A stretch of DNA of 64,000 nucleotides, from NCBI RefSeq assembly GCF_900774055.1, contig NZ_CAAGSW010000001.1:389797-453796 (forward strand), read 5' to 3'. This document shows, in pieces, positions 1 through 64,000 of this stretch. The notes beneath the pieces are model-generated. The model did not search any database. It was given only the letters and a program-made list of their open reading frames with translations, and was not told where the DNA came from. Both the position numbers and the translations under genes were made by a program. Origin of the DNA: Methanococcoides sp. AM1 (GTDB lineage Archaea; Halobacteriota; Methanosarcinia; Methanosarcinales; Methanosarcinaceae). The stretch's first letter is position 1; every line of letters starts with the position of its first letter.

Positions 1-442
1 TGATATAAAATTCTAACTCCTTATTATCAGAATCGGAAACTACTTTTTGAATTATTTCCCATTTTTCAAATGCAAATAAGTTATGTTTAATTACTTGATT
101 AAGATGCTCTGAAGGCTCAAATATATATAGTTTTGCTTGAGGGTGCCTTTTTTTTACAAAGTATGCAAAGATACCACAATTTCCACCAACGTCTACAATA
201 ATATTGAGATCTTTACGCAACACATCTGCCATTTTTTCCATTTTTTGTGTTGAATGCATGATGTGATAATAACTAGAATTATCATTATTTATATATAATT
301 TGTGATATTTATACTTATACTTAATAATCGGTTTTTTCATAATCTTTTGATACATGACATAAGAAGAATAAAAAAAACCCATGAATTTAATAAGTTTGTA
401 ATATGTGCTTAAGGTTCCTAAAATATTTCTTACAGCTATCAT
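1..442 (-). CDS. FkbM-family methyltransferase, C-terminally truncated by window edge
   Basis: The frame is open from an ATG at 442 to the window edge, so about 147 residues are visible and the C-terminus lies outside. The start is preceded by a short GGTG. The segment IIVDVGGNCGIFAYF (roughly residues 75-90) followed by LYIFEPSEHLNQVIKHN is the SAM-binding motif I and acidic motif II pattern of FkbM-type methyltransferases, which O-methylate sugars or polyketides. The first ~65 residues are Lys/Tyr-rich without a recognised domain. The neighbouring flippase, GDP-mannose dehydratase and ManC suggest methylation of a surface glycan sugar; the substrate is inference. The DNA is distinctly AT-rich compared with the genes beyond 2.6 kb. 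Confidence 0.8.
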   Translation of the reverse strand, partial: MIAVRNILGTLSTYYKLIKFMGFFYSSYVMYQKIMKKPIIKYKYKYHKLYINNDNSSYYHIMHSTQKMEKMADVLRKDLNIIVDVGGNCGIFAYFVKKRHPQAKLYIFEPSEHLNQVIKHNLFAFEKWEIIQKVVSDSDNKELEFYI

Positions 443-984
443 TTTGCACCAGCATTTTTTAAAATCAAATATCATATATATAAGTGTTTATGCTCTATAG
501 GGAGTCTATATTCATATTTTATTTTTTAAACTATAAAGTTGTTTAAGAATTATTGCTTTTTTCATTTATATATTCCAAAAATAACAGTTGGATTGTTTAT
601 AATAAGTTTTATTGATATTTTTAATAATTTAAAAACTACTTAAATCGGTCCTATATTCTTGCAAGTGTTCAAAGAGAACTTATAATCAATATCATTTACT
701 AGTTCTCATTTTGGAAAGTATTATTTTAATAAACTATTAAATTCAGTTGAAGTTATCACTATCAGAAATATAGCTTGAGTTTGATAAAGTTAATTGCAAA
801 TGTTGATTCAGATTTGTATCATAGAAGAACGCTGTTAAAACTCCATTTGTCCTTATAAAATTATATGATATATTATAATTGTAAGATTTTTTCTGGCATA
901 AAGTTATGAAATCAAATAAGATTATCATTGCGTAACATTAGAATATTATATTAGTATAGCTTTTCTAGAAATTTGGATTCCATC
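443..984. other. AT-rich intergenic stretch without convincing gene
   Basis: This 540-bp spacer between the FkbM methyltransferase and the flippase is very AT-rich. The only frame of any length is a 61-codon one on the minus strand (743-928) with no ribosome-binding site, no hydrophobic segment pattern and no recognisable motif; I regard it as chance. It probably holds the promoter of the methyltransferase gene and the transcription end of the flippase gene, but I see no clear hairpin. Confidence 0.4.
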
Positions 985-2430
985 TCAAACTTTAATTATT
1001 TCTTTTAATAAATTAAATTCCTTATTTTCAAACCCTTTTAGGAAAAATAAGATTACAAAATAAATTGCAGCGCCAATTCCAACTGAAAATATGATATCAA
1101 GTAATCCTTTTGGATTTAATTCCAGAATAATTAAAGACATAAACAATGAAGCTAAGATGGTTTTTATTATGAACCTCCTATTTATGTCGAATCTTAAATG
1201 CTTAGATGAATAATAGGAGACAAAAATAAGACTAAATGTAAATGCAAACACCGTTGTAATAGCTGCCCCCATCATCCCCATATAAGGTATAAGTATAAAG
1301 TTTAGCATAATATTTAATATTGCAGAAATTATCCAAATTTTACCTAAAATCATTGTTTTCTTTTCCAAAATAATTATTTGTTGAACAATCGTATAAATTC
1401 CAAAAAGCAATGTCCCTAGTGCAATGAAAGGTGTGATCAAGTAACTCTCAGAAGCAATTTCGGAGGTCGATAATGCTACTAGTATGGGCCTTGATAATAA
1501 AGAGATTCCAAATACACATGGAATTGCAATTGTTAGAAAATATTTCATAGAATAACTTAATATTATTTTTACTTCTTCTAGGTTGCCTTCATCATAAGAC
1601 TTCGATAAAACTGCAGGAAGTATAAAATTAAGTGGAACAAAAAACATACTTATTAGAGCCCCAAGTGAATATCCGGGAGAGTAATATCCAACATATGCAG
1701 TTCCTAATAAGATTCCAATTATGTAACGATCGCTAGAATTTACTATCCACTTCGATAGTGTATCAGGTATAGTTGGTACTCCAAAATTAAGATATTCTTT
1801 TAAATTGGAAAATCTTGGAATTTTTATGCCTATTTCTGATATTAGGAAAATGTAAGTAATTATCAATATTATAATTGAAGCTAACAATAGTCCTATTGTG
1901 GCTCCAATTATGCCTTTGCCCAATAACACATAAAATGAAACTAAGGAAATACTGAGGCAAGTTTTTGAAAATGATAGAATGGAATACTTTTTTATCTGCT
2001 GCGTTGCTCTATAGTAGCTAATAATAAAATAATTTAAAGATTCGATAAAAATAATTAAAGATAGTATTTTTACAATAATAATTTTACTATCAAACAAAAT
2101 TGATGCGATTGTTTCTGAGAAATTATATATAAGTATAGTTGTAACTGAAGTAGTAATTAGTATTATTACAAACAAAGAATAAAAGAAGTCTTGAACGTTT
2201 CTCTTTTTTTCAATTGATGGCAAAAATCGGACCATAGTATATGGTAGTCCAAGAAGTACTACTGTAGGAACTATTCCGATTGTAACATTTATTTGAGCCC
2301 ACATCCCATATTCTTCAATTGGAATATTTTTGGTTAAAATTGGAAGTAAAATGATTCCACTTAAGCTTACAATAAGATTTGTTATACCAATTAATCCTAT
2401 TCTCTGCACAAAGAGTTTGTAATTATTCAT
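985..2430 (-). CDS. Wzx-like lipopolysaccharide/oligosaccharide flippase
   Basis: The protein has 481 residues when started at the ATG at 2430 (MNNYKLFVQRIGLIGITNL). A frame extension to 2550 is rejected because its 40 extra residues are hydrophilic and unlike the family, which starts directly with helix 1. The sequence is a run of about 12-14 hydrophobic helices, and the early ILLPILTKNIPIEEYGMWAQ segment is typical of the polysaccharide transport/MATE-like superfamily. Such proteins flip lipid-linked oligosaccharides across the cytoplasmic membrane, here probably for S-layer N-glycans or exopolysaccharide. It lies in the same direction as the downstream FkbM methyltransferase and the upstream gmd and manC. 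The ribosome-binding site is weak (AGAGAT). Confidence 0.85.
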   Translation of the reverse strand: MNNYKLFVQRIGLIGITNLIVSLSGIILLPILTKNIPIEEYGMWAQINVTIGIVPTVVLLGLPYTMVRFLPSIEKKRNVQDFFYSLFVIILITTSVTTILIYNFSETIASILFDSKIIIVKILSLIIFIESLNYFIISYYRATQQIKKYSILSFSKTCLSISLVSFYVLLGKGIIGATIGLLLASIIILIITYIFLISEIGIKIPRFSNLKEYLNFGVPTIPDTLSKWIVNSSDRYIIGILLGTAYVGYYSPGYSLGALISMFFVPLNFILPAVLSKSYDEGNLEEVKIILSYSMKYFLTIAIPCVFGISLLSRPILVALSTSEIASESYLITPFIALGTLLFGIYTIVQQIIILEKKTMILGKIWIISAILNIMLNFILIPYMGMMGAAITTVFAFTFSLIFVSYYSSKHLRFDINRRFIIKTILASLFMSLIILELNPKGLLDIIFSVGIGAAIYFVILFFLKGFENKEFNLLKEIIKV

Positions 2431-2613
2431 TTTTATATCTCTAATGAAGTATATTGGACAAGTATCGGTTTTTACTGATTTGAGTCCACACACTTTATTA
2501 AACGTTTGAGAGTTGATTAATTTCGTTTTTAAGTAATTTACAACCATCAAAATTCAAATTTTGTCCTCATGCATTTCAAAGTCATAATATTAGTAATTCA
2601 GAACGAGGTTAAT

Positions 2614-3666
2614 TCAATTTATTTGATGTTTCGAGATTTTATCCATATCATCTTTAACCATCATTTTCACCAATTCACTGAGACCGATCTTGGACACCCA
2701 TCCCAATTTATTTTTAGCTTTGGTTGGATCTCCAATTAGTATGTCTACTTCAGTTGGCCTGTAATACCGCGGATCGATCTCAATCAGCACATTGCTGGTT
2801 TCTCTATCCACTCCAACTTCATTCACACCTTCCCCTTGCCATTCGATCTCGACATCCACTTCCCTAAATGCAAGTTCCACAAATTCCCTTACAGAATGCG
2901 TCTCACCTGTAGCGATCACATAATCATCAGGTTCATCCTGCTGGAGCATTAGCCACATGGCTTCCACATAATCCCCTGCAAATCCCCAGTCCCTCTTTGC
3001 ATCAAGATTTCCAAGGTAAAGTTTGTCCTGAAGACCTTTTTTGATATTCGCAACTGCCATTGTGATCTTCCTTGTAACGAATGTCTCACCACGTATCGGG
3101 GATTCATGATTGAAAAGAATACCATTGCATGCAAACATGTCATAGGCTTCACGGTAGTTCACCGTTATCCAGTAGGCGTATAGCTTGGCTGCTGCATAAG
3201 GACTCCTTGGGTAGAACGGAGTTGTTTCCTTTTGGGGGATCTCTTGGACCTTTCCGTAAAGTTCGCTGGTCGAGGCTTGGTAGAATTTGGTTTTATTTTC
3301 AAGACCAAGTATGCGTATAGCTTCCAGAAGCCTCAGACTTCCGATGGCATCGGAGTTTGCCGTGTACTCCGGGGTTTCAAATGAGACCTGCACGTGGCTC
3401 TGCGCTGCAAGGTTGTAGATCTCGTCTGGCTGGGTTTCCTGAATGATCCTGATAAGGTTCGTGGAATCGGTCAGATCACCGTAGTGCATGAAGAAGTTCA
3501 CGTTTCTCTCGTGTGGGTCCTTGTAGAGGTGATCGATACGTGCAGTATTGAATGAGGAGGATCTCCTTTTGATGCCGTGTACAATATATCCCTTGTCAAG
3601 CAGGAACTCTGCAAGATATGCTCCATCCTGGCCTGTGATTCCGGTGATCAAAGCTGTTTTTGTCAT
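2614..3666 (-). CDS. gmd: GDP-mannose 4,6-dehydratase
   Basis: 350 residues, usual for Gmd. The enzyme converts GDP-D-mannose to GDP-4-keto-6-deoxymannose, precursor of fucose, rhamnose or perosamine-type sugars. It is an extended short-chain dehydrogenase: the NAD(P)-binding motif is TGITGQDG (Gly9, Gly12, Gly15), the catalytic set is Thr133/Glu135 in STSELYG and Tyr157-x3-Lys161 in SPYAAAK, and [16 protein letters not shown] is the family's substrate segment. The start at 3666 is chosen because MTKTALITG is the normal N-terminus and AGGGT lies 8 bases upstream; a longer frame to 3732 adds an atypical extension. Together with manC immediately upstream it would supply a deoxy-sugar nucleotide to the surface glycan cluster. 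Confidence 0.95.
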
Positions 3667-3798
3667 ATGTATTACCCTGGAATTTATGAATCTGATAAAT
3701 GATATTATTGCGTGATTAAATAGTTTCTGCACATTAAAATAATTGTAAGATTTGGATGGCGAATTAAGAAAGGGTTGTGCAGACTTCAGTCCTTTCTT

Positions 3799-5220
3799 TT
3801 AATTTCTCCCATACTCATCATCAAACCGAACAATATCATCCTCTCCAACATACTCCCCAAGCTGCACCTCAATGATCTCAAGAGGCAATTTTCCCGGATT
3901 TGACAACCTGTGCCTGATACCACCCTTGATGAACGTACTCTCTCCTTGCCTAAGGAAATACCTCTCACCATCATTCTCAACGCAGGCCATTCCTTCAACA
4001 ACAACCCAGTGTTCACTCCTGTGATGATGCATTTGAAGACTCAGTTTCTTGTGTGGAAATACAATTATGTTCTTGATCTTATGCCGTTCTGAATTTTCCA
4101 AGATCGTATATGAACCCCAGGGCCTGTATACGGTCTGGTGGAGCTGAACTCTTTCATCTTTCTCATCCTTGAGAGCAGATACAACCTCTTTCACCTTCTG
4201 GCTGCTTTCCCTCGGACAGACAAGCAGTGCATCCGGAGTGTCCACAACGACCATGTCTTTGACATCGATCATTGAAACGATCTTTTTAGGTTTTGAATAA
4301 ACGAGATTAGCAGTTGAATTGACCAGCATAGCATCGCAATTGTAGATGACATTACCATTTTCGTCTTTGTCGAACTCATTGTAGATCGCATCGAAGTTTC
4401 CAAGATCATTCCAGCGGTGATCGATCTTTACAGTAGCCACACGACCTGACTGCTCCATGATCCCATAGTCAATTGATATAGATGGCACCTTGCCATAGAT
4501 CTCCTGTATATCCTCGGAGTTTTCAAATACATCAGATACATCCGGAGCATGAGCTTTCAGTTCACTAAAGAAAACTTCCGTATCAAAGAGGAACATCCCG
4601 CTGTTCCAGAGACACCCTTCTTTGATGTACTTTTCAGCAGATTCGAGATCGGGTTTTTCCTTGAACTCCGATACCTTATATCCGACCCCAAGAGAATCAC
4701 CTGGTTTGATGTAGCCATACCCTGTTTGTGGTGATGTTGGGGAAATACCAAAGGTTACCAAGTACTCGGATGCAAGATCTTCTGCACTCGCAATGGTTTC
4801 CATTGCATTAGTATCGAGAACATGGTCTGATGAAAAGATACCAACAACAGACCTTCCGAACTTCTTAGTGATCTCCAGCATCCCATAGCATATTGCAGGA
4901 AGGGTGTTCTTGCCCTCAGGTTCGAGGAGGAGATTTTCAACAGGGAGTTCATGACCCAGTTCTTCGATCTGTCCGATAACGAAGAACTTCTGTGATTCAT
5001 TTGTTACTACGAATATCTCGGAGATATCGGATACTTCAAGGCACCTGAGGACGGTGTCCTGGAAAAGTGAAGTATCGTTCAATTTCAAGAACTGTTTTGG
5101 ATATTTTTCGCGGCTTAAGGGCCAGAGACGTGTTCCCGAACCGCCTGCTAGGATGATGGATCTTATGTTCTCAGCTCCGTGATCAAACAAGTTTGATGGA
5201 ATAGATTTGATTAACATCAC
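3799..5220 (-). CDS. manC: Mannose-1-phosphate guanylyltransferase / mannose-6-phosphate isomerase, bifunctional
   Basis: 473 residues, the length of type II bifunctional PMI/GMP enzymes. The N-terminal nucleotidyltransferase carries the signature IILAGGSGTRLWPLSREKYP (near residues 22-42) with the pyrophosphorylase Lys in FKEKPD, and a C-terminal cupin holds the metal site HKKLSLQMHHHRSEHW (near residue 400). It makes mannose-6-P to mannose-1-P pathway product GDP-mannose, the substrate of the adjacent Gmd. No Met occurs closer to the first strand than the ATGs at 5220/5217, so a ~20-residue leader stays; the ribosome-binding site there is poor. The gene is 130 bp upstream of gmd in the same direction and the two probably form an operon. 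Confidence 0.93.
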   Translation of the reverse strand: MMLIKSIPSNLFDHGAENIRSIILAGGSGTRLWPLSREKYPKQFLKLNDTSLFQDTVLRCLEVSDISEIFVVTNESQKFFVIGQIEELGHELPVENLLLEPEGKNTLPAICYGMLEITKKFGRSVVGIFSSDHVLDTNAMETIASAEDLASEYLVTFGISPTSPQTGYGYIKPGDSLGVGYKVSEFKEKPDLESAEKYIKEGCLWNSGMFLFDTEVFFSELKAHAPDVSDVFENSEDIQEIYGKVPSISIDYGIMEQSGRVATVKIDHRWNDLGNFDAIYNEFDKDENGNVIYNCDAMLVNSTANLVYSKPKKIVSMIDVKDMVVVDTPDALLVCPRESSQKVKEVVSALKDEKDERVQLHQTVYRPWGSYTILENSERHKIKNIIVFPHKKLSLQMHHHRSEHWVVVEGMACVENDGERYFLRQGESTFIKGGIRHRLSNPGKLPLEIIEVQLGEYVGEDDIVRFDDEYGRN

Positions 5221-5394
5221 ATAATCTAAATTTAGTGTTAATTAATGGAATAACACATATTAAGTTCTTTTGTGCTAATGCGTAGTTGAAAACAAAAGGA
5301 TTCAGGGCAAAATAAGAAAAAACCATTTTAGACAACTCAATTAACAGGAATTCAGAAAATAGAACATTGAGAGTAAATTCCATCACAAAGATTG

Positions 5395-5787
5395 TTACAA
5401 CGGAAGTATACCCAACAACTGCAGAATCCCGAAGTTCCCCCAGATGACCATCAGATTGTTAACAACAAGGAACACACCAACAAAAGTGATAACTCCCCTG
5501 ACCATTGGCCACATTTCAGACACCTTTGAATCGTAAGACATGAGGTCCTTGTAGAACCAGTATACTATAAAGACAAACGCAAGCTTCAGGACAAAGAATG
5601 CCCACACACCGAACTCTGCGATGATCAGGGCCAGGAACCCATTCTCTTCAACCCCAATGCTCAGTGCCTGAGCTGTTGTGATGAAATCACCGAGTACGTA
5701 GAATAACAGAATGTACCTGATATCATAAAGGAAGCTATTGAACTCCCTGAGGGAATACCAGTTCTGTGTGGAAAACTCCTGCTGCAT
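5395..5787 (-). CDS. Small multi-pass membrane protein of unknown function
   Basis: 130 residues from the ATG at 5787 (MQQEFST); an ATG three codons further upstream is possible. There are four hydrophobic segments, including YILLFYVLGDFITTAQALSI and the last GVITFVGVFLVVNNLMVIWG. The spacing and an early Asp/Thr pair recall small archaeal DUF5658-like membrane proteins, but I cannot assign it. It is transcribed away from the Xaa-Pro aminopeptidase gene, and the shared 160-bp spacer contains two inverted repeats that could regulate it. No Shine-Dalgarno sequence is evident, so it may be leaderless. Confidence 0.65.
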   Translation of the reverse strand: MQQEFSTQNWYSLREFNSFLYDIRYILLFYVLGDFITTAQALSIGVEENGFLALIIAEFGVWAFFVLKLAFVFIVYWFYKDLMSYDSKVSEMWPMVRGVITFVGVFLVVNNLMVIWGNFGILQLLGILPL

Positions 5788-5789
5788 AA

Positions 5790-5845
5790 ATAACAATATT
5801 TGTGTACATTGTTATGTATGAAATGTCCACATAAATTCATTTCAT
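5790..5845. promoter_or_regulatory. Two adjacent inverted repeats between divergent genes
   Basis: The first has perfect 8-bp arms, ATAACAAT at 5790-5797 and ATTGTTAT at 5808-5815, around a 10-bp spacer. The second has arms ATGAAATG at 5818-5825 and CATTTCAT at 5838-5845 around 12 bp. They lie directly upstream of the small membrane-protein gene and about 110 bp from the aminopeptidase start. They may be operators; no regulator can be named. Confidence 0.35.
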
Positions 5846-5950
5846 GTACACACACTCGTTCGCATCGTCTGCTGGCAGCGATACACAGGAACATCACTCA
5901 AAAAAGAATTGCCATGTAAGCTTATGTAGTAGAATAACAAATCCAATTAC

Positions 5951-7126
5951 ATGGAACAAAAAAAGAATACACATGACATTACCTCATCACTTGCTGACAA
6001 CAACTGTGATGCATTCCTGATGATAGGCAATTCGAATAATGCAGACATATATTATTCGACACATTTTCTTGCAGGAGATCCTTTCACATACATACAGATG
6101 AAGCAGGGAGAGGAGAGCCTCATTGTCTCTACTATGGAGCTGAACAGAGCAAAGATGGAATCCAGGGTGTCCAATGTACACACCATGCAGGAATATGGAT
6201 ATCCTGAAAAACTGAAAGAAAGGAAAGACGGTGAGCTTGCGTACTGTGACTGCCTTGCTGCAATTTTCCAGCAGAAAAAAGTCAGGCACATAATGGTGCC
6301 ACATGATTTTCCGCTTTTTACTGCCCAGGCGTTGAAAGAATTGGGATTCTCAGTGATCCCTGCGAAAAGCCCTTTTAAAGAAATGAGAAAAGAGAAGGCA
6401 TCGGAAGAGATCGAAAAAATCAAAGCGTCCCAGTATGCCTGTGAGAAAGCAATGGAAGCTGCCATCGGACTGGTCGATGATGCCAGAGTGGATAATGGGG
6501 TTCTTTACTCCGGAGAAGAAGCACTTACATCGGAAACCATCCGTGCGACAATAGAGCACACCCTTCTTGACTACGGATGTGAAGCTGAAAGCACCATTGT
6601 AGCTTGTGGATTGAAGTCATCAAACCCCCACTGGGAAGGAGAGGGAAAGATCACCGTCAACCAGCCGATCGTCATCGACATATTCCCGCGCAGTAAGAAA
6701 AGCAGGTACTTTGCAGACATGACAAGGACCGTCCTTAAAGGAGAGGCTTCGAAGGAACTGGTGGACATGTATGAAGCAGTGCATGCTGCACAGGAGGCAG
6801 CTTTTGCCGTATTGAAACCCGGAGCGCTCTATAGCGAAGTACATAACGCAGTTTGCGATGAGTTCGAAAAACGAGGTTATGAAACCATCAGGAACAACTC
6901 GGAAGTTGGGTTTATCCACTCAACCGGGCATGGCGTGGGGCTGGACATCCATGAACAACCTTCTGTGGCAACGCAGGACGGAGAGGTCGAGATCGGCCAT
7001 GTGGTCACTATTGAACCAGGACTTTACTACCCGGAACTTGGCGGAATACGCCTTGAGGACATGGTCGTGATCACAGAGGACGGATTTGAGAATTTAACAA
7101 AAATGGAAAAGGAATTTGTAGTTTAA
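5951..7126 (+). CDS. M24-family Xaa-Pro aminopeptidase/dipeptidase
   Basis: 391 residues. The N-terminal creatinase/prolidase-like domain (about 1-140) precedes a pita-bread metallopeptidase domain. The five metal ligands are visible: the two Asp in VIDIFPRSKKSRYFADMTRT, His in HSTGHGVGLDIHE, Glu in TIEPGLY and Glu in GIRLEDMVV. It should release N-terminal residues or dipeptides preceding proline in the cytosol. It is followed after 42 bp by a second M24 enzyme, the methionine aminopeptidase, so the two probably share a transcript. The ribosome-binding site is weak. Confidence 0.92.
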   Translation: MEQKKNTHDITSSLADNNCDAFLMIGNSNNADIYYSTHFLAGDPFTYIQMKQGEESLIVSTMELNRAKMESRVSNVHTMQEYGYPEKLKERKDGELAYCDCLAAIFQQKKVRHIMVPHDFPLFTAQALKELGFSVIPAKSPFKEMRKEKASEEIEKIKASQYACEKAMEAAIGLVDDARVDNGVLYSGEEALTSETIRATIEHTLLDYGCEAESTIVACGLKSSNPHWEGEGKITVNQPIVIDIFPRSKKSRYFADMTRTVLKGEASKELVDMYEAVHAAQEAAFAVLKPGALYSEVHNAVCDEFEKRGYETIRNNSEVGFIHSTGHGVGLDIHEQPSVATQDGEVEIGHVVTIEPGLYYPELGGIRLEDMVVITEDGFENLTKMEKEFVV

Positions 7127-7168
7127 GTCTACTAAGACCAATCATATATCAAAAGCTGGTGCAGACAT

Positions 7169-8062
7169 ATGGAAAATAAACTTCATGAGATCGAGGAGAT
7201 AATCGGAAAGTACAGGAAGGCCGGAGAGATCCTCTCTACAGTAAGAAGCGAGGCAAAGGATAAGATCAAGGTCGGAGCAAGCCTTCTGGAAGTTGCAGAC
7301 CATGTAGAGCAGAGGACCATCGAGCTTGGAGGCTTTCCTGCCTTCCCTTGTAACATTTCAAGAAATGACGAAGCTGCGCATGCAACACCACTTGCAGGAG
7401 ATGGAACGATCTTTGCGGAGGATGTCGTAAAACTTGACCTTGGAGTTCATATTGATGGCTATATTGCAGATTCTGCCCTTACAGTAGATCTTACAAATGA
7501 GAATGCCGATCTTGTAAAGGCATCCGAGGCCGCATTATATGCAGCCATCGACACAGTAAGAAGTGGTGTGAACACAGCAGAACTCGGAGCAGTCATTGAA
7601 GATACGATCCATGAACATGGATTCAAGCCGATCGTCAACCTTACCGGCCATGGAGTCGGGCAATACCTCGCACATGTGCCACCAAGCATCCCGAACAGGC
7701 ATATCGACCACGGTGCAGTACTTGAGACCGGAGACATCATTGCCATTGAGCCTTTTGCCACGGACGGGGCAGGCATAATCTCTGACGGGGCACTGACGGA
7801 GATATTCTCGCTGGTAGGGAGCAAGCCAATACGCTTACCTGCAGCAAGGAAAGTACTGAAAGAGATCGAACCATACCGGACACTTCCTTTCGCAAGAAGA
7901 TGGCTTACCTCAGACAAACTGGACTATTCACTTATGCAGCTCGAGAGGGCAGGGATCATCACATCATACCCTGTGCTCAAGGAAATTGAGGGGGGTCTGG
8001 TCTCCCAGACAGAACATACTGTTATTGTCACCGATGACGGCTGTGAGATAACCACTAAATGA
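7169..8062 (+). CDS. map: Methionine aminopeptidase, type II
   Basis: 297 residues, matching archaeal MetAP2, which removes the initiator methionine co-translationally. Metal-binding residues of the M24 fold are present: Asp in LDLGVHIDGYIAD (two), His in LTGHGVGQYLAH, Glu in AIEPFAT and the terminal Glu in EHTVIV. The type II insertion is present between the fourth and fifth ligands (residues about 200-260). The start ATG is 5 bp after GGTGCAGAC. It follows the Xaa-Pro peptidase and is 12 bp ahead of an exported protein gene, consistent with one operon. Confidence 0.96.
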   Translation: MENKLHEIEEIIGKYRKAGEILSTVRSEAKDKIKVGASLLEVADHVEQRTIELGGFPAFPCNISRNDEAAHATPLAGDGTIFAEDVVKLDLGVHIDGYIADSALTVDLTNENADLVKASEAALYAAIDTVRSGVNTAELGAVIEDTIHEHGFKPIVNLTGHGVGQYLAHVPPSIPNRHIDHGAVLETGDIIAIEPFATDGAGIISDGALTEIFSLVGSKPIRLPAARKVLKEIEPYRTLPFARRWLTSDKLDYSLMQLERAGIITSYPVLKEIEGGLVSQTEHTVIVTDDGCEITTK

Positions 8063-8074
8063 AAGGCCGGTAAA

Positions 8075-8734
8075 ATGAGATCCGCACTGATAATGCTACT
8101 GGCAATTATATGCATCATGTCAGTTGTACCAACCTCATCTGCATTTACATGGACCAATACTATTGTCCTGGAAGAGAACGGGATGTCATGGAATTACACT
8201 GAAGGCTACACCGGCAAGGTAGCCACAGCATACAGGGCATTTATCGATTCCGAAGTTGGGAACAAAGACAACCATATCAGTGCCTGGGAACTCATGAAAG
8301 TGGACCGCCTCACGAGGAACAGGCTCAAGACATCGCTTACGGAAGAACTTGATGTCACATTTGATAGCAACTCAGATGACGTACATACCACAGATGTGGA
8401 TGCAGATATCTCACTGGACGTCCTGGGAAGCACTTCCAAGACAGAAGACATCAATAACATGTATTTTGTCACCTACAGTTTTGACAGGAACTTCTTTGAC
8501 ATGGGCGATAGCATGACCTTTGACGGGGAACCGAAAACAGAGGTCACCATCACCATGCCGGCAGGTGCAAAAATGCTTTCATACGATGGCGTCAAGATCA
8601 AGACAATTGATACAAAGAACAACAGGACAGTTGTCAATGGTTTCTTTGAAGAGGAAGGGAAGATCACTATCGATTATACCAGGAAAGAAGCTGAGATCGA
8701 TGTTGAAACTGAAGACGATGAAATACCAGAGTGA
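8075..8734 (+). CDS. Exported protein of unknown function
   Basis: 219 residues with a clear signal peptide: charged start, hydrophobic LIMLLAIICIMSVVPTSS and a likely cleavage after SSA at about residue 24. The mature part is acidic and beta-rich, ends in a run of Glu/Asp, and has no C-terminal membrane anchor or PGF motif. It contains a segment with Asp/Asn-rich spacing (VGNKDNHISAWE) that resembles a calcium-binding loop; this is weak. It begins 12 bp after map and may be co-transcribed. I do not recognise a family. Confidence 0.75.
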   Translation: MRSALIMLLAIICIMSVVPTSSAFTWTNTIVLEENGMSWNYTEGYTGKVATAYRAFIDSEVGNKDNHISAWELMKVDRLTRNRLKTSLTEELDVTFDSNSDDVHTTDVDADISLDVLGSTSKTEDINNMYFVTYSFDRNFFDMGDSMTFDGEPKTEVTITMPAGAKMLSYDGVKIKTIDTKNNRTVVNGFFEEEGKITIDYTRKEAEIDVETEDDEIPE

Positions 8735-8780
8735 GAAAGTCCTGAAAACATTAATATAAAGTGAAAGATTCCTTTTGTTC

Positions 8781-9068
8781 ATGATAATAGAACAGATACC
8801 ACTTGAAAATGGCACTGCTATTGGACTGAAGCTCGAGATGCAGAACGCCCCCCTTCTTGTCATAAGAGCTGACAAGGGGTTTGTTATGTGCGGATACCTC
8901 GACACTGAGATGGCAAATAAGCTAGGCGATGTTGCAGCGAAGGTCAGAGGCGTGAACAATTTTGAGGATGTTTTGCACGCCGAAGTGCTGGATGTCACAA
9001 ACCACGCAAAGGCTATTGGCATCAAAGCCGGCATGAAAGGACATGAAGCACTTGAACTGATGTTCTGA
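8781..9068 (+). CDS. DUF1805 (YunC-like) protein
   Basis: 95 residues beginning at ATG 8781; a TTG two codons earlier is less likely. The sequence IGLKLEMQNAPLLVIRADKGFVMCGYLDTEMANKLGD matches the small DUF1805 family found in methanogens and Bacillus (YunC), whose fold is known but whose function is not. The Cys in VMCGYLD is a conserved feature of the family. It lies 18 bp upstream of the Trm-G10 gene and is probably co-transcribed. Confidence 0.8.
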   Translation: MIIEQIPLENGTAIGLKLEMQNAPLLVIRADKGFVMCGYLDTEMANKLGDVAAKVRGVNNFEDVLHAEVLDVTNHAKAIGIKAGMKGHEALELMF

Positions 9069-9086
9069 GAACATCTCGTTTTTACC

Positions 9087-10127
9087 ATGTTATACGCATT
9101 TGAACTTTCAGGCGAACATGAAGACCTGCCGCGAGCAGAAGTTCTTGCCTGCCTTGACCTTGTTGAGCTTGAATATGAAGAGAACGACTACTTTGACCAG
9201 TGTCTTGTTGTGGACGTTGAAGGTGATCCACAGGAAGTGGAACATAAGCTCAATTACGTCGCTGAACGAGTTGCAATGGCACATCACATACTGAAGGTCA
9301 TTGAGGTCTGTCCTGCAGATGTGGACACTATTCTTGAGGTCGCTGAAAGGATTGACGTATCCGACCACATCAATGAGAAACAGAAATATGTAGTGCGTGC
9401 AAAGCGCATCAAGCACAATTCCACTATTGTCTGTGCAGATATGGAAAGGAGTGTTGGAGGCGCCATCTACAGGAAAGGCTTTAATGCGAACCTGAAAGAG
9501 CCTGATGTTGAGTTCAGGCTGATCCTCTCTGAAAAATGTGTTTTTGGCTCCGTTATTGCATCCGTGGACCGCAGTGCCTATGAAGCACGTGCCCCTCACA
9601 AAAAACCATTCTTCTACCCAGGCGTGCTCCGACCCCGTGTGGCACGTGCACTTGTGAACATGGCCATGGTCAAAGAAAAGGACATTGTGTTCGACCCCTT
9701 CTGTGGTACCGCAGGTATACTTGTGGAAGCAGGTCTTGTCGGTGCAAAAGTGATCGGACTGGAAGTTCGCTACAAGATCGCTGTCGGCGCACATATGAAC
9801 CTGCAGCATTTCAATACCGACCACACCATGATGCTGGGAGATGCCTGCAGAGTACCTCTTGTAGACGCTTCGGTTGATGCAGTCATCGCAGATCCTCCCT
9901 ACGGCCGCTCGGCAAGGATAGAAGCAGAATCACTCCACCACCTCTACGAGGCCTCTTTTGCTGAGATGTACCGGGTCCTGAAACCAGGTGGTACAACCAT
10001 AATCGTCTCAGAGATAGATATTGCTGAGTTCGTAAGGGATGCAGGCTTCGTCACTAAAGCGCAGTATTTACAAAGGGTGCACAAGAGCCTGACACGGAAA
10101 ATAACCGTACTTCAAAAACCCGAATGA
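9087..10127 (+). CDS. tRNA (guanine-10-N2)-methyltransferase, Trm-G10 family
   Basis: 346 residues. The N-terminal part (1-160) is a ferredoxin-like/THUMP RNA-binding module and the C-terminal part is a Rossmann methyltransferase with motif I VFDPFCGTAGILVEAG and the catalytic motif IV DPPYGRSA. This is the signature of archaeal COG1041 enzymes, which form N2-methyl- or N2,N2-dimethylguanosine at tRNA position 10 using SAM. The early residues LYAFELSGEHEDLPRAEVLA are typical of the family. The stop codon is embedded in a strong hairpin (10123-10158). Confidence 0.93.
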   Translation: MLYAFELSGEHEDLPRAEVLACLDLVELEYEENDYFDQCLVVDVEGDPQEVEHKLNYVAERVAMAHHILKVIEVCPADVDTILEVAERIDVSDHINEKQKYVVRAKRIKHNSTIVCADMERSVGGAIYRKGFNANLKEPDVEFRLILSEKCVFGSVIASVDRSAYEARAPHKKPFFYPGVLRPRVARALVNMAMVKEKDIVFDPFCGTAGILVEAGLVGAKVIGLEVRYKIAVGAHMNLQHFNTDHTMMLGDACRVPLVDASVDAVIADPPYGRSARIEAESLHHLYEASFAEMYRVLKPGGTTIIVSEIDIAEFVRDAGFVTKAQYLQRVHKSLTRKITVLQKPE

Positions 10128-10160
10128 TCAAAGCATAATTATTATGCAAACGATCATTTT
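10123..10160. terminator. Compound hairpin after Trm-G10 gene
   Basis: Outer arms AATGATC (10123-10129) and GATCATT (10152-10158) enclose perfect inner arms GCATAAT (10133-10139) and ATTATGC (10141-10147), then TT. It overlaps the Trm-G10 stop codon and lies between convergent genes, so it could serve as a bidirectional transcription end or mRNA 3' structure. Confidence 0.55.
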
Positions 10161-10190
10161 CATACAAATGACCAATTGTCTTACAGACCA

Positions 10191-10760
10191 TCACTTCTGC
10201 ACAGAATCCTGTATCAGGTACCAGTAAGCTGAAAGCTCACGATCATAGTAGCTTCGGTCCCCGAACCTGTAGTCGATCATCTGCCAGAAGCGTGGGCTGT
10301 GCCTTAATTCTATAAGATGTGCCATTTCGTGGAAAACCACATACTCGACAAGGTCTTCAGGCAGGTGCATCAAATGCCTGTTGAAGTTCAGCCGGCCAGC
10401 GGAACTGCAACTTCCCCATTTTGTCCTCATTTTCCGGAAGGTCACTTTCTCGGGGCTAACACCAAGCTCATTGGCCATCTTAGTGGTGAAAGAAAGAACA
10501 AGTTCCCTGAACTCAGCATCGCGCCTGTCTACGAGCTTTTTGGAAGCGGCATTTTCAATTGTTGCCAGTGAATCTGTGTAACGCCTGTAAACCCACAGCT
10601 TATGCCGCAGGATAAGTTGCTCATGGTCCGGAAAGCTTTTTGGAACAACGACGTTCAGCCTTCCGACCCGGAATTCCAGTCGTGCACGTTTCACCTTGCG
10701 ATGGCTAAGACTGTAAGGGATAGCAATCCCATTGATACCGATATGATGATCTGAACTCAT
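10191..10760 (-). CDS. YgjP-like (DUF45) zinc metallopeptidase-domain protein
   Basis: 189 residues, normal for the family. The gluzincin-type motif HEMAHLIELRHSPRFW (about residues 138-153) gives HExxH plus the downstream His of the HSPRFW signature seen in YgjP/WSS-like proteases. The upstream MRTKWGSCSSAGRLNFN is also characteristic. The substrate is unknown. It overlaps the truA stop by four bases (ATGA), so translation is coupled to TruA. Confidence 0.9.
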   Translation of the reverse strand: MSSDHHIGINGIAIPYSLSHRKVKRARLEFRVGRLNVVVPKSFPDHEQLILRHKLWVYRRYTDSLATIENAASKKLVDRRDAEFRELVLSFTTKMANELGVSPEKVTFRKMRTKWGSCSSAGRLNFNRHLMHLPEDLVEYVVFHEMAHLIELRHSPRFWQMIDYRFGDRSYYDRELSAYWYLIQDSVQK

Positions 10761-11584
10761 AGCTCATCTGAAGGTGGAATTATTGGAAGAAGATGCTCCA
10801 GTACATCGGCCATGACCCTGTAGCGTACAAGATGATCGTGGACACGCTCATGCGCCCTGCGTATGGCATAACCGTCCTCTATCCATTCAATAGGTATCGG
10901 ATAGTGCACATCCATGAAAACGAGGCCGTACGCATGTGCAGGTTCCAGACCTTCCTCGTAGGAATCCGGATCAAGCATCTGTTCCAGCCATTCTTCATCA
11001 CGAACTCCGCTTCCCACCATCATTAAGGCAGTTACTATCTTGCGGACCATGTTCCACAGGAAACTGTTCGCCTCAACATCGATGCGTGTCAGGTTACCAC
11101 TTACCCTCACATCTATACGTTCAACTGTCCTGACAGTGGTCCTGCCTGGAGCGGTCGTGCAGAAATTAGCAAAATCATGACTTCCGATCAGAAGCTTTGA
11201 AGCAGAACGGATCTTTGAGATGTCATATTGCTCACCGCACATGATGTAACGGTAGCTTCGACTTACAGCATGCCTGCGAGGGTCGAAATTATCGGGCACC
11301 AGTGAATGTGCCCATGCCCAGATGGTTCCCGGGAGCTTTGAGTTGATCACACGGGGTATCGCCAGATTGGGCACATCAGTGTCAAAGGCAATTACCTGCC
11401 CCATGGCATGGACTCCGGCGTCTGTGCGTCCGGAACTGATAAAATTAGCTGACTTTGGATCTTTTATGATCTCCAGCTCTTTCAATGTTTTGAAAAGCTC
11501 ACCCTCTATGGTTGGAGCCTGAGGCTGGACCTGAGATCCACTGTAGTTTGATCCGACATATGCAATTTTAAGCGCAACTCTCAT
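10757..11584 (-). CDS. truA: tRNA pseudouridine synthase A
   Basis: 275 residues. It isomerises uridines 38-40 in the anticodon arm. The catalytic Asp lies in SSGRTDAGVHAMGQVIAF (residues about 50-68), and RSYRYIM and FLWNMVRKIV are further conserved family segments. The start MRVALKIAYVG is standard. It is the first gene of a two-gene unit with the DUF45 protein. Confidence 0.96.
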   Translation of the reverse strand: MRVALKIAYVGSNYSGSQVQPQAPTIEGELFKTLKELEIIKDPKSANFISSGRTDAGVHAMGQVIAFDTDVPNLAIPRVINSKLPGTIWAWAHSLVPDNFDPRRHAVSRSYRYIMCGEQYDISKIRSASKLLIGSHDFANFCTTAPGRTTVRTVERIDVRVSGNLTRIDVEANSFLWNMVRKIVTALMMVGSGVRDEEWLEQMLDPDSYEEGLEPAHAYGLVFMDVHYPIPIEWIEDGYAIRRAHERVHDHLVRYRVMADVLEHLLPIIPPSDEL

Positions 11585-11775
11585 TGAATCACTGATGCCA
11601 CATATAGACCTCTATCTATAATATAATTACCATAATTCCACACATATTCGAGTACATAGAATAACATTGTGAATATATTTATTATCTTTTTATGAAAAGA
11701 GAACATGCCTTATATTCATGCCACAAGTTTAAATACCAGATAATACAATCTAATCTAAATTTTTGAGGCGAAACT

Positions 11776-12846
11776 ATGATATCAAAACAACAGATCTCCG
11801 AGATAATAAGCAAGTACGATCTAGATGATCTTGCTATTGCAACCGTCTGCTCACACTCAAGCCTCCAGATCTTTGATGGAGCCCGTAAAGAGGGATTGAA
11901 GACAATCGGGATATGTGTAGGCCAGCCTCCGCGTTTTTATGATGCTTTCCCAAAAGCAAAACCTGACGAATATATCGTTGTTGAAAGCTATGCCGACATT
12001 CCAAAGATAGCACAGGAACTTGTCGAGAAGAACGCGATCATAATACCTCACGGTTCTTTTGTAGAATACATGGGTGGTAAGAACTTCGCAGACCTTCCGG
12101 TCCCAACCTTTGGTAACCGTGAGGTCCTTGAATGGGAATCTGACAGGGAAAAGGAGAGGGAATGGCTTGAAGGCGCAGGCATCCACATGCCAACAAATGT
12201 CCCAGACCCAAAGGATATTGATGGACCTGTAATGGTAAAGTACTACGGTGCAAAGGGCGGAAGAGGTTTCTTCATCGCCAAGACCTACGAGGAGTTCATG
12301 GAGAATATTGATCCCAATGAGAAGTTCACCATACAGGAATTCATACTGGGAACAAGATACTATCTGCACTACTTCTATTCACCACTGGAGAACGAGGGTT
12401 ACAAGTTAAGTGAAGGAACCCTGGAGATGTTGAGCATGGACAGAAGGGTCGAGTCAAATGCAGATGAGATCTTCAGGCTTGGCTCACCAAGAGAACTTGA
12501 AGAAGCCGGCATACACCCCACATACGTGGTTACCGGAAATGTCCCCCTGGTTGCCAGGGAATCCCTGTTGCCATTGATATTCTCTCTTGGAGAAAGAGTG
12601 GTCGAAGAATCCATTAAACTCTTTGGCGGCATGATAGGTCCATTCTGTCTTGAGACAGTGTTCACAGACCATCTCGAAATAAAGGTATTCGAGATCTCCG
12701 CGCGCATCGTTGCCGGAACAAACTTCTACATATCGGGTTCACCCTATGCAGACCTAGTAGAATCCGGACTCTCCACCGGCAAAAGGATAGCACAGGAGAT
12801 CAAACTTGCTAAATCCAGGGGTCAGCTGGATAAAATATTATCCTGA
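11776..12846 (+). CDS. purP: Formate-dependent IMP biosynthesis enzyme PurP (FAICAR synthetase)
   Basis: 356 residues, typical of PurP, the archaeal ATP- and formate-dependent enzyme that converts AICAR to FAICAR. It is an ATP-grasp protein: VMVKYYGAKGGRGFFIA is the ATP-binding lysine/glycine loop, and GPFCLETVFTDHLEIKVFEISARIVAGTN is the metal/ATP site near the C-terminus. The N-terminal ATVCSHSSLQIFDGARKEG binds AICAR. GAGGCG lies 7 bases before the ATG, and GTTTAAATACC around 11,736 is a plausible TATA element. A strong hairpin follows the stop. Confidence 0.95.
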   Translation: MISKQQISEIISKYDLDDLAIATVCSHSSLQIFDGARKEGLKTIGICVGQPPRFYDAFPKAKPDEYIVVESYADIPKIAQELVEKNAIIIPHGSFVEYMGGKNFADLPVPTFGNREVLEWESDREKEREWLEGAGIHMPTNVPDPKDIDGPVMVKYYGAKGGRGFFIAKTYEEFMENIDPNEKFTIQEFILGTRYYLHYFYSPLENEGYKLSEGTLEMLSMDRRVESNADEIFRLGSPRELEEAGIHPTYVVTGNVPLVARESLLPLIFSLGERVVEESIKLFGGMIGPFCLETVFTDHLEIKVFEISARIVAGTNFYISGSPYADLVESGLSTGKRIAQEIKLAKSRGQLDKILS

Positions 12847-12860
12847 ACACACCTGATCAT

Positions 12861-12899
12861 CCACAGAAATGCATCGGAATATATGAGATGCATCTGTGG
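12861..12899 (+). terminator. Hairpin downstream of purP
   Basis: CCACAG (12861-12866) and ATGCAT (12869-12874) pair with ATGCAT (12888-12893) and CTGTGG (12894-12899); the stem has a two-base bulge and a 13-nt loop. It lies 14 bp after the purP stop and is a reasonable 3'-end structure. Confidence 0.5.
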
Positions 12900-12923
12900 T
12901 AACATAAACCATTAAGAGAAGTA

Positions 12924-12982
12924 GACCACCTCGAAGTGGTCATAATGGGTGCCGGAGGTTGTCCCGGGCTCAACACTTTTTT
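12924..12982 (+). ncRNA. Possible small RNA in purP downstream spacer
   Basis: The 335-bp spacer between purP and the lipoprotein gene has no ORF of merit. Inside it, a hairpin GACCAC/GTGGTC (12924-12941, loop CTCGAA) is followed by a GC-rich segment with GTTG/CAAC arms around CCCGGG, then six T. GC-rich structure ending in oligo-T within AT-rich DNA fits a short archaeal transcript, but there is no conserved family I can name and it is not a complete tRNA. Confidence 0.3.
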
Positions 12983-13181
12983 AGATATCACCGATAAAGA
13001 TGCATGCAATGGAACTTAGATTGGACCATGCACGTGTATTAGATATCAGGACATCCCATAAAAAACTAGGAAATCGTTTTCTGATCTTTGAATTGAGAAC
13101 CAGCATTTACATTTGACAAAGCATCTAAGGAAGATGTACTCCTCCGTATTGCTACCAGTTGTTTACATATTAGGAACCCGC

Positions 13182-13670
13182 TCAGGATTCCTGCTCCACC
13201 ATATAGGAAACCTCATTGATCAGTTCAGAGGTTTCGTTCATAAGCTCAATGGTCTTTTCAATAGCTTCGAAATCAATTTCCTGAGAATTGGTTTCTACGA
13301 ACTCACCAAATTCATACGAACGCTGGAGGAAATCCGCATATTCAGTTGCAACATCCTCTACCGAAGGAGACAATGAAAATCCTTCAAGCTCCTCAAGATA
13401 TCTTTCGGAATCGTCCTTGAGCTTTATCCCGCCTTCCGTCAGCATGAGACCATCCTTTTCAGAAGCTGCGAGCTTGATAGATTCATAGTCATCAAGGATG
13501 ACCTCAGCTGAATCCGCGGTCCATCGCAGGAAATCAATATTTTCCATGGTCTGTGAGATCGAGCCTTCGATCTCATTTACACCGTTCTCAATATCTTCAC
13601 AGCCTGCAACTGACAATGAGAGGAAGACCATTAGTAATACGAGCAGATTTCGATAAAAGCTTAGTTTCAT
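13182..13670 (-). CDS. Predicted lipoprotein of unknown function
   Basis: 162 residues. A signal peptide (FYRNLLVLLMVFLSLSVAGC) ends in the lipobox VAGC, so the mature protein probably starts at Cys24 as a lipid-anchored surface protein. The rest is acidic, alpha-helical and heptad-like (IESLSQ-type periodicity with many Glu/Leu), suggesting a helical bundle. No catalytic motif is visible. It follows the polyprenol kinase-like gene in the same direction, 60 bp apart. Confidence 0.75.
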   Translation of the reverse strand: MKLSFYRNLLVLLMVFLSLSVAGCEDIENGVNEIEGSISQTMENIDFLRWTADSAEVILDDYESIKLAASEKDGLMLTEGGIKLKDDSERYLEELEGFSLSPSVEDVATEYADFLQRSYEFGEFVETNSQEIDFEAIEKTIELMNETSELINEVSYMVEQES

Positions 13671-13731
13671 GATCCAGTTCCTGTCAGTTCAATAAATATA
13701 CACTATAGATGAGCAAATGTCAACAATATAT

Positions 13732-14352
13732 TCAGGCAGTTATCGATATATAAGTATTGACCAGGAACTGCACAACAAGCATACCCAGAAGAGCTGCAAA
13801 TGGGACCGTCAGGTTATCTGACCTACCAGACCTTGCTTCCACATACATCCCTGCAATAGCTCCTGCAAAAGACAGGAAGCCTGCAAATGGGAAGCCACAC
13901 ATGGTTGCCCCCAGGATACCTGCAGCAGTCCCCTCAATTGTCTTTGAAGAAGCACCATAGCACATCTTGCCGTGAATGCCTATGATCGTAGCAAGGCCAT
14001 CTCCCACTGCAAGCACAATGATGGAAGCATAGCATAGACCCTCATCCAGCCTGTAGGACAACAACAGAAGCACCAGTATTGATACCAAATAAAGTAAAGG
14101 CGCTGAAGCAAATTCTTTGTACTCGTTCTTTTTCCAGAGGACCTTGAAAAGTGAATATGACCTTATTTTTGGTTTTATCAGCTCCATCCCCAGAAAGAGA
14201 AAAGTGAGGAACATCACAAGTCCTACTGCGGCACCCTTGCCGGAGTAGACCGCGATCACCGGGAAAAGAGCACCGGAGATGTGTACCACTTTCCTTAATG
14301 GCAGGTAGGAAAGGGAGCGCGGAACCGTACATGCAAAATTTATCAGCACCAT
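13732..14352 (-). CDS. Polyprenol/diacylglycerol kinase-like (SEC59/CTP-transferase superfamily) membrane protein
   Basis: 206 residues with about six membrane segments. The conserved motifs of the dolichol kinase/phytol kinase family are present: RKVVHISGALFPV near the N-terminus, AVGDGLATIIG in the middle and KTIEGTAAGILGA, then DNLTVPFAALLG. Members phosphorylate prenols or related lipids with CTP. In archaea this may feed dolichol or phenazine/polyprenol recycling; the substrate is inference. The gene is divergent from the HerA-like ATPase. Confidence 0.8.
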   Translation of the reverse strand: MVLINFACTVPRSLSYLPLRKVVHISGALFPVIAVYSGKGAAVGLVMFLTFLFLGMELIKPKIRSYSLFKVLWKKNEYKEFASAPLLYLVSILVLLLLSYRLDEGLCYASIIVLAVGDGLATIIGIHGKMCYGASSKTIEGTAAGILGATMCGFPFAGFLSFAGAIAGMYVEARSGRSDNLTVPFAALLGMLVVQFLVNTYISITA

Positions 14353-14401
14353 TTGTTCACCGGTGAAAAATCATATATGCATAGTTATTGATTAGAACTA
14401 A

Positions 14402-15685
14402 ATGATAAACCTAAAGGATGATGTTCAAGCCGGCGTGGTCAAAAAGCGCTATATACTCGGCAGAAGGGACGAGAACGAAGAGGGAGTTCTTCATATTGGC
14501 AGATACCTGGCCCTTGACAGGTCTTCAGGATCACATGTTGCCATCGACGCACTAAAACCACATGCTATCCTGATATGCGGGAAAAGAGGATATGGTAAAT
14601 CCTATACCATGGGGACACTCATAGAGGAGATCGCACTTTTGCCAGGGGAAATAAAACAGAATGTGGCATCCCTTGTTATCGACACAATGGGAATATTCTG
14701 GACACTTGGAAGAGGCAATGATCCTCAGGCAGACCTACTTCAGGAATGGAACATGGAGCCTGCAGGATTCACTGCAGAGGTCTTTGTTCCTGCAGGTCAT
14801 GTGGAAGAATATAAGGAAAGGCATATCAAAGTGAAGCCTTTCTCGATACCTGTGGGCCATTTACATGGATATGACTGGTGTGAACTATTCAACATCACAG
14901 AAACGTCCCCACTGGGAGTGCTTCTGGTCAGAATAATCGAGAACATGCGGGAAAATGAGAGGATCTTTTCCTTCGAAGATATCATTGCCGGGATCAACAC
15001 GGACGACAGGTCTGACGATGTTACAAAAATGGCAGCTGAGAACTATTTAAGGACCGCTGCATCATGGGGAGTTTTTGAAAAGGATGCCTGTGGAATTTCC
15101 GAACTGGTCAAAAGCGGATGTACATCAGTACTTGATGTGAGCGCTATCGAAAGTAAGACCGTACGCTCTGCAGTAGTGGGCATAATTGCAAGAGATATCT
15201 ATACCAGACGTTTGCAGGAAAGGCGTTCTTATGAAAGAATGATCATGGGAGATGAGGAGATCGAGCAGAAGATGCCCATGGTATGGATGTTCATCGATGA
15301 AGCACACCTGTTCGTGCCTTCAAAAGGAGAGACTCTGGCATCCGACGTCCTTATCAACGAGTGGGTGCGACAGGGAAGGCAACCGGGACTGTCAATAATC
15401 TTTGCAACCCAGCGACCTGCGGCACTCCATCCGGACATTATATCCCAGTCAGATATTGTGATATGTCACAGGCTTACTGCAAGGGATGATATTGAGGCAC
15501 TGGAATCCATACGCCCCACATACATGAAGGAGAACATTGGGGATGCGATCCGGAAAATGGGACTGGAGAGAGGAATAGCATTCGTTGTTGATGACACCTC
15601 AGAGAGCACACACCTTGTAAAGATCAGGCCAAGATACAGCTGGCATGGCGGGAACGAGCCAAGTGCATTGAATGAAAGGAGATGA
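14402..15685 (+). CDS. HerA/DUF87-type ATPase
   Basis: 427 residues. An N-terminal beta domain precedes the ATPase core with Walker A CGKRGYGKSYTMG (about residues 58-70) and Walker B VWMFIDEAHLFVP (about 295), followed by FATQRPAALHPD, the sensor region of the FtsK/HerA superfamily. This is the short stand-alone HerA-like group of euryarchaea. NurA is not adjacent, so it need not be the end-resection HerA. The stop overlaps the next gene's ATG by four bases (ATGA), indicating translational coupling with the M29 peptidase. Confidence 0.85.
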   Translation: MINLKDDVQAGVVKKRYILGRRDENEEGVLHIGRYLALDRSSGSHVAIDALKPHAILICGKRGYGKSYTMGTLIEEIALLPGEIKQNVASLVIDTMGIFWTLGRGNDPQADLLQEWNMEPAGFTAEVFVPAGHVEEYKERHIKVKPFSIPVGHLHGYDWCELFNITETSPLGVLLVRIIENMRENERIFSFEDIIAGINTDDRSDDVTKMAAENYLRTAASWGVFEKDACGISELVKSGCTSVLDVSAIESKTVRSAVVGIIARDIYTRRLQERRSYERMIMGDEEIEQKMPMVWMFIDEAHLFVPSKGETLASDVLINEWVRQGRQPGLSIIFATQRPAALHPDIISQSDIVICHRLTARDDIEALESIRPTYMKENIGDAIRKMGLERGIAFVVDDTSESTHLVKIRPRYSWHGGNEPSALNERR

Positions 15686-16632
15686 GAATAATGGATATTA
15701 AAAGAAGTGCTGACATGGTGATCAACACCTGCATGGGTGCAAAGAAAGGAGAAACTGTGCTTATCGTTACTGACACATGCACTGACGAGATGATCACAAA
15801 GGCACTGTATGCTTCTGCGGTCGAAGCGGGATGTGAGGGCCTGATGCTGACAATGGAACCAAGGGAACAACACGGTGCGGAACCGCCTATGCTTGTTGAA
15901 GAGGCTATGAAGAACTCCGATGTCCTGCTTGCTCCTGCATCAAAGTCACTTACGCATACCCAGGCACGCAAACATGCATCCGAGAACGGGACAAGAACCG
16001 CCACAATGCCGGGAATTACCATCGGTATGATGAAGGAAGGCGGATTGAACGCCGATTATGAGAAGATCAACAGCTTAGCAGATGAACTGCTTGAAACTCT
16101 CAAGGGATCAAAGGAAGTACGTATCACCACAGAACTGGGAACTGACCTTGTCATTGATGTTGATGGAGGAGAATGGATGGCGGATACAGGCATATGCCAC
16201 GAGAAAGGTACGACCACAAACCTTCCGGCAGGAGAGATGTACATCGCCCCGAAGAATGTGAACGGCAAAGCTGTGATCGACGGGTCCATGGGAGGTATCG
16301 GATTGCTTGAAGAACCACTGATCATCGAGATCAAGGACAGGAAGGCAGTGAACTTTGAAGGCGAAGGTGCTGAAAAGCTTGAACGAATGGTGAACGATGT
16401 CGGAACTGACGGGCGCAACATCGCAGAGCTGGGGATCGGCATCAATCCGGCTGCAATGCTTATCGGAGTTATCCTTGAGGATGAGAAGGTAGGCGGCACG
16501 ATCCATATCGCACTGGGAGACAATTCCACTTTTGGCGGAGATGTTACCGTTGACCTTCATCTGGATGGCATTATCACGAACCCAAAGGTGCTTGTTGACG
16601 GCATTGACCTGAAGGTCGAACGTTTTGCCTGA
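15682..16632 (+). CDS. Leucyl aminopeptidase (aminopeptidase T, M29-like)
   Basis: 316 residues. The fold-specific features of M29/COG2309 enzymes are visible: VIDVDGGEWMADTGICHEKGTTTNLPAGEMYIAP (metal ligand Glu residues and the GEMY segment), ELGIGINP and HIALGDNSTFGG toward the C-terminus (His ligand). It should remove N-terminal residues from peptides with Co/Zn. The first ATG overlaps the upstream ATPase stop; a second in-frame ATG at 15691 (MDIKRSA) is also possible. Confidence 0.88.
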   Translation: MRIMDIKRSADMVINTCMGAKKGETVLIVTDTCTDEMITKALYASAVEAGCEGLMLTMEPREQHGAEPPMLVEEAMKNSDVLLAPASKSLTHTQARKHASENGTRTATMPGITIGMMKEGGLNADYEKINSLADELLETLKGSKEVRITTELGTDLVIDVDGGEWMADTGICHEKGTTTNLPAGEMYIAPKNVNGKAVIDGSMGGIGLLEEPLIIEIKDRKAVNFEGEGAEKLERMVNDVGTDGRNIAELGIGINPAAMLIGVILEDEKVGGTIHIALGDNSTFGGDVTVDLHLDGIITNPKVLVDGIDLKVERFA

Positions 16633-16668
16633 GAGATGCTAATATTGTGCTAAAGTTATATGTTGACA

Positions 16669-16684
16669 CGGAAATATTATTCCG
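16669..16684. promoter_or_regulatory. NrpR-type operator upstream of leuD
   Basis: CGGAA-ATATTA-TTCCG is an exact match to the GGAA-N6-TTCC operator established for NrpR in Methanococcus, with an extra C/G pair outside. It lies about 80 bp before the leuD ATG and just upstream of a TATA-like CTTAAATAA (16694-16702). An NrpR gene is encoded at 22.4 kb. Binding is inferred. Confidence 0.5.
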
Positions 16685-16764
16685 GTAGAAAGTACTTAAA
16701 TAACTGAAAGATATAATCAGAGCATACATTTCACACTTACTTGAAAATATCACCGGTGATTATA

Positions 16765-17247
16765 ATGAAAGGAAGAGTATGGAAATTCGGAGATGACGTT
16801 GATACTGACGCAGTCATCCCTGGAAGATACCTCATAATGAACACTCCTGAGGAACTGGCGCCGTATACGTTTATCGGAGTACGCCCGGATTTTGCTGAGA
16901 ACGTTAAGGAAAACGACATTGTTGTTGCAGGCAACAACTTCGGATGTGGCTCATCAAGAGAACATGCACCAATCGCCCTTAAAGGATCAAAGGTCGGATG
17001 CGTTATCGCAAAATCATTTGCAAGGATCTTCTTCAGGAACGCAATTAACATTGGTGTTGCACTCCTTGAGTGCCCTGACACCGACAAGATCGAAGATGGA
17101 GATGAGATCTCCGTAGACTTTGAATCCGGTACCATCGAGAACCTTACAAAGGGCGAGAAGTACCAGGCTACACCTTTACCTGATTTTGTCCGCGGTATCG
17201 TAGATGCCGGTGGATTAAAGGAATACACAAGGAAGATCATTGATTGA
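16765..17247 (+). CDS. leuD: 3-isopropylmalate dehydratase small subunit
   Basis: 160 residues from ATG 16765, with GGTGAT four bases upstream. The swivel-domain motifs are GRYLIMNTPEELA (residues about 21-33) and NNFGCGSSREHAP. Methanogens have two paralogues, LeuD and the homoaconitase small subunit HacB; the specificity loop reads YLIM rather than the YLRT reported for HacB, favouring isopropylmalate isomerase. The large subunit is not in the window. The isopropylmalate dehydrogenase follows after 100 bp, supporting a leucine role. Confidence 0.88.
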   Translation: MKGRVWKFGDDVDTDAVIPGRYLIMNTPEELAPYTFIGVRPDFAENVKENDIVVAGNNFGCGSSREHAPIALKGSKVGCVIAKSFARIFFRNAINIGVALLECPDTDKIEDGDEISVDFESGTIENLTKGEKYQATPLPDFVRGIVDAGGLKEYTRKIID

Positions 17248-17348
17248 TCTTACCTTTCCTTTTTGTTCTTACGTTGATACCTCTCAACGTTCACACTACC
17301 TGAATAAAATATGAAAATCTACATGGAATAACCAATTGGAGGAAATTT

Positions 17349-18476
17349 ATGGCACAATATAAAGTACCAGTCCTGCCTGGTGACGGAATCGGCCCTGAGA
17401 TCATAGCTGAGGGTAAGAAGGTCATCGATGCAGCTGGAGAAAAATTCGGATTCGATGTTGACTGGATAGAATACCCACACGGTGCAGACCACTATCTTGA
17501 GACAGGTGAACTGATATCCGAGGATTCACTCAAAGAGCTTTCAAATTACGAGGCGATCTACCTCGGTTCTATCGGAGATGACAGGATCGAACCTGGAGTA
17601 CTTGAGAAAGGTATCCTTCTTGCCGCAAGGTTCTATTTTGACCAGTACATCAACCTGCGTCCTATCAAGCTTCTTGAAGGCGTATGGTGCCCTCTCAAGG
17701 ACAAGACTCCTAAAGACATCGATTTCGTTGTTGTCAGGGAGAACACCGAAGACTTTTACATCGGTATTGGCGGACGTGCAAAAACCGGGATGAGCAAGGA
17801 CCTTCTTGAGGTCAACAGGACACTCTACAACGCAAAGTTCGGACTTGACATCGAGACCGACAGTGAAGAGATCGCATACCAGATCGGCATGATCTCAAAG
17901 GAAGGTACACAGAGGGTCATGAACTACTCCTTCGACCTTGCTGAGACCAGGAACAAACACGTTTCATCAGTTGACAAGGCAAACGTCCTTTCAGACATCT
18001 ACGGATTCTGGAGAGAGGAGTTCAACACAATTGCAGCAAACCACCCTGATGTTAAAACCGACTTCAACTTCGTTGACGCTATCACCATGTGGTTCGTCAA
18101 GAACCCTGAGTGGTTCGACGTTGTAGTTACCCCTAACATGTTCGGTGACATCATCACTGACCTTGGCGCAATGGTACAGGGCGGTCTCGGACTCGCACCT
18201 GGTGGAAACATCAACCCGAACGGTACAAGCATGTTCGAGCCTATCCACGGTTCAGCACCAAAGTACAAGGGACAGAACAAGGTCAACCCTATCGCAACCA
18301 TCTGGGCAGGCGCAATGCTCATCGAACAGCTCGGTGAGAAGGAAGCTGCAGACTCCATCGTCTCCGCTATCGAGAAGAACATCCTCGAAGCAAAGGTCCA
18401 GACCTACGACATGGGCGGCAGCAACACCACATCCGATGTTGGTGACGACATCGCAAGGATCCTGCTCGAGATGTAA
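17349..18476 (+). CDS. leuB: 3-isopropylmalate dehydrogenase (beta-decarboxylating dehydrogenase)
   Basis: 375 residues with GGAGG seven bases upstream of the ATG. Motifs: [12 protein letters not shown] at the N-terminus, the substrate loop around Arg in [28 protein letters not shown], the metal-binding [17 protein letters not shown] and the NAD-binding [14 protein letters not shown]. It oxidises and decarboxylates isopropylmalate in leucine synthesis. Homoisocitrate or tartrate dehydrogenase paralogues look similar, so exact specificity rests on the leuD neighbour. Confidence 0.9.
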
Positions 18477-18558
18477 TTCAGGAACTAACTTTTTCTTTTT
18501 TGCCTTCACGTCTGCAAAGGCGTGGAGGAACTTTGGTTTTTAGAATTAATTTTAGTTG

Positions 18559-18993
18559 TTATTCGTCTTGCGACTTAACTTCGGAATTATTTTGCATCTT
18601 TTTTCTAGTAGCAAAGAGATATGCTTCATGTATTGTGAAAATTGATGATACAATATCATATATTATCAAAATTCCTAAAAAAATTAAAAATATACTTGTT
18701 GAAGAGATCAATATTTGTTTTGATAAATAAGGGACCAAATATGAAAATTTTGAATTCGACAAAATATGATATTTCACTGTAATTTTTGACATGTAAAGAA
18801 GAATCAAGTTGATTACAAATAGAACAAGTAGAATCAAAGTATCTTCTTTTAATTCAGAGACAACTGAATCTAAGTTATTAAAAACTGAAGAATAATCATC
18901 ATGATTACTATTTTCATTACACAAATTTATAAGTAAACTATACAATCCACTAATAGTACCAATTAGAATAACTTTGTAAAGTGATTGATTCAT
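18559..18993 (-). CDS. AT-rich small membrane protein, unknown; possible effector of accessory module
   Basis: 144 residues with three to four hydrophobic segments (about 7-25, 52-72 and 92-125) and a polar Lys/Asn/Ser tail ending KMQNNSEVKSQDE. I do not recognise a family. The DNA is much richer in A and T than the flanking housekeeping genes. It sits 126 bp downstream of the unknown cytosolic protein on the same strand, and beside the PARIS-like pair, so a role as the membrane component of a defence or toxin module is possible. This is inference from context only. Confidence 0.6.
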   Translation of the reverse strand: MNQSLYKVILIGTISGLYSLLINLCNENSNHDDYSSVFNNLDSVVSELKEDTLILLVLFVINLILLYMSKITVKYHILSNSKFSYLVPYLSKQILISSTSIFLIFLGILIIYDIVSSIFTIHEAYLFATRKKMQNNSEVKSQDE

Positions 18994-19119
18994 TCAACAT
19001 TGAAATTGATTCAATATCTTCTAAACAAATAATATTTAAAAAATAGATGAAAATCCACATAAATACTAATTTTGCAACCAGCTTACTATTAGTAATGTAG
19101 AAAGCCATTCAAAACACCT

Positions 19120-19947
19120 TTATTTATCAAAAATATCTGAAACCGAAGAAATGATAGTTTTTGCAGCCGTCTCAATATTCTTGAATGTACATTTAATTGA
19201 CAGTGCTTTGTCAGAACTTTTAGTATCCCCCATATCAGTTTTAAGACTCCAATTGCCGCCCCCCTCTTCTGCATATTCAATATAACTTTCTGTGACAGCA
19301 GTTTTTTCAATTATTAGGTCACCTTCTTCATTTTCAAGCCTAACTGTTGCAGAAGTATTGTTAAAAAGAGAATGAACTCCCTTTAGTGATTCACGAGCTT
19401 TTTTGTTTGCATCTAAAAGATTCGGAGAATTGAGATTCAGTTCTAAAGAGTATATGCTATGAGCACTTTCTATTATGTCCCAAAAAGCATGTCTTTCATC
19501 AATTGTTTCAAATTTACAGACAAAACCCTCATCTTTTATTTTTTGAGTTACCATGTTAGAAAGAATACTTAGAAAATCATCGATTTCTCTAAAGACTTTT
19601 GATTTTTTTTCAATACAAAAAATATGATTATCGGTATCACAAACAAAGTAAGAATAAGGATACTCGACGGTAGGCCTTTTTTTTAAATGGCCGCCTTCTT
19701 TTTTGGGAATTTTAACTTCACCTTTTTTGCAAAAATTACCAAAATAAAGTTGGTCCTGATTTTCTAAGTCTAGCAAAATATATTCAGTGCCACGATTCGT
19801 TATATAGTTAGATTCATTTTGGAGAAAAGCATCAATAAATAACTTCTTTTTGCCATCTGGAGTATCATCATATTTGCTTTTAAAAAGCCTCTTTTGTTTT
19901 GATTTTATGATGTAGTACCTTAGTGGAATAAACGTTTTATCTGCCAT
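19120..19947 (-). CDS. AT-rich protein of unknown function; possible sensor of accessory module
   Basis: 275 residues, no signal peptide or membrane segment. The N-terminus FIPLRYYIIKSKQKRLF and the segment YSYFVCDTDNHIFCIEKKSKVFREIDDFLSIL suggest an alpha/beta fold like the DUF4747-type proteins that occur in defence islands, but I cannot confirm that. The C-terminal 60 residues contain Thr/Ser/Lys-rich strands. Codon use is AT-biased like its membrane partner and unlike leuB and NrpR, indicating acquired DNA. The ATG at 19947 is preceded by GGAGG (rc of 19951-19960). Confidence 0.65.
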   Translation of the reverse strand: MADKTFIPLRYYIIKSKQKRLFKSKYDDTPDGKKKLFIDAFLQNESNYITNRGTEYILLDLENQDQLYFGNFCKKGEVKIPKKEGGHLKKRPTVEYPYSYFVCDTDNHIFCIEKKSKVFREIDDFLSILSNMVTQKIKDEGFVCKFETIDERHAFWDIIESAHSIYSLELNLNSPNLLDANKKARESLKGVHSLFNNTSATVRLENEEGDLIIEKTAVTESYIEYAEEGGGNWSLKTDMGDTKSSDKALSIKCTFKNIETAAKTIISSVSDIFDK

Positions 19948-20239
19948 GGAAATCCTCCAAAATACGAACTATTGTAATTTATTAAATGTACTAGAGAAAT
20001 AAATAATCTGTTATATGAATTTGTCCATATGGATGCTTTAATAAATTTTTAAAACACAAGGATTGATTTATGGCAGCACATAAACCTGAAACCATTGGAA
20101 GACTCATAGGCATCCTGATCTGAAAATCCCATACCAGAAAAGGAAACTATATATGAGCAGGAACAAGATATATTATAATGGGCATAATTCGTGCGCCATT
20201 GATACAAGTTGACAAAAGGGGCTATTGCGGGGAGAGATC
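19948..20239. other. Spacer upstream of PARIS-like operon
   Basis: The AT-rich half (19,950-20,080) should hold the promoter of the minus-strand pair. A 17-codon frame at 20070-20123 lacks support. TATATTATAATG near 20,168 is a plausible TATA region about 70 bp before the ATPase start, and GGGGAGAG at 20229-20236 is its ribosome-binding site. Confidence 0.4.
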
Positions 20240-21595
20240 ATGAAGATTAAGAGAATTGTAGTAAAGAACCTTTTTGGGACGTTCGACCATGATATCCCGC
20301 TGAACATCGATGAGCACATCACAATTCTTCATGGACCCAATGGCATAGGTAAGACCGTGCTGCTCCAGATGCTCAACTCCCTTTTCCGTTCTAACTACTT
20401 CGAACTCTATCGCATTCCTTTCAGCAAACTGACAGTTGAATTCAGCGACAGGAGCAAGCTTGTTGTGAAGAAAAAACTACACCTGGAGGAGAATATCCCT
20501 CATGTCCCGGAGGATAAAACCTATCGGGAACTGGGATTTGAATTATTGAGACCAGGTAAGAAAAAACAGCTCTACACTGTCAAACCGATCGACATAGAGG
20601 AAATGTTCTCATCTTTTAAAGTAGAGCACATGATACCTGAACTTGAAAGGATCGATGACAACACGTGGGTCCATTTCACGACACAGGAAAAACTAACATC
20701 CGAAGAAGTGATGAACCTCTTCAGCGACCGTTTGCCACAGAAAAGGAAAGACGAACCTGCCTGGCTTAAGAATGCACTGGATTCGATCAATATATGTTTC
20801 ATTAAGACACAGCGCCTTTTGAGCATCTCGTACTCACAACCGGTAGAAACAGAGAGGAAAACCTCTGTAACCCCTTCAGTGATCAGTTATTCCGAAGAAC
20901 TGGCAAACCTGATGCAGCATAAACTTGCAGAGTATGCAACCCTTTCACAATCCCTTGACCGGGCCTTCCCTGGCCGGATGCTAAAGAACGGGGAGCATCC
21001 TGAAATATCCATAGAGAAACTAAAAAAGGAATTAAAGGATCTGGATCAAAAACGCAAATGCCTTATTGACGCAGGATTCATTGATACTGAAGAAGGAATT
21101 GACGTTGATGAGCTAAAAGAGATCAATGAAAAGAACAAGAATTTCCTGCAGCTATACATCGAGGATGTCAAACAAAAGCTCAGCGTCTTTGATGAGCTTA
21201 CCCAGAGAATAGACCTCCTTATTAAAATAATCAATTGCAGGTTCCTTTACAAGAAATTATCTGTAAACAAAAAAGACGGATTCATATTCACGACATCAGA
21301 GGATATGCGCCTTTCTCCCACCAAACTATCATCCGGAGAACAACAGGAACTTGTATTGTTCTATGAACTGTTGTTCCATGTTGATCCCGAATCCCTGATA
21401 CTCATTGATGAACCTGAGATCTCACTGCATGTTCTCTGGCAGCAGCAATTCCTCAGGGACCTGCAAGCTATCACACAACTGGCAGGCTTCGATATTCTCA
21501 TTGCTACACATTCGCCGCAGATCATACATGACCGCTGGGACCTCACCGTCGAACTTAGAGGACGTGACGATGAAGAAATACCTGACAGCCGATGA
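20240..21595 (+). CDS. AAA ATPase, AriA-like component of a PARIS-type defence system
   Basis: 451 residues from ATG 20240, behind GGGGAGAG. It is an ABC/SMC-type ATPase: Walker A HGPNGIGKTVLL (about residue 30), a long helical insertion with coiled-coil character (residues 230-350), signature LSSGEQQELVLF, Walker B LILIDEPEISLH and the switch His in IATHSPQII. Its 3' end overlaps by 26 bp the gene for a DUF4435 toprim-like protein. That pairing is the AriA-AriB architecture of PARIS, where the ATPase senses phage anti-restriction proteins and releases the nuclease. Assignment to PARIS rather than a related AAA/DUF4435 system is likely but not proven. Confidence 0.8.
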   Translation: MKIKRIVVKNLFGTFDHDIPLNIDEHITILHGPNGIGKTVLLQMLNSLFRSNYFELYRIPFSKLTVEFSDRSKLVVKKKLHLEENIPHVPEDKTYRELGFELLRPGKKKQLYTVKPIDIEEMFSSFKVEHMIPELERIDDNTWVHFTTQEKLTSEEVMNLFSDRLPQKRKDEPAWLKNALDSINICFIKTQRLLSISYSQPVETERKTSVTPSVISYSEELANLMQHKLAEYATLSQSLDRAFPGRMLKNGEHPEISIEKLKKELKDLDQKRKCLIDAGFIDTEEGIDVDELKEINEKNKNFLQLYIEDVKQKLSVFDELTQRIDLLIKIINCRFLYKKLSVNKKDGFIFTTSEDMRLSPTKLSSGEQQELVLFYELLFHVDPESLILIDEPEISLHVLWQQQFLRDLQAITQLAGFDILIATHSPQIIHDRWDLTVELRGRDDEEIPDSR

Positions 21596-22421
21596 TATAG
21601 CCAACAGCGCCAGAATGATGCGCACCCAGTATCGTGGGAGCATCATGATAATCGAAGGCAGCACTGACATGAGGCTTTACAAGCGTTTTGTAGATGACAA
21701 GAAATGCAGACTTATTCCTGCCAATGGTAAAGAGAACGCTATCAAGGTTGTCAAAATACTCGAAAGCTCTGATTTTAAAGGCATATTGACAATAGTTGAT
21801 GCTGACTTCTGGCGCCTTGATGGCATCAATTTCAAAGACAGAAATATACTTGTCACCGATACACATGATCTTGAAACAATGCTCATAGCATCAGAAGCAC
21901 TCGACAGGCTTCTGGGGGAGTTCGCAGCACCTTTCAAGCTGCAGAAAATGAGAACACCTGTGCGCGAATTACTTCTTGAGGCAGCAATGCCCATAGGACT
22001 TTTCAGATGGCTTTCCTCGTCTTCAAAGGACAAACTCTCACTCAGGTTCAAGGACATACATTTCGATAATTTCATGCAAAAGTTTCCATTATCGGTCAAT
22101 ATCAAACACCTGATAAGGGAAGTCAAGGATAATTCGAATGAACATTCCCTGAATGAAAAGACCATAAAGAGAAAAATGATCACTCTCCTTAAAGAAGAGC
22201 ATGATCCCTGGCAGACATGCTCAGGTCATGACATCGTAGAAATACTGGCATTTGGCCTGCGCGAGGTTTTCGGAAATTCCGATTCCCGATATGCGACTGA
22301 AGGAATCATTGACAGAAGCTTAAGGCTTGCCTATGACATCACAATGTTCAGGGAAACCGAGCTTTATCATTCGATACAGGAATGGGAAGACCGGAATCCG
22401 TCTTTTGTAGTGCTCCAATAA
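21570..22421 (+). CDS. DUF4435 toprim-like nuclease, AriB-like component of a PARIS-type defence system
   Basis: 283 residues. The start at 21570 is chosen because the first toprim strand follows at once and GAGGA lies upstream; a longer frame is only the shadow of the ATPase. Catalytic-type acidic residues are Glu29 in SIMIIEGSTDMRLYKRF and Asp77/Asp79 in LTIVDADFWRL, matching the E...DxD toprim pattern of DUF4435 and OLD nucleases; THDLETML is the third conserved segment. In PARIS the released AriB kills or arrests infected cells by nuclease action. The 26-bp overlap with the ATPase gene implies coupled translation. Confidence 0.8.
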   Translation: MKKYLTADDIANSARMMRTQYRGSIMIIEGSTDMRLYKRFVDDKKCRLIPANGKENAIKVVKILESSDFKGILTIVDADFWRLDGINFKDRNILVTDTHDLETMLIASEALDRLLGEFAAPFKLQKMRTPVRELLLEAAMPIGLFRWLSSSSKDKLSLRFKDIHFDNFMQKFPLSVNIKHLIREVKDNSNEHSLNEKTIKRKMITLLKEEHDPWQTCSGHDIVEILAFGLREVFGNSDSRYATEGIIDRSLRLAYDITMFRETELYHSIQEWEDRNPSFVVLQ

Positions 22422-22432
22422 AAATATTGAGA

Positions 22433-23407
22433 TCAAATTTTCGACATGTCGCTGTAATCAAGCACCATCGAGACAGGAGATGTTGCAACAGGAATACCTG
22501 CTTCCTCAACTGCAGCTACCAGATTTACACCCACGGCCACCAGTATGCCGGCCATTCCTTCTTCTACAGGAGCACCCACCATATCATCTGAAGAGTCACC
22601 AATGCTCAATACCCCGCCTATACCTGAATCTTCCAGGTATTTTAGTACTTCTTTTGTCTTTTCAACTGCCGAGGAGGGTATATTTCGCATATTGGCAAGG
22701 ATATTGCCATTGCCTGTGTCCAGTACTTCCAGAACAGATGTTTCATGGCGCATCATGAATATTTTGACAGGATCGATCGAGGTTCCCGAATAAGATATCA
22801 TATCAAGGAACTGTGTCGGATCATTGTGCTCCATCTTTATGATGCCACCATAAGCAGGTTTGATAGGAATGCCACTTTTGAGAAGAAGACCATCGAATGT
22901 GATACTGCAAACGGTTGCTATGTTAACACATCCTGGCGGTACATATACCCGCGGATCCGAGTCCTCTTCGAATATCTTTATGTTAGGACTTATGCATATA
23001 TCACCTGATGATGCGTATTTCATAACATCTATGGCATTATCAAAATCATCCTTGTCCACAGTGGAAAGGTTCACAATGACATTGCCTTTCTTTGCGAAAG
23101 GATCGTAGTCAGTCTTGTAAATAAGTTCCTCGATCCGCGTAATAACAAAATCAAGCCGATCCCCGATCAGGGCATCGTCCAGTTCCTTCCTTCCCGAAGC
23201 AGTTATGGTGCGTCCGTTGTAGCCGTGTTTTTCGGTAAATCCCCTTTCATCAAGGATCCTGAGATGATAACGAACAGCACGTTCACCCAGATTGTAACCG
23301 CGATTCTGCAACTCATCTGCAATATTCCTCGCACCTATGGGCTTATCGCTTTCGCTGATAACACGCATTATTTCAATGAGCTTACGTTCTATCTGGGGAT
23401 CGGTCAT
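22433..23407 (-). CDS. nrpR: Nitrogen-responsive transcriptional repressor NrpR (NrpRI type)
   Basis: 324 residues. An N-terminal winged helix (1-75; RAVRYHLRILDERGFTEKHGYNGRTIT) is fused to one NrpR/DUF128 effector domain (about 85-320, with VPPGCVNIATVCSITFDGLLLKSGIP and GIGGVLSIGDSSDDMVGAP). This is the arrangement of NrpRI in Methanosarcina, which acts with a separate NrpRII; 2-oxoglutarate relieves repression. A partner NrpRII is not in the window. A matching GGAA-N6-TTCC site occurs at 16.67 kb. The gene converges on the PARIS-like operon with an 11-bp gap. Confidence 0.93.
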   Translation of the reverse strand: MTDPQIERKLIEIMRVISESDKPIGARNIADELQNRGYNLGERAVRYHLRILDERGFTEKHGYNGRTITASGRKELDDALIGDRLDFVITRIEELIYKTDYDPFAKKGNVIVNLSTVDKDDFDNAIDVMKYASSGDICISPNIKIFEEDSDPRVYVPPGCVNIATVCSITFDGLLLKSGIPIKPAYGGIIKMEHNDPTQFLDMISYSGTSIDPVKIFMMRHETSVLEVLDTGNGNILANMRNIPSSAVEKTKEVLKYLEDSGIGGVLSIGDSSDDMVGAPVEEGMAGILVAVGVNLVAAVEEAGIPVATSPVSMVLDYSDMSKI

Positions 23408-23520
23408 CTGTCAGCACCTGATATGATCAAAAAATTAATGGTTTAATTTGGATAATACTGCCTATTCAAAATAAGCAACGTATGTACACCGGATATTAAT
23501 TTATAATTTGCTATTGCCGG

Positions 23521-25200
23521 TTATATCTTTCCTGTTTTTAGTATATAAAGCATAAGCCATATTCCCATGAATGCAGCTATAACAAATCCCGCAACTCCAA
23601 AAAGAGGAACATCGCCAATATGAGGCTGCATCCCGGTCTGAATGATAAGAGAAGAGCCTAAGATGATAGAAGAGATAATTAAACTGAATGCTAAACGGTT
23701 GCTCGATGCATTTATCTCAGCAACTATACGGTCCATTCCATGATGTTCGAACTTTAAGTTCAGGTAGCCTTTCTCTGCCACTCCCAGTATATGCGAGATC
23801 TGCAACGGAGCCTTATGAAGCATCCGTGCCGTATACCACATGTCAGTGTAAAAAGTATCTGCAATATTGCGAGGCTTGAGGCGGTTATGCATGATGCCCC
23901 TGGCATATGGCTCAGCAACTACGGTCACATTGAAATCCGGCACCATCTGAAGAGCAAAGCCGCTTACCGTCATTACACCCTTAAAGAGCAATGCAATGTT
24001 TGGCGGGATCCGTATCTTGAACTTCCTGAGCATACTCATCATTTCTGCTATCATTAGAGGAGTGTTGAGCTGATCTAATGACCTGCCATAATATTTGTTC
24101 AAAACGTGTTCATAATCGATCTTAAAAGCATGCACATCAATTTCCGCGGGGACCATACCAAAGTCTTTCAATACTTCAAGATATTGGTTTACATCGCCTC
24201 TGGTGATAGCGATCAGTGCATCTATCAACAGGTTCCGTATCTCCTTGGAAATATGCCCGACCATACCAAAGTCAAGGAGAGCGATCCGTCCGTCCGTGAG
24301 GATAAGTACATTCCCGGAATGCATGTCAGCATGGAAGAAGCCGTCCTCGAATATCTGCTTCATGAATGCCTCGGTCCCATATTCTGCAATTTGGTTCCTG
24401 TCCAGACCAAGAGCATCGATCTCTTTGAAATTATCACTTTTGATCCCATCGATATAGTCAAGGGTCAGCACTTTCAGACCGCTGTACTCCCAATAAACAC
24501 CTGGAATAACTATGTTCGGATCGTCCTTGAAATTGCACTTGAACCGTTCTATATTGCGAGCTTCCTGAGTGTAATCCATCTCAGCATATATGGACCTTTG
24601 AAGCTCCTCCACTACGGCTACAGGACTGTAGAGCTTTGCTTCCTCCAGATGCTCTTCCGCAAAACCAGCTATACTAAAGAGAATATCGAGATCAGAATCA
24701 ATAACCTTTCTTATGCCAGGCCTCTGTACCTTCACAACAACGTCCTTTCCGCCGTGAAGCTTTGCGCGGTGTACCTGCCCGATGGATGCCGCAGCAATAG
24801 GTTCTTTGTCAAATGAAAGGAATAAGTTCTCGACCTTATCGCCCAACTCTTCTTCAATTACCCTTTCAACTTCTGAGCACTCAAATGGCGGTACATCGTT
24901 CTGGAGTTTGGCAAACTCTTCTGCATACTCTTTTGGGATAAGGTCCTGACGCATGCTCATGAGCTGGCCGAACTTAACGTAGGTGGGGCCAAGCTCTTCA
25001 AGTACCATACGTGCCCTTGCAGGACCTGTTCTGGGCTGGTTCCCTTTACCTAAGCGATCCTTGAACCTGGATCTTAGGGAACCAAGGGACCTGATACCCA
25101 TCTGGTCCACAAAATACCCGAAACCATACTTGATGAGTGTATCAATGATTATCCCATAGCGTTTCACCATGGAATACCTGCGTGTTATACTGGAAACCAT
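23521..25200 (-). CDS. AarF/ABC1/UbiB-family atypical kinase
   Basis: 559 residues, the usual length. The family's A-rich loop AAASIGQVHRAKL, the VVKVQRPGI lysine, the ExD segment, FFHADMHSGNVLIL (catalytic/Mg loop) and LLDFGMVG are all present, followed by two C-terminal membrane helices (about 500-550). In bacteria and eukaryotes UbiB/Coq8 supports quinone synthesis; in Methanosarcinales the analogous membrane carrier is methanophenazine, so a role in its synthesis or trafficking is a reasonable inference. It stands alone between NrpR and the coiled-coil gene. Confidence 0.92.
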   Translation of the reverse strand: MVSSITRRYSMVKRYGIIIDTLIKYGFGYFVDQMGIRSLGSLRSRFKDRLGKGNQPRTGPARARMVLEELGPTYVKFGQLMSMRQDLIPKEYAEEFAKLQNDVPPFECSEVERVIEEELGDKVENLFLSFDKEPIAAASIGQVHRAKLHGGKDVVVKVQRPGIRKVIDSDLDILFSIAGFAEEHLEEAKLYSPVAVVEELQRSIYAEMDYTQEARNIERFKCNFKDDPNIVIPGVYWEYSGLKVLTLDYIDGIKSDNFKEIDALGLDRNQIAEYGTEAFMKQIFEDGFFHADMHSGNVLILTDGRIALLDFGMVGHISKEIRNLLIDALIAITRGDVNQYLEVLKDFGMVPAEIDVHAFKIDYEHVLNKYYGRSLDQLNTPLMIAEMMSMLRKFKIRIPPNIALLFKGVMTVSGFALQMVPDFNVTVVAEPYARGIMHNRLKPRNIADTFYTDMWYTARMLHKAPLQISHILGVAEKGYLNLKFEHHGMDRIVAEINASSNRLAFSLIISSIILGSSLIIQTGMQPHIGDVPLFGVAGFVIAAFMGIWLMLYILKTGKI

Positions 25201-25301
25201 GAGACATTCTGACTGCCATTAAATGCTATATGGCAACCTATGTAACTAATAAAAAGTCGCTAAGGTGTGTACAAAAATAAATGGAAGGAACGATCAAGAG
25301 A

Positions 25302-25613
25302 TCATTCTTCTTTGTTCTTTTCCTTTAGTAGCTCTTCCAGATCTTCGATCTTCTTGTGGAGTGCTTCCATTTCTTCCTTGGTAGCAAGATCGGATTTGCC
25401 AAAGACTTCCTGGACCTTTGAAGAGATCTTATCTTCCAGATCTTCCTGTTGCTGCTTTCGCTTTTCGATCATATCTTCTACGAACTTCTTGCCTTCCTCC
25501 TTGTTGAATTCACCATTCTCAACAAGTTCTTTCACATACTCATCGATCTTCTCTTCGGTAATAGCGTACATACCCAGACCAAAAAGTCCTAACTTCTTCA
25601 TAGTGTCTATCAT
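25302..25613 (-). CDS. Small coiled-coil protein, phasin-like
   Basis: 103 residues from ATG 25613, with GGAGGT nine bases upstream; a longer frame to 25730 lacks this. After a short hydrophobic start (KKLGLFGLGMYAITEE) the rest is almost all Glu/Lys helix with heptads, ending LEELLKEKNKEE. This resembles the poly(hydroxyalkanoate)-granule-associated/phasin superfamily small proteins found in many anaerobes, where the helix pair may act as a scaffold. Function is unknown. It lies between the UbiB-like gene and component A2. Confidence 0.75.
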   Translation of the reverse strand: MIDTMKKLGLFGLGMYAITEEKIDEYVKELVENGEFNKEEGKKFVEDMIEKRKQQQEDLEDKISSKVQEVFGKSDLATKEEMEALHKKIEDLEELLKEKNKEE

Positions 25614-25726
25614 CAAAATTAAACCTCCCTTAATAGAAGTTAACTTTTTTAGGATATATACTTTATGAAAAATTGTTTCAAAAAAGAATAGCGGACCGGG
25701 GCTCATGAACCTTGGCCAATAGCAGT

Positions 25727-27448
25727 TCACTGGCCTGCGATCTCTTCGAGGGTATGCTCAAGGTATCTTGCATCACTCATCTCGATGAATTTCCGGCAGA
25801 CATCCCTTGCATCGCCATCCATGATAATGGAGCCATTCTCGAAAAGAACAGCTCGGTGTGCCACTTCCTTAACGAAATCCATGTGATGGCTAACGAGTAC
25901 TATAGTTGTGCCAAAGGTTGCATTGATCCTCTTCAGTGAATTTGTCACATCCCTCAGTGTCACGGGGTCAAGGTCACCAAATGGTTCATCCAGCATGAGG
26001 ATCTCAGGGGATGTTGACAGTGCAAGCGCTATGTATGCCCTGACATGTTCGCCACCGCTAATCTGGTCGGGTTTCTTGTCAAGAATATCCAATGGAAGGT
26101 CCAGTGCCTCAAAAATGGGTATTGCATACTTATCCACATCAGTGCTCAATACAGATGGGAACAGCTGTGGATAGACCTCCATCGAAAGACGCATCTTGTT
26201 AAGCGCCTGTGCCCTCTCTTCCTCACCCATATCCGGAAGCTTGTAAATGATATCCAGCATCTCGTCGGAAATGTCCATTTCCTCTGCTTTCTTTCTCGCA
26301 TGTTCAAGTGCGCCGTGCATCTTCATGCTTAACCTGAACCCAATCTGCTGACGTATGGTCGAGTGGGGGGACAGGGAGAACTCCTGATGCATTATACTGA
26401 TCTTTCTCCACAGTTCCAGACGCTGTCTGGTAAAACTGGACATATCAACCCACTCACCTTCATGATGGAAGGTCACATAGCCCTCTTTCGGAATTGTCAG
26501 GCCTTCCATTATCTTCAAAAATGTGGTCTTGCCTGCTCCTGATGAACCGATGAAACTTATGATCTCCCCTTTGTTGATCTCAAGGGATTGGTTCTTGATG
26601 TTAAGGACCTCACCCACACGCATCAGGACCAGCCTCTTTGAGATATTGGTTGCCCTTATACAAGGGACCTTTTCCTTTATTTCTGTCAGGTCCACCCTTG
26701 GATTCAGGTCTTTGAGGAAGTTCTTTAGAACTACCCCGGGTTCACCATCTTCAACTACCTTAGCATCCTCGATATAGATGACACGGTCTGCAAGGTATGT
26801 ATGGACTTCCGGAAGATGGGATACTACAATGATAGGTATGTTCAACCGGTCCTTAAGCTTGAGGATGACATCCATGATCTCCTGCTTGGTATCGGGACCG
26901 GTCATGGTAACAGGCTCGTCAAGAAGTAAAAGACGGGGTTGGGCTGCAAGCTGGCGGGCAACGATCAAACGCTGCTTTTCACCACCGCTCAGCAGGTTTG
27001 ATGAATGAAGTGCTTTTTTTTCAAGACCCACAAGACGCATATATGCCATGGATCTCTCGTAAAGTTCGTCATAATGAGGAGCATCCGGCTCAGGAAGAGC
27101 ATCATAACCAACATAATGACTATTCAGCCTTCGTATAATATTCTCGATCGCCGGACCGTTCCACAGACCGAAATTACGCTGAAGATGGATAGCTGTGCCC
27201 CTGCCAAGAAGCTTTGAACCATCAATACCGGAGTCACTGGTGATCAGCGATCCATCCAGCTCGATACTACCGCCATTAAAAGGCTCAACACCCCTTAATA
27301 TCTTGAGAAGAGTAGTTTTTCCACTGCCGCTTTTGCCAGTGATACCGAGGATCTCGCCATCGGCCACTTCAAAACTGACACCATCCAGAACACGCAAATT
27401 GCCTGAACCTGTCTCATAATCTTTTACAATATCGGAAACCCTGAGCAT
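25727..27448 (-). CDS. atwA: Methyl-coenzyme M reductase system component A2
   Basis: 573 residues from ATG 27448 (GGGGGT upstream). Two fused ABC ATPase domains are visible: Walker A GKSGSGKTT and signature LLSGGEKQR with LLLLDEPV in the first half; GSSGAGKTT, QISGGEHVR and LMLDEPFGD in the second. There is no membrane domain. Component A2 is the ATP-dependent activator that helps reduce Ni in factor F430 of methyl-CoM reductase, and this tandem-ABC length and sequence are typical. The mcr genes are elsewhere. It starts 27 bp after the GGGP synthase stop and is probably in one transcript with it. Confidence 0.92.
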   Translation of the reverse strand: MLRVSDIVKDYETGSGNLRVLDGVSFEVADGEILGITGKSGSGKTTLLKILRGVEPFNGGSIELDGSLITSDSGIDGSKLLGRGTAIHLQRNFGLWNGPAIENIIRRLNSHYVGYDALPEPDAPHYDELYERSMAYMRLVGLEKKALHSSNLLSGGEKQRLIVARQLAAQPRLLLLDEPVTMTGPDTKQEIMDVILKLKDRLNIPIIVVSHLPEVHTYLADRVIYIEDAKVVEDGEPGVVLKNFLKDLNPRVDLTEIKEKVPCIRATNISKRLVLMRVGEVLNIKNQSLEINKGEIISFIGSSGAGKTTFLKIMEGLTIPKEGYVTFHHEGEWVDMSSFTRQRLELWRKISIMHQEFSLSPHSTIRQQIGFRLSMKMHGALEHARKKAEEMDISDEMLDIIYKLPDMGEEERAQALNKMRLSMEVYPQLFPSVLSTDVDKYAIPIFEALDLPLDILDKKPDQISGGEHVRAYIALALSTSPEILMLDEPFGDLDPVTLRDVTNSLKRINATFGTTIVLVSHHMDFVKEVAHRAVLFENGSIIMDGDARDVCRKFIEMSDARYLEHTLEEIAGQ

Positions 27449-27475
27449 AATTAAACCCCCAACAGTATCCACGTA

Positions 27476-28219
27476 TTATTTCTTGATAGCTGATACAAGT
27501 TCTTCGATCTTATTCCTGACATCATCAGTCTCTTCGACTATCGTACCTGTCACGATCATATCAGCACCGGCGTCTGCACAGATCTTTGCAGTCTTGCCAT
27601 CACGGATACCACCGCCGACAATTAACTTATTGTCTCCGAGAACGTGTTTTACCGCACCGATGGTGGCAGGAGTTACCGGCTGGTCTGCGCCTGAACCGGC
27701 TTCAAGATAAGTGTAATGCATTCCCATGTATTTTCCCGCAAGGGAATATGCTACTGCAAGCTCCGGTTTGTTGCGGGGGATAAGTTTTGCATCGCCTACC
27801 CAGCCAACAGTACCTCCAGGCTCAGTTATAATATAAGCCATGGAAATAGGTTCGATCCCGTACTTGTAAACAAGTGGAGCACCCATTGCCTGATTCGTTG
27901 TGACATAATTGATGTCACGTGAATTTAATAGGCTCATAAAAAGAACGGCGTCGGCATAAATGCTTAAGCCGCCAGCATTTCCCGGGAAAAGAATAGTAGG
28001 AACATCGGTTTGTTCCTTTATCTTTAATAAGGTCTGATCTAATGCCAGACCACCGGCTCCAGTGGAACCACCGATCATGATAGCATCTGTGCCCCCATCT
28101 ACTGCAGCTTTTGCAATATCTGCAGCAACTTCGGGGGTCTGGGATGCCGGATCGATAAGGGTTAAGTGAACTGTACCTTCGCGTTCTGCGATCCCATTGA
28201 GGTACTCTTCCACTTTCAT
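27476..28219 (-). CDS. Geranylgeranylglyceryl phosphate synthase
   Basis: 247 residues. It joins sn-glycerol-1-phosphate to geranylgeranyl diphosphate, the first committed step of archaeal membrane lipids. TIM-barrel motifs: VHLTLIDPA (Mg/substrate Asp), DAIMIGGSTGAGG, LFPGNAGGLS, the YTYLEAGSGADQPV segment and the phosphate-binding LIVGGGIRDG and ADMIVTGTIVEE. The second ether-forming enzyme, DGGGP synthase, is at 49.6 kb. The start MKVEEYLNG lies 7 bp after the L40e stop, so L40e, this gene and atwA probably form an operon. Confidence 0.95.
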   Translation of the reverse strand: MKVEEYLNGIAEREGTVHLTLIDPASQTPEVAADIAKAAVDGGTDAIMIGGSTGAGGLALDQTLLKIKEQTDVPTILFPGNAGGLSIYADAVLFMSLLNSRDINYVTTNQAMGAPLVYKYGIEPISMAYIITEPGGTVGWVGDAKLIPRNKPELAVAYSLAGKYMGMHYTYLEAGSGADQPVTPATIGAVKHVLGDNKLIVGGGIRDGKTAKICADAGADMIVTGTIVEETDDVRNKIEELVSAIKK

Positions 28220-28226
28220 ATATAGA

Positions 28227-28376
28227 TCAGCTATTCCTAGCTTCCTTGGATTTTACACGCAGGTTACTGTAACCGCATTTTCTGCACCTTGTTGCTCTGA
28301 TAGCATTTCGTGCACTGCATTTCATACAGATCTTTTTATTAAGGATCCTTTCCTCTGCTTCTGGAAATCTTGCCAT
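28227..28376 (-). CDS. rpl40e: Ribosomal protein L40e
   Basis: 49 residues ([20 protein letters not shown]...). Four cysteines in two CxxC pairs, Cys17/Cys20 and Cys31/Cys34, form the zinc ribbon, and the basic [19 protein letters not shown] part is diagnostic of archaeal L40e. GGTGA precedes the ATG with good spacing. It is the first gene of the L40e-GGGPS-atwA unit and lies downstream of the candidate RNA. Confidence 0.93.
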
Positions 28377-28577
28377 GTTCTCACCTGATTGATTAATAGT
28401 ATAATAATATGTTATTTGAAACTGATAGTCATTAGTAATACAGGCTGGCTACATGCATTTCAAAACATATAACTGTTTTGGGATAAAGACAAACACGTTT
28501 ACAAAAAAGTGAGAAGCGGACAAAGCAAAAATAAAGCCAGAGCTAATCGGAAATAAATTGTAAAAAAGTAATTTGAA

Positions 28578-28751
28578 GGCAGTGATCAGGGATCAATTTG
28601 TCGACTTTACTGGACGACATCTCATTGGGCGACCCTTCCCCCGATATCCTCCCCATCTCAGGTCGACCTAAAGGATTTACAAAGGCCATACAAACCTTGA
28701 AAGGTCATGGGCTTTTATACCCAATGGCGCTCTACCTTCTGACTCACTGCC
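28578..28751 (-). ncRNA. Candidate structured RNA between gatB and rpl40e
   Basis: The 505-bp spacer holds no credible ORF but a compact fold. Closing helix: 28578-28589 (GGCAGTGATCAG) pairs with 28739-28751, twelve pairs with one bulged base. Inside are GTCGACTT/AGGTCGAC (28600-28607 with 28660-28667) enclosing a GGG-CGA-CCC hairpin, and GCCAT/ATGGC (28685-28689 with 28724-28728) enclosing two hairpins, ACCT/AGGT and GGG/CCC. The GC content stands out from the AT-rich flanks. Minus-strand orientation is favoured by a TATA-like TTTTAAAACATAT near 28,785-28,797 and an oligo-T tract just past the closing helix (28563-28568). It is not SRP RNA, 5S rRNA, a tRNA or recognisable RNase P RNA. Confidence 0.5.
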
Positions 28752-28753
28752 AC

Positions 28754-28775
28754 ACCGTACCATTTATGATACGGT
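28754..28775. other. Hairpin flanking the candidate RNA
   Basis: ACCGTA (28754-28759) pairs with TACGGT (28770-28775) around a 10-nt loop. It could be an extra 5' hairpin of a minus-strand RNA or a terminator for a plus-strand one. Confidence 0.4.
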
Positions 28776-28881
28776 AATAGAGAATATGTTTTAAAACTAC
28801 TAGAGGATTTTGATATACAATCTGGTAACAAAAAGAAAAATAAGAAAGCTAATAAAAAACGAAAGGACAAGGTCGATGACC

Positions 28882-30303
28882 TTAGTCCTTAAGAGCAGCA
28901 ATAAGCAACTCACGGGCCTGACGTGCATCTGCCCGGCCTTTTGTTTTCTTCATTACCTGACCTACAAGGAAATTGAGGGATTTCTCAGTCCCACCAAGAT
29001 AATCCTGAACAGCTTCCTCATTCTCCGCAATGGTCTCGGAGACTGCCTGTGTCACAATATCCCCTTCGACCTTCAGGAGACCTTTCTCCTTTACGATATC
29101 CATAGGACTTCCACCGACATCAAGGATCGTCCTGATAACATCGACAGCACTCTGTTCAGTGATCCTTTCTTCCACCACAAGGCCGATGATCTCAATTATG
29201 TCCTCGGTAGCAAAGGATGTGATAGGCAAGTCCCTGTAATTCAGCTCACCCCTTAGCACATCGGAAACCCAGGTCCCTGCTGCACGAGGATCGACCTTTG
29301 AGGCAACTATCTCAAAGAAGTCCGCCACGCGAATGTCCGAGGTCAGTGCCTTTGCATGCATCTCCGTGATGCCGTACTGTGAGATGAAACGCTCACGTTT
29401 CGTATCAGGCAGTTCCGGCAATGTTTCCTGAATAGCCGGGCCCCAGTCGGACACCCTCATCGGTACAAGATCAGGCTCAGGGAAGTAGCGATAGTCATGT
29501 TCCTCTTCTTTTGTACGCATGGAGATGGTAACGCCCCTTGCCTCATCGAAGTGACGTGTCTCCAATACCACCTTGCCGCCCCTTCTTAAAAGGTTCTTCT
29601 GACGCATGATCTCAAAGAGAATAGCACGTTCTGCACCTTTGTGGGAGGAGATGTTCTTGACCTCTACCCTCTGGCCTCCCATGATGGACACATTGGAGTC
29701 CACCCTCATGGAACCTTCAAGGCTGCCGTCGAACACATCAAGATATTCGAGGATATTTCTCAACTTGTCAAGGTACCTGCGGGCCTCTTTCGGGCTTCTC
29801 ATATCAGGCTCGGAAACGATCTCGATAAGAGACATTCCGGAACGGTTGTAATCAATAAGTGTCCCCTTGGACTTCTCAATGGTTCCCATGTGCATCAGAC
29901 GACCAGGGTCCTCTTCCATGTGCGCACGTGTGATCCTTACCACATGCTCCCCATCTTCGCCTTCAATGACGACCTTCCCACCACCAACGATAGGGAAATC
30001 ATACTGGGTGGTCTGGAAACCTTTTGGAAGATCAGGATAGTAATAGTTCTTCCTGTGGAACTGTGTCTGCTCCACAATTTCACAATTGAGAGCCAGGCCA
30101 ATCTTCATAGCAGCTTCCACTGACTTCTTGTTGATAACAGGCAGTGCACCCGGAAGACCCAGGCAGACCGGACAGACGTGAGAGTTAGGTTCTGCATCGT
30201 GGTATTTTGTAGAACAGCCGCAGAACATCTTGGTGTTGAGCTTGTTCAGCTGGACGTGAACCTCCAGGCCGATCATGACACCATCGGGATTATCGTATAC
30301 CAT
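28882..30303 (-). CDS. gatB: Asp-tRNA(Asn)/Glu-tRNA(Gln) amidotransferase subunit B
   Basis: 473 residues. The cradle domain begins with MIGLEVHVQLNKLNTKMFCGC, whose cysteines with CPVCLGLPGALP bind zinc; the YatY/tail domain at the C-terminus (about 320-473) contacts the tRNA. It forms GatCAB with the two upstream genes and converts misacylated Asp-tRNA(Asn) (in archaea mainly this substrate, since GatDE handles Glu-tRNA(Gln)) to Asn-tRNA. The start directly abuts the gatA stop. Confidence 0.96.
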   Translation of the reverse strand: MVYDNPDGVMIGLEVHVQLNKLNTKMFCGCSTKYHDAEPNSHVCPVCLGLPGALPVINKKSVEAAMKIGLALNCEIVEQTQFHRKNYYYPDLPKGFQTTQYDFPIVGGGKVVIEGEDGEHVVRITRAHMEEDPGRLMHMGTIEKSKGTLIDYNRSGMSLIEIVSEPDMRSPKEARRYLDKLRNILEYLDVFDGSLEGSMRVDSNVSIMGGQRVEVKNISSHKGAERAILFEIMRQKNLLRRGGKVVLETRHFDEARGVTISMRTKEEEHDYRYFPEPDLVPMRVSDWGPAIQETLPELPDTKRERFISQYGITEMHAKALTSDIRVADFFEIVASKVDPRAAGTWVSDVLRGELNYRDLPITSFATEDIIEIIGLVVEERITEQSAVDVIRTILDVGGSPMDIVKEKGLLKVEGDIVTQAVSETIAENEEAVQDYLGGTEKSLNFLVGQVMKKTKGRADARQARELLIAALKD

Positions 30304-31731
30304 TTAGACCACCTCTGCAGGACGTGCTTTATTATGATCGGTATTTTGCTCGAATGCATATGCTGAACGAATGATGGTCGCTTCATCGAACTGTTTTCCT
30401 ATGATCTGTAATCCCACAGGCATGCCATCGGAAAGTCCGCATGGAATTGATATGCATGGAACCCCTGCAAGATTCATTGGAACAGTGTTCACATCGGTCA
30501 GATACAGGGACAATGGGTCCTCGATCTTCTCACCGATCTTAAATGCAGGCATTGGCATTGTCGGGCCCATCAGGACATCCACATTGGATAATGCATTTTC
30601 AAAGTCCTGCTTGACGAGAGTGCGCACTTTCAGTGCCTTAAGATAGTACTTGTCCTGGTATCCGGCAGAGAGAGCATATGTTCCGAGCAGGATCCTGCGC
30701 TGAACTTCTTTTCCGAAATATTCTGCGCGCGTCCTTGATGCCATTACATGCCAGTTCTCACCATCGTTCCTTGGACCGTAGCGCGTACCATCGAACCTCG
30801 CAAGGTTGGATGATGCCTCGCTCATGGCTATAGTATAGTAAGCTGCAAGAGCGTATTTCGTGTTAGGCATGGAAACCTTCTCCCATGTTGCACCCATTTC
30901 CTCGTACTTACTGATAGCATCCCAGACAGCCTTCTCAACCCCACTGTCCACACCTTCACCGAAGTACTCATCAGGAACGCCGATCTTCAGATCTTTGACA
31001 TCATCAACAAGTGCATCGCGATAGCTGATCTCCCTGTTAATGGAAGTACTGTCACGCGGATCGTATCCGCCTATGACATCCATTACAGTAGCAATGTCCC
31101 CGACACATGTTGCCATCGGACCTATCTGCTCAAGGGAGTTAGCATAGGAAATAAGACCGTAACGTGAGACAGCCCCGTATGTTGGCTTAAGTCCCACAAC
31201 ACCGCAGAATGCGGCCGGACAGCGAACTGAACCACCTGTGTCAGAACCAAGTGAGATCGGAGCCTCGCCTGCTGCCACAACAGCAGCACTGCCACCGGAT
31301 GAACCTCCCGGCACTCTCTCAAGGTCCCATGGGTTCATTGTGACACCATAACAGCTTGATTCTGTGGATGTGCCCATTGCAAACTCATCCATGTTGGTCT
31401 TACCAAGTATGACAGCACCTTCTGCTTTCAAGCGCTCGATGACATGTGCGTCATAAGGTGGCACATAGCCTTCCAGTATCTTTGAGCTGCAGGTTGTTGC
31501 AAGCCCTTTTGTAGAGATGTTATCCTTGATAGCAATAGGTACACCGGCAAGCAGCCCGTTGCCCTCACCCTTATCGGCATCCTTTGCCATCTCAAGTGCA
31601 CCGTCATAGGTACACGTGTAACCATTTATCCTGCTCTTTCCGATCGTTTCAAGATATGCAGCTGTAACCTCTTCTGCAGAACTTTCGGAAATCTTCTTCT
31701 TCACATCTGATATGCTCAACCATTCAGCCAT
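30304..31731 (-). CDS. gatA: Asp-tRNA(Asn)/Glu-tRNA(Gln) amidotransferase subunit A
   Basis: 475 residues. This is the amidase-signature glutaminase that releases ammonia for transamidation. The Ser-cisSer-Lys triad is in [11 protein letters not shown] (Lys, about residue 70), GGSSGGSAA (about 145) and [16 protein letters not shown] (about 165). The order gatC-gatA-gatB with 9-bp and 0-bp gaps is an operon. Confidence 0.97.
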
Positions 31732-31740
31732 CTTTTCACC

Positions 31741-32022
31741 TCAAATGATCCTCGGTGCCTTAATGTAACCATCTTTCTCGGCTGCAGTGTTCGCAAGCAC
31801 ATCCTTCTGGTCAAGTGATGGAGTGACAACATCTTCCCTGAAAACGTTCATGATGTCTGCCACATGATAAGTAGGCTCGACACCCTCAGTGTCCACCTCA
31901 TCCAGCTGACCGAAATAATCCAATACAGAACTTAACTTCACAGCGTAGTCCTCGGCATCCGCAGCATCGATCTCGATGCGGGCAAGCCATCCTACGTGTT
32001 CTACCTCGTCTTTAGTGATCAT
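31741..32022 (-). CDS. gatC: Asp-tRNA(Asn)/Glu-tRNA(Gln) amidotransferase subunit C
   Basis: 93 residues from ATG 32022 with GAGGAACC upstream; a longer frame to 32055 is rejected because MITKDEVEHVGWLARIEI is the family start. GatC is the small linker that wraps GatA and GatB. The helical N-terminus and the DYFGQLDEVDTEGVEPTYHV motif are typical. It is the first gene of the gatCAB operon. Confidence 0.93.
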   Translation of the reverse strand: MITKDEVEHVGWLARIEIDAADAEDYAVKLSSVLDYFGQLDEVDTEGVEPTYHVADIMNVFREDVVTPSLDQKDVLANTAAEKDGYIKAPRII

Positions 32023-32214
32023 TATAGGTTCCTCAGATAATTGGGATAATAACATAGTGTATTCTAATATGACTGATAGAAATCAAGTACTTAATATTAA
32101 TATGTTGGGTTGTGTGACTGAACAATAATAGTAACTTGTAAAGGGACAAGTTAGCCACATATCCTCAGCTGTCAAAAAAATGTCGAAAAAAGCAGGTTGA
32201 AAAAGGAATTAGCT

Positions 32215-32264
32215 CCACAAAGGTCTGTCTTTGATATTTAAGGAGATGACAATATCCTTTGTGG
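32215..32264 (-). terminator. Long hairpin downstream of FMN-binding protein gene
   Basis: Nine-bp arms CCACAAAGG (32215-32223) and CCTTTGTGG (32256-32264) enclose secondary arms GATATT/AATATC. It lies 25 bp past the stop at 32290 and upstream of gatC. It could end the upstream transcript or act as a leader element for gatC; the spacer of 230 bp otherwise shows nothing. Confidence 0.4.
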
Positions 32265-32289
32265 AAAATGAGAGAATAAATAACTGGCT

Positions 32290-32694
32290 TTAAAGCAGCT
32301 TTTCTCCTGCATTAGGACCAGGTGAGCAGTCATAAACATCTGTAATCTTCATGACAAGAAGACTTTTTGCCGGGGCCTGTGCCATTTTGGAATGAACGAT
32401 CTCCTGCATCTTCTCAAACTCAGGACCACTTGTCTTTAACTCGACATCCCCTTTTATCTGGAAAGAGCCTTTTGTCTTTGGTCCCCAGATATAAATTGAG
32501 ACCTTTGGATTCTCCATTACATTTGAAAGTGATTTTTTCATGAAGTTATCTGCGATCCATATAGTGCTGTCATCGACCAGGGAGACAAATCCGATCGGAA
32601 CAACGTTTGGAACTCCCTCTTTAGAAGCAGTAGCAACAGGAAATACCTGTATTGTGCTGATTGCTTCTTTCATATCTTCTGTAAGTGTTACCAT
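32290..32694 (-). CDS. Pyridoxamine 5'-phosphate oxidase-like FMN-binding split-barrel protein
   Basis: 134 residues from ATG 32694, with GGTGAT upstream. VFPVATASKEGVPNVVPIGFVSLVDDSTIWIADNFMKKSLSNVMENPKVSI is the typical first half of the split-barrel flavin-binding fold, and GSFQIKGDVEL the next strand. Such small proteins reduce F420, flavins or unknown substrates; the reaction cannot be assigned. It is transcribed alone, divergent from the Cys-rich regulator. Confidence 0.85.
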   Translation of the reverse strand: MVTLTEDMKEAISTIQVFPVATASKEGVPNVVPIGFVSLVDDSTIWIADNFMKKSLSNVMENPKVSIYIWGPKTKGSFQIKGDVELKTSGPEFEKMQEIVHSKMAQAPAKSLLVMKITDVYDCSPGPNAGEKLL

Positions 32695-32823
32695 GTTAAT
32701 CACCACAGGTACTTAATACATGCATGTTAATATAGCAAACTGTCATAAAACTATACTAACGGTTATCCCGGTACATATTTCTAACCAGACACAGAACCAA
32801 ATCGACATGGAGATCATGATATT

Positions 32824-33585
32824 ATGAGCGAACTAAAATTGATATCAGAAGAGATTTCACTGCTTCATGAGGAAATTGCAGGCCTTCGACTGGAGCTGAA
32901 CCGATTCAGGGCCGACGTTTCAGGCAACCAGACCAATTCATTGTTCAATGAGTTCAGGAGCCAATGTGCTGTTGAGATGATCAGCGGTTCTTTAGAGAAT
33001 GCCTATGAGCTTATAGGGAACGAAGCTAAAGAATGCCCTATGCAGACTAAATGTATACCGCATTTAGTTAATTTTTTTGAGGGTCTGGTAGACCATACCA
33101 GAAATGGACAGGTATCTGAAGACAATATCAAGCAAATGCGCATCGATTTTGATAAAATAAAAGAGCTTGCACCATTCGATCACTGCTCCAACTGTATTCA
33201 GAAGGCTGAAAGATACTTCGACCAGCAGGTAGGAATGTTGCAGACAATAGGAGTATACCGGAATGAAAGCAACATACAGTTACAGGTCCGGGACATTCAT
33301 GAAGAGCAGCTCGCCAGCCTGATAGGAGATCCATTGAGCAGCGCGGTACGTGTTCGTATCTTAAAGGCATTGTACGATGAAGGGAGGTCGTTCACCGAAC
33401 TTTCAAAGCTCACAGAACTTCGTGGAGGAAATCTTCTATTCCACCTGGAAAAACTGCAGAGCAAAGGAATGATCGGGCAGCGCGGCGAAAGAGGAGAGTA
33501 CCGGATCAGTGTGCAGGGCTATGAGGCACTTAATTCCATGACTGAGCTTGTGGGAAAATTAGGTGTGAACTATAGCAAAATATGA
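32824..33585 (+). CDS. Cys-rich winged-helix transcriptional regulator
   Basis: 253 residues. A short N-terminal coiled coil (1-35) leads to a middle domain with six cysteines in the pattern SQC, ECPMQTKC, HCSNC (residues about 42-125), and a C-terminal ArsR-like winged helix (165-245; RVRILKALYDEGRSFTELSKLTELRGGNLLFHLEKLQSKGMIGQ). Clustered cysteines could hold an Fe-S cluster, zinc or a redox switch; that is inference. The target is unknown. It is divergent from the FMN-binding protein gene. Confidence 0.75.
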   Translation: MSELKLISEEISLLHEEIAGLRLELNRFRADVSGNQTNSLFNEFRSQCAVEMISGSLENAYELIGNEAKECPMQTKCIPHLVNFFEGLVDHTRNGQVSEDNIKQMRIDFDKIKELAPFDHCSNCIQKAERYFDQQVGMLQTIGVYRNESNIQLQVRDIHEEQLASLIGDPLSSAVRVRILKALYDEGRSFTELSKLTELRGGNLLFHLEKLQSKGMIGQRGERGEYRISVQGYEALNSMTELVGKLGVNYSKI

Positions 33586-33866
33586 TGTAATTTTCCATAT
33601 ACTAACTAGAGAATTTTAGAGGCAGGGCAGATACAACAGGAAGAGGATGAAAAAGAACAGAATTAAATGATCATGTACTATTTTCAGCAAATATCCTATT
33701 AATGATCAGATGAAAACCTACTTTTTTAAAAGATATCCAGAACATTTACATCCTGCAAAATCGACCCCAAGAAACATAATTTAGACATGTATAAGTTAAA
33801 TATAGATATAAATATGGGCATAAATATACATTATGAATATAATTATTTCTTTTTTATTGCGGGTCA

Positions 33867-33876
33867 TATATAAATA
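33867..33876 (+). promoter_or_regulatory. TATA-type promoter of the 34-residue gene
   Basis: TATATAAATA at 33867-33876 is a textbook archaeal TATA box. It lies 46 bp upstream of the ATG at 33922, with AAGGTGG at 33910-33916 as ribosome-binding site, giving a short leader. It supports the tiny ORF as a real gene. Confidence 0.55.
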
Positions 33877-33921
33877 CCATTATAACCAATTTATAATTGG
33901 GAATAAAAGAAGGTGGTATAA

Positions 33922-34026
33922 ATGAGACGAAGTTCAAACTTCAGGTTGGAACTCTCAAGCTCAGCATGGGGAACGATCTCAATGGATTTCGTGGAAATTG
34001 ATGAAGATCCCGAAAAGCCTCCCTAA
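33922..34026 (+). CDS. 34-residue small protein
   Basis: An ORF of 34 codons plus stop (MRRSSNFRLELSSSAW..., ending EDPEKPP). Support is the strong TATA box and the AAGGTGG ribosome-binding site five bases upstream of ATG. The N-terminal half is basic and the C-terminal half acidic, with no membrane helix or Cys. No known family. It is the first of three tiny genes in an otherwise empty 1.3-kb stretch; a perfect 11-bp hairpin follows at 34203. Confidence 0.5.
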   Translation: MRRSSNFRLELSSSAWGTISMDFVEIDEDPEKPP

Positions 34027-34202
34027 CAGATTCGTTCTTCTGAAATGGTCAGCCTGATAACCAGGTTTGCCTAAAGCTTTACTCTTTTTTCGAGTTCGTC
34101 CTCAGATTTTCACTCCATACTATTTTAAATTGCCAAAGCTGGCACTATTCAACATTTAATATCTAACAAAAGCAAAAGGATCTAGCAAAAAACAACAGAT
34201 AT

Positions 34203-34230
34203 ATCCATTCAGGGGAGTTCCTGAATGGAT
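34203..34230. terminator. Perfect 11-bp hairpin between convergent small genes
   Basis: ATCCATTCAGG (34203-34213) and CCTGAATGGAT (34220-34230) pair perfectly around a six-base loop. It sits between the plus-strand 34-residue gene and the minus-strand 47-residue gene, so it may end both transcripts. Confidence 0.5.
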
Positions 34231-34266
34231 GGTTTCACAGGATGAATTTTAAAAAATAATGGAGGT

Positions 34267-34410
34267 TCAGGAATCATCCTGTTTGTTCATATCCAGTGTT
34301 AACAGTTTACTGCTATCGATCCTGCCATCAGCACTAATACTGATGGAAAATGCAATTGCAGAGGAATCCTCCGCATTTGGCTGTACATAGAGTAAAGTTG
34401 TATCTTCCAT
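34267..34410 (-). CDS. 47-residue small protein, paralogue of the 64-residue one upstream
   Basis: 47 codons (MEDTTLLYVQPNAEDSSAIA..., ending DMNKQDDS) with GAGGT ten bases before the ATG. It aligns without gaps over 34 residues with the product of 34465-34659, with nine identities including the P, S-A, F-S, DG, I and L positions, mostly of the pattern SA-hydrophobic-x-F-S then DG-x-I. Two paralogues side by side, each with its own ribosome-binding site, argue that both are translated. No function is known. Confidence 0.55.
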   Translation of the reverse strand: MEDTTLLYVQPNAEDSSAIAFSISISADGRIDSSKLLTLDMNKQDDS

Positions 34411-34464
34411 TTTTATACCTCATTTATTCCAAAGTTTATCTTTTAAGCTTCCCATCCTGAAATA

Positions 34465-34659
34465 TCAGTTCGGTCGGTTATACCCATGTCCGGAATATAT
34501 CCGATAAAGACGCCTTCGTTTGATAGTTCCATCATCATTCACTATCGAAGAGAAAACAACAGCAGAGTCATTCCCCTTCTGTGGTTTGAATAAAACCACG
34601 TTGCTCAAAAGATATTGATACTTATACGCATCTACCAGATTTTCAGGTGTATCTGCCAT
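34465..34659 (-). CDS. 64-residue small protein, paralogue of the 47-residue one downstream
   Basis: 64 residues from ATG 34659 (MADTPENLVDAYKYQYLL); GGGGA lies ten bases upstream. The first 20 residues are extra relative to its paralogue; the shared core is VVLFKPQKGNDSAVVFSS then DDGTIKRRRLYRI. The core looks like a two- to four-strand beta sheet. It is 55 bp upstream of the 47-residue gene and probably in the same transcript. No family recognised. Confidence 0.6.
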   Translation of the reverse strand: MADTPENLVDAYKYQYLLSNVVLFKPQKGNDSAVVFSSIVNDDGTIKRRRLYRIYSGHGYNRPN

Positions 34660-34884
34660 ATTCTTAGTCCCCAAATATTACACATTATATTTTTTAAGTC
34701 AGACCGATGCATGCCAGCAAATGGAAATCGTTAGTTGAGAAAACCCAACCGAATCCCACCTGCAACCCCCATACATTGACCTTGCTACTATGTTGTCATT
34801 ATGAGTATAAATAGTATTGTTTTTGGATAAAATATGTAATCTTTAAAGATGAAATAGTCATTTAGACATTGAAAGCTTTAACAT

Positions 34885-35730
34885 TCACAAAGAGATCAAT
34901 GCAATCGCTGCCAAAGCAAGCACGATTCCTATCCACTGCATTGAAGACAGATGCTCTTTCAGAAGTATCCATGCGAGCAACACAGTGCTTCCGGGATACA
35001 GAGATGCGATAATGGTTGCAATATCAAGCCTCCCTGCCTGCGAAGCCAGTGCAAAGAAAAGGTTCCCACCAGTGTCGAACAATCCTGCAAGTATTATTAT
35101 TGGAAGAACATCCTTTGAAGGCACAGTTGCTGACCTTCTCAGCAAAGCAAAGCCCAGGATCACCGCGATTGCAGAGACCTTTGCGACCGTAAGGGGCCAG
35201 AATACTGCTGATTCACTAAAAAGATCCACCGATATGAAAAAAATGCCGAATCCAACTCCCGCCAGTAACGGATAAACAAGATCCTGTTTTTTGATCTTAC
35301 TTTTTTCACCAGTACTGCTGATCAACCACATGGCGGCAATAGCCATCACAAAACCTGCTATCTGATGCCCTGCAGGCAAGCCTTCATTGAAAGCCCCGTA
35401 GACCACAGGCAGAGCAACGGTAACCACAGCAGAAATCGGTGCCACAACGCCCATCTTGCCTATGGAAAGCGCATGATAGAGTGCAAGAAGACCCAAACTT
35501 CCTGCAACGCCTGCAACAAATCCCCAGAACATACCATTAATTGGAGGGAATTCTTCTGAGAAATACAATGCAAGAAACGGCAAAAGAACAAGACCTACTG
35601 CCTGTGTTATTATAACGACTGAAAAGACACTGGCACGCTTTGTCGCAAAACCACCACCAAAATCCGCAGCACCCCAGGTCGCAGCTGCTGCAAGACTGAA
35701 AAGGACGACAAGGACCTCAGGAGATATCAT
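34885..35730 (-). CDS. DMT/EamA-family transporter
   Basis: 281 residues with ten hydrophobic helices in two EamA repeats (about 5-135 and 150-280). ATWGAADFGGGFATKRASVF opens the first repeat and LFDTGGNLFFALASQAGRLDIATIIASLYPGSTVLLAWILLKEHLS is the classic second-repeat signature. It exports or imports small metabolites across the cytoplasmic membrane; the substrate cannot be told. Stands alone. Confidence 0.88.
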   Translation of the reverse strand: MISPEVLVVLFSLAAAATWGAADFGGGFATKRASVFSVVIITQAVGLVLLPFLALYFSEEFPPINGMFWGFVAGVAGSLGLLALYHALSIGKMGVVAPISAVVTVALPVVYGAFNEGLPAGHQIAGFVMAIAAMWLISSTGEKSKIKKQDLVYPLLAGVGFGIFFISVDLFSESAVFWPLTVAKVSAIAVILGFALLRRSATVPSKDVLPIIILAGLFDTGGNLFFALASQAGRLDIATIIASLYPGSTVLLAWILLKEHLSSMQWIGIVLALAAIALISL

Positions 35731-35878
35731 ATGGTTTGCTCCGAAACAAAAAATAGGATCATTTTCGGGTAAATTTGTTCATTTCTATAAATAGGTTCTC
35801 ACAAGGATGAAAACATCGCTTCATGAAAACTCGTTTTGGTACCAGGTATCCAACAAGAAACCGGGGCTATATATACAA

Positions 35879-35911
35879 GTATCTTTAATGTACTTAATAT
35901 CCTAAAGATAC
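35879..35911. promoter_or_regulatory. Inverted repeat upstream of hcp
   Basis: GTATCTTTA (35879-35887) and TAAAGATAC (35903-35911) form perfect 9-bp arms around 15 bp. It lies 42 bp before the hcp ATG and just after a TATA-like CTATATATAC (35868-35877), i.e. in the position of a repressor operator over the transcription start. The regulator is unknown. Confidence 0.5.
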
Positions 35912-35952
35912 CATATTTACAATAACTACACCAAAAAGGAGAGAACAAAAAA

Positions 35953-37641
35953 ATGTATTGCTATCAATGTGAAGAAACAGTAGGTGGACAGGCATGTACC
36001 ACAGCAGGAGCATGTGGAAAGAAACCTGAAGTTGCAGACCTCCAGGACCAACTGACCTACATCCTCAAAGGTATTGCATACTACAATGCAAAGGCACGTG
36101 AGAACGGCATCACCGATGAGAAAGTAGACAAATTCATCATGAACGGGCTTTTCTCAACTGTCACTAACACGAACTTCAGCGCAAAGGACTTCCAGAGATA
36201 CATCAGAGAAGGACTCGAGATCAGAGATGCTGTCAAGCGCAATCTTGTTACAAGGAACATCGACCTCGGAGAAGCTAAGGGCCTTTCATTTGGTGACAAG
36301 GTCAAAGCCACACTCGGCATGTCCGATCCGGAGACCAGATTCGAGATCCCAGGTGCTGCCATCGTCACACCTGAAGCTCTAAAGACCACGAACACAGGCA
36401 TCCTTGCAACCCAGAACGAAGATATCAGGTCACTACGGGAACTACTCACCTACGGACTTAGAGGTCTTGCAGCCTATGCACACCATGCAAACGTCCTTGG
36501 ATACAGCGATGACAAGATATTTGCATTCACGGAAAAGGCACTTGCTGCAACCCTTGACGATACCCTTTCAGTTGACCAACTTGTCGGACTTGTCCTCGAA
36601 TGTGGAGAATATGGTGTAAAGGTCATGGCATTGCTGGACGAGGCAAACACAACCACCTACGGCAATCCTGAACCTACCGAGGTCTACCTTGGGGTCAAAG
36701 ACAATCCGGGTATTCTGATCAGTGGACATGATCTTAAGGACATGGAACAGCTGCTCAAGCAGACCCAGGGAACAGGCGTTGATGTCTACACCCATGGCGA
36801 GATGCTGCCTGCAAACTACTACCCGGCATTCAAAAAATATGATAACTTCGTCGGAAACTATGGCGGTTCATGGTGGGCACAGAAGAGCGAGTTTGAAAAG
36901 TTCAACGGCCCCATACTGATGACGACGAACTGTATCATTCCCCCAAAGGAAAGCTACATTGACAGGATCTATACCACAAGCATTGTCGGTTTTGATGGCG
37001 TAAAGCACATCGATGCAGACGAGAACGGTGCAAAGGATTTCTCTGCCCTGATCGAGCAGGCAAAGAAATGCAAGTCTCCGGTACAACTGGAAGATGGCAC
37101 TCTCATTGGAGGATTTGCCCACAGTGCAGCCCTCTCCGTCGCAGACAAGATCGTAGAAGCTGTAAAGGGCGGAAAGATCACACGCTTCGTGGTCATGGCC
37201 GGTTGTGACGGAAGGCACAAGGAAAGGGACTACTACACCAAATTTGCAGAAGCTCTTCCTGAAAGCGCGGTCATCCTGACAGCAGGTTGTGCAAAATACC
37301 GCTACAACAAGCTTGACCTTGGGGACATCGATGGAATTCCAAGAGTACTCGACGCAGGACAGTGTAATGACTCATACTCCCTTGTTGTCATCGCACAGAA
37401 GCTTGCCGAAGCTTTCGGACTTGAGGACATCAATGAACTGCCAGTCTCATACAACATCGCATGGTATGAACAAAAAGCAGTCCTTGTATTGCTTGCACTG
37501 CTGTACCTTGGTGTCAAGAACATAACACTTGGTCCAACACTGCCGGCATTCGTCTCTCCGAATGTCCTCAACGTCCTTGTTGAGAACTTCAACATCGCAC
37601 CAAATACAACCGTCGACGAAGATCTGGAAAGGCTGCTCTAA
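35953..37641 (+). CDS. hcp: Hybrid cluster protein (hydroxylamine reductase)
   Basis: 562 residues, full class I length. The N-terminal cysteines Cys3, Cys6, Cys15 and Cys21 (CX2CX8CX5C) bind the cubane cluster; [31 protein letters not shown] and CNDSYS carry ligands of the hybrid Fe-S-O cluster. Hcp reduces NO to N2O or hydroxylamine to ammonia and protects against nitrosative and oxidative stress in anaerobes. A separate Hcr reductase is not adjacent. The AAAGGAGAG ribosome-binding site and an upstream palindrome suggest regulated expression. Confidence 0.96.
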
Positions 37642-37763
37642 GCCTTTCCACCTTTATTTTCATCCACCCTTCCTTCATTATTCCTTTTTTTATTTCGCAC
37701 ACTTCATTAAAAGTTTCACTAATTTTTTTATACTAACATCAACCACCTTATTATGTGAGAAAT

Positions 37764-38093
37764 ATGCTGGATTTTAACAATTACAACAAAACATGGATCA
37801 CAATACTTCTCATTACAGCTGTGCTGTCTACATTACTGGGATCTGCAATGGTGATAATAGATCAGAACTACTATAATGGCTTACAATATCTGGCAACAGC
37901 ACTAGCGTTCTTTGCAACAGCATACTTTATAAAGATAGGAAAAATCGAATTTAATCGTGTTTCACCCAACCGGCGCACTCAATTCATGGCAGGTTTTGTA
38001 ATTACCGTTATTGCCCTGGGACTCAAAGGGCTTTTCTGGGCGGTAGGAATTGCCGTATTCATAATAAGTATATATAACATCTACAAAAAGTGA
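37764..38093 (+). CDS. Small four-helix membrane protein, unknown
   Basis: 109 residues from ATG 37764, with GTGAG upstream. Four hydrophobic segments (about 13-35, 40-58, 73-90, 92-106) and a basic loop RVSPNRRTQF after the second. No family recognised. It follows hcp by 120 bp with a T-rich terminator-like stretch between, so it is probably a separate unit. Confidence 0.65.
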   Translation: MLDFNNYNKTWITILLITAVLSTLLGSAMVIIDQNYYNGLQYLATALAFFATAYFIKIGKIEFNRVSPNRRTQFMAGFVITVIALGLKGLFWAVGIAVFIISIYNIYKK

Positions 38094-38186
38094 AATGCTT
38101 CAATTGGCGATAACTTTCGAAAAACTGATATAGCGCGATGGCATAGCCAGCGAAGCATATAAAACAAAAGAACATGGCGATCAACG

Positions 38187-39176
38187 ATGAAACCAGAAAC
38201 AAAAGCCGAGCTTATAGCCGTGGGCAGCCTTGATATAGAGCCATCCCTGCTGGGGAAGATCACAGTTCCGACCGCAGGACCGGGGGCAGGTAAGACAGCA
38301 TTTTTCTTCCGCTCCGGTGACCAGAGGGTCAGGCTTGCCCTTAACCAGGACTCACCTCTCAAAGCAGTTGAAGAAGGGGATGAGATCGTCATAATGAGAG
38401 ATGGCAGGGAGATCGTAAGAGGACAGATCGAGGAAGAGCTTATCCATTGTCCTGAGCAGGCCTACATAAACATGACAGAGAAATGTATCTTCGACTGCAA
38501 GTTCTGTCCTGTTCCAAAGCTCAACGGCAAGGTCAAGACCATTGAAGAGGTTCTGGAGCTCATAGAAGAAGCAAATGCCACCGGCAAGATGAAGGCCATA
38601 TCCATCACATCCGGTGTGGATGAATCAGTGGAGAAGGAATTTGAAAGGGCCATGGAGGTCATCAATGCTGTGAAGAAGTATGGCGTCCCCATCGGTGTTG
38701 CAGTTTACCCGACCGCTGATTCCAACAGGCGCATGAAAGATGCAGGCGTTGACGAGATCAAGTACAACGTTGAAACAATGGACAGGGAGCTCTACGAGAA
38801 GGTCTGTGCCGGGCAGGATATGGAAGAGATATTGAAGGCTCTCAAGGAAGCCGTAGATATTTTCGGCAGGAACAAGGTGTGTTCCAATTTCATCATCGGC
38901 CTTGGTGAAACGGACGAAGCTGTTGAAAAAGGTATCCGGGAACTGGCATCCCTGGGAGTGGTACCTATTCTCCGACCTGCAAGCAAGCATCCGTTGCGTG
39001 AAGGAGAGGTTTTCATTGAAAGACCTTCAAAAGAAAGGATCCTTAAGCTTACAAGATTGCTTCGCAGGATCCTGGACGAGAACGGACTCCGTGCAGATGT
39101 GTTCAGGACCATGTGCCTTCCATGTACCGGATGTGACATGAATCCCCACACTGACCTTTGTGAAGATGAAGACTGA
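38187..39176 (+). CDS. Radical SAM protein, BioB/HmdB-like
   Basis: 329 residues. The [4Fe-4S]-SAM motif is Cys100-x3-Cys104-x2-Cys107 in EKCIFDCKFCP, preceded by a ~85-residue N-terminal beta domain. ISITSGVD, VAVYPTADSN and NFIIGLGETDE match later strands of the TIM barrel. The C-terminus CLPCTGCDMNPHTDLC carries four more cysteines that could hold an auxiliary cluster. This looks like a methanogen-conserved radical SAM protein of the biotin synthase/HmdB type, but the substrate is unknown. Confidence 0.82.
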   Translation: MKPETKAELIAVGSLDIEPSLLGKITVPTAGPGAGKTAFFFRSGDQRVRLALNQDSPLKAVEEGDEIVIMRDGREIVRGQIEEELIHCPEQAYINMTEKCIFDCKFCPVPKLNGKVKTIEEVLELIEEANATGKMKAISITSGVDESVEKEFERAMEVINAVKKYGVPIGVAVYPTADSNRRMKDAGVDEIKYNVETMDRELYEKVCAGQDMEEILKALKEAVDIFGRNKVCSNFIIGLGETDEAVEKGIRELASLGVVPILRPASKHPLREGEVFIERPSKERILKLTRLLRRILDENGLRADVFRTMCLPCTGCDMNPHTDLCEDED

Positions 39177-39200
39177 AATGACAAAATTTGTGAAAAACAA

Positions 39201-39530
39201 ATGTCTGAAACAGGAACATATGCCGTATTCGAAGCCTCTATCGAGGTGACAAATGAGGACTTCGAATTTGCAACTCCTCCAATGTCAAAAGAGTTCATTA
39301 TTCGCACTTTTGAGAAATACGCCCTGAGGCATATTGTTCTTTTTGGGGAAGATATGTTCTATGTCTCACAGCAGGATATGGAGCCTTTCCATCCGCTTTA
39401 TGTTAAAAGCTCATATCCGGAAGATATTGAGCTTATATTCGATTTCATGACCATCGAAAGGATACATAAGATCGAATATATCGGTGGCGTCCTGAAACGA
39501 AGTCATATAGAAGAACATCCGGATATTTGA
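39201..39530 (+). CDS. Conserved-looking protein of unknown function
   Basis: 109 residues, no membrane segment or Cys. The sequence YAVFEASIEVTNEDFEFATPPMSKEFIIRTFEKYALRHIVLFGEDMFYV suggests an alpha/beta fold. It begins 24 bp after the radical SAM gene and is followed 52 bp later by a small membrane protein gene, so the three may form an operon. I do not recognise a family. Confidence 0.6.
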   Translation: MSETGTYAVFEASIEVTNEDFEFATPPMSKEFIIRTFEKYALRHIVLFGEDMFYVSQQDMEPFHPLYVKSSYPEDIELIFDFMTIERIHKIEYIGGVLKRSHIEEHPDI

Positions 39531-39582
39531 CCATGGATAACAATAAAATAGGAGCTAATAGAATAAAGGGTGGCGAAGAAAT

Positions 39583-39792
39583 ATGATTGAAAAACTTTAC
39601 AGATCCCCAATTGCCTACATTGTGCTGGGAGGCATGTTGATCAGTGCTTTCCTTTTCTACAGCATGTTGAAGTTTGCGGATGAAGGAAATGCGGTCATGG
39701 TCATCCTGATAGGAATTTCCATTGGTATCGTCGCAATTTTCATCACAAAGGCCGTAGCCTACCAGAAACATGGCGGCCTAATACCAAAATAA
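39583..39792 (+). CDS. Small two-helix membrane protein
   Basis: 69 residues with two membrane helices (about 10-28 and 38-58) and a short basic end. GGTGGCGAAG provides a ribosome-binding site. It ends 18 bp before the convergent Mrr-like nuclease gene. No function can be assigned. Confidence 0.65.
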   Translation: MIEKLYRSPIAYIVLGGMLISAFLFYSMLKFADEGNAVMVILIGISIGIVAIFITKAVAYQKHGGLIPK

Positions 39793-39810
39793 TACTTTAC
39801 ATATCTTGGA

Positions 39811-40830
39811 TCAGGCTGAACGCACAGCCTCATCTATCTCATTTTTCCATCCCTTTGCATCGGCTACTTCAAATACATGTTTTTTCACAGCCTCACGAAC
39901 CTCTGAAATAATGAGCTTACGCCTGCTGAACATACCTGAGCCCTCGACTTCCGACCCAACAATATCCTTCAACTTAATTTCCAGAGCATCTCCCCCCGGG
40001 AGTGTAATGGTAGCAAACCTGCGGTTTGTCAGGATGACGAAATTATTTTTTGCCTGCTCCAGCCGGAGAAGTGACTCACCCCTCATGTAATCGGTCTTTA
40101 ACTGCTCAAGCACGTTTAACACCTTCACTATGTCCTTTGGCTGGATCCGGATCACTTCGAACTTCTTTTTACCCACTACGAGAAGGATCTCCTTTCTTAC
40201 ATGTGAAAACCCAACAATGTCCCTGACCTCTATTCGACGTGATATCTCCGGCTTTTTTGAGAACATTCCACCTGAATTCTGTTCAAAATAAATGTTCTTG
40301 TTCGTAATGACCAGTGTAAGTCGCACGTTCCCAATGATCGCAGGCTCCCTTGTATGAACAGATTCACCGGTCTTAAGGACAGCACCGCCTGATGTGGTAG
40401 TGTTCTTTTCAATTCCATCTGAAATGCTCTTAGCTGCATCACTGCAATAATGATTGAGCATCGAAACCAGTAACTGACCCTCAATAAGTTTTACATTGTG
40501 TTCTGTGGCTTCCCTGTATGCATCTTCAGTAAAAGTAGAAGTCGTAACTATTATGACACCATCGACTTTTTCCCTGTAGCGCAGGCTGCTATATTCTCTG
40601 ACCTCTTTTACACCTACCGGATTCAGGTAACGTTTCACCTGGACAAGCCAGCGATGTGAAAGACCAAAATGCTCAAGCTGTATCTCTACATCCACCCCGC
40701 CATCCTTTGATCGTGAAGTTACATTTGCCTTGTATCCCATTTTCCTGAAAAGAAAAGCTACAAGGTTCTCAAGATCGTAAGGGTCTGTTTCAAGAAGCTG
40801 ATCCAGGGACCAGTTCGTAATACCACTCAT
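39811..40830 (-). CDS. Mrr-like restriction endonuclease-domain protein with C-terminal PH-like domain
   Basis: 339 residues. The N-terminal 120 residues are an Mrr_cat nuclease domain: LENLVAFLFRKMGY, then the PD-(D/E)xK-type residues Asp43/Asp47 in KDGGVDVEI and Gln64-x-Lys66 in LVQVKRY. The C-terminal part contains two beta-rich repeats (about 170-250 and 260-335: NVRLTLVITNKNIYF... RRIEVRDIVG and NNFVILTNRRFATI... EIKLKDIVG) like bacterial PH/GRAM domains. Its ATG overlaps the stop of the upstream zinc-ribbon gene by three to four bases. Function may be defence against modified DNA or nuclease-mediated quality control; unknown. Confidence 0.8.
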   Translation of the reverse strand: MSGITNWSLDQLLETDPYDLENLVAFLFRKMGYKANVTSRSKDGGVDVEIQLEHFGLSHRWLVQVKRYLNPVGVKEVREYSSLRYREKVDGVIIVTTSTFTEDAYREATEHNVKLIEGQLLVSMLNHYCSDAAKSISDGIEKNTTTSGGAVLKTGESVHTREPAIIGNVRLTLVITNKNIYFEQNSGGMFSKKPEISRRIEVRDIVGFSHVRKEILLVVGKKKFEVIRIQPKDIVKVLNVLEQLKTDYMRGESLLRLEQAKNNFVILTNRRFATITLPGGDALEIKLKDIVGSEVEGSGMFSRRKLIISEVREAVKKHVFEVADAKGWKNEIDEAVRSA

Positions 40831-40991
40831 TTATCGACCGTATATGTAAGACCACATTCCGGGCAGGAATATGTAATAGTTGTGACTTCATTGACCTTCT
40901 TTTCAGTACTTGCCATCCATGTACCACAGGTTACGCATTTCTGGTCAAAGAGTGACCGGTCCATCTGTTTTTTCTCACCCTTGTCTTTCAT
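40827..40991 (-). CDS. 54-residue zinc-ribbon protein
   Basis: A short gene (MKDKGEKKQMDRSLFDQKC...) with two CxxC pairs, CVTCG near residue 19 and CPECG near residue 44, typical of a zinc ribbon. Its stop overlaps the Mrr-like gene's ATG, implying translational coupling. It may be an accessory or DNA-binding partner of that nuclease. Confidence 0.7.
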   Translation of the reverse strand: MKDKGEKKQMDRSLFDQKCVTCGTWMASTEKKVNEVTTITYSCPECGLTYTVDK

Positions 40992-41042
40992 GAAAACACC
41001 ATATCTGATATTTGAATAAAGATTGTAAAAAGGCTATTCAGA

Positions 41043-41061
41043 ACACAACTCTGGGTTGTGT
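41043..41061. other. Hairpin in divergent spacer
   Basis: ACACAAC (41043-41049) pairs with GTTGTGT (41055-41061) around a 5-nt loop. It lies between the minus-strand zinc-ribbon gene and the plus-strand thioredoxin gene and might be an operator or a leader hairpin. Confidence 0.3.
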
Positions 41062-41213
41062 GTGTTTTGCGAATAACCATACAAAACTTTAAATCATTTC
41101 ACAACATTAATCTGCAAACGCATAAAAGTACATGGTAGATTATAATACCATATCAAATATTAATGTTATTATAAAATTTAGAACTGTTCTCACAGGCAGA
41201 TCAGGTGAGCACA

Positions 41214-41606
41214 ATGGATGATTTAGAAAAGATCAGACAACAACGATTGGAACATATCAAAAATAACCTTGAAACAAGGTCATTCCCGGACAGCCCCATA
41301 CATGCCACGGATGTGAACTTTGATGAACTTATAGCAAAATATCCAATTGTCGTTATCGATTGCTGGGCAGAATGGTGCGGGCCGTGCCGAAAACTGGTAC
41401 CCGTCATTGATGCCCTCGCAAGAGAGATGCAAGGCAAGATCGTTTTCGGGAAACTGAACACTGATGAGAACCAGACGACCGCAAGAAAGTTCAATATCAC
41501 AGCCATCCCCACACTTCTGGCATTCAAAGATGGAAAACCGGCCGGACAGATAGTGGGTGCACTCCAGAAAGAACAGCTTGTTGAAAGATTGAACAAATTT
41601 ATCTGA
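41214..41606 (+). CDS. Thioredoxin
   Basis: 130 residues from ATG 41214 with GGTGA upstream. Active site WCGPC at Trp54-Cys58; cis-Pro in AIPTLLAFKDGK. An N-terminal helical extension of about 30 residues (MDDLEKIRQQRLEHIKNNLE) precedes the thioredoxin fold, seen in some methanogen thioredoxins. It reduces disulfides in the cytosol. It is 21 bp upstream of the marker 14 gene and may be co-transcribed. Confidence 0.93.
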   Translation: MDDLEKIRQQRLEHIKNNLETRSFPDSPIHATDVNFDELIAKYPIVVIDCWAEWCGPCRKLVPVIDALAREMQGKIVFGKLNTDENQTTARKFNITAIPTLLAFKDGKPAGQIVGALQKEQLVERLNKFI

Positions 41607-41627
41607 TAATTACCGGAAGATGATATA

Positions 41628-43064
41628 ATGTCTCATAAACCAAGATTCGCAGCAAATCCAGGAGTCAGGCTGCTTGACCTTAAATCAAGTTCAAAGCCTT
41701 TCTTCATCGTAGCTTCCGTGGAGGTGGGGAACACCACCACCAAATGTATTCTGACAGCCACCAATATGGATGAAGGAAAGACATACCACGTTACCAAAAC
41801 AGTCAAAATGACAAGGGATGTCAGACCACCAAAAGCCAATGAGACCGTTTTCGGAAAGACACTGAACGGAGTGGAACTCACCCGTGAATCTGTCTCAGAA
41901 CTTGTCAGTGAAACATTACTGGAAGCTGTGAAAAGTGCTCACCTTGATATCGAAACAGACATCAGCTTCGTTGTGCGCTCAACAGGAGTTGTTGCCGGAT
42001 TCGATGCACCCGAGGAAGTAGGAGAGTTCATCAAAGCCCTTGCAGATGGCTGCTTGATCGCAGGCGTACCACCAAAGCACATGACACCCCCTATGAGTGT
42101 GGATAACCTCCCGGAAAAGTTCCAGAAACACAGTAAGCTGGACAAAGTGTTCTTCGACGGAGCTGTTGCCAGTGTGCTACCACCTACCGGTGCCACCGGT
42201 GTTGAGATCGTTGCCAATGAGATGGAGGGGGAACTCGCTACCGCAGGTATCAAGGAAGGTGCCAAATGGGTGGATGTGGACTTCCGCAACCCATGTATGT
42301 CCATGGACTTTGGAACGACCCTTGATGGCAGGATAATCAGTCCTGACAAACCCTATGCAAAGACCATCGGTAACTTCTGCGGATATGCAGGAGCAATACC
42401 CGACGCGATGATAAAAGGCACGGAAACGGTAGATAGCAGGCTTGGCACTGCCCTGGACGTCTTTAATGATATCCATACAGACAAGCTTACAATGCTGCTT
42501 AAGGGCAAGAACATCAAGGAATACGCAAAGAAGGTACTCGATTACATCATCATAGAAAAAGTACCGGAAAGCCGGAATAGATATGGCAGTGTACCGGTAA
42601 ACCCTAAAGCTGCAAAAGATATCGGAGTTGTGCTTATAGGATGCGATGTTGGTGACAACGGTTCCGACATGGACAAACTGTCATTGTTAGGCAGTGAGAT
42701 CTACAGCAAATACGGCCTTAAAGTGCTTTTTGCAGTGATAGATGAGGTCATGGCACAGGTCATCTACCGGCTGGTCAAGGTCGCAAAGGAAGAAGGACTC
42801 GTGTATCCTGAGACGAGCATTGGAATTACCGGACGTGCCGGCATCAGTGGCGAGAAGGCAAAACTTACATTGAAGTATCTGGACGAACTCAGGCTTCACG
42901 ATAAGATCGAAGAGAACGTTGTCTTCGTAGATGACGGTCTTGCAAGAGGAGCTGCGGTCATGGCCAGATGCATGAACTCACTGGGAACAACTTTCAACCC
43001 GCTTGGCGGCCACCGTGGCGGAAAATGCATCCTTGGACAGCGCATCAAACTTCAGAACAAATGA
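41628..43064 (+). CDS. Methanogenesis marker protein 14
   Basis: 478 residues. The actin/HSP70-like start VASVEVGNTTTKCIL and CMSMDFGTTLDGRI, plus the long conserved GITGRAGISGEKAKL and LGGHRGGKCILGQRIK segments, are those of the methanogen-specific marker 14 family. Its biochemical role is not known; the ASKHA-like nucleotide-binding fold suggests an ATPase, possibly in enzyme activation. Its presence strongly supports a methanogen host. Confidence 0.9.
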   Translation: MSHKPRFAANPGVRLLDLKSSSKPFFIVASVEVGNTTTKCILTATNMDEGKTYHVTKTVKMTRDVRPPKANETVFGKTLNGVELTRESVSELVSETLLEAVKSAHLDIETDISFVVRSTGVVAGFDAPEEVGEFIKALADGCLIAGVPPKHMTPPMSVDNLPEKFQKHSKLDKVFFDGAVASVLPPTGATGVEIVANEMEGELATAGIKEGAKWVDVDFRNPCMSMDFGTTLDGRIISPDKPYAKTIGNFCGYAGAIPDAMIKGTETVDSRLGTALDVFNDIHTDKLTMLLKGKNIKEYAKKVLDYIIIEKVPESRNRYGSVPVNPKAAKDIGVVLIGCDVGDNGSDMDKLSLLGSEIYSKYGLKVLFAVIDEVMAQVIYRLVKVAKEEGLVYPETSIGITGRAGISGEKAKLTLKYLDELRLHDKIEENVVFVDDGLARGAAVMARCMNSLGTTFNPLGGHRGGKCILGQRIKLQNK

Positions 43065-43169
43065 TATGAAGGGCAGGGGAACGATCCTGCCAGTCTTTAT
43101 TTCTATTTTTTTAGTTTTATTTTTGGCTTTACTTTCAGGTATCTGTTTCAACCTCTGCTTTTTCATCCT

Positions 43170-43847
43170 TCAATCTTTAGCTGAAGCCAGTTTCCGTTTT
43201 ATGGCAGCATCTATCGCTTGCTTGTGCATCTCCGAAGATTCATGTATACCCCCCATGTTCCCCCTGACCGCCCGGCAGGGATACTGAGAAACGATAAGAC
43301 CTGCCTTTGGACCGGCTTCTTCTATAGGAGTGCCTACCAGAGCCTCTGCCATATGCCAGGTACTGCCACACGGGGCCCCTCGTATCACATTCACTTTTGC
43401 GATCTTTCCATCCTTTACTTCAACATCGAGTATCGGATTTCCAAAGAAGCAGGTGAAATCATCGGTAGCAGGGTCAGAGGCTACATTGCAGCAGATCTCA
43501 TCGACCTCTATGAAAATGCCATACTCTTTTGATATAGCTTCCAGTTCCTTAACAGGTGCCTTTGAAGCACCCCCTGGGACTATCAGGGCACGCACACCGG
43601 CCTTGCCTGCCATGCGGGCTATCTGGGGCGTAATATCAGGATGAAGGGAATAAGTGATTATGATGTCAGCATCGAATACCTTCGTATCAAAGTCCAGCCC
43701 GGCAAAGAACTCCTCGGGCTCATCTATGAAATCCGGAAGATAAGCGGGAAGCTCTGCCACAATCACTTCCATATCTGTCTTCGAGCGCACGGTATCGACA
43801 AGCCTTGACCCATATTTTCCGCGCAGTATAACTCCTATTTTTGTCAT
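43170..43847 (-). CDS. DUF166 family protein
   Basis: 225 residues from ATG 43847 (MTKIGVILRGKYG); a second ATG two codons earlier is possible. The family, found in methanogens, has conserved cysteines: here CC in EVDEICCNVASDPATDDFTCFFGNP, GAPCGSTW and QYPCRAVRGNMGGIHES. These could bind a cluster or serve redox chemistry. It has been annotated as thymidylate-synthase-like in places, which I cannot support. Convergent with marker 14. Confidence 0.8.
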   Translation of the reverse strand: MTKIGVILRGKYGSRLVDTVRSKTDMEVIVAELPAYLPDFIDEPEEFFAGLDFDTKVFDADIIITYSLHPDITPQIARMAGKAGVRALIVPGGASKAPVKELEAISKEYGIFIEVDEICCNVASDPATDDFTCFFGNPILDVEVKDGKIAKVNVIRGAPCGSTWHMAEALVGTPIEEAGPKAGLIVSQYPCRAVRGNMGGIHESSEMHKQAIDAAIKRKLASAKD

Positions 43848-43943
43848 TTTCACTACCTGTTGTGATATTATTGAAATAGCGGTATATTAATATTGTTTAC
43901 TGTTCAACCTTAGTATTACTGCTAAAATATTAAGGTGATATAA

Positions 43944-44072
43944 ATGGAAGATATCGACCAGTCAATGGTATATTTCAGATGTAATGTGTGTGATTTCGTA
44001 TTTCAGGCAGATCCGAACTTCTTCCCTATAAAATGTCCCCAGTGCGGTAGTGAAGATACTTCCAGGACATAA
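43944..44072 (+). CDS. 42-residue zinc-ribbon (rubredoxin-like) protein
   Basis: A short gene (MEDIDQSMVYFRCNVC...) with Cys13-x2-Cys16 and Cys31-x2-Cys34, a typical rubredoxin/zinc-ribbon layout. AAGGTGAT six bases before the ATG supports translation. It precedes tmk by 93 bp. It could bind zinc or a single iron; function unknown. Confidence 0.7.
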   Translation: MEDIDQSMVYFRCNVCDFVFQADPNFFPIKCPQCGSEDTSRT

Positions 44073-44164
44073 GGTTATAAGAACAGAAGATCGATGGACA
44101 TACAATTAAAGGAAATAAGGTCGAAGGATATAAAGTTAATAGAACCGAAGGACATTTGACAATC

Positions 44165-44770
44165 ATGAAAGGAAAGCTCATAACACTGGAAGGTATCGAC
44201 GGATCCGGTAAATCCACCATTACCCGTTTTTTGAACTCACATCCTTCCTTTTCCAATGCCGTGTTCACAAGGGAACCTACCACAAGCTGGATAGGTGACG
44301 CTGTCTACAAAGCTATTGAATCCAATACAGATCACCTTGCAGAGCTGATGCTTTTCACCGCAGACCATGCAAACCATATTGCAACTCTGATACGTCCGGC
44401 ACTTGAAGAAGGAAAGATAGTAATTTCAGACAGGTATTCGGACAGCAGATATGCATATCAGGGCGTTACACTCAAAGACAAGTTCGATGCGCCTATGGAA
44501 TGGGTGCAGCAGATCCATAAGGACTGGACAGTAGTCCCTGACCTTACGATCCTTTTTGACATTGACCCGGAAATTGCAGTCCAGCGTTGTGGTAAAAGAG
44601 GGGAACAGACAAAGTTCGAGAAGATCGAGCTCTTAAATGGAGTAAGAAAAAATTACCGTCGACTTGCAGAGAAAGAACCGGAAAGGTTCGTCATAATAGA
44701 TACCGACCGGAACCTTAAAGAAATAGAGAACGATGTGTTGCAGGCAATCACATCGATCATGGAAAGTTAA
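44165..44770 (+). CDS. tmk: Thymidylate kinase
   Basis: 201 residues from ATG 44165. P-loop EGIDGSGKST (about residues 9-18), DRYSDSRYAYQG (the DR-Y motif) and the LID region QRCGKRGEQTKFE identify dTMP kinase, which makes dTDP. It ends in a four-base convergent overlap with the next gene. Imperfect direct repeats lie in its upstream region. Confidence 0.95.
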   Translation: MKGKLITLEGIDGSGKSTITRFLNSHPSFSNAVFTREPTTSWIGDAVYKAIESNTDHLAELMLFTADHANHIATLIRPALEEGKIVISDRYSDSRYAYQGVTLKDKFDAPMEWVQQIHKDWTVVPDLTILFDIDPEIAVQRCGKRGEQTKFEKIELLNGVRKNYRRLAEKEPERFVIIDTDRNLKEIENDVLQAITSIMES

Positions 44771-45015
44771 AGACCGTTCGCATCTGCGAACTTTATGAGG
44801 GTCTCACCAAGCTCACGTGCGTATTTCGGATTTATGTTAAAGCGGCTCCTTTTCTGACCGCTTCTTTCCTTTGCGACCTCAACATATTCACTGTCATACT
44901 TTTCACTTTTTGCAAGGGTCATGGTAAGATACCAGCCGCCTGCCATCTTGATCTCCATGTACTCTTCGCCTTCAGAAACATTCGTATTAACTTCTGCTGT
45001 GTTATCTTCTGCCAT
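44767..45015 (-). CDS. Small acidic protein of unknown function
   Basis: 82 residues with GGTGAT before the ATG. The core YMEIKMAGGWYLTMTLAKSEKYDSEYVEVAKERSGQKRSRFNI is a beta-strand-rich, basic unit followed by a helix, reminiscent of PC4/PUR-type single-strand-binding folds, but similarity is too weak to assign. Its stop overlaps the tmk stop on the opposite strand. Confidence 0.65.
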   Translation of the reverse strand: MAEDNTAEVNTNVSEGEEYMEIKMAGGWYLTMTLAKSEKYDSEYVEVAKERSGQKRSRFNINPKYARELGETLIKFADANGL

Positions 45016-45083
45016 ATTATCACCAGATATGTAATTTTCAGTTTTTATCTGTTTATTGTAAGTTTAGTTATAAATTTGTAATT

Positions 45084-45791
45084 TTATTGTAACATTGTAA
45101 CAGGGATAGAGCCATTGTGTAAAGCTGTAGCCACCAATGCGCCTTTGATACCTATATCCTCAAGCTGTTCGATGTCTTCTAAGCCCCTTACGCCTCCACC
45201 GAGAAGAACGTCGTGTTCACAAACATCTGCTATCAGACTTAAAAATTGTGCATCAAACCCCGCCGACGTTCCCACCATATCCATGTCAAGAAATATGACA
45301 TCATTGATATCAAGGCCGTTGACCATCTCAACTATCTCAAGTGGATCTTTAGGCATAGAAGGGTCTGAAGAGAGGATCACACCATCCTTTTTATCGATAC
45401 TGACATTTACCCTGGAAGGGTATTGTGAAGCTACCTTCGATATCGTGTCAAGTGAAGCTGTCTCGGTCCCCAGTACGGGATGGTCTGCAAGGTCTATTAC
45501 AGACATAATGTCCTCAAAAGAGGAAATTCCCGCATCCAGCATGACATTTGTCTGGTCTGAAACAGCCCTGATAACATCGAAGTTGATATCCGGTGCACCC
45601 TGACCCTGAAGACGGTTAAGGTCTGCAATATACACTTCTGCCGGCCTGAGACTGCGAACGATCTCCACAGGGTCCGATGTTGTGCATAGCATACTGGACT
45701 CATGTACCGGCCGGTACCTGCGACGGTCCCCGCCCTGTGCATGAACAGCATTATGATTATATACATCAAATACAAAGACGATTCGAAACAT
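45084..45791 (-). CDS. HisA/HisF-related TIM-barrel protein
   Basis: 235 residues, (beta/alpha)8. Motifs like those of HisA (VYIADLNRLQG, VMLDAGISSFED, DVIFLDMDMVGTSAGFD, DVLLGGGVRGLEDIEQL, GALVATALHNGSI) are present, but the family is the methanogen HisAF-related one, not histidine synthesis itself. It is divergent from mfnB with a 45-bp spacer, which suggests a role in methanofuran or a related cofactor pathway; this is inference. Confidence 0.82.
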   Translation of the reverse strand: MFRIVFVFDVYNHNAVHAQGGDRRRYRPVHESSMLCTTSDPVEIVRSLRPAEVYIADLNRLQGQGAPDINFDVIRAVSDQTNVMLDAGISSFEDIMSVIDLADHPVLGTETASLDTISKVASQYPSRVNVSIDKKDGVILSSDPSMPKDPLEIVEMVNGLDINDVIFLDMDMVGTSAGFDAQFLSLIADVCEHDVLLGGGVRGLEDIEQLEDIGIKGALVATALHNGSIPVTMLQ

Positions 45792-45836
45792 ATTTAATCG
45801 ATACTTTAGTTCATCCTATAAAAAAGAGGCCAATAT

Positions 45837-46529
45837 ATGAAATTACTCGTAAGTCCCATTAACACTGAAGAAGCGATATCCGCACTCAATGGCGGAGCAG
45901 ATGTAATTGATATCAAAAACCCAAAAGAAGGCTCATTAGGTGCAAATTTCCCATGGGTCATCAGAGATGTGAAAGAGGCAGTTGAGGGTAAAAAACCTAT
46001 CAGTGCCGCACTCGGTGACTTTAATTTCAAGCCCGGCACCGCAGCACTCGCCGCATACGGGGCTGCATCTGCAGGTGCGGACTATGTGAAGATCGGTCTC
46101 TACGACGTAAAGACCGAAGATCAGGCACTTGAAATGATGACCGGTATTGCCGAATCTTTAAAGGGAATGAACGTTAAGGTCGTTGCCTGTGGATATTCCG
46201 ATTATGAGCGTATCGACTCCATCGATCCGAAACTGCTCCCTGCTATTGGAGAGAAAGCAGGTGTGGACCTTGTTATGGTCGACACTGGTGTCAAGGACGG
46301 TCGCTCCACCTTCGAGTTCATGAGCGAAGAGGACCTTGTTGATTTCGTTAACGATGCACATGCACGCGGACTTGAGACTGCGATCGCAGGAACCATCAAA
46401 TTCGATGACATACCAGCATTAAAACGCATCCAGCCTACCATCATTGGTGTGCGCGGCATAGTCTGTGGCGGAGACCGCAGCACCACCATCAAACAGGAAC
46501 TTGTTGAGAAATTAAAGAGTGAGATCTGA
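45837..46529 (+). CDS. mfnB: (5-formylfuran-3-yl)methyl phosphate synthase
   Basis: 230 residues. The enzyme condenses two glyceraldehyde-3-phosphates into the furan precursor of methanofuran, the C1 carrier of the first step of methanogenesis. The N-terminus KLLVSPINTEEAISALNGGADVIDIKNPKEGSLGANFPWVI holds the catalytic Lys and Asp, and VRGIVCGGDRSTTI closes the barrel with the phosphate site. It is typical in length for DUF556. Confidence 0.93.
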   Translation: MKLLVSPINTEEAISALNGGADVIDIKNPKEGSLGANFPWVIRDVKEAVEGKKPISAALGDFNFKPGTAALAAYGAASAGADYVKIGLYDVKTEDQALEMMTGIAESLKGMNVKVVACGYSDYERIDSIDPKLLPAIGEKAGVDLVMVDTGVKDGRSTFEFMSEEDLVDFVNDAHARGLETAIAGTIKFDDIPALKRIQPTIIGVRGIVCGGDRSTTIKQELVEKLKSEI

Positions 46530-46676
46530 TAGGTCTCACACTATTTTTCTTTTGCAGAAGCTCTTCTGCATCATCTTTTATTTATACTATTACTGTAGAT
46601 TTTACTCTGTAGTGAATTTTGCAGATATTGCCTCTGGCACTGCCTTTCCTTCGATACTTCCCTACAGGTGACCGAT

Positions 46677-48872
46677 ATGTCCGAAGACCTTATTGTTCGT
46701 GTTGCAGAAGCAAACCATCGTGATGCAGGCAGAGGCATCGCCCGGCTTGCCAATGCCCTTATGCAAAGAATTGGTGCAGTAAGCGGGGACATCATCGAGA
46801 TCAAGAGCAAAAAAAGGACCTATGCGAGGGTTCTCCCAGCAAACATTGATGATGACGGGAAAAATATCATCCGCATCGACGGCAATCTGAGAAGCAATGC
46901 AAAGGTTGGAATCGATGATCAGGTAACTATCAGGAGAGTTATTGAAAAGGAAGCTGAAAGAATAACTCTTGCACCCACCCGGGCCTTCCCGCAGGAAAGA
47001 CTTTCACGCTCAATACACCGTAATCTGGAAGGACGACCACTGGAAAGAGGACAGCGTATCAGGATAGAGACAGTTAACAATCCTCTTACCTTTATTGTCA
47101 AGTCTACAGTACCACCGGGCCCCGTTGTTGTGGCGCGTACCACTCACATCGTAATGGACAAGCCAACTGCTGAAACAGATATCAGCGAGGGAGTTTCCTA
47201 CGAGGATATCGGCGGCCTGAAACGGGAACTGGGACTGATGCGCGAGATGATAGAACTTCCTCTGCGCCATCCGGAACTTTTTGACAAGCTAGGTGTTGAT
47301 CCTCCAAAAGGGGTACTGCTCTACGGCCCTCCCGGCACAGGCAAGACCATGATAGCAAAAGCTGTTGCCAGTGAGAGTGAAGCGAACTTCATTCCGATCA
47401 GCGGACCTGAGATCATATCCAAATACTATGGGGAGAGTGAGCAGAAGCTCCGCGAGATATTCGAAAGCGCAGAAAAAGAAGGTCCATCCATAATCTTTAT
47501 CGACGAGATAGATTCCATCGCACCAAAACGTGACGACGTTGTCGGAGAAGTAGAACGAAGAGTTGTCGCCCAACTGCTCTCACTTATGGACGGATTGAAG
47601 AGCAGAGGAAAAGTTATAGTTATAGCGGCTACAAACCGCCCGAACTCCATTGACCAGGCATTGCGCCGCGGCGGGCGGTTCGACCGTGAGATCGAGATAG
47701 GGATCCCGGACAGGGGCGGTCGACTGCAAGTACTCTACGTCCATACCCGTGGAATGCCCATCGAAAAAAGCATGCGTCTTGATATGATCGCTGATATGAC
47801 CCACGGTTTCGTAGGAGCTGACCTGTCATCCCTATGTAAAGAAGCAGCAATGCATGCCCTTCGCAGGATGCTACCCCTGATAAGTATAGAAGAGGAGATC
47901 CCACCTGAGATAATGGAACAGCTAGAGGTTACTGAATCTGACTTTATCGAAGCGCATCGGAACATCGAACCATCTGCACTGCGGGAAGTGTTCGTAGAGG
48001 TCCCGCATGTCATGTGGGATGACATCGGTGGATTGGAACAGGCAAAACAGGAACTGATCGAGGCTGTGGAATGGCCTCTGAAATACCCGGACATATTCGA
48101 AAGCCTGAACACCAGCCCGCCAAGAGGAATACTGCTTTTTGGACCACCGGGAACCGGAAAGACACTTCTTGCAAAGGCTGTTGCAAACGAAAGTGAGGCT
48201 AATTTCATAAGTATCAAGGGACCAGAACTTCTCAGCAAGTACGTGGGAGAATCCGAGAAAGCGGTCCGGGAAACATTCAGAAAAGCAAAACAGGCAGCTC
48301 CAACAGTTATTTTCTTTGATGAGCTTGACTCCATGGTCCCAAAGCGAGGAATGGGTCTTGAGTCACAGGCAACTGAACGTGTTGTTAGCCAGATACTTAC
48401 TGAGATCGATGGTATAGAGGAGATGAAGGACATTGTGGTCGTTGCTGCCACCAACCGTCCGGACATTATCGATCCTGCACTTTTAAGACCCGGTCGTTTT
48501 GACAGGCTCATCTATGTAAAAGCACCTGAAAGGGAAGAACGTATCAAGATATTCAACATCCATCTTGCCGGCAAGCCCCTCTCAGATGACATTAGCCCTT
48601 CCGAGCTTGCTGATATGTCACAAGGTTATGTTGGTGCCGATATCGAAGCAGTTTGCAGGGAAGCTGCAATGATGGCATTGAGAGAGAACATCAAACCGAA
48701 AATGACAAAGGAAGAAATTTATGAAGCAGCCAGAAGGATAGTGCTTCAGACATCACATTTCAGGAAAGCAATATCGCGCGTCAGGCCCTCTACATCAAAT
48801 CGTGAGATGGAGATGTATGTCGAAACTGCCTGCATGTTCTCAAGATCAGAAGATGAAGAAAATAGAGACTGA
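46677..48872 (+). CDS. Cdc48/VCP-like AAA ATPase
   Basis: 731 residues from ATG 46677 with GGTGA upstream. Order: double-psi-barrel N-domain (1-180, [17 protein letters not shown]), D1 with Walker [14 protein letters not shown] and Walker [16 protein letters not shown]2 with [13 protein letters not shown] and [15 protein letters not shown], each with arginine fingers ([24 protein letters not shown]). It is an unfoldase that feeds the proteasome in archaea. A short helical C-terminus ends SEDEENRD; the usual HbYX motif for proteasome docking is not visible. Confidence 0.96.
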
Positions 48873-48929
48873 GGGAAAAGAGAATAAGAGTCTAAATACA
48901 GATATTGTATCACTTTAGGGGGAGTAACA

Positions 48930-49625
48930 ACGTTAAGACAAAGATTTGTAATAGATACTACCGCTCTGACCGATCTTCAGACTCGGGAAATGATGGGGAT
49001 CGATGATCTTTGTGAGGGGATGCGGACAATACTGGAACTGATCGCTGAATCAAGGCTCCATCTGCAGATCAGCTGTTATGTTCCGTTCCCGTCTGTATAC
49101 AAGGAACTTCATGAGTTTGCAAAGAACAACGATTGTGATGATGAGGTTATTGCAAAGATAGATACATGGCTCGTTAAAAAGGCACCGGACAGGCATGATG
49201 TGAAGATACCATCCCATATTTTCCACGAGTATGTTGCATATATGCGCGAGCGCATCAACAAAGGTATGAACGTAGCAGAAGAAGCAATCAGGGAAGCATC
49301 CATACAATGCCTTTCTGTCAATCCCGAAACTGATGCCGGCTATGACATGGATAATGTGATCGATCGCGAGCTTATTGGTGGCATTGTAGGCAAGTTCAGG
49401 AACAAGTATCGTTCAGCACTTCGCTATGGCATCCTTGACAGCGCACCGGACATTGATGTGCTTCTGCTTGCAAAAGAATTGGATGCCGCAGTTGTTGCAA
49501 GTGATTATGGTATCCAGAAATGGGCAGAACAACTTGGGGTCAGGTTCGTACCTGCAACAACATTTCCCATGATGCTACAGGAATATCTTAAGCACACGCC
49601 TTCGAACGAGAAATTCAAAAAGTGA
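48930..49625 (+). CDS. RNA ligase partner protein (PIN domain), with apparent ACG start
   Basis: From ACG 48930 the protein has 231 residues. The first PIN-domain strand, [19 protein letters not shown], lies upstream of the first in-frame ATG (48990); stopping there would remove the catalytic Asp. No ATG, GTG or TTG occurs between the in-frame stop at 48885 and that strand, but ACG sits six bases after AGGGGGAG, exactly where family members begin. The rest ([43 protein letters not shown]) is the RNA-ligase-partner family, linked elsewhere to an archaeal ATP-dependent RNA ligase. That ligase is not adjacent. A mutation or sequencing error of ATG is the alternative. Confidence 0.8.
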
Positions 49626-49628
49626 GTT

Positions 49629-50474
49629 TTAAGCACCGACGATAAACGAGACCAATGCGAAAAGCATTGCGAACTTGAATAGTTTTGAAGAGCGTGCAGC
49701 ATTATTTTTTCCAAGGATCTGATAGACCGCCAGGAGGAAGAATATGTCTGCAATTGCCACAACGAAAAGATATCTTTCGTTCAGTATTGATTGAAGATAG
49801 GGTACAGGACTTGCCAGCATGGCAATAAAACCAAAAGCTGCTGCCACATAGGATGCTTTTTTTGACCCCATGACGATCGGTAATGTTCTTGCACCTTCTT
49901 TTTTGTCACCCTCCACATCCTCTATGTCCTTTACGATCTCACGGGCAATTGTGGCAAGGCTTGCCAGCAGGAAAAGAACGACCACTGCCTTAAGGCCTTC
50001 CATACCGAAAACTGCACCACCGAAAAGGAATGTGGAACCTGTAAGGTAACCTACCGAAGCATTGCCGAAGAAGGGAGTTCTTTTCAGGCTCTTTGCATAG
50101 AGTATCAGAACCAGTGAATTGAGCATGGCAATGATGCCACAAAGCACATTGACAAGAAATGCCATTGCGATCCCTGCACCAAAAAGTATGAGAGAGAAAT
50201 AAAGGGCACTCTTTAATGGAACCCTGCCAGAGGGGATCGGTCTTGAAGGTTTGTTCACGGTATCGATGTCGATATCGAAATAGTCATTAAGCCCGTTTCC
50301 GGCACCTGTCACGAAAAAGACGATGAAAAATACAAGAGATGCATCATAAAATGAAATTGAGGCAGCTGAACCTGCTGATGAAAGAATGTTGTAAGCTATA
50401 AGGACACCAACCATTGTAGCAAAAGCTGCCATTGCACAATTGCCAGCACGCATAAGTTCGAGATAAGATCGCAT
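49629..50474 (-). CDS. Digeranylgeranylglyceryl phosphate synthase (UbiA family)
   Basis: 281 residues with about nine membrane helices. The first Asp-rich motif [21 protein letters not shown] (about 64-84) and second [17 protein letters not shown] are the prenyl diphosphate Mg sites. This archaeal UbiA member attaches the second geranylgeranyl chain, working with GGGP synthase at 27.5 kb. Other UbiA enzymes of methanogens (e.g. methanophenazine) are possible, but the sequence pattern is the DGGGP type. It converges on the PIN-domain gene with a 3-bp gap. Confidence 0.9.
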
Positions 50475-50497
50475 CTTTATGTCCCCATTAAATAAAG

Positions 50498-51418
50498 TTA
50501 CCTGCTGCGCCTGACCTCTAGCATACGATCAAGAGACTGTTTTGCATGCAAGCGAATATCTTCCGGCACGGTCACAATGTGTTCCATGTTCTCCAGTGAA
50601 TACAGTACTGCTTCCAGATTTATCATCTTCATGTCAGAGCAGAAGGCAAATTTAGAAACAGGATAGAATCTTTTTCCGGGGTTCTCAAGCTCTAACTGGT
50701 GCATTATTCCCTGCTCTGTGGAAATAATAAAATCATTGCATGAAGAATCCTTTGCATACTTCAGCATACCTGTGGTACTGAACACATGGTCTGCATCCTC
50801 AAGCACCTGAAAGCGGCATTCTGGATGTGCCATTATTTCTGCATCCGGATGGTCGTGTATTGCCATCAGAGCATCCTCTTCAAGTATCTGGTTGTGCACA
50901 GGGCAGTAACCATCCCACGGAATTATCTTCTTGTCAGTGTGCTTTGCGACATAAGCTGCAAGGTTCTTGTCAGGAACAAAGATGATCTCATCCGCATCCA
51001 ATGAATTCACAACTTCCACTGCATTGGCCGATGTACAGCAAATATCACTTTCAGCCTTGACATCAGCCCTTGTATTAACATAACAGACCACCATTGCATC
51101 TGGGTACTCTTTTTTCATCTCACGAAGAGAAGGTACATCCACCATTGCCGCCATGGGACAATTCGCATCTGCATCCGGCATAAGCACTGTCTTTTCAGGA
51201 GAGAGGATCGCAGCGCTTTCAGCCATGAAACTTACACCGCAAAACACGATCACATCGGCATCCTGATCAACTGCTTCCTGACTCAATCCAAGGGAATCGC
51301 CTACAAAATCTGCAATATCCTGAACTTCATCACGTGCATAGCAATGAGCCAGGATCACGGCATTGCGCTCTTTTTTTAACGATCTGATCTTATTGATGAT
51401 GGTTTGCCTGTCCTGCAT
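50498..51418 (-). CDS. nadA: Quinolinate synthase
   Basis: 306 residues. NadA condenses iminoaspartate with dihydroxyacetone phosphate using a [4Fe-4S] cluster. The three ligating cysteines are in the [18 protein letters not shown] and [10 protein letters not shown] segments, and [27 protein letters not shown] is the N-terminal signature. It follows nadX by 109 bp in the same direction. nadC diverges upstream of nadX, completing de novo NAD synthesis. Confidence 0.96.
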
Positions 51419-51526
51419 ATGATCACTTGATTTTTCAATTTTGTAGCTGGTTACTACATGTTAATGAATGTTGATGGACCGAGCTACAATAACTAAGGAT
51501 TAAACATTTTTGCCCCAACGGACCTA

Positions 51527-52342
51527 TCATGTACCTACCTGAAGTGGAGATGCGATCTTCTTTAATGTGGATATCGCTGACAAGGCAGCCAGATAACTTG
51601 TTTTGGGGTTTGTCGGGGCCGGGACGTTCTCCACACGGCTTGTGAACATTCCGAACTCTCCTTCTACGGTAATTTCATGGATGTTCCTTGAAAGTGCAGG
51701 ATTTGCAACGATCTTGACCTTTGTTCTATCAAAACCGATACCTGCAATGCTCAGGGATGCTGCAACATTAACATTGGCAGGAAAAGCTTTGACAGCTTCG
51801 GACGCCATGCCATCAAATATTACGGTCTTTCCTGTGATAGCATCAAGGTCTATGTTGTTCTGGATAACATAGGGTGCTCCTGCAAGGCTTCTGGGATGCT
51901 TCTCCGTGGTCAGTGTCACCGAATGGATCGTTTTTGCAGATGCAGATTTTAAGCCATCGAGACCTGCAATTGCTCCTGAGGGGAGGTATACCTTGCAGTC
52001 ATACTCCTTTGCAAGGTCAGTGGTCATTTTAAGGAGATTCTGGTCAGCAAAAGCTCCCACACTTATAGACATGACATCACACTTTGCATGCAGGGCAGTA
52101 GGAACTACTTCGTAGACTGCCTGCTGGGACGCACATTCTACCACAAGATCAACGTGCTTTACCATCTCTACGATCTCAAGAACTTTCGGATCCATGTTCC
52201 TGAGCTGTTCTTTCAAATCAATTGTTGCCTGTTCGTGTCTGTCATACACTGCATACAGTTCGACATCTATGTGGCCGGAATCGATAGCTTTGCAAAGTTC
52301 GGTACCGATAGCTCCACATCCGAACACTCCGATCTTTAGCAT
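51527..52342 (-). CDS. nadX: L-aspartate dehydrogenase
   Basis: 271 residues. It oxidises aspartate to iminoaspartate with NAD(P), replacing NadB in anaerobes. Rossmann motif IGVFGCGAIGTEL at residues 4-16, SISVGAFAD, LPSGAIAGLDGLKSA and the C-terminal GEFGMFTSRVENVPAPTNPKTSYLAALSA are those of AspDH. GGAGTCC precedes the ATG. It is the first gene of nadX-nadA. Confidence 0.94.
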   Translation of the reverse strand: MLKIGVFGCGAIGTELCKAIDSGHIDVELYAVYDRHEQATIDLKEQLRNMDPKVLEIVEMVKHVDLVVECASQQAVYEVVPTALHAKCDVMSISVGAFADQNLLKMTTDLAKEYDCKVYLPSGAIAGLDGLKSASAKTIHSVTLTTEKHPRSLAGAPYVIQNNIDLDAITGKTVIFDGMASEAVKAFPANVNVAASLSIAGIGFDRTKVKIVANPALSRNIHEITVEGEFGMFTSRVENVPAPTNPKTSYLAALSAISTLKKIASPLQVGT

Positions 52343-52394
52343 TCTGGACTCCTTATGAATATTTTATTAATTCGATAATGGTTAGTTGAATATC

Positions 52395-52415
52395 GGTCGA
52401 CCTATAAGTTCGACC
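52395..52415. promoter_or_regulatory. Palindromic site over shared TATA region of nad genes
   Basis: GGTCGA (52395-52400) and TCGACC (52410-52415) flank CCTATAAGT, which reads as a TATA-like element on both strands. It sits midway between nadX (start 52342) and nadC (start 52478). The geometry fits a repressor that blocks both promoters, as expected for NAD biosynthesis control. Confidence 0.45.
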
Positions 52416-52477
52416 ATGGTATTCCAAAATACTCTAAAAGCATATAAACCTCTTGAGGCATTAATATATGTGGTAAT

Positions 52478-53314
52478 ATGATACTGAACTGTGAGATAGA
52501 ACGATTCATCAGTGAAGATCTTGGGGCTAATGATATTTCCTGCACCCTTGTTCCTGAAACAAAGATCAATGCGATCATTTTTGCAAAAGAGGATTGTGTT
52601 GTCGCAGGGATCGAAGTTGCACAAAGGATAATGGAATACTTTGGTATCCAGACAAATACGGAACTTGTGGAAGGGGATGAGATCAAAGCAGGGGATACGA
52701 TCTTTGAAGTAACTGGAAATTCCGTAGCAATATTACGCGCCGAACGCCTTGTCCTGAACTTCCTGGGACATCTTACCGGAATTGCAACATTGACCCACAA
52801 ATATGTACAGACGGTCAGGCAGTATTCAGATACAAAGGTGGCCGGGACCAGAAAAACAACTCCGGGGATAAGAAAGTTCGAAAAGCTTGCTATCATTGCA
52901 GGTGGAGGAGACCCTCACAGGTTCGATCTTTCAGATGCCATTATGATCAAGGACAACCACATAAATGCCATGGGTCTTGAGAACGCAATTGTCTCTGCTA
53001 AAAAACTGGCTGGATTTACACAGAAGATCGATGTGGAAGTCGAGACAGCAGAAGATGCGGTCACAGCAGCACGACTGGGTGTTGATATTATCATGTTCGA
53101 CAATATGTTACCCGAACAGGTGATCCATACGCTGGAAGAATTGAAACGGGAAGGAGTCAGGGATGATGTTATCATTGAGGTTTCAGGAGGTATAAACCTG
53201 GATAACATTTCAGAATATGCCAAGACAGGCGTTGATGTGATATCTATTGGTTCACTTGTGCATAAAGCAGAGTGGACAGATGTCAGTCTTGAATTTATAG
53301 AAACTGATACGTGA
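52478..53314 (+). CDS. nadC: Nicotinate-nucleotide diphosphorylase (carboxylating)
   Basis: 278 residues. It converts quinolinate and PRPP to nicotinate mononucleotide. Motifs: LNFLGHLTGIATLTHKYVQ, AGTRKTTPGIRKFEK (substrate Arg/Lys), GGGDPHRFDLSDAIMIKDNHI and the barrel end VIIEVSGGINLDNI and VDVISIGSLVHKA. It diverges from nadX-nadA with the palindromic site between them. Confidence 0.96.
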   Translation: MILNCEIERFISEDLGANDISCTLVPETKINAIIFAKEDCVVAGIEVAQRIMEYFGIQTNTELVEGDEIKAGDTIFEVTGNSVAILRAERLVLNFLGHLTGIATLTHKYVQTVRQYSDTKVAGTRKTTPGIRKFEKLAIIAGGGDPHRFDLSDAIMIKDNHINAMGLENAIVSAKKLAGFTQKIDVEVETAEDAVTAARLGVDIIMFDNMLPEQVIHTLEELKREGVRDDVIIEVSGGINLDNISEYAKTGVDVISIGSLVHKAEWTDVSLEFIETDT

Positions 53315-53422
53315 TGCCATTATCACAAACTATTTATTGGATTCTTATATTGTATTGATGCTGGTAGAGTATATACTATAAAATACTATTAAATTACAAT
53401 TTACTTCTGCGTCGAGGGAATT

Positions 53423-54673
53423 ATGTTTCGGTCTAAAAATTTGTTTGTGACGATAGTGGCAATAACATTGATAGCTTTGATGTTCACATCGAGTGCATCT
53501 GCCAAAGATATCCTGTTCAATGGAACCATAGAAGAAGGAGATGGATACCAGATCAATAATATTGTGATTGATGTGGCCGAGGTCTTTGTAGATGCCGGGA
53601 CCTGCGTCTTTAAAGTGTATGATCAGGAGGAGTTGATACATGATAAGATGCTTAATGAAGGCAATTCATACTCTTTTGATGTGGAAGAAGGGACTATTGA
53701 ATTCACATTAGACTCCGTGATCGGGGGACTGGTACCACATGCAAAAGTATCTATTACCATAGATGATGACAATTCCGTTTATCTGGAACAGGTCGTTGAT
53801 GGTGGCCATGATAAAGCAAAGTATTCAGGCACACCTGAACTGAAGATCACAAAGGAAGTAAGTTCCTATAGTGTAGAAAAGGGTGATGTTGTCACGATCA
53901 AAGTTGTGGTAAGGAACGACGGAGATGGAAGAGCTACTGAAGTTCGTTTCACTGATCCGAAGCCTGCCGGCTTCATCTTGCAGGAGATAACTCTTGAAGA
54001 GACCGGAACAATGTCAATCGACAAATATGAGGAGAGAACAATTTTCCTCTATAAGCTGCAGGCAAATGAAGCAGGAACATTTGAACTTAAGCCCACTGTT
54101 GCAACCTACTCTAATGAAGCAGAACTGGACTTCCCGCAAGCTACCTCGAACAGACCTGTTGTAACGGTCACAGGTGAAGACAAAATGGCAGAACTTGAGT
54201 TCACCACTACAATGGATGCCAGAAGCGTACAAAGAGGCGATGATGTAGAGGTCACGATCAATATCAAAAATACAGGAGAGGCTGCTGCAAATGGTGTCAT
54301 ATTGAACATCCGGGTTCCGGAAGGACTTGATTTTGAAGGTAGTAGTGATAACATCGAAATGATCAACAATGTACCAAAGGTATATATTGAGAACTTCGGC
54401 CTGAACCAGGAAAAAGAGATCAAATATAATATCAAGCCAACTGAAGTGGGAACTTATACTATTACGACAGAATACTCATACCAATATGAAAGTGGCAGCT
54501 CCACAGGATCAGAGGTTGTAAGCGGAGAGTTTACGACAAGCCCACTCGATGTGGCCAGAGGAGACACTGATGTGCTTTTCGAACAGCCCTGGTATACATA
54601 TGCAGTCCCATTAGTATTCATTCTCGCCATAGGAGGATGGATCGTCTACCGATCAAGGCAATACAAATACTGA
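53423..54673 (+). CDS. Cell-surface protein with CARDB/DUF11-like repeats and C-terminal membrane anchor
   Basis: 416 residues. Signal peptide (about 1-28, ending SSASA), then an S-layer-like beta domain (30-140) and two Ig-like COG1361/CARDB-type repeats: SSYSVEKGDVVTIKVVVRNDGDGRATEVRFTD (from 153) and DARSVQRGDDVEVTINIKNTGEAAANGVILNI (from 275). A single membrane helix near the C-terminus (YAVPLVFILAIGGWIVY) ends in the charged YRSRQYKY. It is an extracellular, membrane-anchored protein. The FtsZ-like gene begins 57 bp downstream, so the two may be co-expressed. Confidence 0.82.
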   Translation: MFRSKNLFVTIVAITLIALMFTSSASAKDILFNGTIEEGDGYQINNIVIDVAEVFVDAGTCVFKVYDQEELIHDKMLNEGNSYSFDVEEGTIEFTLDSVIGGLVPHAKVSITIDDDNSVYLEQVVDGGHDKAKYSGTPELKITKEVSSYSVEKGDVVTIKVVVRNDGDGRATEVRFTDPKPAGFILQEITLEETGTMSIDKYEERTIFLYKLQANEAGTFELKPTVATYSNEAELDFPQATSNRPVVTVTGEDKMAELEFTTTMDARSVQRGDDVEVTINIKNTGEAAANGVILNIRVPEGLDFEGSSDNIEMINNVPKVYIENFGLNQEKEIKYNIKPTEVGTYTITTEYSYQYESGSSTGSEVVSGEFTTSPLDVARGDTDVLFEQPWYTYAVPLVFILAIGGWIVYRSRQYKY

Positions 54674-54729
54674 TCACCAGCTAACTTCATAATGAATGTT
54701 TCAAGAGAATTTAAATCTGGAGGAATTAT

Positions 54730-55836
54730 TTGCTCAATATACTGGTCATAGGAAATGGTCAATGTGGTAACCGTATCCTTGATGCGATAAACAAAGAGGC
54801 TTTTGGTGGTAAAAGCAAATTTGCAAAGTTCTACTCACAGCAGAAATACAAGAGCAATGTTGAGACAATAGCGATCAACACTGCAATGAACGACCTGAAA
54901 GAGATGAGGTTCACCAAAGCAAAGGACAGAGTACATATTCCTCACCTTCACGGAGTCGGTGCAAACCGCAATGTAGGTAAACATGTCTTTGAAGATAACA
55001 AAGCAAACATCATGCGCCAGATCGAGGAAAGGGGAAACTTCGATATCGGGTTTGTGGTTACGTCCGCATCAGGTGGAACAGGTTCATCGTTTACACCTCC
55101 ACTTATCGAGGAATTAAAGAAGAACTATGATTTCCCGATCTATGCAGTAGTTGTCCTTCCATTCAGGGAGGAGGGTACACTCTACCTGCAGAATGCTGCA
55201 TTCTGCCTGAAGGATATACGCGACAGCGGAGTTGACGGTATAATACTTGCTGACAACCAGTTCCTCAAACAGATTGGAGGAGATGTACAATCAGCATACA
55301 ACACCATCAATGATATGATCGCAAAACGCATCCTATTCCTTATCGATGCGTTGGATAGCGAAATGATGATGGTGACCGATCTTGGTGACTTCAAGACAGT
55401 TATGAGTGGTGGTGCAGGGCTTGCAACCATCGGTTTCTATGAAGCTGATAAGGGAACACCAATCAAGTCAGCAATACAAAAGTCACTTTCTCCTTCCGGT
55501 CTTCTGTTCTCAACTGATGTTTACAAGGAAGGCAGCAGGGCAATGGTGATCATAAAAGGTGACAAGTCATACCTGAGCATTGATGAGATATCCACCGAAG
55601 TTGAAAAACTTTCATCATCTGTCGGTCATGTTTTCAAAGGTATCATTGTTAGGAAGGGAGAAACACCCCAGGTACTTACTGTACTAACACTTGAAGTCGC
55701 AGAAGAACTTGAAAATCTTTATTCTGTTGCCGTAGATGCGATCCATCAGGAACGCGAAAAGAAAACAAGGGTTGCAGAGGAAAAAGGAGTCGATCGGGCA
55801 TTCTCCCAGATCGATGGGCTTGAACCTGATTATTAA
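54730..55836 (+). CDS. Divergent FtsZ/tubulin-superfamily GTPase
   Basis: 368 residues starting at TTG 54730, six bases after GGAGG; no ATG fits the N-terminus LNILVIGNGQCGN. The glycine-rich loop GNGQCGNRILDAI and the tubulin signature SASGGTGSSFTPPLIEEL (about residues 114-131) place it in the tubulin/FtsZ superfamily, as does VVVLPFREEG. It differs from canonical FtsZ and CetZ in the T4 loop (GGTGSS rather than GGGTGTG), lacks a CTD peptide for FtsA/SepF binding and has a charged C-terminal helix. It is a non-canonical cytoskeletal GTPase; function unknown. Confidence 0.8.
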   Translation: MLNILVIGNGQCGNRILDAINKEAFGGKSKFAKFYSQQKYKSNVETIAINTAMNDLKEMRFTKAKDRVHIPHLHGVGANRNVGKHVFEDNKANIMRQIEERGNFDIGFVVTSASGGTGSSFTPPLIEELKKNYDFPIYAVVVLPFREEGTLYLQNAAFCLKDIRDSGVDGIILADNQFLKQIGGDVQSAYNTINDMIAKRILFLIDALDSEMMMVTDLGDFKTVMSGGAGLATIGFYEADKGTPIKSAIQKSLSPSGLLFSTDVYKEGSRAMVIIKGDKSYLSIDEISTEVEKLSSSVGHVFKGIIVRKGETPQVLTVLTLEVAEELENLYSVAVDAIHQEREKKTRVAEEKGVDRAFSQIDGLEPDY

Positions 55837-55845
55837 GCATTCTAT

Positions 55846-55866
55846 AATATCCCTTTAAGGGATATT
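55846..55866 (+). terminator. Ten-bp hairpin after the FtsZ-like gene
   Basis: AATATCCCTT (55846-55855) and AAGGGATATT (55857-55866) form near-perfect arms with one central base, followed by TTATAATATTTTTT. It lies 9 bp after the stop and looks like a transcription terminator. Confidence 0.6.
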
Positions 55867-56041
55867 TTATAATATTTTTTAAATATTTTTCCCTAACTGT
55901 GTTCAGCGTTTTATAGTCAGTTTATTACAAAAAATGAGTGTCATCAAAAGGTATTGCTTACTCATGAGAAAACACCATTCACTATAAATAATCCAGAAAA
56001 GAAAAGGAATGTGCAAAGACCTAAAACAAAGCAGGTATAGC

Positions 56042-56725
56042 ATGACAAGTGAACCCAACATAATTGAGATACGAGACCTTACCAAGATATATACCGATGG
56101 TCTTGGGGTCAAAGCACTTGACGGACTGAACATGACCGTAAAGCGCGGAGAGTTCCTTTCAATAATCGGTCCTTCAGGATCAGGAAAGAGCACTTTACTT
56201 CATATGATAGGCATACTGGATACACCTTCCAGCGGGACCATACTGATAGATGGGGAAAATGTAACTATGATGTCTGACAAGGAACGTTCCAGTGCACGCA
56301 ACAAGATGCTGGGTTTTATTTTTCAGTACCATCATTTGATGCCTGATTTTTCTGCACTTGAAAATGTGATGATGCCCCTGCTGATAGCAGGAAAAAGCAA
56401 GCATGAAGCTGAAAAGATAGCAAGCGATCTTCTAAAGGAAGTCGGTCTCGAAGAAAGGATGGATCACCGGCCTAACCAGCTTTCAGGGGGCCAGAACCAG
56501 AGAGTTGCTGTAGCCCGTGCACTGGCAAACGATCCAAAAATAGTAATAGGTGATGAACCTACGGGAAATCTGGACAGCCATTCCAGTGATAAGATATATG
56601 AGCTTCTAAGAAAGCTTAACAGAGAACATGATCAAACTTTCATCCTTGTGACCCACGACGAGAACATGGCCGCAAAGACTGACCGTATCGTACGGATAGT
56701 AGATGGGAAAATAGTCAATGAATGA
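56042..56725 (+). CDS. ABC transporter ATP-binding protein, LolD/MacB type
   Basis: 227 residues from ATG 56042 (MTSEPNIIEIRDLTKIY). Walker A GPSGSGKST, Q-loop FQYHHLMP, signature LSGGQNQR and Walker B IVIGDEPTG are intact; the DKERSSARN and GLEERMDHRPNQ segments are typical of MacB/LolD-type exporters of lipoproteins or antibiotics. No permease gene is next to it: the flanks are a FtsZ-like gene and a DUF296 gene. A longer frame to 56009 is less likely. Confidence 0.9.
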   Translation: MTSEPNIIEIRDLTKIYTDGLGVKALDGLNMTVKRGEFLSIIGPSGSGKSTLLHMIGILDTPSSGTILIDGENVTMMSDKERSSARNKMLGFIFQYHHLMPDFSALENVMMPLLIAGKSKHEAEKIASDLLKEVGLEERMDHRPNQLSGGQNQRVAVARALANDPKIVIGDEPTGNLDSHSSDKIYELLRKLNREHDQTFILVTHDENMAAKTDRIVRIVDGKIVNE

Positions 56726-56741
56726 TCTAAATGGTGGAAAT

Positions 56742-57188
56742 ATGGAATATAGTAAAGGGAATATAGGACGGGTCTTTACCGTAAGGATAGACACTGGAGA
56801 AGACCTGCTAAAAGAACTCGAAGGACTTGCTAAAAAAGAAAGTATTACATCCGCAGCTTTTATCCTGCTGGGTGCTGTGGCTAAAGGAAATCTGGTTATT
56901 GGTCCAAAAGAGAATGCAATACCACCTGAGCCTATGTGGGCTAATTACTCCGAACCGCATGAAGTTATAGGGATCGGAAATATCTTTTCAGAGGAAGGAA
57001 GACCAAAGATACACCTTCACACTGCTGCTGGTCGTGGCGATAATGTGAATGTTGGATGCATGCGCGGAGAAAGTGAGGCTTTTATGGTGCTGGAGGTATT
57101 TATACTGGAAATATCCGGCATGGAGGCTAACCGTGCTTTTGATACTGCAAAAGGATTTGCTCCAATTGCGTTCGGAGCGAAGAAATAA
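56742..57188 (+). CDS. DUF296/PPC-domain protein
   Basis: 148 residues from ATG 56742 with GGTGG upstream. GRVFTVRIDTGEDLLKELEGLAKKESITSAAFILLGAVAKGNLV opens the plants-and-prokaryotes-conserved (PPC) fold, and the HLHTAAGRGDN segment matches its conserved GRxHxH region, which binds a metal in some members. In bacteria and archaea they are mostly uncharacterised, possibly DNA-linked. It begins 17 bp after the ABC gene and is probably in the same transcript. Confidence 0.87.
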   Translation: MEYSKGNIGRVFTVRIDTGEDLLKELEGLAKKESITSAAFILLGAVAKGNLVIGPKENAIPPEPMWANYSEPHEVIGIGNIFSEEGRPKIHLHTAAGRGDNVNVGCMRGESEAFMVLEVFILEISGMEANRAFDTAKGFAPIAFGAKK

Positions 57189-57203
57189 GAAAGGATCAAA
57201 TCT

Positions 57204-57593
57204 TTAAGATTTACCATCAGGGGCCTTTTTCAGAAGGTCCTGAATTACCCTCAGCTTTTCCTTGTTCATTTTCAGTATCTTGTCCTCATAGACCTTGATT
57301 ATATCTGCAAAGTCCACTTTCAGGGAATAATATTTTGCAGGCCTTCCCCTGCACTTTGTCCTTTTATCATCTCTTTCTTCTATCCATCCACGTTCATTAA
57401 GTGAGCGCATGGCAACGCTTACCTCCGGTTGCCTCAGCCCGGTGGCCCTCTCGATGTCCTGTGAGCTCAATTCTTCTACATTGAAAAGACAGGCTATCGA
57501 AAGCGCTTCGATCCTCGGAACGTCAATGCTTTGCAAAAGTGATGATACTTCATATCCTTCATCATCCATTGAAATAATATTTTCACTCCCCAT
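57204..57593 (-). CDS. Winged-helix transcriptional regulator
   Basis: 129 residues. Winged helix at 25-95 (DVPRIEALSIACLFNVEELSSQDIERATGLRQPEVSVAMRSLNERGWIEERDDKRTKCRGRPAKYYSL), resembling archaeal TrmB/MarR-type regulators, followed by a helical dimerisation tail (IIKVYEDKILKMNKEKLRVIQDLLKK). It is divergent from enolase, which suggests, but does not show, that it regulates eno. Confidence 0.78.
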   Translation of the reverse strand: MGSENIISMDDEGYEVSSLLQSIDVPRIEALSIACLFNVEELSSQDIERATGLRQPEVSVAMRSLNERGWIEERDDKRTKCRGRPAKYYSLKVDFADIIKVYEDKILKMNKEKLRVIQDLLKKAPDGKS

Positions 57594-57743
57594 TACAATA
57601 ATAATACTATTACAATATAAATTTATGCTGTTGGAATGTTGAGTATATAAGAATCATGTGATATTAAAGCCTGAAACAAAAATGCGGTAACGATATATAC
57701 TGTAATGTACGATTGGTCAATAGAACGTTCTAATGGTGGAAAC

Positions 57744-59021
57744 ATGAGCTATATTGGCGAAGAAGCAAAGTATACAATTAAAAAAGTACATGCCAGGGAA
57801 ATCCTGGATTCCAGAGGAAATCCTACTGTTGAAGTCGATATCTACACTGCCCAGGGATTTGGAAGGGCAAGTGTGCCTTCAGGGGCATCGACCGGAAGTA
57901 ATGAAGCACTCGAACTAAGGGATAAAGATGCTGACCGTTACAACGGGAAAGGCGTACTTGATGCAGTTGAAAATGTGAACGCAACCTTTGCAAAGGAACT
58001 GCTTGGAATGGACGTTCGCAACCAGCGTGAGATCGATGAGCTGATGATCGCACTGGATGGAACCGATAACAAGATGACCTTTGGTGCCAATGCTATCTTG
58101 GGTGTTTCCATGGCCGTTGCAAAAGCAGCTGCTGATTCACTTAACATGTCACTTTACCGCTACCTTGGCGGAACCAACGCATTTGCAATGCCTGTACCAA
58201 CCATGAACGTACTCAACGGCGGCAAGCATGCTGGTAACGAGCTCTCAATTCAGGAGTTCATGATTCAGCCAAAGGGAGCCGACACTTATTCCAATGCTTT
58301 GAGAATGGGAACCGAGACATACCATGCACTTGGAAAGGTACTTGAAGATAAATATGGTGCATCTGCAACCAACGTCGGTTATGAAGGAGGATATGCTCCA
58401 CCGATCTCAATGACATCCGATGCACTGGATGCTCTCGTGAGTGCTATTGATGAAGCAGGATATACCGAATCAGAGATCACCATCGGCCTTGATGCTGCTG
58501 CATCAGAGTTCTTTGAAGATGGGAAATATTCCATTGATGGGAATATGCTCACACCTGCGGAACTTGTGGATTATTACCTTGAGCTTCTCGACACCTATCC
58601 GATCCTTTCCATTGAGGACCCATTCCATGAAGAGTCATTCGAAGACTTTGCAACGCTTACCACTGAGGCATGGGATACCATCATCGTAGGCGATGATTTG
58701 TTCGTGACAAATGTGGAACGCCTTGCAAAGGGTGTTGAAATGGACGCTGCAAATGCACTCCTGCTCAAGATCAACCAGATAGGTACGATCTCCGAGTCAT
58801 TTGATGCCGCAAACCTTGCGCTTCGCAATGGATACAGTGTTGTGGTAAGCCACCGCTCCGCTGAGACCGAAGATCCAATGATCGCAGACATTTCTGTTGC
58901 AATAGGTGCAGACCTTATCAAGACAGGAGCACCTGCAAGAAGTGAACGCACTGCAAAATACAACCAGTTACTCAGAATAGAAGAAGATCTCGGAGACTCT
59001 GCACGCTATGTGCAGCTCTGA
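57744..59021 (+). CDS. eno: Enolase
   Basis: 425 residues from ATG 57744 with GGTGG eight bases upstream; an in-frame extension to 57705 is rejected. Interconverts 2-phosphoglycerate and phosphoenolpyruvate. Motifs: HAREILDSRGNPTVEVD at the N-terminus, the acidic metal ligands in GLDAAASEFF and SIEDPFHEE and DDLFVTN, the catalytic Lys in LLLKINQIGT, and SHRSAETEDPMIADISVAIG near the C-terminus. Length is standard. Confidence 0.97.
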   Translation: MSYIGEEAKYTIKKVHAREILDSRGNPTVEVDIYTAQGFGRASVPSGASTGSNEALELRDKDADRYNGKGVLDAVENVNATFAKELLGMDVRNQREIDELMIALDGTDNKMTFGANAILGVSMAVAKAAADSLNMSLYRYLGGTNAFAMPVPTMNVLNGGKHAGNELSIQEFMIQPKGADTYSNALRMGTETYHALGKVLEDKYGASATNVGYEGGYAPPISMTSDALDALVSAIDEAGYTESEITIGLDAAASEFFEDGKYSIDGNMLTPAELVDYYLELLDTYPILSIEDPFHEESFEDFATLTTEAWDTIIVGDDLFVTNVERLAKGVEMDAANALLLKINQIGTISESFDAANLALRNGYSVVVSHRSAETEDPMIADISVAIGADLIKTGAPARSERTAKYNQLLRIEEDLGDSARYVQL

Positions 59022-59095
59022 GATTTTTTATTTTAATTTAAGTTTTAATTCTTCTGAATTTATTTTAAATTCATTTTGAACTTGATTTTCCAGAT

Positions 59096-61831
59096 TTAAA
59101 AATCAAAGAGAGAACTCTGTGTTTTCTGATCCGCCTGCTGAGCAGATGCTTCGGTTCCTCTGCAGGTCCTTCTTACAGTTTCGACCTTTTCTTCAGGAGA
59201 TTTATCGAAATCAAAGAGACCTTTTTGTTTTGAATCGTGGTTCAGGGTAGCCACATCAACCCCAAAGACGCCAAGGATACGCTCTACAGGTGGCAACATC
59301 TGCTTCTGTATGTAATAGTCCACATCCAGCGTAATATTGTGCTCACGGACATATTCGGGATCCTCAGCCCGATCTACGAAAAGACCTTTCCCTGCAGTAA
59401 TAACAAATGGTATCCTCTCACCAATTGCCGGGCGAACACCTGTGCGCCTCTGTATATTCTCCACCACAGTAAGATGAGGCTGTTTGTTCTTGTAACTTGA
59501 AGGAGACTTGGAGAAACTCTTTGTAAGCACAAGATCCTCAACAATATCAGCATCCTTCTGCACATCCAGATTGCGCACCCTGTCAACAAGTTCCCTTACA
59601 TGGCGAACAGAGCCATCAATGTCACCTTCCTTTAGTACAAGTTCCAGTACCCTGTTAAGCATCTTCGATGTTAGCTCACACCAGTCGCGGCGCACCGTTT
59701 CCAGTCCCTTTACCTTTATCTTATCTTTCCAGCCATCGTTCGTTGGCTCAAAGATCCACTGGGCATATCTTTTCTTGGCTATCAGAAGAACACGCTTTGC
59801 AGCTGCCTCAAATTCGAGTTCCATAGGATCAGGCAACGATGCTGTGACAATGCTTGCGACCTTCCTTCCCACTAATGCGGAGTCTTCAAGTGAGAACTCA
59901 CTTTCTGCGAACTCCTCGTCACAATCGTTCTTGCAATGAACAAAAACACTGTCGGTATCACCGTAAGCCACAGAGAGCTTCACTAATTTGTCATCCTCTC
60001 TGGGATCAGTGATCTCATCTGTGAGATGAGCTACATTATCCCGGAGAATTATAGTGCCTATCTTGTTGCAAACGATATCCTCGGTCCTTGCTATGTTCCC
60101 CCTGCCTATACTTGTTACAGAATTAGCCATCTGGAGACTATAGAGCCTCGCACGGGCATAACCGGAATAACCATAAAAACTGTTAAGCAGGATCTTCAAA
60201 GCAAGCTGTGTTGCATCAAGAACACGATACTCACCTTCATCGCTTGCCTTTTTCATCAATTGCTTTGTTTTGGTCCTCTGGTCAAGCAAATGTTCAAGAA
60301 CTGAGGGTACAACTCCTTTGAATATGTCGGGCTTAACGAATTCTCCCTTTGAAGGAGAACGGATAATATCTTCTTCAGGATATGAGCCCGGTTTCACAAC
60401 AGTTGTATAACAAAGGTTGTGAGCCATCATAATGGTAGGATAAAGGGATTTGTAGTCCAGAACAATAACATTTTCATGCAAACCTTTCTCAGGCTCAAGT
60501 ACTGCACCACCTTTAAGGTTCTCGTTTTGCTTGCGCCTGAAAGCTGAAGTTTCATCATCCGGTTTTGTGGACATTACCCTGCCCTGTTTACCGAACTCCG
60601 TCATCAGGATATGCTCCACCATATTGGTCTGCCCGCCACTGACCGTATCCTGAAGCAGGATACCACTGACCCTTGATAAAGCAATATATTTGTCAAGAAG
60701 CTTGAGCTTAAGCAAAAGCTCAAGGGCAAGCTCGGAGTCACGCCTGGAATAATCTATGAACTTCCTGATCTTCTCACCGGAATCATTCCAGTGCTCTTCC
60801 ATATCAGCCGGAGCAACGTCCAGTTTTTCCCTGTCTAGCAGTTCCTTTGAAACGTTACGCAGGGTGTATCTTTTCAGGCTGAACTGTTGCCTGATAAGAG
60901 GAAGTGCATCCACGACCACCCTTCCGGGTATCGACACCATTGTGCGACTTATGATCTTGCGGTAACTTAACTGTCTTGAATCCCTTCCTACAATCGGTTT
61001 GATGCCGGCACCTGATTCGTTCAGGGTATTCACCCTATCCACGATATAGGGAACATCAAAATCATTTATGTTGTAACCAGTGATCACGTCAGGATCGTAT
61101 TCCGTGATGATCTCAAAGAACCGGTTAAGAAGATCGGATTCTTCCGTGAATATCTCCACGTCATCGTCAACGCCTTCTACCTCTTTCTTGACCAGTATAA
61201 TGGTACTGTGGCCCTTATAAGCTGGCTCAAAGGCAAAACTTACCATAATAATAGGAGAAACATCAGGTGTAGGCATACCACCGTCATGAGGCAGGCATTC
61301 AATGTCAAAGGCCATATACTTCAGTGGTGCGTTGGCGATCCTGTCAACTTCGGTCAGCTCTGAAGATCTTATGACATTGTCGCAGAGCAGATCACCTTTA
61401 GATATATTGCCATCTTTTTCTGCACTGACCCAGCCCATGCCTTTGAAACCTTTGTCTATAAGGAACCTGTTCCTGAACAGGATGTCCGTTTCATAGATCT
61501 CCCTGACACCCAGCATTCCTGCTACTTCATCCCTTATTTCAGGAACATTACGCGGGTCAAATGTGGTCACCTTTAACATGGGTTGTTTTGTTTCCTGGTA
61601 GCCTATGGGCTCGAACCTCTCGACCACTTCAATGTCCTTTACAACATCGAACCTGTCTTTTATTGTCTGACCCAGCTTCTGGAGATCACCTGATGCACTG
61701 AGATAAAAATAAGGCTCAAATCCCGGAACAAGACAGCAGACGCTCTTTCCATCGTCAGACCTGCCAAAAAGGCGTACTACAGGTCGATCTTCTTCACGGA
61801 AATAGTCAGCATCCAGGATCTGGAAATTCAT
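59096..61831 (-). CDS. polB: Family B DNA polymerase with PCNA-binding tail
   Basis: 911 residues. Exonuclease motifs MAFDIECLP (ExoI), GYNINDFDVPYIVDR (ExoII) and YSRRDSELALEL (ExoIII); polymerase motifs DYKSLYPTIMMAHNL (A), KILLNSFYGYSG (B) and YGDTDSVF (C). This is the replicative or repair polymerase. The 3' end is unusual: the protein runs about 130 residues past the usual archaeal PolB length and ends QSSLFDF, a PCNA-interacting (PIP) motif, with a second related KQKGLFDFDKS upstream. No intein is present. Confidence 0.95.
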   Translation of the reverse strand: MNFQILDADYFREEDRPVVRLFGRSDDGKSVCCLVPGFEPYFYLSASGDLQKLGQTIKDRFDVVKDIEVVERFEPIGYQETKQPMLKVTTFDPRNVPEIRDEVAGMLGVREIYETDILFRNRFLIDKGFKGMGWVSAEKDGNISKGDLLCDNVIRSSELTEVDRIANAPLKYMAFDIECLPHDGGMPTPDVSPIIMVSFAFEPAYKGHSTIILVKKEVEGVDDDVEIFTEESDLLNRFFEIITEYDPDVITGYNINDFDVPYIVDRVNTLNESGAGIKPIVGRDSRQLSYRKIISRTMVSIPGRVVVDALPLIRQQFSLKRYTLRNVSKELLDREKLDVAPADMEEHWNDSGEKIRKFIDYSRRDSELALELLLKLKLLDKYIALSRVSGILLQDTVSGGQTNMVEHILMTEFGKQGRVMSTKPDDETSAFRRKQNENLKGGAVLEPEKGLHENVIVLDYKSLYPTIMMAHNLCYTTVVKPGSYPEEDIIRSPSKGEFVKPDIFKGVVPSVLEHLLDQRTKTKQLMKKASDEGEYRVLDATQLALKILLNSFYGYSGYARARLYSLQMANSVTSIGRGNIARTEDIVCNKIGTIILRDNVAHLTDEITDPREDDKLVKLSVAYGDTDSVFVHCKNDCDEEFAESEFSLEDSALVGRKVASIVTASLPDPMELEFEAAAKRVLLIAKKRYAQWIFEPTNDGWKDKIKVKGLETVRRDWCELTSKMLNRVLELVLKEGDIDGSVRHVRELVDRVRNLDVQKDADIVEDLVLTKSFSKSPSSYKNKQPHLTVVENIQRRTGVRPAIGERIPFVITAGKGLFVDRAEDPEYVREHNITLDVDYYIQKQMLPPVERILGVFGVDVATLNHDSKQKGLFDFDKSPEEKVETVRRTCRGTEASAQQADQKTQSSLFDF

Positions 61832-61937
61832 GGAACTACTTAATGTGAAGGCATAATATATGCTTTGTTGTCAAAACAAAACAGAAAACAGATCAAATCG
61901 CAAAAAACAAGTAAAACATAATCAATGAAAGGCAAAG

Positions 61938-62046
61938 TGCCCGGAGCGTGACTCGAACACGCGACCTCCAGATTTCTCAGGAGATTTGGACGCTCGGTTA
62001 AAAGTCCCTATGAGTCTGGCGCCCCAACCAACTAGGCTATCCGGGC
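61938..62046 (-). tRNA. tRNA-Met (CAT) with a 35-nt intron
   Basis: Acceptor stem GCCCGGA/TCCGGGC plus A73, D arm GCCT...GGGC, anticodon stem CCAGA/TCTGG, T arm GCGTG-TTCGAGT-CACGC all pair. Between CTCATA and A lies an intron at 61974-62008. CTCA pairs with TGAG as the central helix of a bulge-helix-bulge motif with three-base bulges TAG and AAA, cut after the second base of each, giving a spliced loop CTCATAA. Anticodon CAT with A73 fits elongator tRNA-Met, which carries introns in several euryarchaea; tRNA-Ile2 (lysidine-like agmatidine type) is less likely. Confidence 0.93.
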
Positions 62047-62130
62047 ATTGCAGCACCTAAATGGACATAGTGATATTAAAGCGTATCGATTGACATCAAC
62101 ATCCTTTTGAATTTTTAAAAAAGGACCGGA

Positions 62131-62670
62131 TCAGAATCCGGTCGCTTCAGCAAGATCAAATACTGTCGTGCTGTCATCGGTGTTACCCTTGACAAGGAAC
62201 ACGAAATTCTCATTGGTCCATACGTAGTGATAACGTGGGACCTGTTCACCATTTAGTGTAATGTGCTTTGTGATAAGCGTTGCATCATGATCATTGAATG
62301 ATTCTTCTACGAACCTCTCAACTATAGAATCTGGGAAACCAGCCTTGTAAGTAGTTGCAAACTGTTCTGCAGCCTCATCACTTTCCAACTCAACAGCTGT
62401 AATGAAATAGTCCACAGAATCAAGCTGGTATATGCCTTCAGACGCCTGAACGATACCAGATACATCCGCATAGTCTGTTTTTATATCTTCTACCTCAAGA
62501 GAACGAGCACCAAGGTATTCGAAACCTTCAGGAACATTTTCCAGCACTACACCATCAACACTGAGATCAGTGTTTGTTATAGGGTCCTCCGGCTCAGCCG
62601 GTTCTGTACATCCTGACATTGCAACAAGTAGCAATGCAATGAGAGAAATCATCAATACCTTCATATTCAT
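62131..62670 (-). CDS. Predicted lipoprotein of unknown function
   Basis: 179 residues. Signal peptide LMISLIALLLVAMSGC ends in the lipobox MSGC, then an acidic linker (TEPAEPEDP). The remainder is a globular, mixed alpha/beta domain (DLSVDGVVLENVPEGFEYLGARSLEVEDIKTDYADVSGI...). It should be anchored on the outer face of the membrane. No family recognised. The second in-frame ATG (62664) may be the true start. Confidence 0.78.
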   Translation of the reverse strand: MNMKVLMISLIALLLVAMSGCTEPAEPEDPITNTDLSVDGVVLENVPEGFEYLGARSLEVEDIKTDYADVSGIVQASEGIYQLDSVDYFITAVELESDEAAEQFATTYKAGFPDSIVERFVEESFNDHDATLITKHITLNGEQVPRYHYVWTNENFVFLVKGNTDDSTTVFDLAEATGF

Positions 62671-62798
62671 CTTAAAGACCTCATTGTTCTAAGTTAGAAT
62701 GAGATACAATAAGAATATAAGGTATTTTAATTTATCGAAAACCCTGACAAAAAAAAGAAATGTTAGAAGGGTTTGCACCCTTCTTAAATTTTAGTTAT

Positions 62799-64000
62799 TT
62801 AGTTCCTTCTGACGAAGTATGCTACTGCAAGGAGACCTGCAATTGCGAAGACTGCTTCAAAACCAGGTACTGGCTCATCAACAGGCTCATCAACAGGCTC
62901 TGTTACATTGTCTGTTACATTGTCTGTTGGCTCAGTGACATTGTCTGTTGGCTCAGTGACATTGTCTGTTGGCTCTACAGGCTCTACAGGCTCTACAGGC
63001 TCTACAGGCTCTTCATCGTCACCGTCAACTGTTGCTTCGGTGTAGAGATACCACCTGTCGGTGTCCTCGTCTGCCCTGATACCAAGAGTTTCAGTGAGTG
63101 AGAGGGTGTCGTCATCTGGCATATCGAGCTCATTGTCCTCATTGGTCATTGTAATAAGACCATTCAGACCTGTAACAGTAAGTTCTCCGAACTCATCGTC
63201 ATCTTCAAGGACGAGTGGATCATCAGAGATCTGGAAGACACCGTCGATAACACAGAGGCTGTCAACCTGTCCCTGGAATACCTGGTCAACGTGGACCATG
63301 ATCACATCAACGTCTTCGTTGTCATTAAGGTCCATCTGGAAGTACCAGGTCTTCTCATATGCATTGTCGACGCTTGTGCTGAGGATCTTGTCTTCTACGA
63401 AGTCGCCGTCCTTGGTAAGGTCGAGCCATACCTTGTTACCGTCAACATCGATCTGCTTTGGTGTGACTGAATAGCCGTCACCGAGCTCAAGGGATTCACC
63501 GGTTCTAAGAGTGTAACTGGTGTCATCGTCCATGAGGATCTGGGAAAGTGTTGCTACATCGCCTGCAACTACGAAGTATTCCTCAGCAAGGAATCCGATC
63601 TTGTCATAGGTGAAAAGTGTAGCTGTGCTTTCATTTACAGTAAATTCAAATTCTGGTTCCTGATCAGCTACTGGTGCTGAATTGTAGACAACACCAACAT
63701 CCTCAGGAATGTCAGTACCATCGATGTTAAGGGTCAGGTTCTCAGAAGATTCGCCGGTGTCAAGATCTAACCAGAAGCCAGCAAAGCTGTCAGCATCCCA
63801 GGTAAATGGATCAGCTGATGTGACTTCACCACGGATCTCGTAAGTTCCAGGTTCTGTGAACTCAGTAAAGAGATACCACCTGTCGGTGTCCTCGTCTGCC
63901 CTGATACCAATGGTTTCAGTGAGTGAGAGGGTGTCGTCATCTGGCATATCGAGCTCATTGTCCTCATTGGTCATTGTAATAAGACCATTCAGACCTGTAA
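62799..64000 (-). CDS. S-layer protein with PGF-CTERM anchor, N-terminus beyond window
   Basis: The frame is open to the window end; about 400 C-terminal residues are visible. The C-terminus ends in PVPGFEAVFAIAGLLAVAYFVRRN: the PGF motif plus a hydrophobic segment and basic end is the PGF-CTERM archaeosortase signal, which attaches the protein to the membrane lipid. Upstream is a low-complexity PVEP/TDNVTEP linker. Two copies of a module with VTGLNGLITMTNEDNELDMPDDDTLSLTET are seen about 276 residues apart. This matches the tandem-duplicated S-layer domain of Methanosarcinales. At the DNA level the repeats are nearly identical. Confidence 0.92.
   Translation of the reverse strand, partial: TGLNGLITMTNEDNELDMPDDDTLSLTETIGIRADEDTDRWYLFTEFTEPGTYEIRGEVTSADPFTWDADSFAGFWLDLDTGESSENLTLNIDGTDIPEDVGVVYNSAPVADQEPEFEFTVNESTATLFTYDKIGFLAEEYFVVAGDVATLSQILMDDDTSYTLRTGESLELGDGYSVTPKQIDVDGNKVWLDLTKDGDFVEDKILSTSVDNAYEKTWYFQMDLNDNEDVDVIMVHVDQVFQGQVDSLCVIDGVFQISDDPLVLEDDDEFGELTVTGLNGLITMTNEDNELDMPDDDTLSLTETLGIRADEDTDRWYLYTEATVDGDDEEPVEPVEPVEPVEPTDNVTEPTDNVTEPTDNVTDNVTEPVDEPVDEPVPGFEAVFAIAGLLAVAYFVRRN
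63044..63175 (-). repeat. 132-bp near-identical repeat, copy 1, within S-layer gene
   Basis: Reads the same as 63869-64000 except for two adjacent substitutions I can see (around 63104-63106 versus 63929-63931). It encodes the same peptide module, 276 codons apart. Confidence 0.85.
63869..64000 (-). repeat. 132-bp near-identical repeat, copy 2, within S-layer gene
   Basis: Second copy, cut by the window edge, so the repeated block may be longer. The high DNA identity compared with the rest of the module suggests recent duplication or gene conversion. Confidence 0.85.

Follow-up and report, generated by a model that had tools for sequence, protein, structure and literature searches.

To our knowledge, there are few archaeal sRNAs with known family, structure and regulation. 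Methanolobus psychrophilus R15 is reported to possess nine cold-induced, conserved intergenic sRNAs that share an upstream 'cold box' (PMC5378194). In Methanosarcina mazei, sRNA154, sRNA162 and sRNA41 are independent, promoter-driven, structured sRNAs that act in trans on mRNAs (PMC5867862, PMC3510493). Among bacteria, the sibling sRNAs of Neisseria are encoded by multiple, nearly identical genes in each genome and combine common parts with parts peculiar to one copy (PMC5362039).

Here we analyze an intergenic element of Methanococcoides sp. AM1, located in a stretch of 64,000 nucleotides (hereafter the window, to which all coordinates refer unless a contig is named). The best explanation of this element is an autonomous structured non-coding RNA gene of ~200–240 nt, on the minus strand from roughly 28790 to 28562, which belongs to an uncatalogued family of Methanosarcinaceae. 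With the M. mazei sRNAs it appears to share an independent, promoter-driven and structured character and a methanosarcinal host (action in trans being a property of theirs). Taken as a whole, we read the locus as a member of a new ncRNA gene family whose RNAs are siblings acting in trans, built from a scaffold common to all copies and a domain peculiar to each, and we put the probability of this reading at about 0.62. Of one part, the independence of the RNA gene, we are highly confident; for the other part, the trans-acting model with constant scaffold and variable domain, we would give somewhat less than even odds.

Structure of the minus-strand element

A folded RNA-like element was originally predicted at 28563–28800. 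On the minus strand this segment folds with -77.9 kcal/mol, compared to -61.3 ± 4.5 for shuffled sequences (z -3.73, 0/200 shuffles as good), and its helices lie where they had been placed. The plus strand folds less well (-58.7, z -1.9), which identifies the minus strand as the RNA strand. The closing helix turned out to be exact, with GGCAGTGA-[G]-TCAG (28751–28739, minus strand) pairing to CTGATCACTGCC (28589–28578) over 12 bp with one bulged purine, and the expected contrast between a GC-rich element and AT-rich surroundings is real (GC 0.42–0.51 in the core vs 0.29–0.34 on either flank). The existence of the element is thus confirmed but its extent has to be revised, as the conserved unit is longer, reaching from 28834 to ~28560 or to 28523–28527, and also takes in a 5' hairpin and an upstream 24-bp inverted repeat (Table 1).

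Table 1. Features of the RNA locus and its neighbours, in the order in which the minus strand is read
Feature	Position	Strand	Evidence or content
gatB, upstream neighbour	28882..30303	-	ORF list and synteny
24-bp inverted repeat TTTGTTAC-CAGATTGT-ATATCAAA	28809..28832	-	presumed operator/promoter; right arm holds TATA-like TATAT
AT-rich block GTAGTTTTAAAACATATTCTCTATT	28776..28800	-	strongly conserved in 22-copy alignment
P1, 5' hairpin ACCGTATCA-TAAA-TGGTACGGT	28754..28775	-	compensatory changes: 2 pairs within genus, 3 across genera
P2, closing helix, 5' strand	28739..28751	-	99.6% of cells paired, 22 distinct sequences
Domain I, three-way junction	28671..28738	-	stem P3 with hairpins A and B
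Domain II	28600..28667	-	P4 around G-rich stretch and hairpin GGG-TCG-CCC; copy-variable
P2, closing helix, 3' strand	28578..28589	-	as for 5' strand
T6 tract, putative terminator	28562..28567	-	directly 3' of closing helix; almost every copy T-rich here
Further conserved stretch CGATTAGCTCTGGCTTTATTTTTGC with T5 at its end	28527..28553	-	in about half of copies
rpl40e, downstream neighbour, outside the element	28227..28376	-	ORF list

Stem P3 of domain I comprises AAGG/CCTT and GAGcGCC/GGCcTTT and holds hairpin A (TGGGT..GCCCA) and hairpin B (ACCT..AGGT). Among 23 copies, 94.6% of the cells of the P1–P4 structure are paired, vs 26–43% when the partners are slid, and nine pairs show changes in both partners (0/500 shuffles); in the comparison across genera, which covers P1, P2 and hairpins A and B, 92.3% are paired and ten pairs are changed on both sides (0/500), these counts having to be read with the caveat that the paired sequence within the genus is largely invariant and that the covariation comes partly from few events (G030, G068 and between-genus changes). 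In P2, four pairs bear compensatory changes between genera. Within the genus, hairpin B is the weakest of the helices (68% of cells paired); hairpins A and B recur in the divergent gatB-linked homologues, and the P1 hairpin is also present in three divergent groups. RNAalifold, run on a set from two further genera of the family (g3 and g12), returned the same architecture with six compensatory pairs of its own, and single folds of members of three divergent groups have the same layout (z -3.8, -6.9 and -4.4). Thus, the check in relatives that the original prediction called for found the sequence conserved and the paired arms bearing compensatory changes, and the genomic tests (conserved sequence and promoter, covarying pairs) support its proposal of an independent minus-strand RNA of ~200 nt.

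In domain II, a GTCGAC/GTCGAC helix had been proposed. The helix is real, but in its best supported form (P4) it is a 6-bp helix of 28667–28662 with 28605–28600, in which both sides are changed at three pairs: GTCGAC/GTCGAC becomes GTTGGC/GCCAAC in G030 and ACCGAC/GTCGGT in G068. The pairing favoured by RNAalifold for this domain (CGACCT/GGGTCG with a hairpin GTCGA/TTGAT) breaks in G030 and/or G068, and P4 is therefore preferred.

The Rfam check gave no family for the element: with Rfam 15, the window as a whole gave no match and 28380–28900 no relevant one at E ≤ 10, and in the divergent homologues no gathering-score match overlaps it. Archaeal SRP RNA (RF01857) and RNase P RNA (RF00373) were rejected as candidates, since this genome carries its own copies elsewhere (C1:289518–289832, 214 bits, and C6:69445–69797, 196 bits, respectively). 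A plasmid, phage or viral origin was rejected as well, with no match among plasmids, phages and viral contigs.

Promoter region, 3' end and phylogenetic distribution

The inverted repeat has the consensus TTTGnTAyCAnnTTnTrTAyCAAA and precedes, with 0–1 mismatches, almost every window-type copy whose upstream sequence is intact. A family-wide scan at the same 0–1 mismatches found it almost absent except before this RNA, and a control with the reversed pattern gave few matches, near zero. In G009 (L033:1–210), a fragment of an IS630-type transposase, recognised by eye, stands in place of the inverted repeat upstream of one copy. Judged by its conservation, the GTAGTTTTAAAACATATTCTCTATT block may be the core promoter and/or the 5' end of the transcript. 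TATA-like sequences occur both inside the inverted repeat and closer to P1, which leaves the start site ambiguous. The TATA-like block and the oligo-T run of the original prediction are both found at their places on the minus strand. Besides T6, there is a second run, T5, at 28531–28527 (minus strand), in which the CGATTAGCTCTGGCTTTATTTTTGC stretch ends. In several copies elsewhere the homology to the window stops near 28560, and in those with CGATTAGCTCTGGCTTTATTTTTGC it ends at 28523–28527; the T5 could be a back-up terminator.

Further downstream, genera with the RNA and genera lacking it both conserve the segment 28425–28485 (CCCAAAACAGTTATATGTTTTGAAATGCATGTAGCCAGCC) in front of rpl40e; this segment is therefore probably the rpl40e promoter or leader. 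In genus g7 (G110, G016, G125, G129, G130; L242–L245, L247), we observed a long conserved intergenic region with no Rfam match, which lies behind a near-perfect palindrome, TTTGTTATCAGATTTGATAACAAA. The palindrome resembles the inverted repeat of the present RNA, and TTTGTATACAAA motifs also precede the g7 region.

A DNA search of 60 relatives gave strong matches in 11/11 Methanococcoides genomes (1–5 each) and one match in a genome of another genus, G030. That the genus is Methanococcoides follows from contig C11 of G004, whose gatB locus is that of M. vulcani SLH33 (contig NZ_FOHQ01000005). A covariance model made from 22 copies (R1) and run against 112 genomes of the family recovered this set and added, in four Methanococcoides genomes, a second and divergent type (62–68 bits), as well as one copy in G068 and matches in genera g3 and g12 that are weak but full-length. 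A second model (R2), built from 14 diverse sequences, detected the RNA in all 11 Methanococcoides genomes, five genomes of g3, two of g12 and two of g8, and nothing credible elsewhere, either in the family or among 186 genomes searched across the order; genera g4, g7, g11, g13 and g14 gave weak incoherent matches or none. Methanococcoides genomes carry from one to at least four copies, and the genome of the window has a single one, that at gatB. Neither this multi-copy family nor the divergent orthologues at the gatB position in other genera had been foreseen by the original prediction.

The RNA occupies the gatB position in most Methanococcoides genomes and in g3 and g12, but lies elsewhere in the two g8 genomes. 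Every divergent-type, g3 or g12 match whose context can be read sits immediately 3' of gatB, in the orientation of that gene, and is thereby confirmed without recourse to its score. The position at gatB is thus the one common to several genera. In the M. burtonii clade (L081–L084; we take G005 to be M. burtonii DSM 6242), the RNA at gatB is a strongly diverged paralogue that has no inverted repeat, and the window-type copies are found elsewhere. G030 (genus g8, L048/L062) has its sole copy just downstream of a tRNA gene. The presence of the RNA in only two g8 genomes suggests gain by transfer or repeated loss.

Constant and variable parts and the competing readings

In several genomes, the 5' half of the RNA (P1 and domain I) is 0.93–1.00 identical among copies, as opposed to values down to 0.53 for domain II; between the gatB copy and the C copy of G004, for instance, the identities are 0.96 and 0.53. 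The 5' half of the latter copy, G004_C, resembles those of its own genome (0.93–0.96), whereas in comparison with G003 copies of the other clade (G003_F) it is domain II that agrees better (0.92, vs 0.88 for the 5' half). This discordance, with the module trees resting on short alignments, fits gene conversion of a constant module beside a copy-specific second one. Homogenisation is not universal, as the 5' halves of the paralogues in G007 and G010 are only 0.79–0.81 identical.

On these grounds we propose that a regulator binding the inverted repeat would control transcription of the RNA, and that the copies would be sibling RNAs acting in trans. P1 and domain I would provide the constant scaffold, for protein binding, stability or processing, while domain II, GGG-rich and different among copies, could confer specificity for a target or ligand. 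A point against our explanation is that the divergent paralogue at gatB in the M. burtonii clade lacks the inverted repeat. The most elaborate version, a modular sibling-sRNA system of several RNA genes with one dedicated regulator site, a 5' scaffold homogenised by gene conversion, and a copy-specific domain II selecting different targets, possibly in the cold response of these psychro-tolerant methanogens, is a tentative idea that we put forward with reserve.

The main rival is a structural or ribonucleoprotein RNA, i.e. an RNA that works mainly as a folded scaffold or protein decoy rather than by base pairing and whose dose is tuned by the copy number. It would account for the high degree of structure, for the near-invariance of P2, domain I and the GGGTCGCCC hairpin, and for a fold maintained across genera despite sequence change. 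However, a pure dosage model does not predict the strong differences in domain II between copies of one genome, and the gene neighbourhoods suggest no partner protein; we regard this explanation as rather unlikely. Should it nevertheless be correct, the RNA would be no less interesting, as a structured RNA conserved in several copies in methanogens.

The position of the element between two co-directional genes, common to three genera as far as gatB is concerned, could also indicate a cis element of the neighbours: a 3' UTR or processing element of gatB, or a leader or attenuator of rpl40e. Against this, nine copies elsewhere begin to match the window precisely at 28834, immediately ahead of the inverted repeat; promoter and RNA have thus been kept together beside unrelated genes, which occur in either orientation. 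Moreover, in genera g6, g8, g13 and g14 rpl40e comes directly after gatB with no such RNA between them, and in the window T-runs separate the RNA from rpl40e. The 28834 boundary, an inverted repeat of its own, the unrelated neighbours, rpl40e genes without the RNA, and the lack of a conserved frame speak against a UTR or leader as well as a protein gene, and a cis role is improbable.

A miniature mobile element of the MITE type, its ends structured by chance, would explain why the copies are multiple and dispersed and why several lie at contig ends. Segments have indeed moved: five copies elsewhere carry an upstream relic of the gatB 3' end, which indicates that they were duplicated from the gatB locus. 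But the upstream breakpoints vary (28974, 28969, 28921, 28914 and 28898 in these five, 28834 in the nine copies mentioned above) and there are no terminal inverted repeats, which makes a mobile element unlikely; the low copy number (1 to about 5), the compensatory changes that maintain the fold, the gatB position common to different genera and the lack of plasmid, phage and viral matches point the same way, and we give this reading a very small chance. The original prediction had allowed for a match to a transposable element end; none appeared, and the copies elsewhere have no fixed transposon-like ends. With regard to a target-site duplication, G000 has no copy at a locus beside a P-loop ATPase gene, where the flanks are too diverged for the junction to be read. 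Finally, a short protein-coding gene, for which two overlapping minus-strand ORFs of 48 and 51 aa and the recurrence of a peptide MAFVNPLGRPEMG.. in some copies could be quoted, can practically be dismissed, as the frame is not kept among copies (stops or frameshifts in most, indels in domain II that are often not multiples of three) and neither g3 and g12 nor the divergent gatB-linked type has the peptide motif.

An independent RNA gene therefore remains our preferred reading: the element shows compensatory changes, it has a promoter and a terminator-like T-run that are kept at unrelated loci, and it holds no conserved frame.

Comparison with known RNAs

Since the RNA is now defined by alignments, covariance models, a promoter motif and copies per genome, it is directly testable in cultured strains, and the question of how new targets are acquired by archaeal sRNAs could be approached through its constant/variable layout. 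In size and degree of structure it can be set beside archaeal SRP RNA and RNase P RNA, which are also large structured ncRNAs (200–350 nt).

The M. psychrophilus cold-box sRNAs are the closest described set, and we treat the likeness as a lead, not as evidence. They come from the same archaeal family and likewise form an intergenic set whose members share a motif ahead of the promoter. The present RNA occurs in M. burtonii, a cold-adapted relative and a model of cold adaptation. On the other hand, R2 finds no credible member in the genomes of g4, the genus that we take to be Methanolobus, and a search of 400 kb of G013, a g4 genome, revealed other repeats but not this RNA. One of them (L283–L302) is a G-rich element of ~130 nt (..CTACTATAGGGACTCCTGT..AAAAAAAGGGGTGAGGGGGTTTGGGGGAGAGGGGA) with a ATTTTRCATTAMATGA-like motif upstream, present as at least five diverged intergenic copies (at about 212476, 220352, 299275, 313556 and 350106 of the concatenated sequence), which is possibly the counterpart of the cold-box sRNAs. 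Another, in the same loci, is a MITE-like repeat of ~190 nt with roughly 25 nearly identical copies in the 400 kb.

Among the M. mazei sRNAs, sRNA154 is, according to a review, conserved in Methanosarcina and has two loops, whereas the present RNA is multi-copy and has a multi-branched fold; it is not detected in the large-genome genera g7 and g11, which we take to be Methanosarcina. With the Neisseria sibling sRNAs it has in common the presence of several homologous genes per genome, seen in Methanococcoides if not in the window's own genome with its one copy. The Neisseria RNAs are bacterial and unrelated in sequence, while the RNA described here is archaeal and far more structured.
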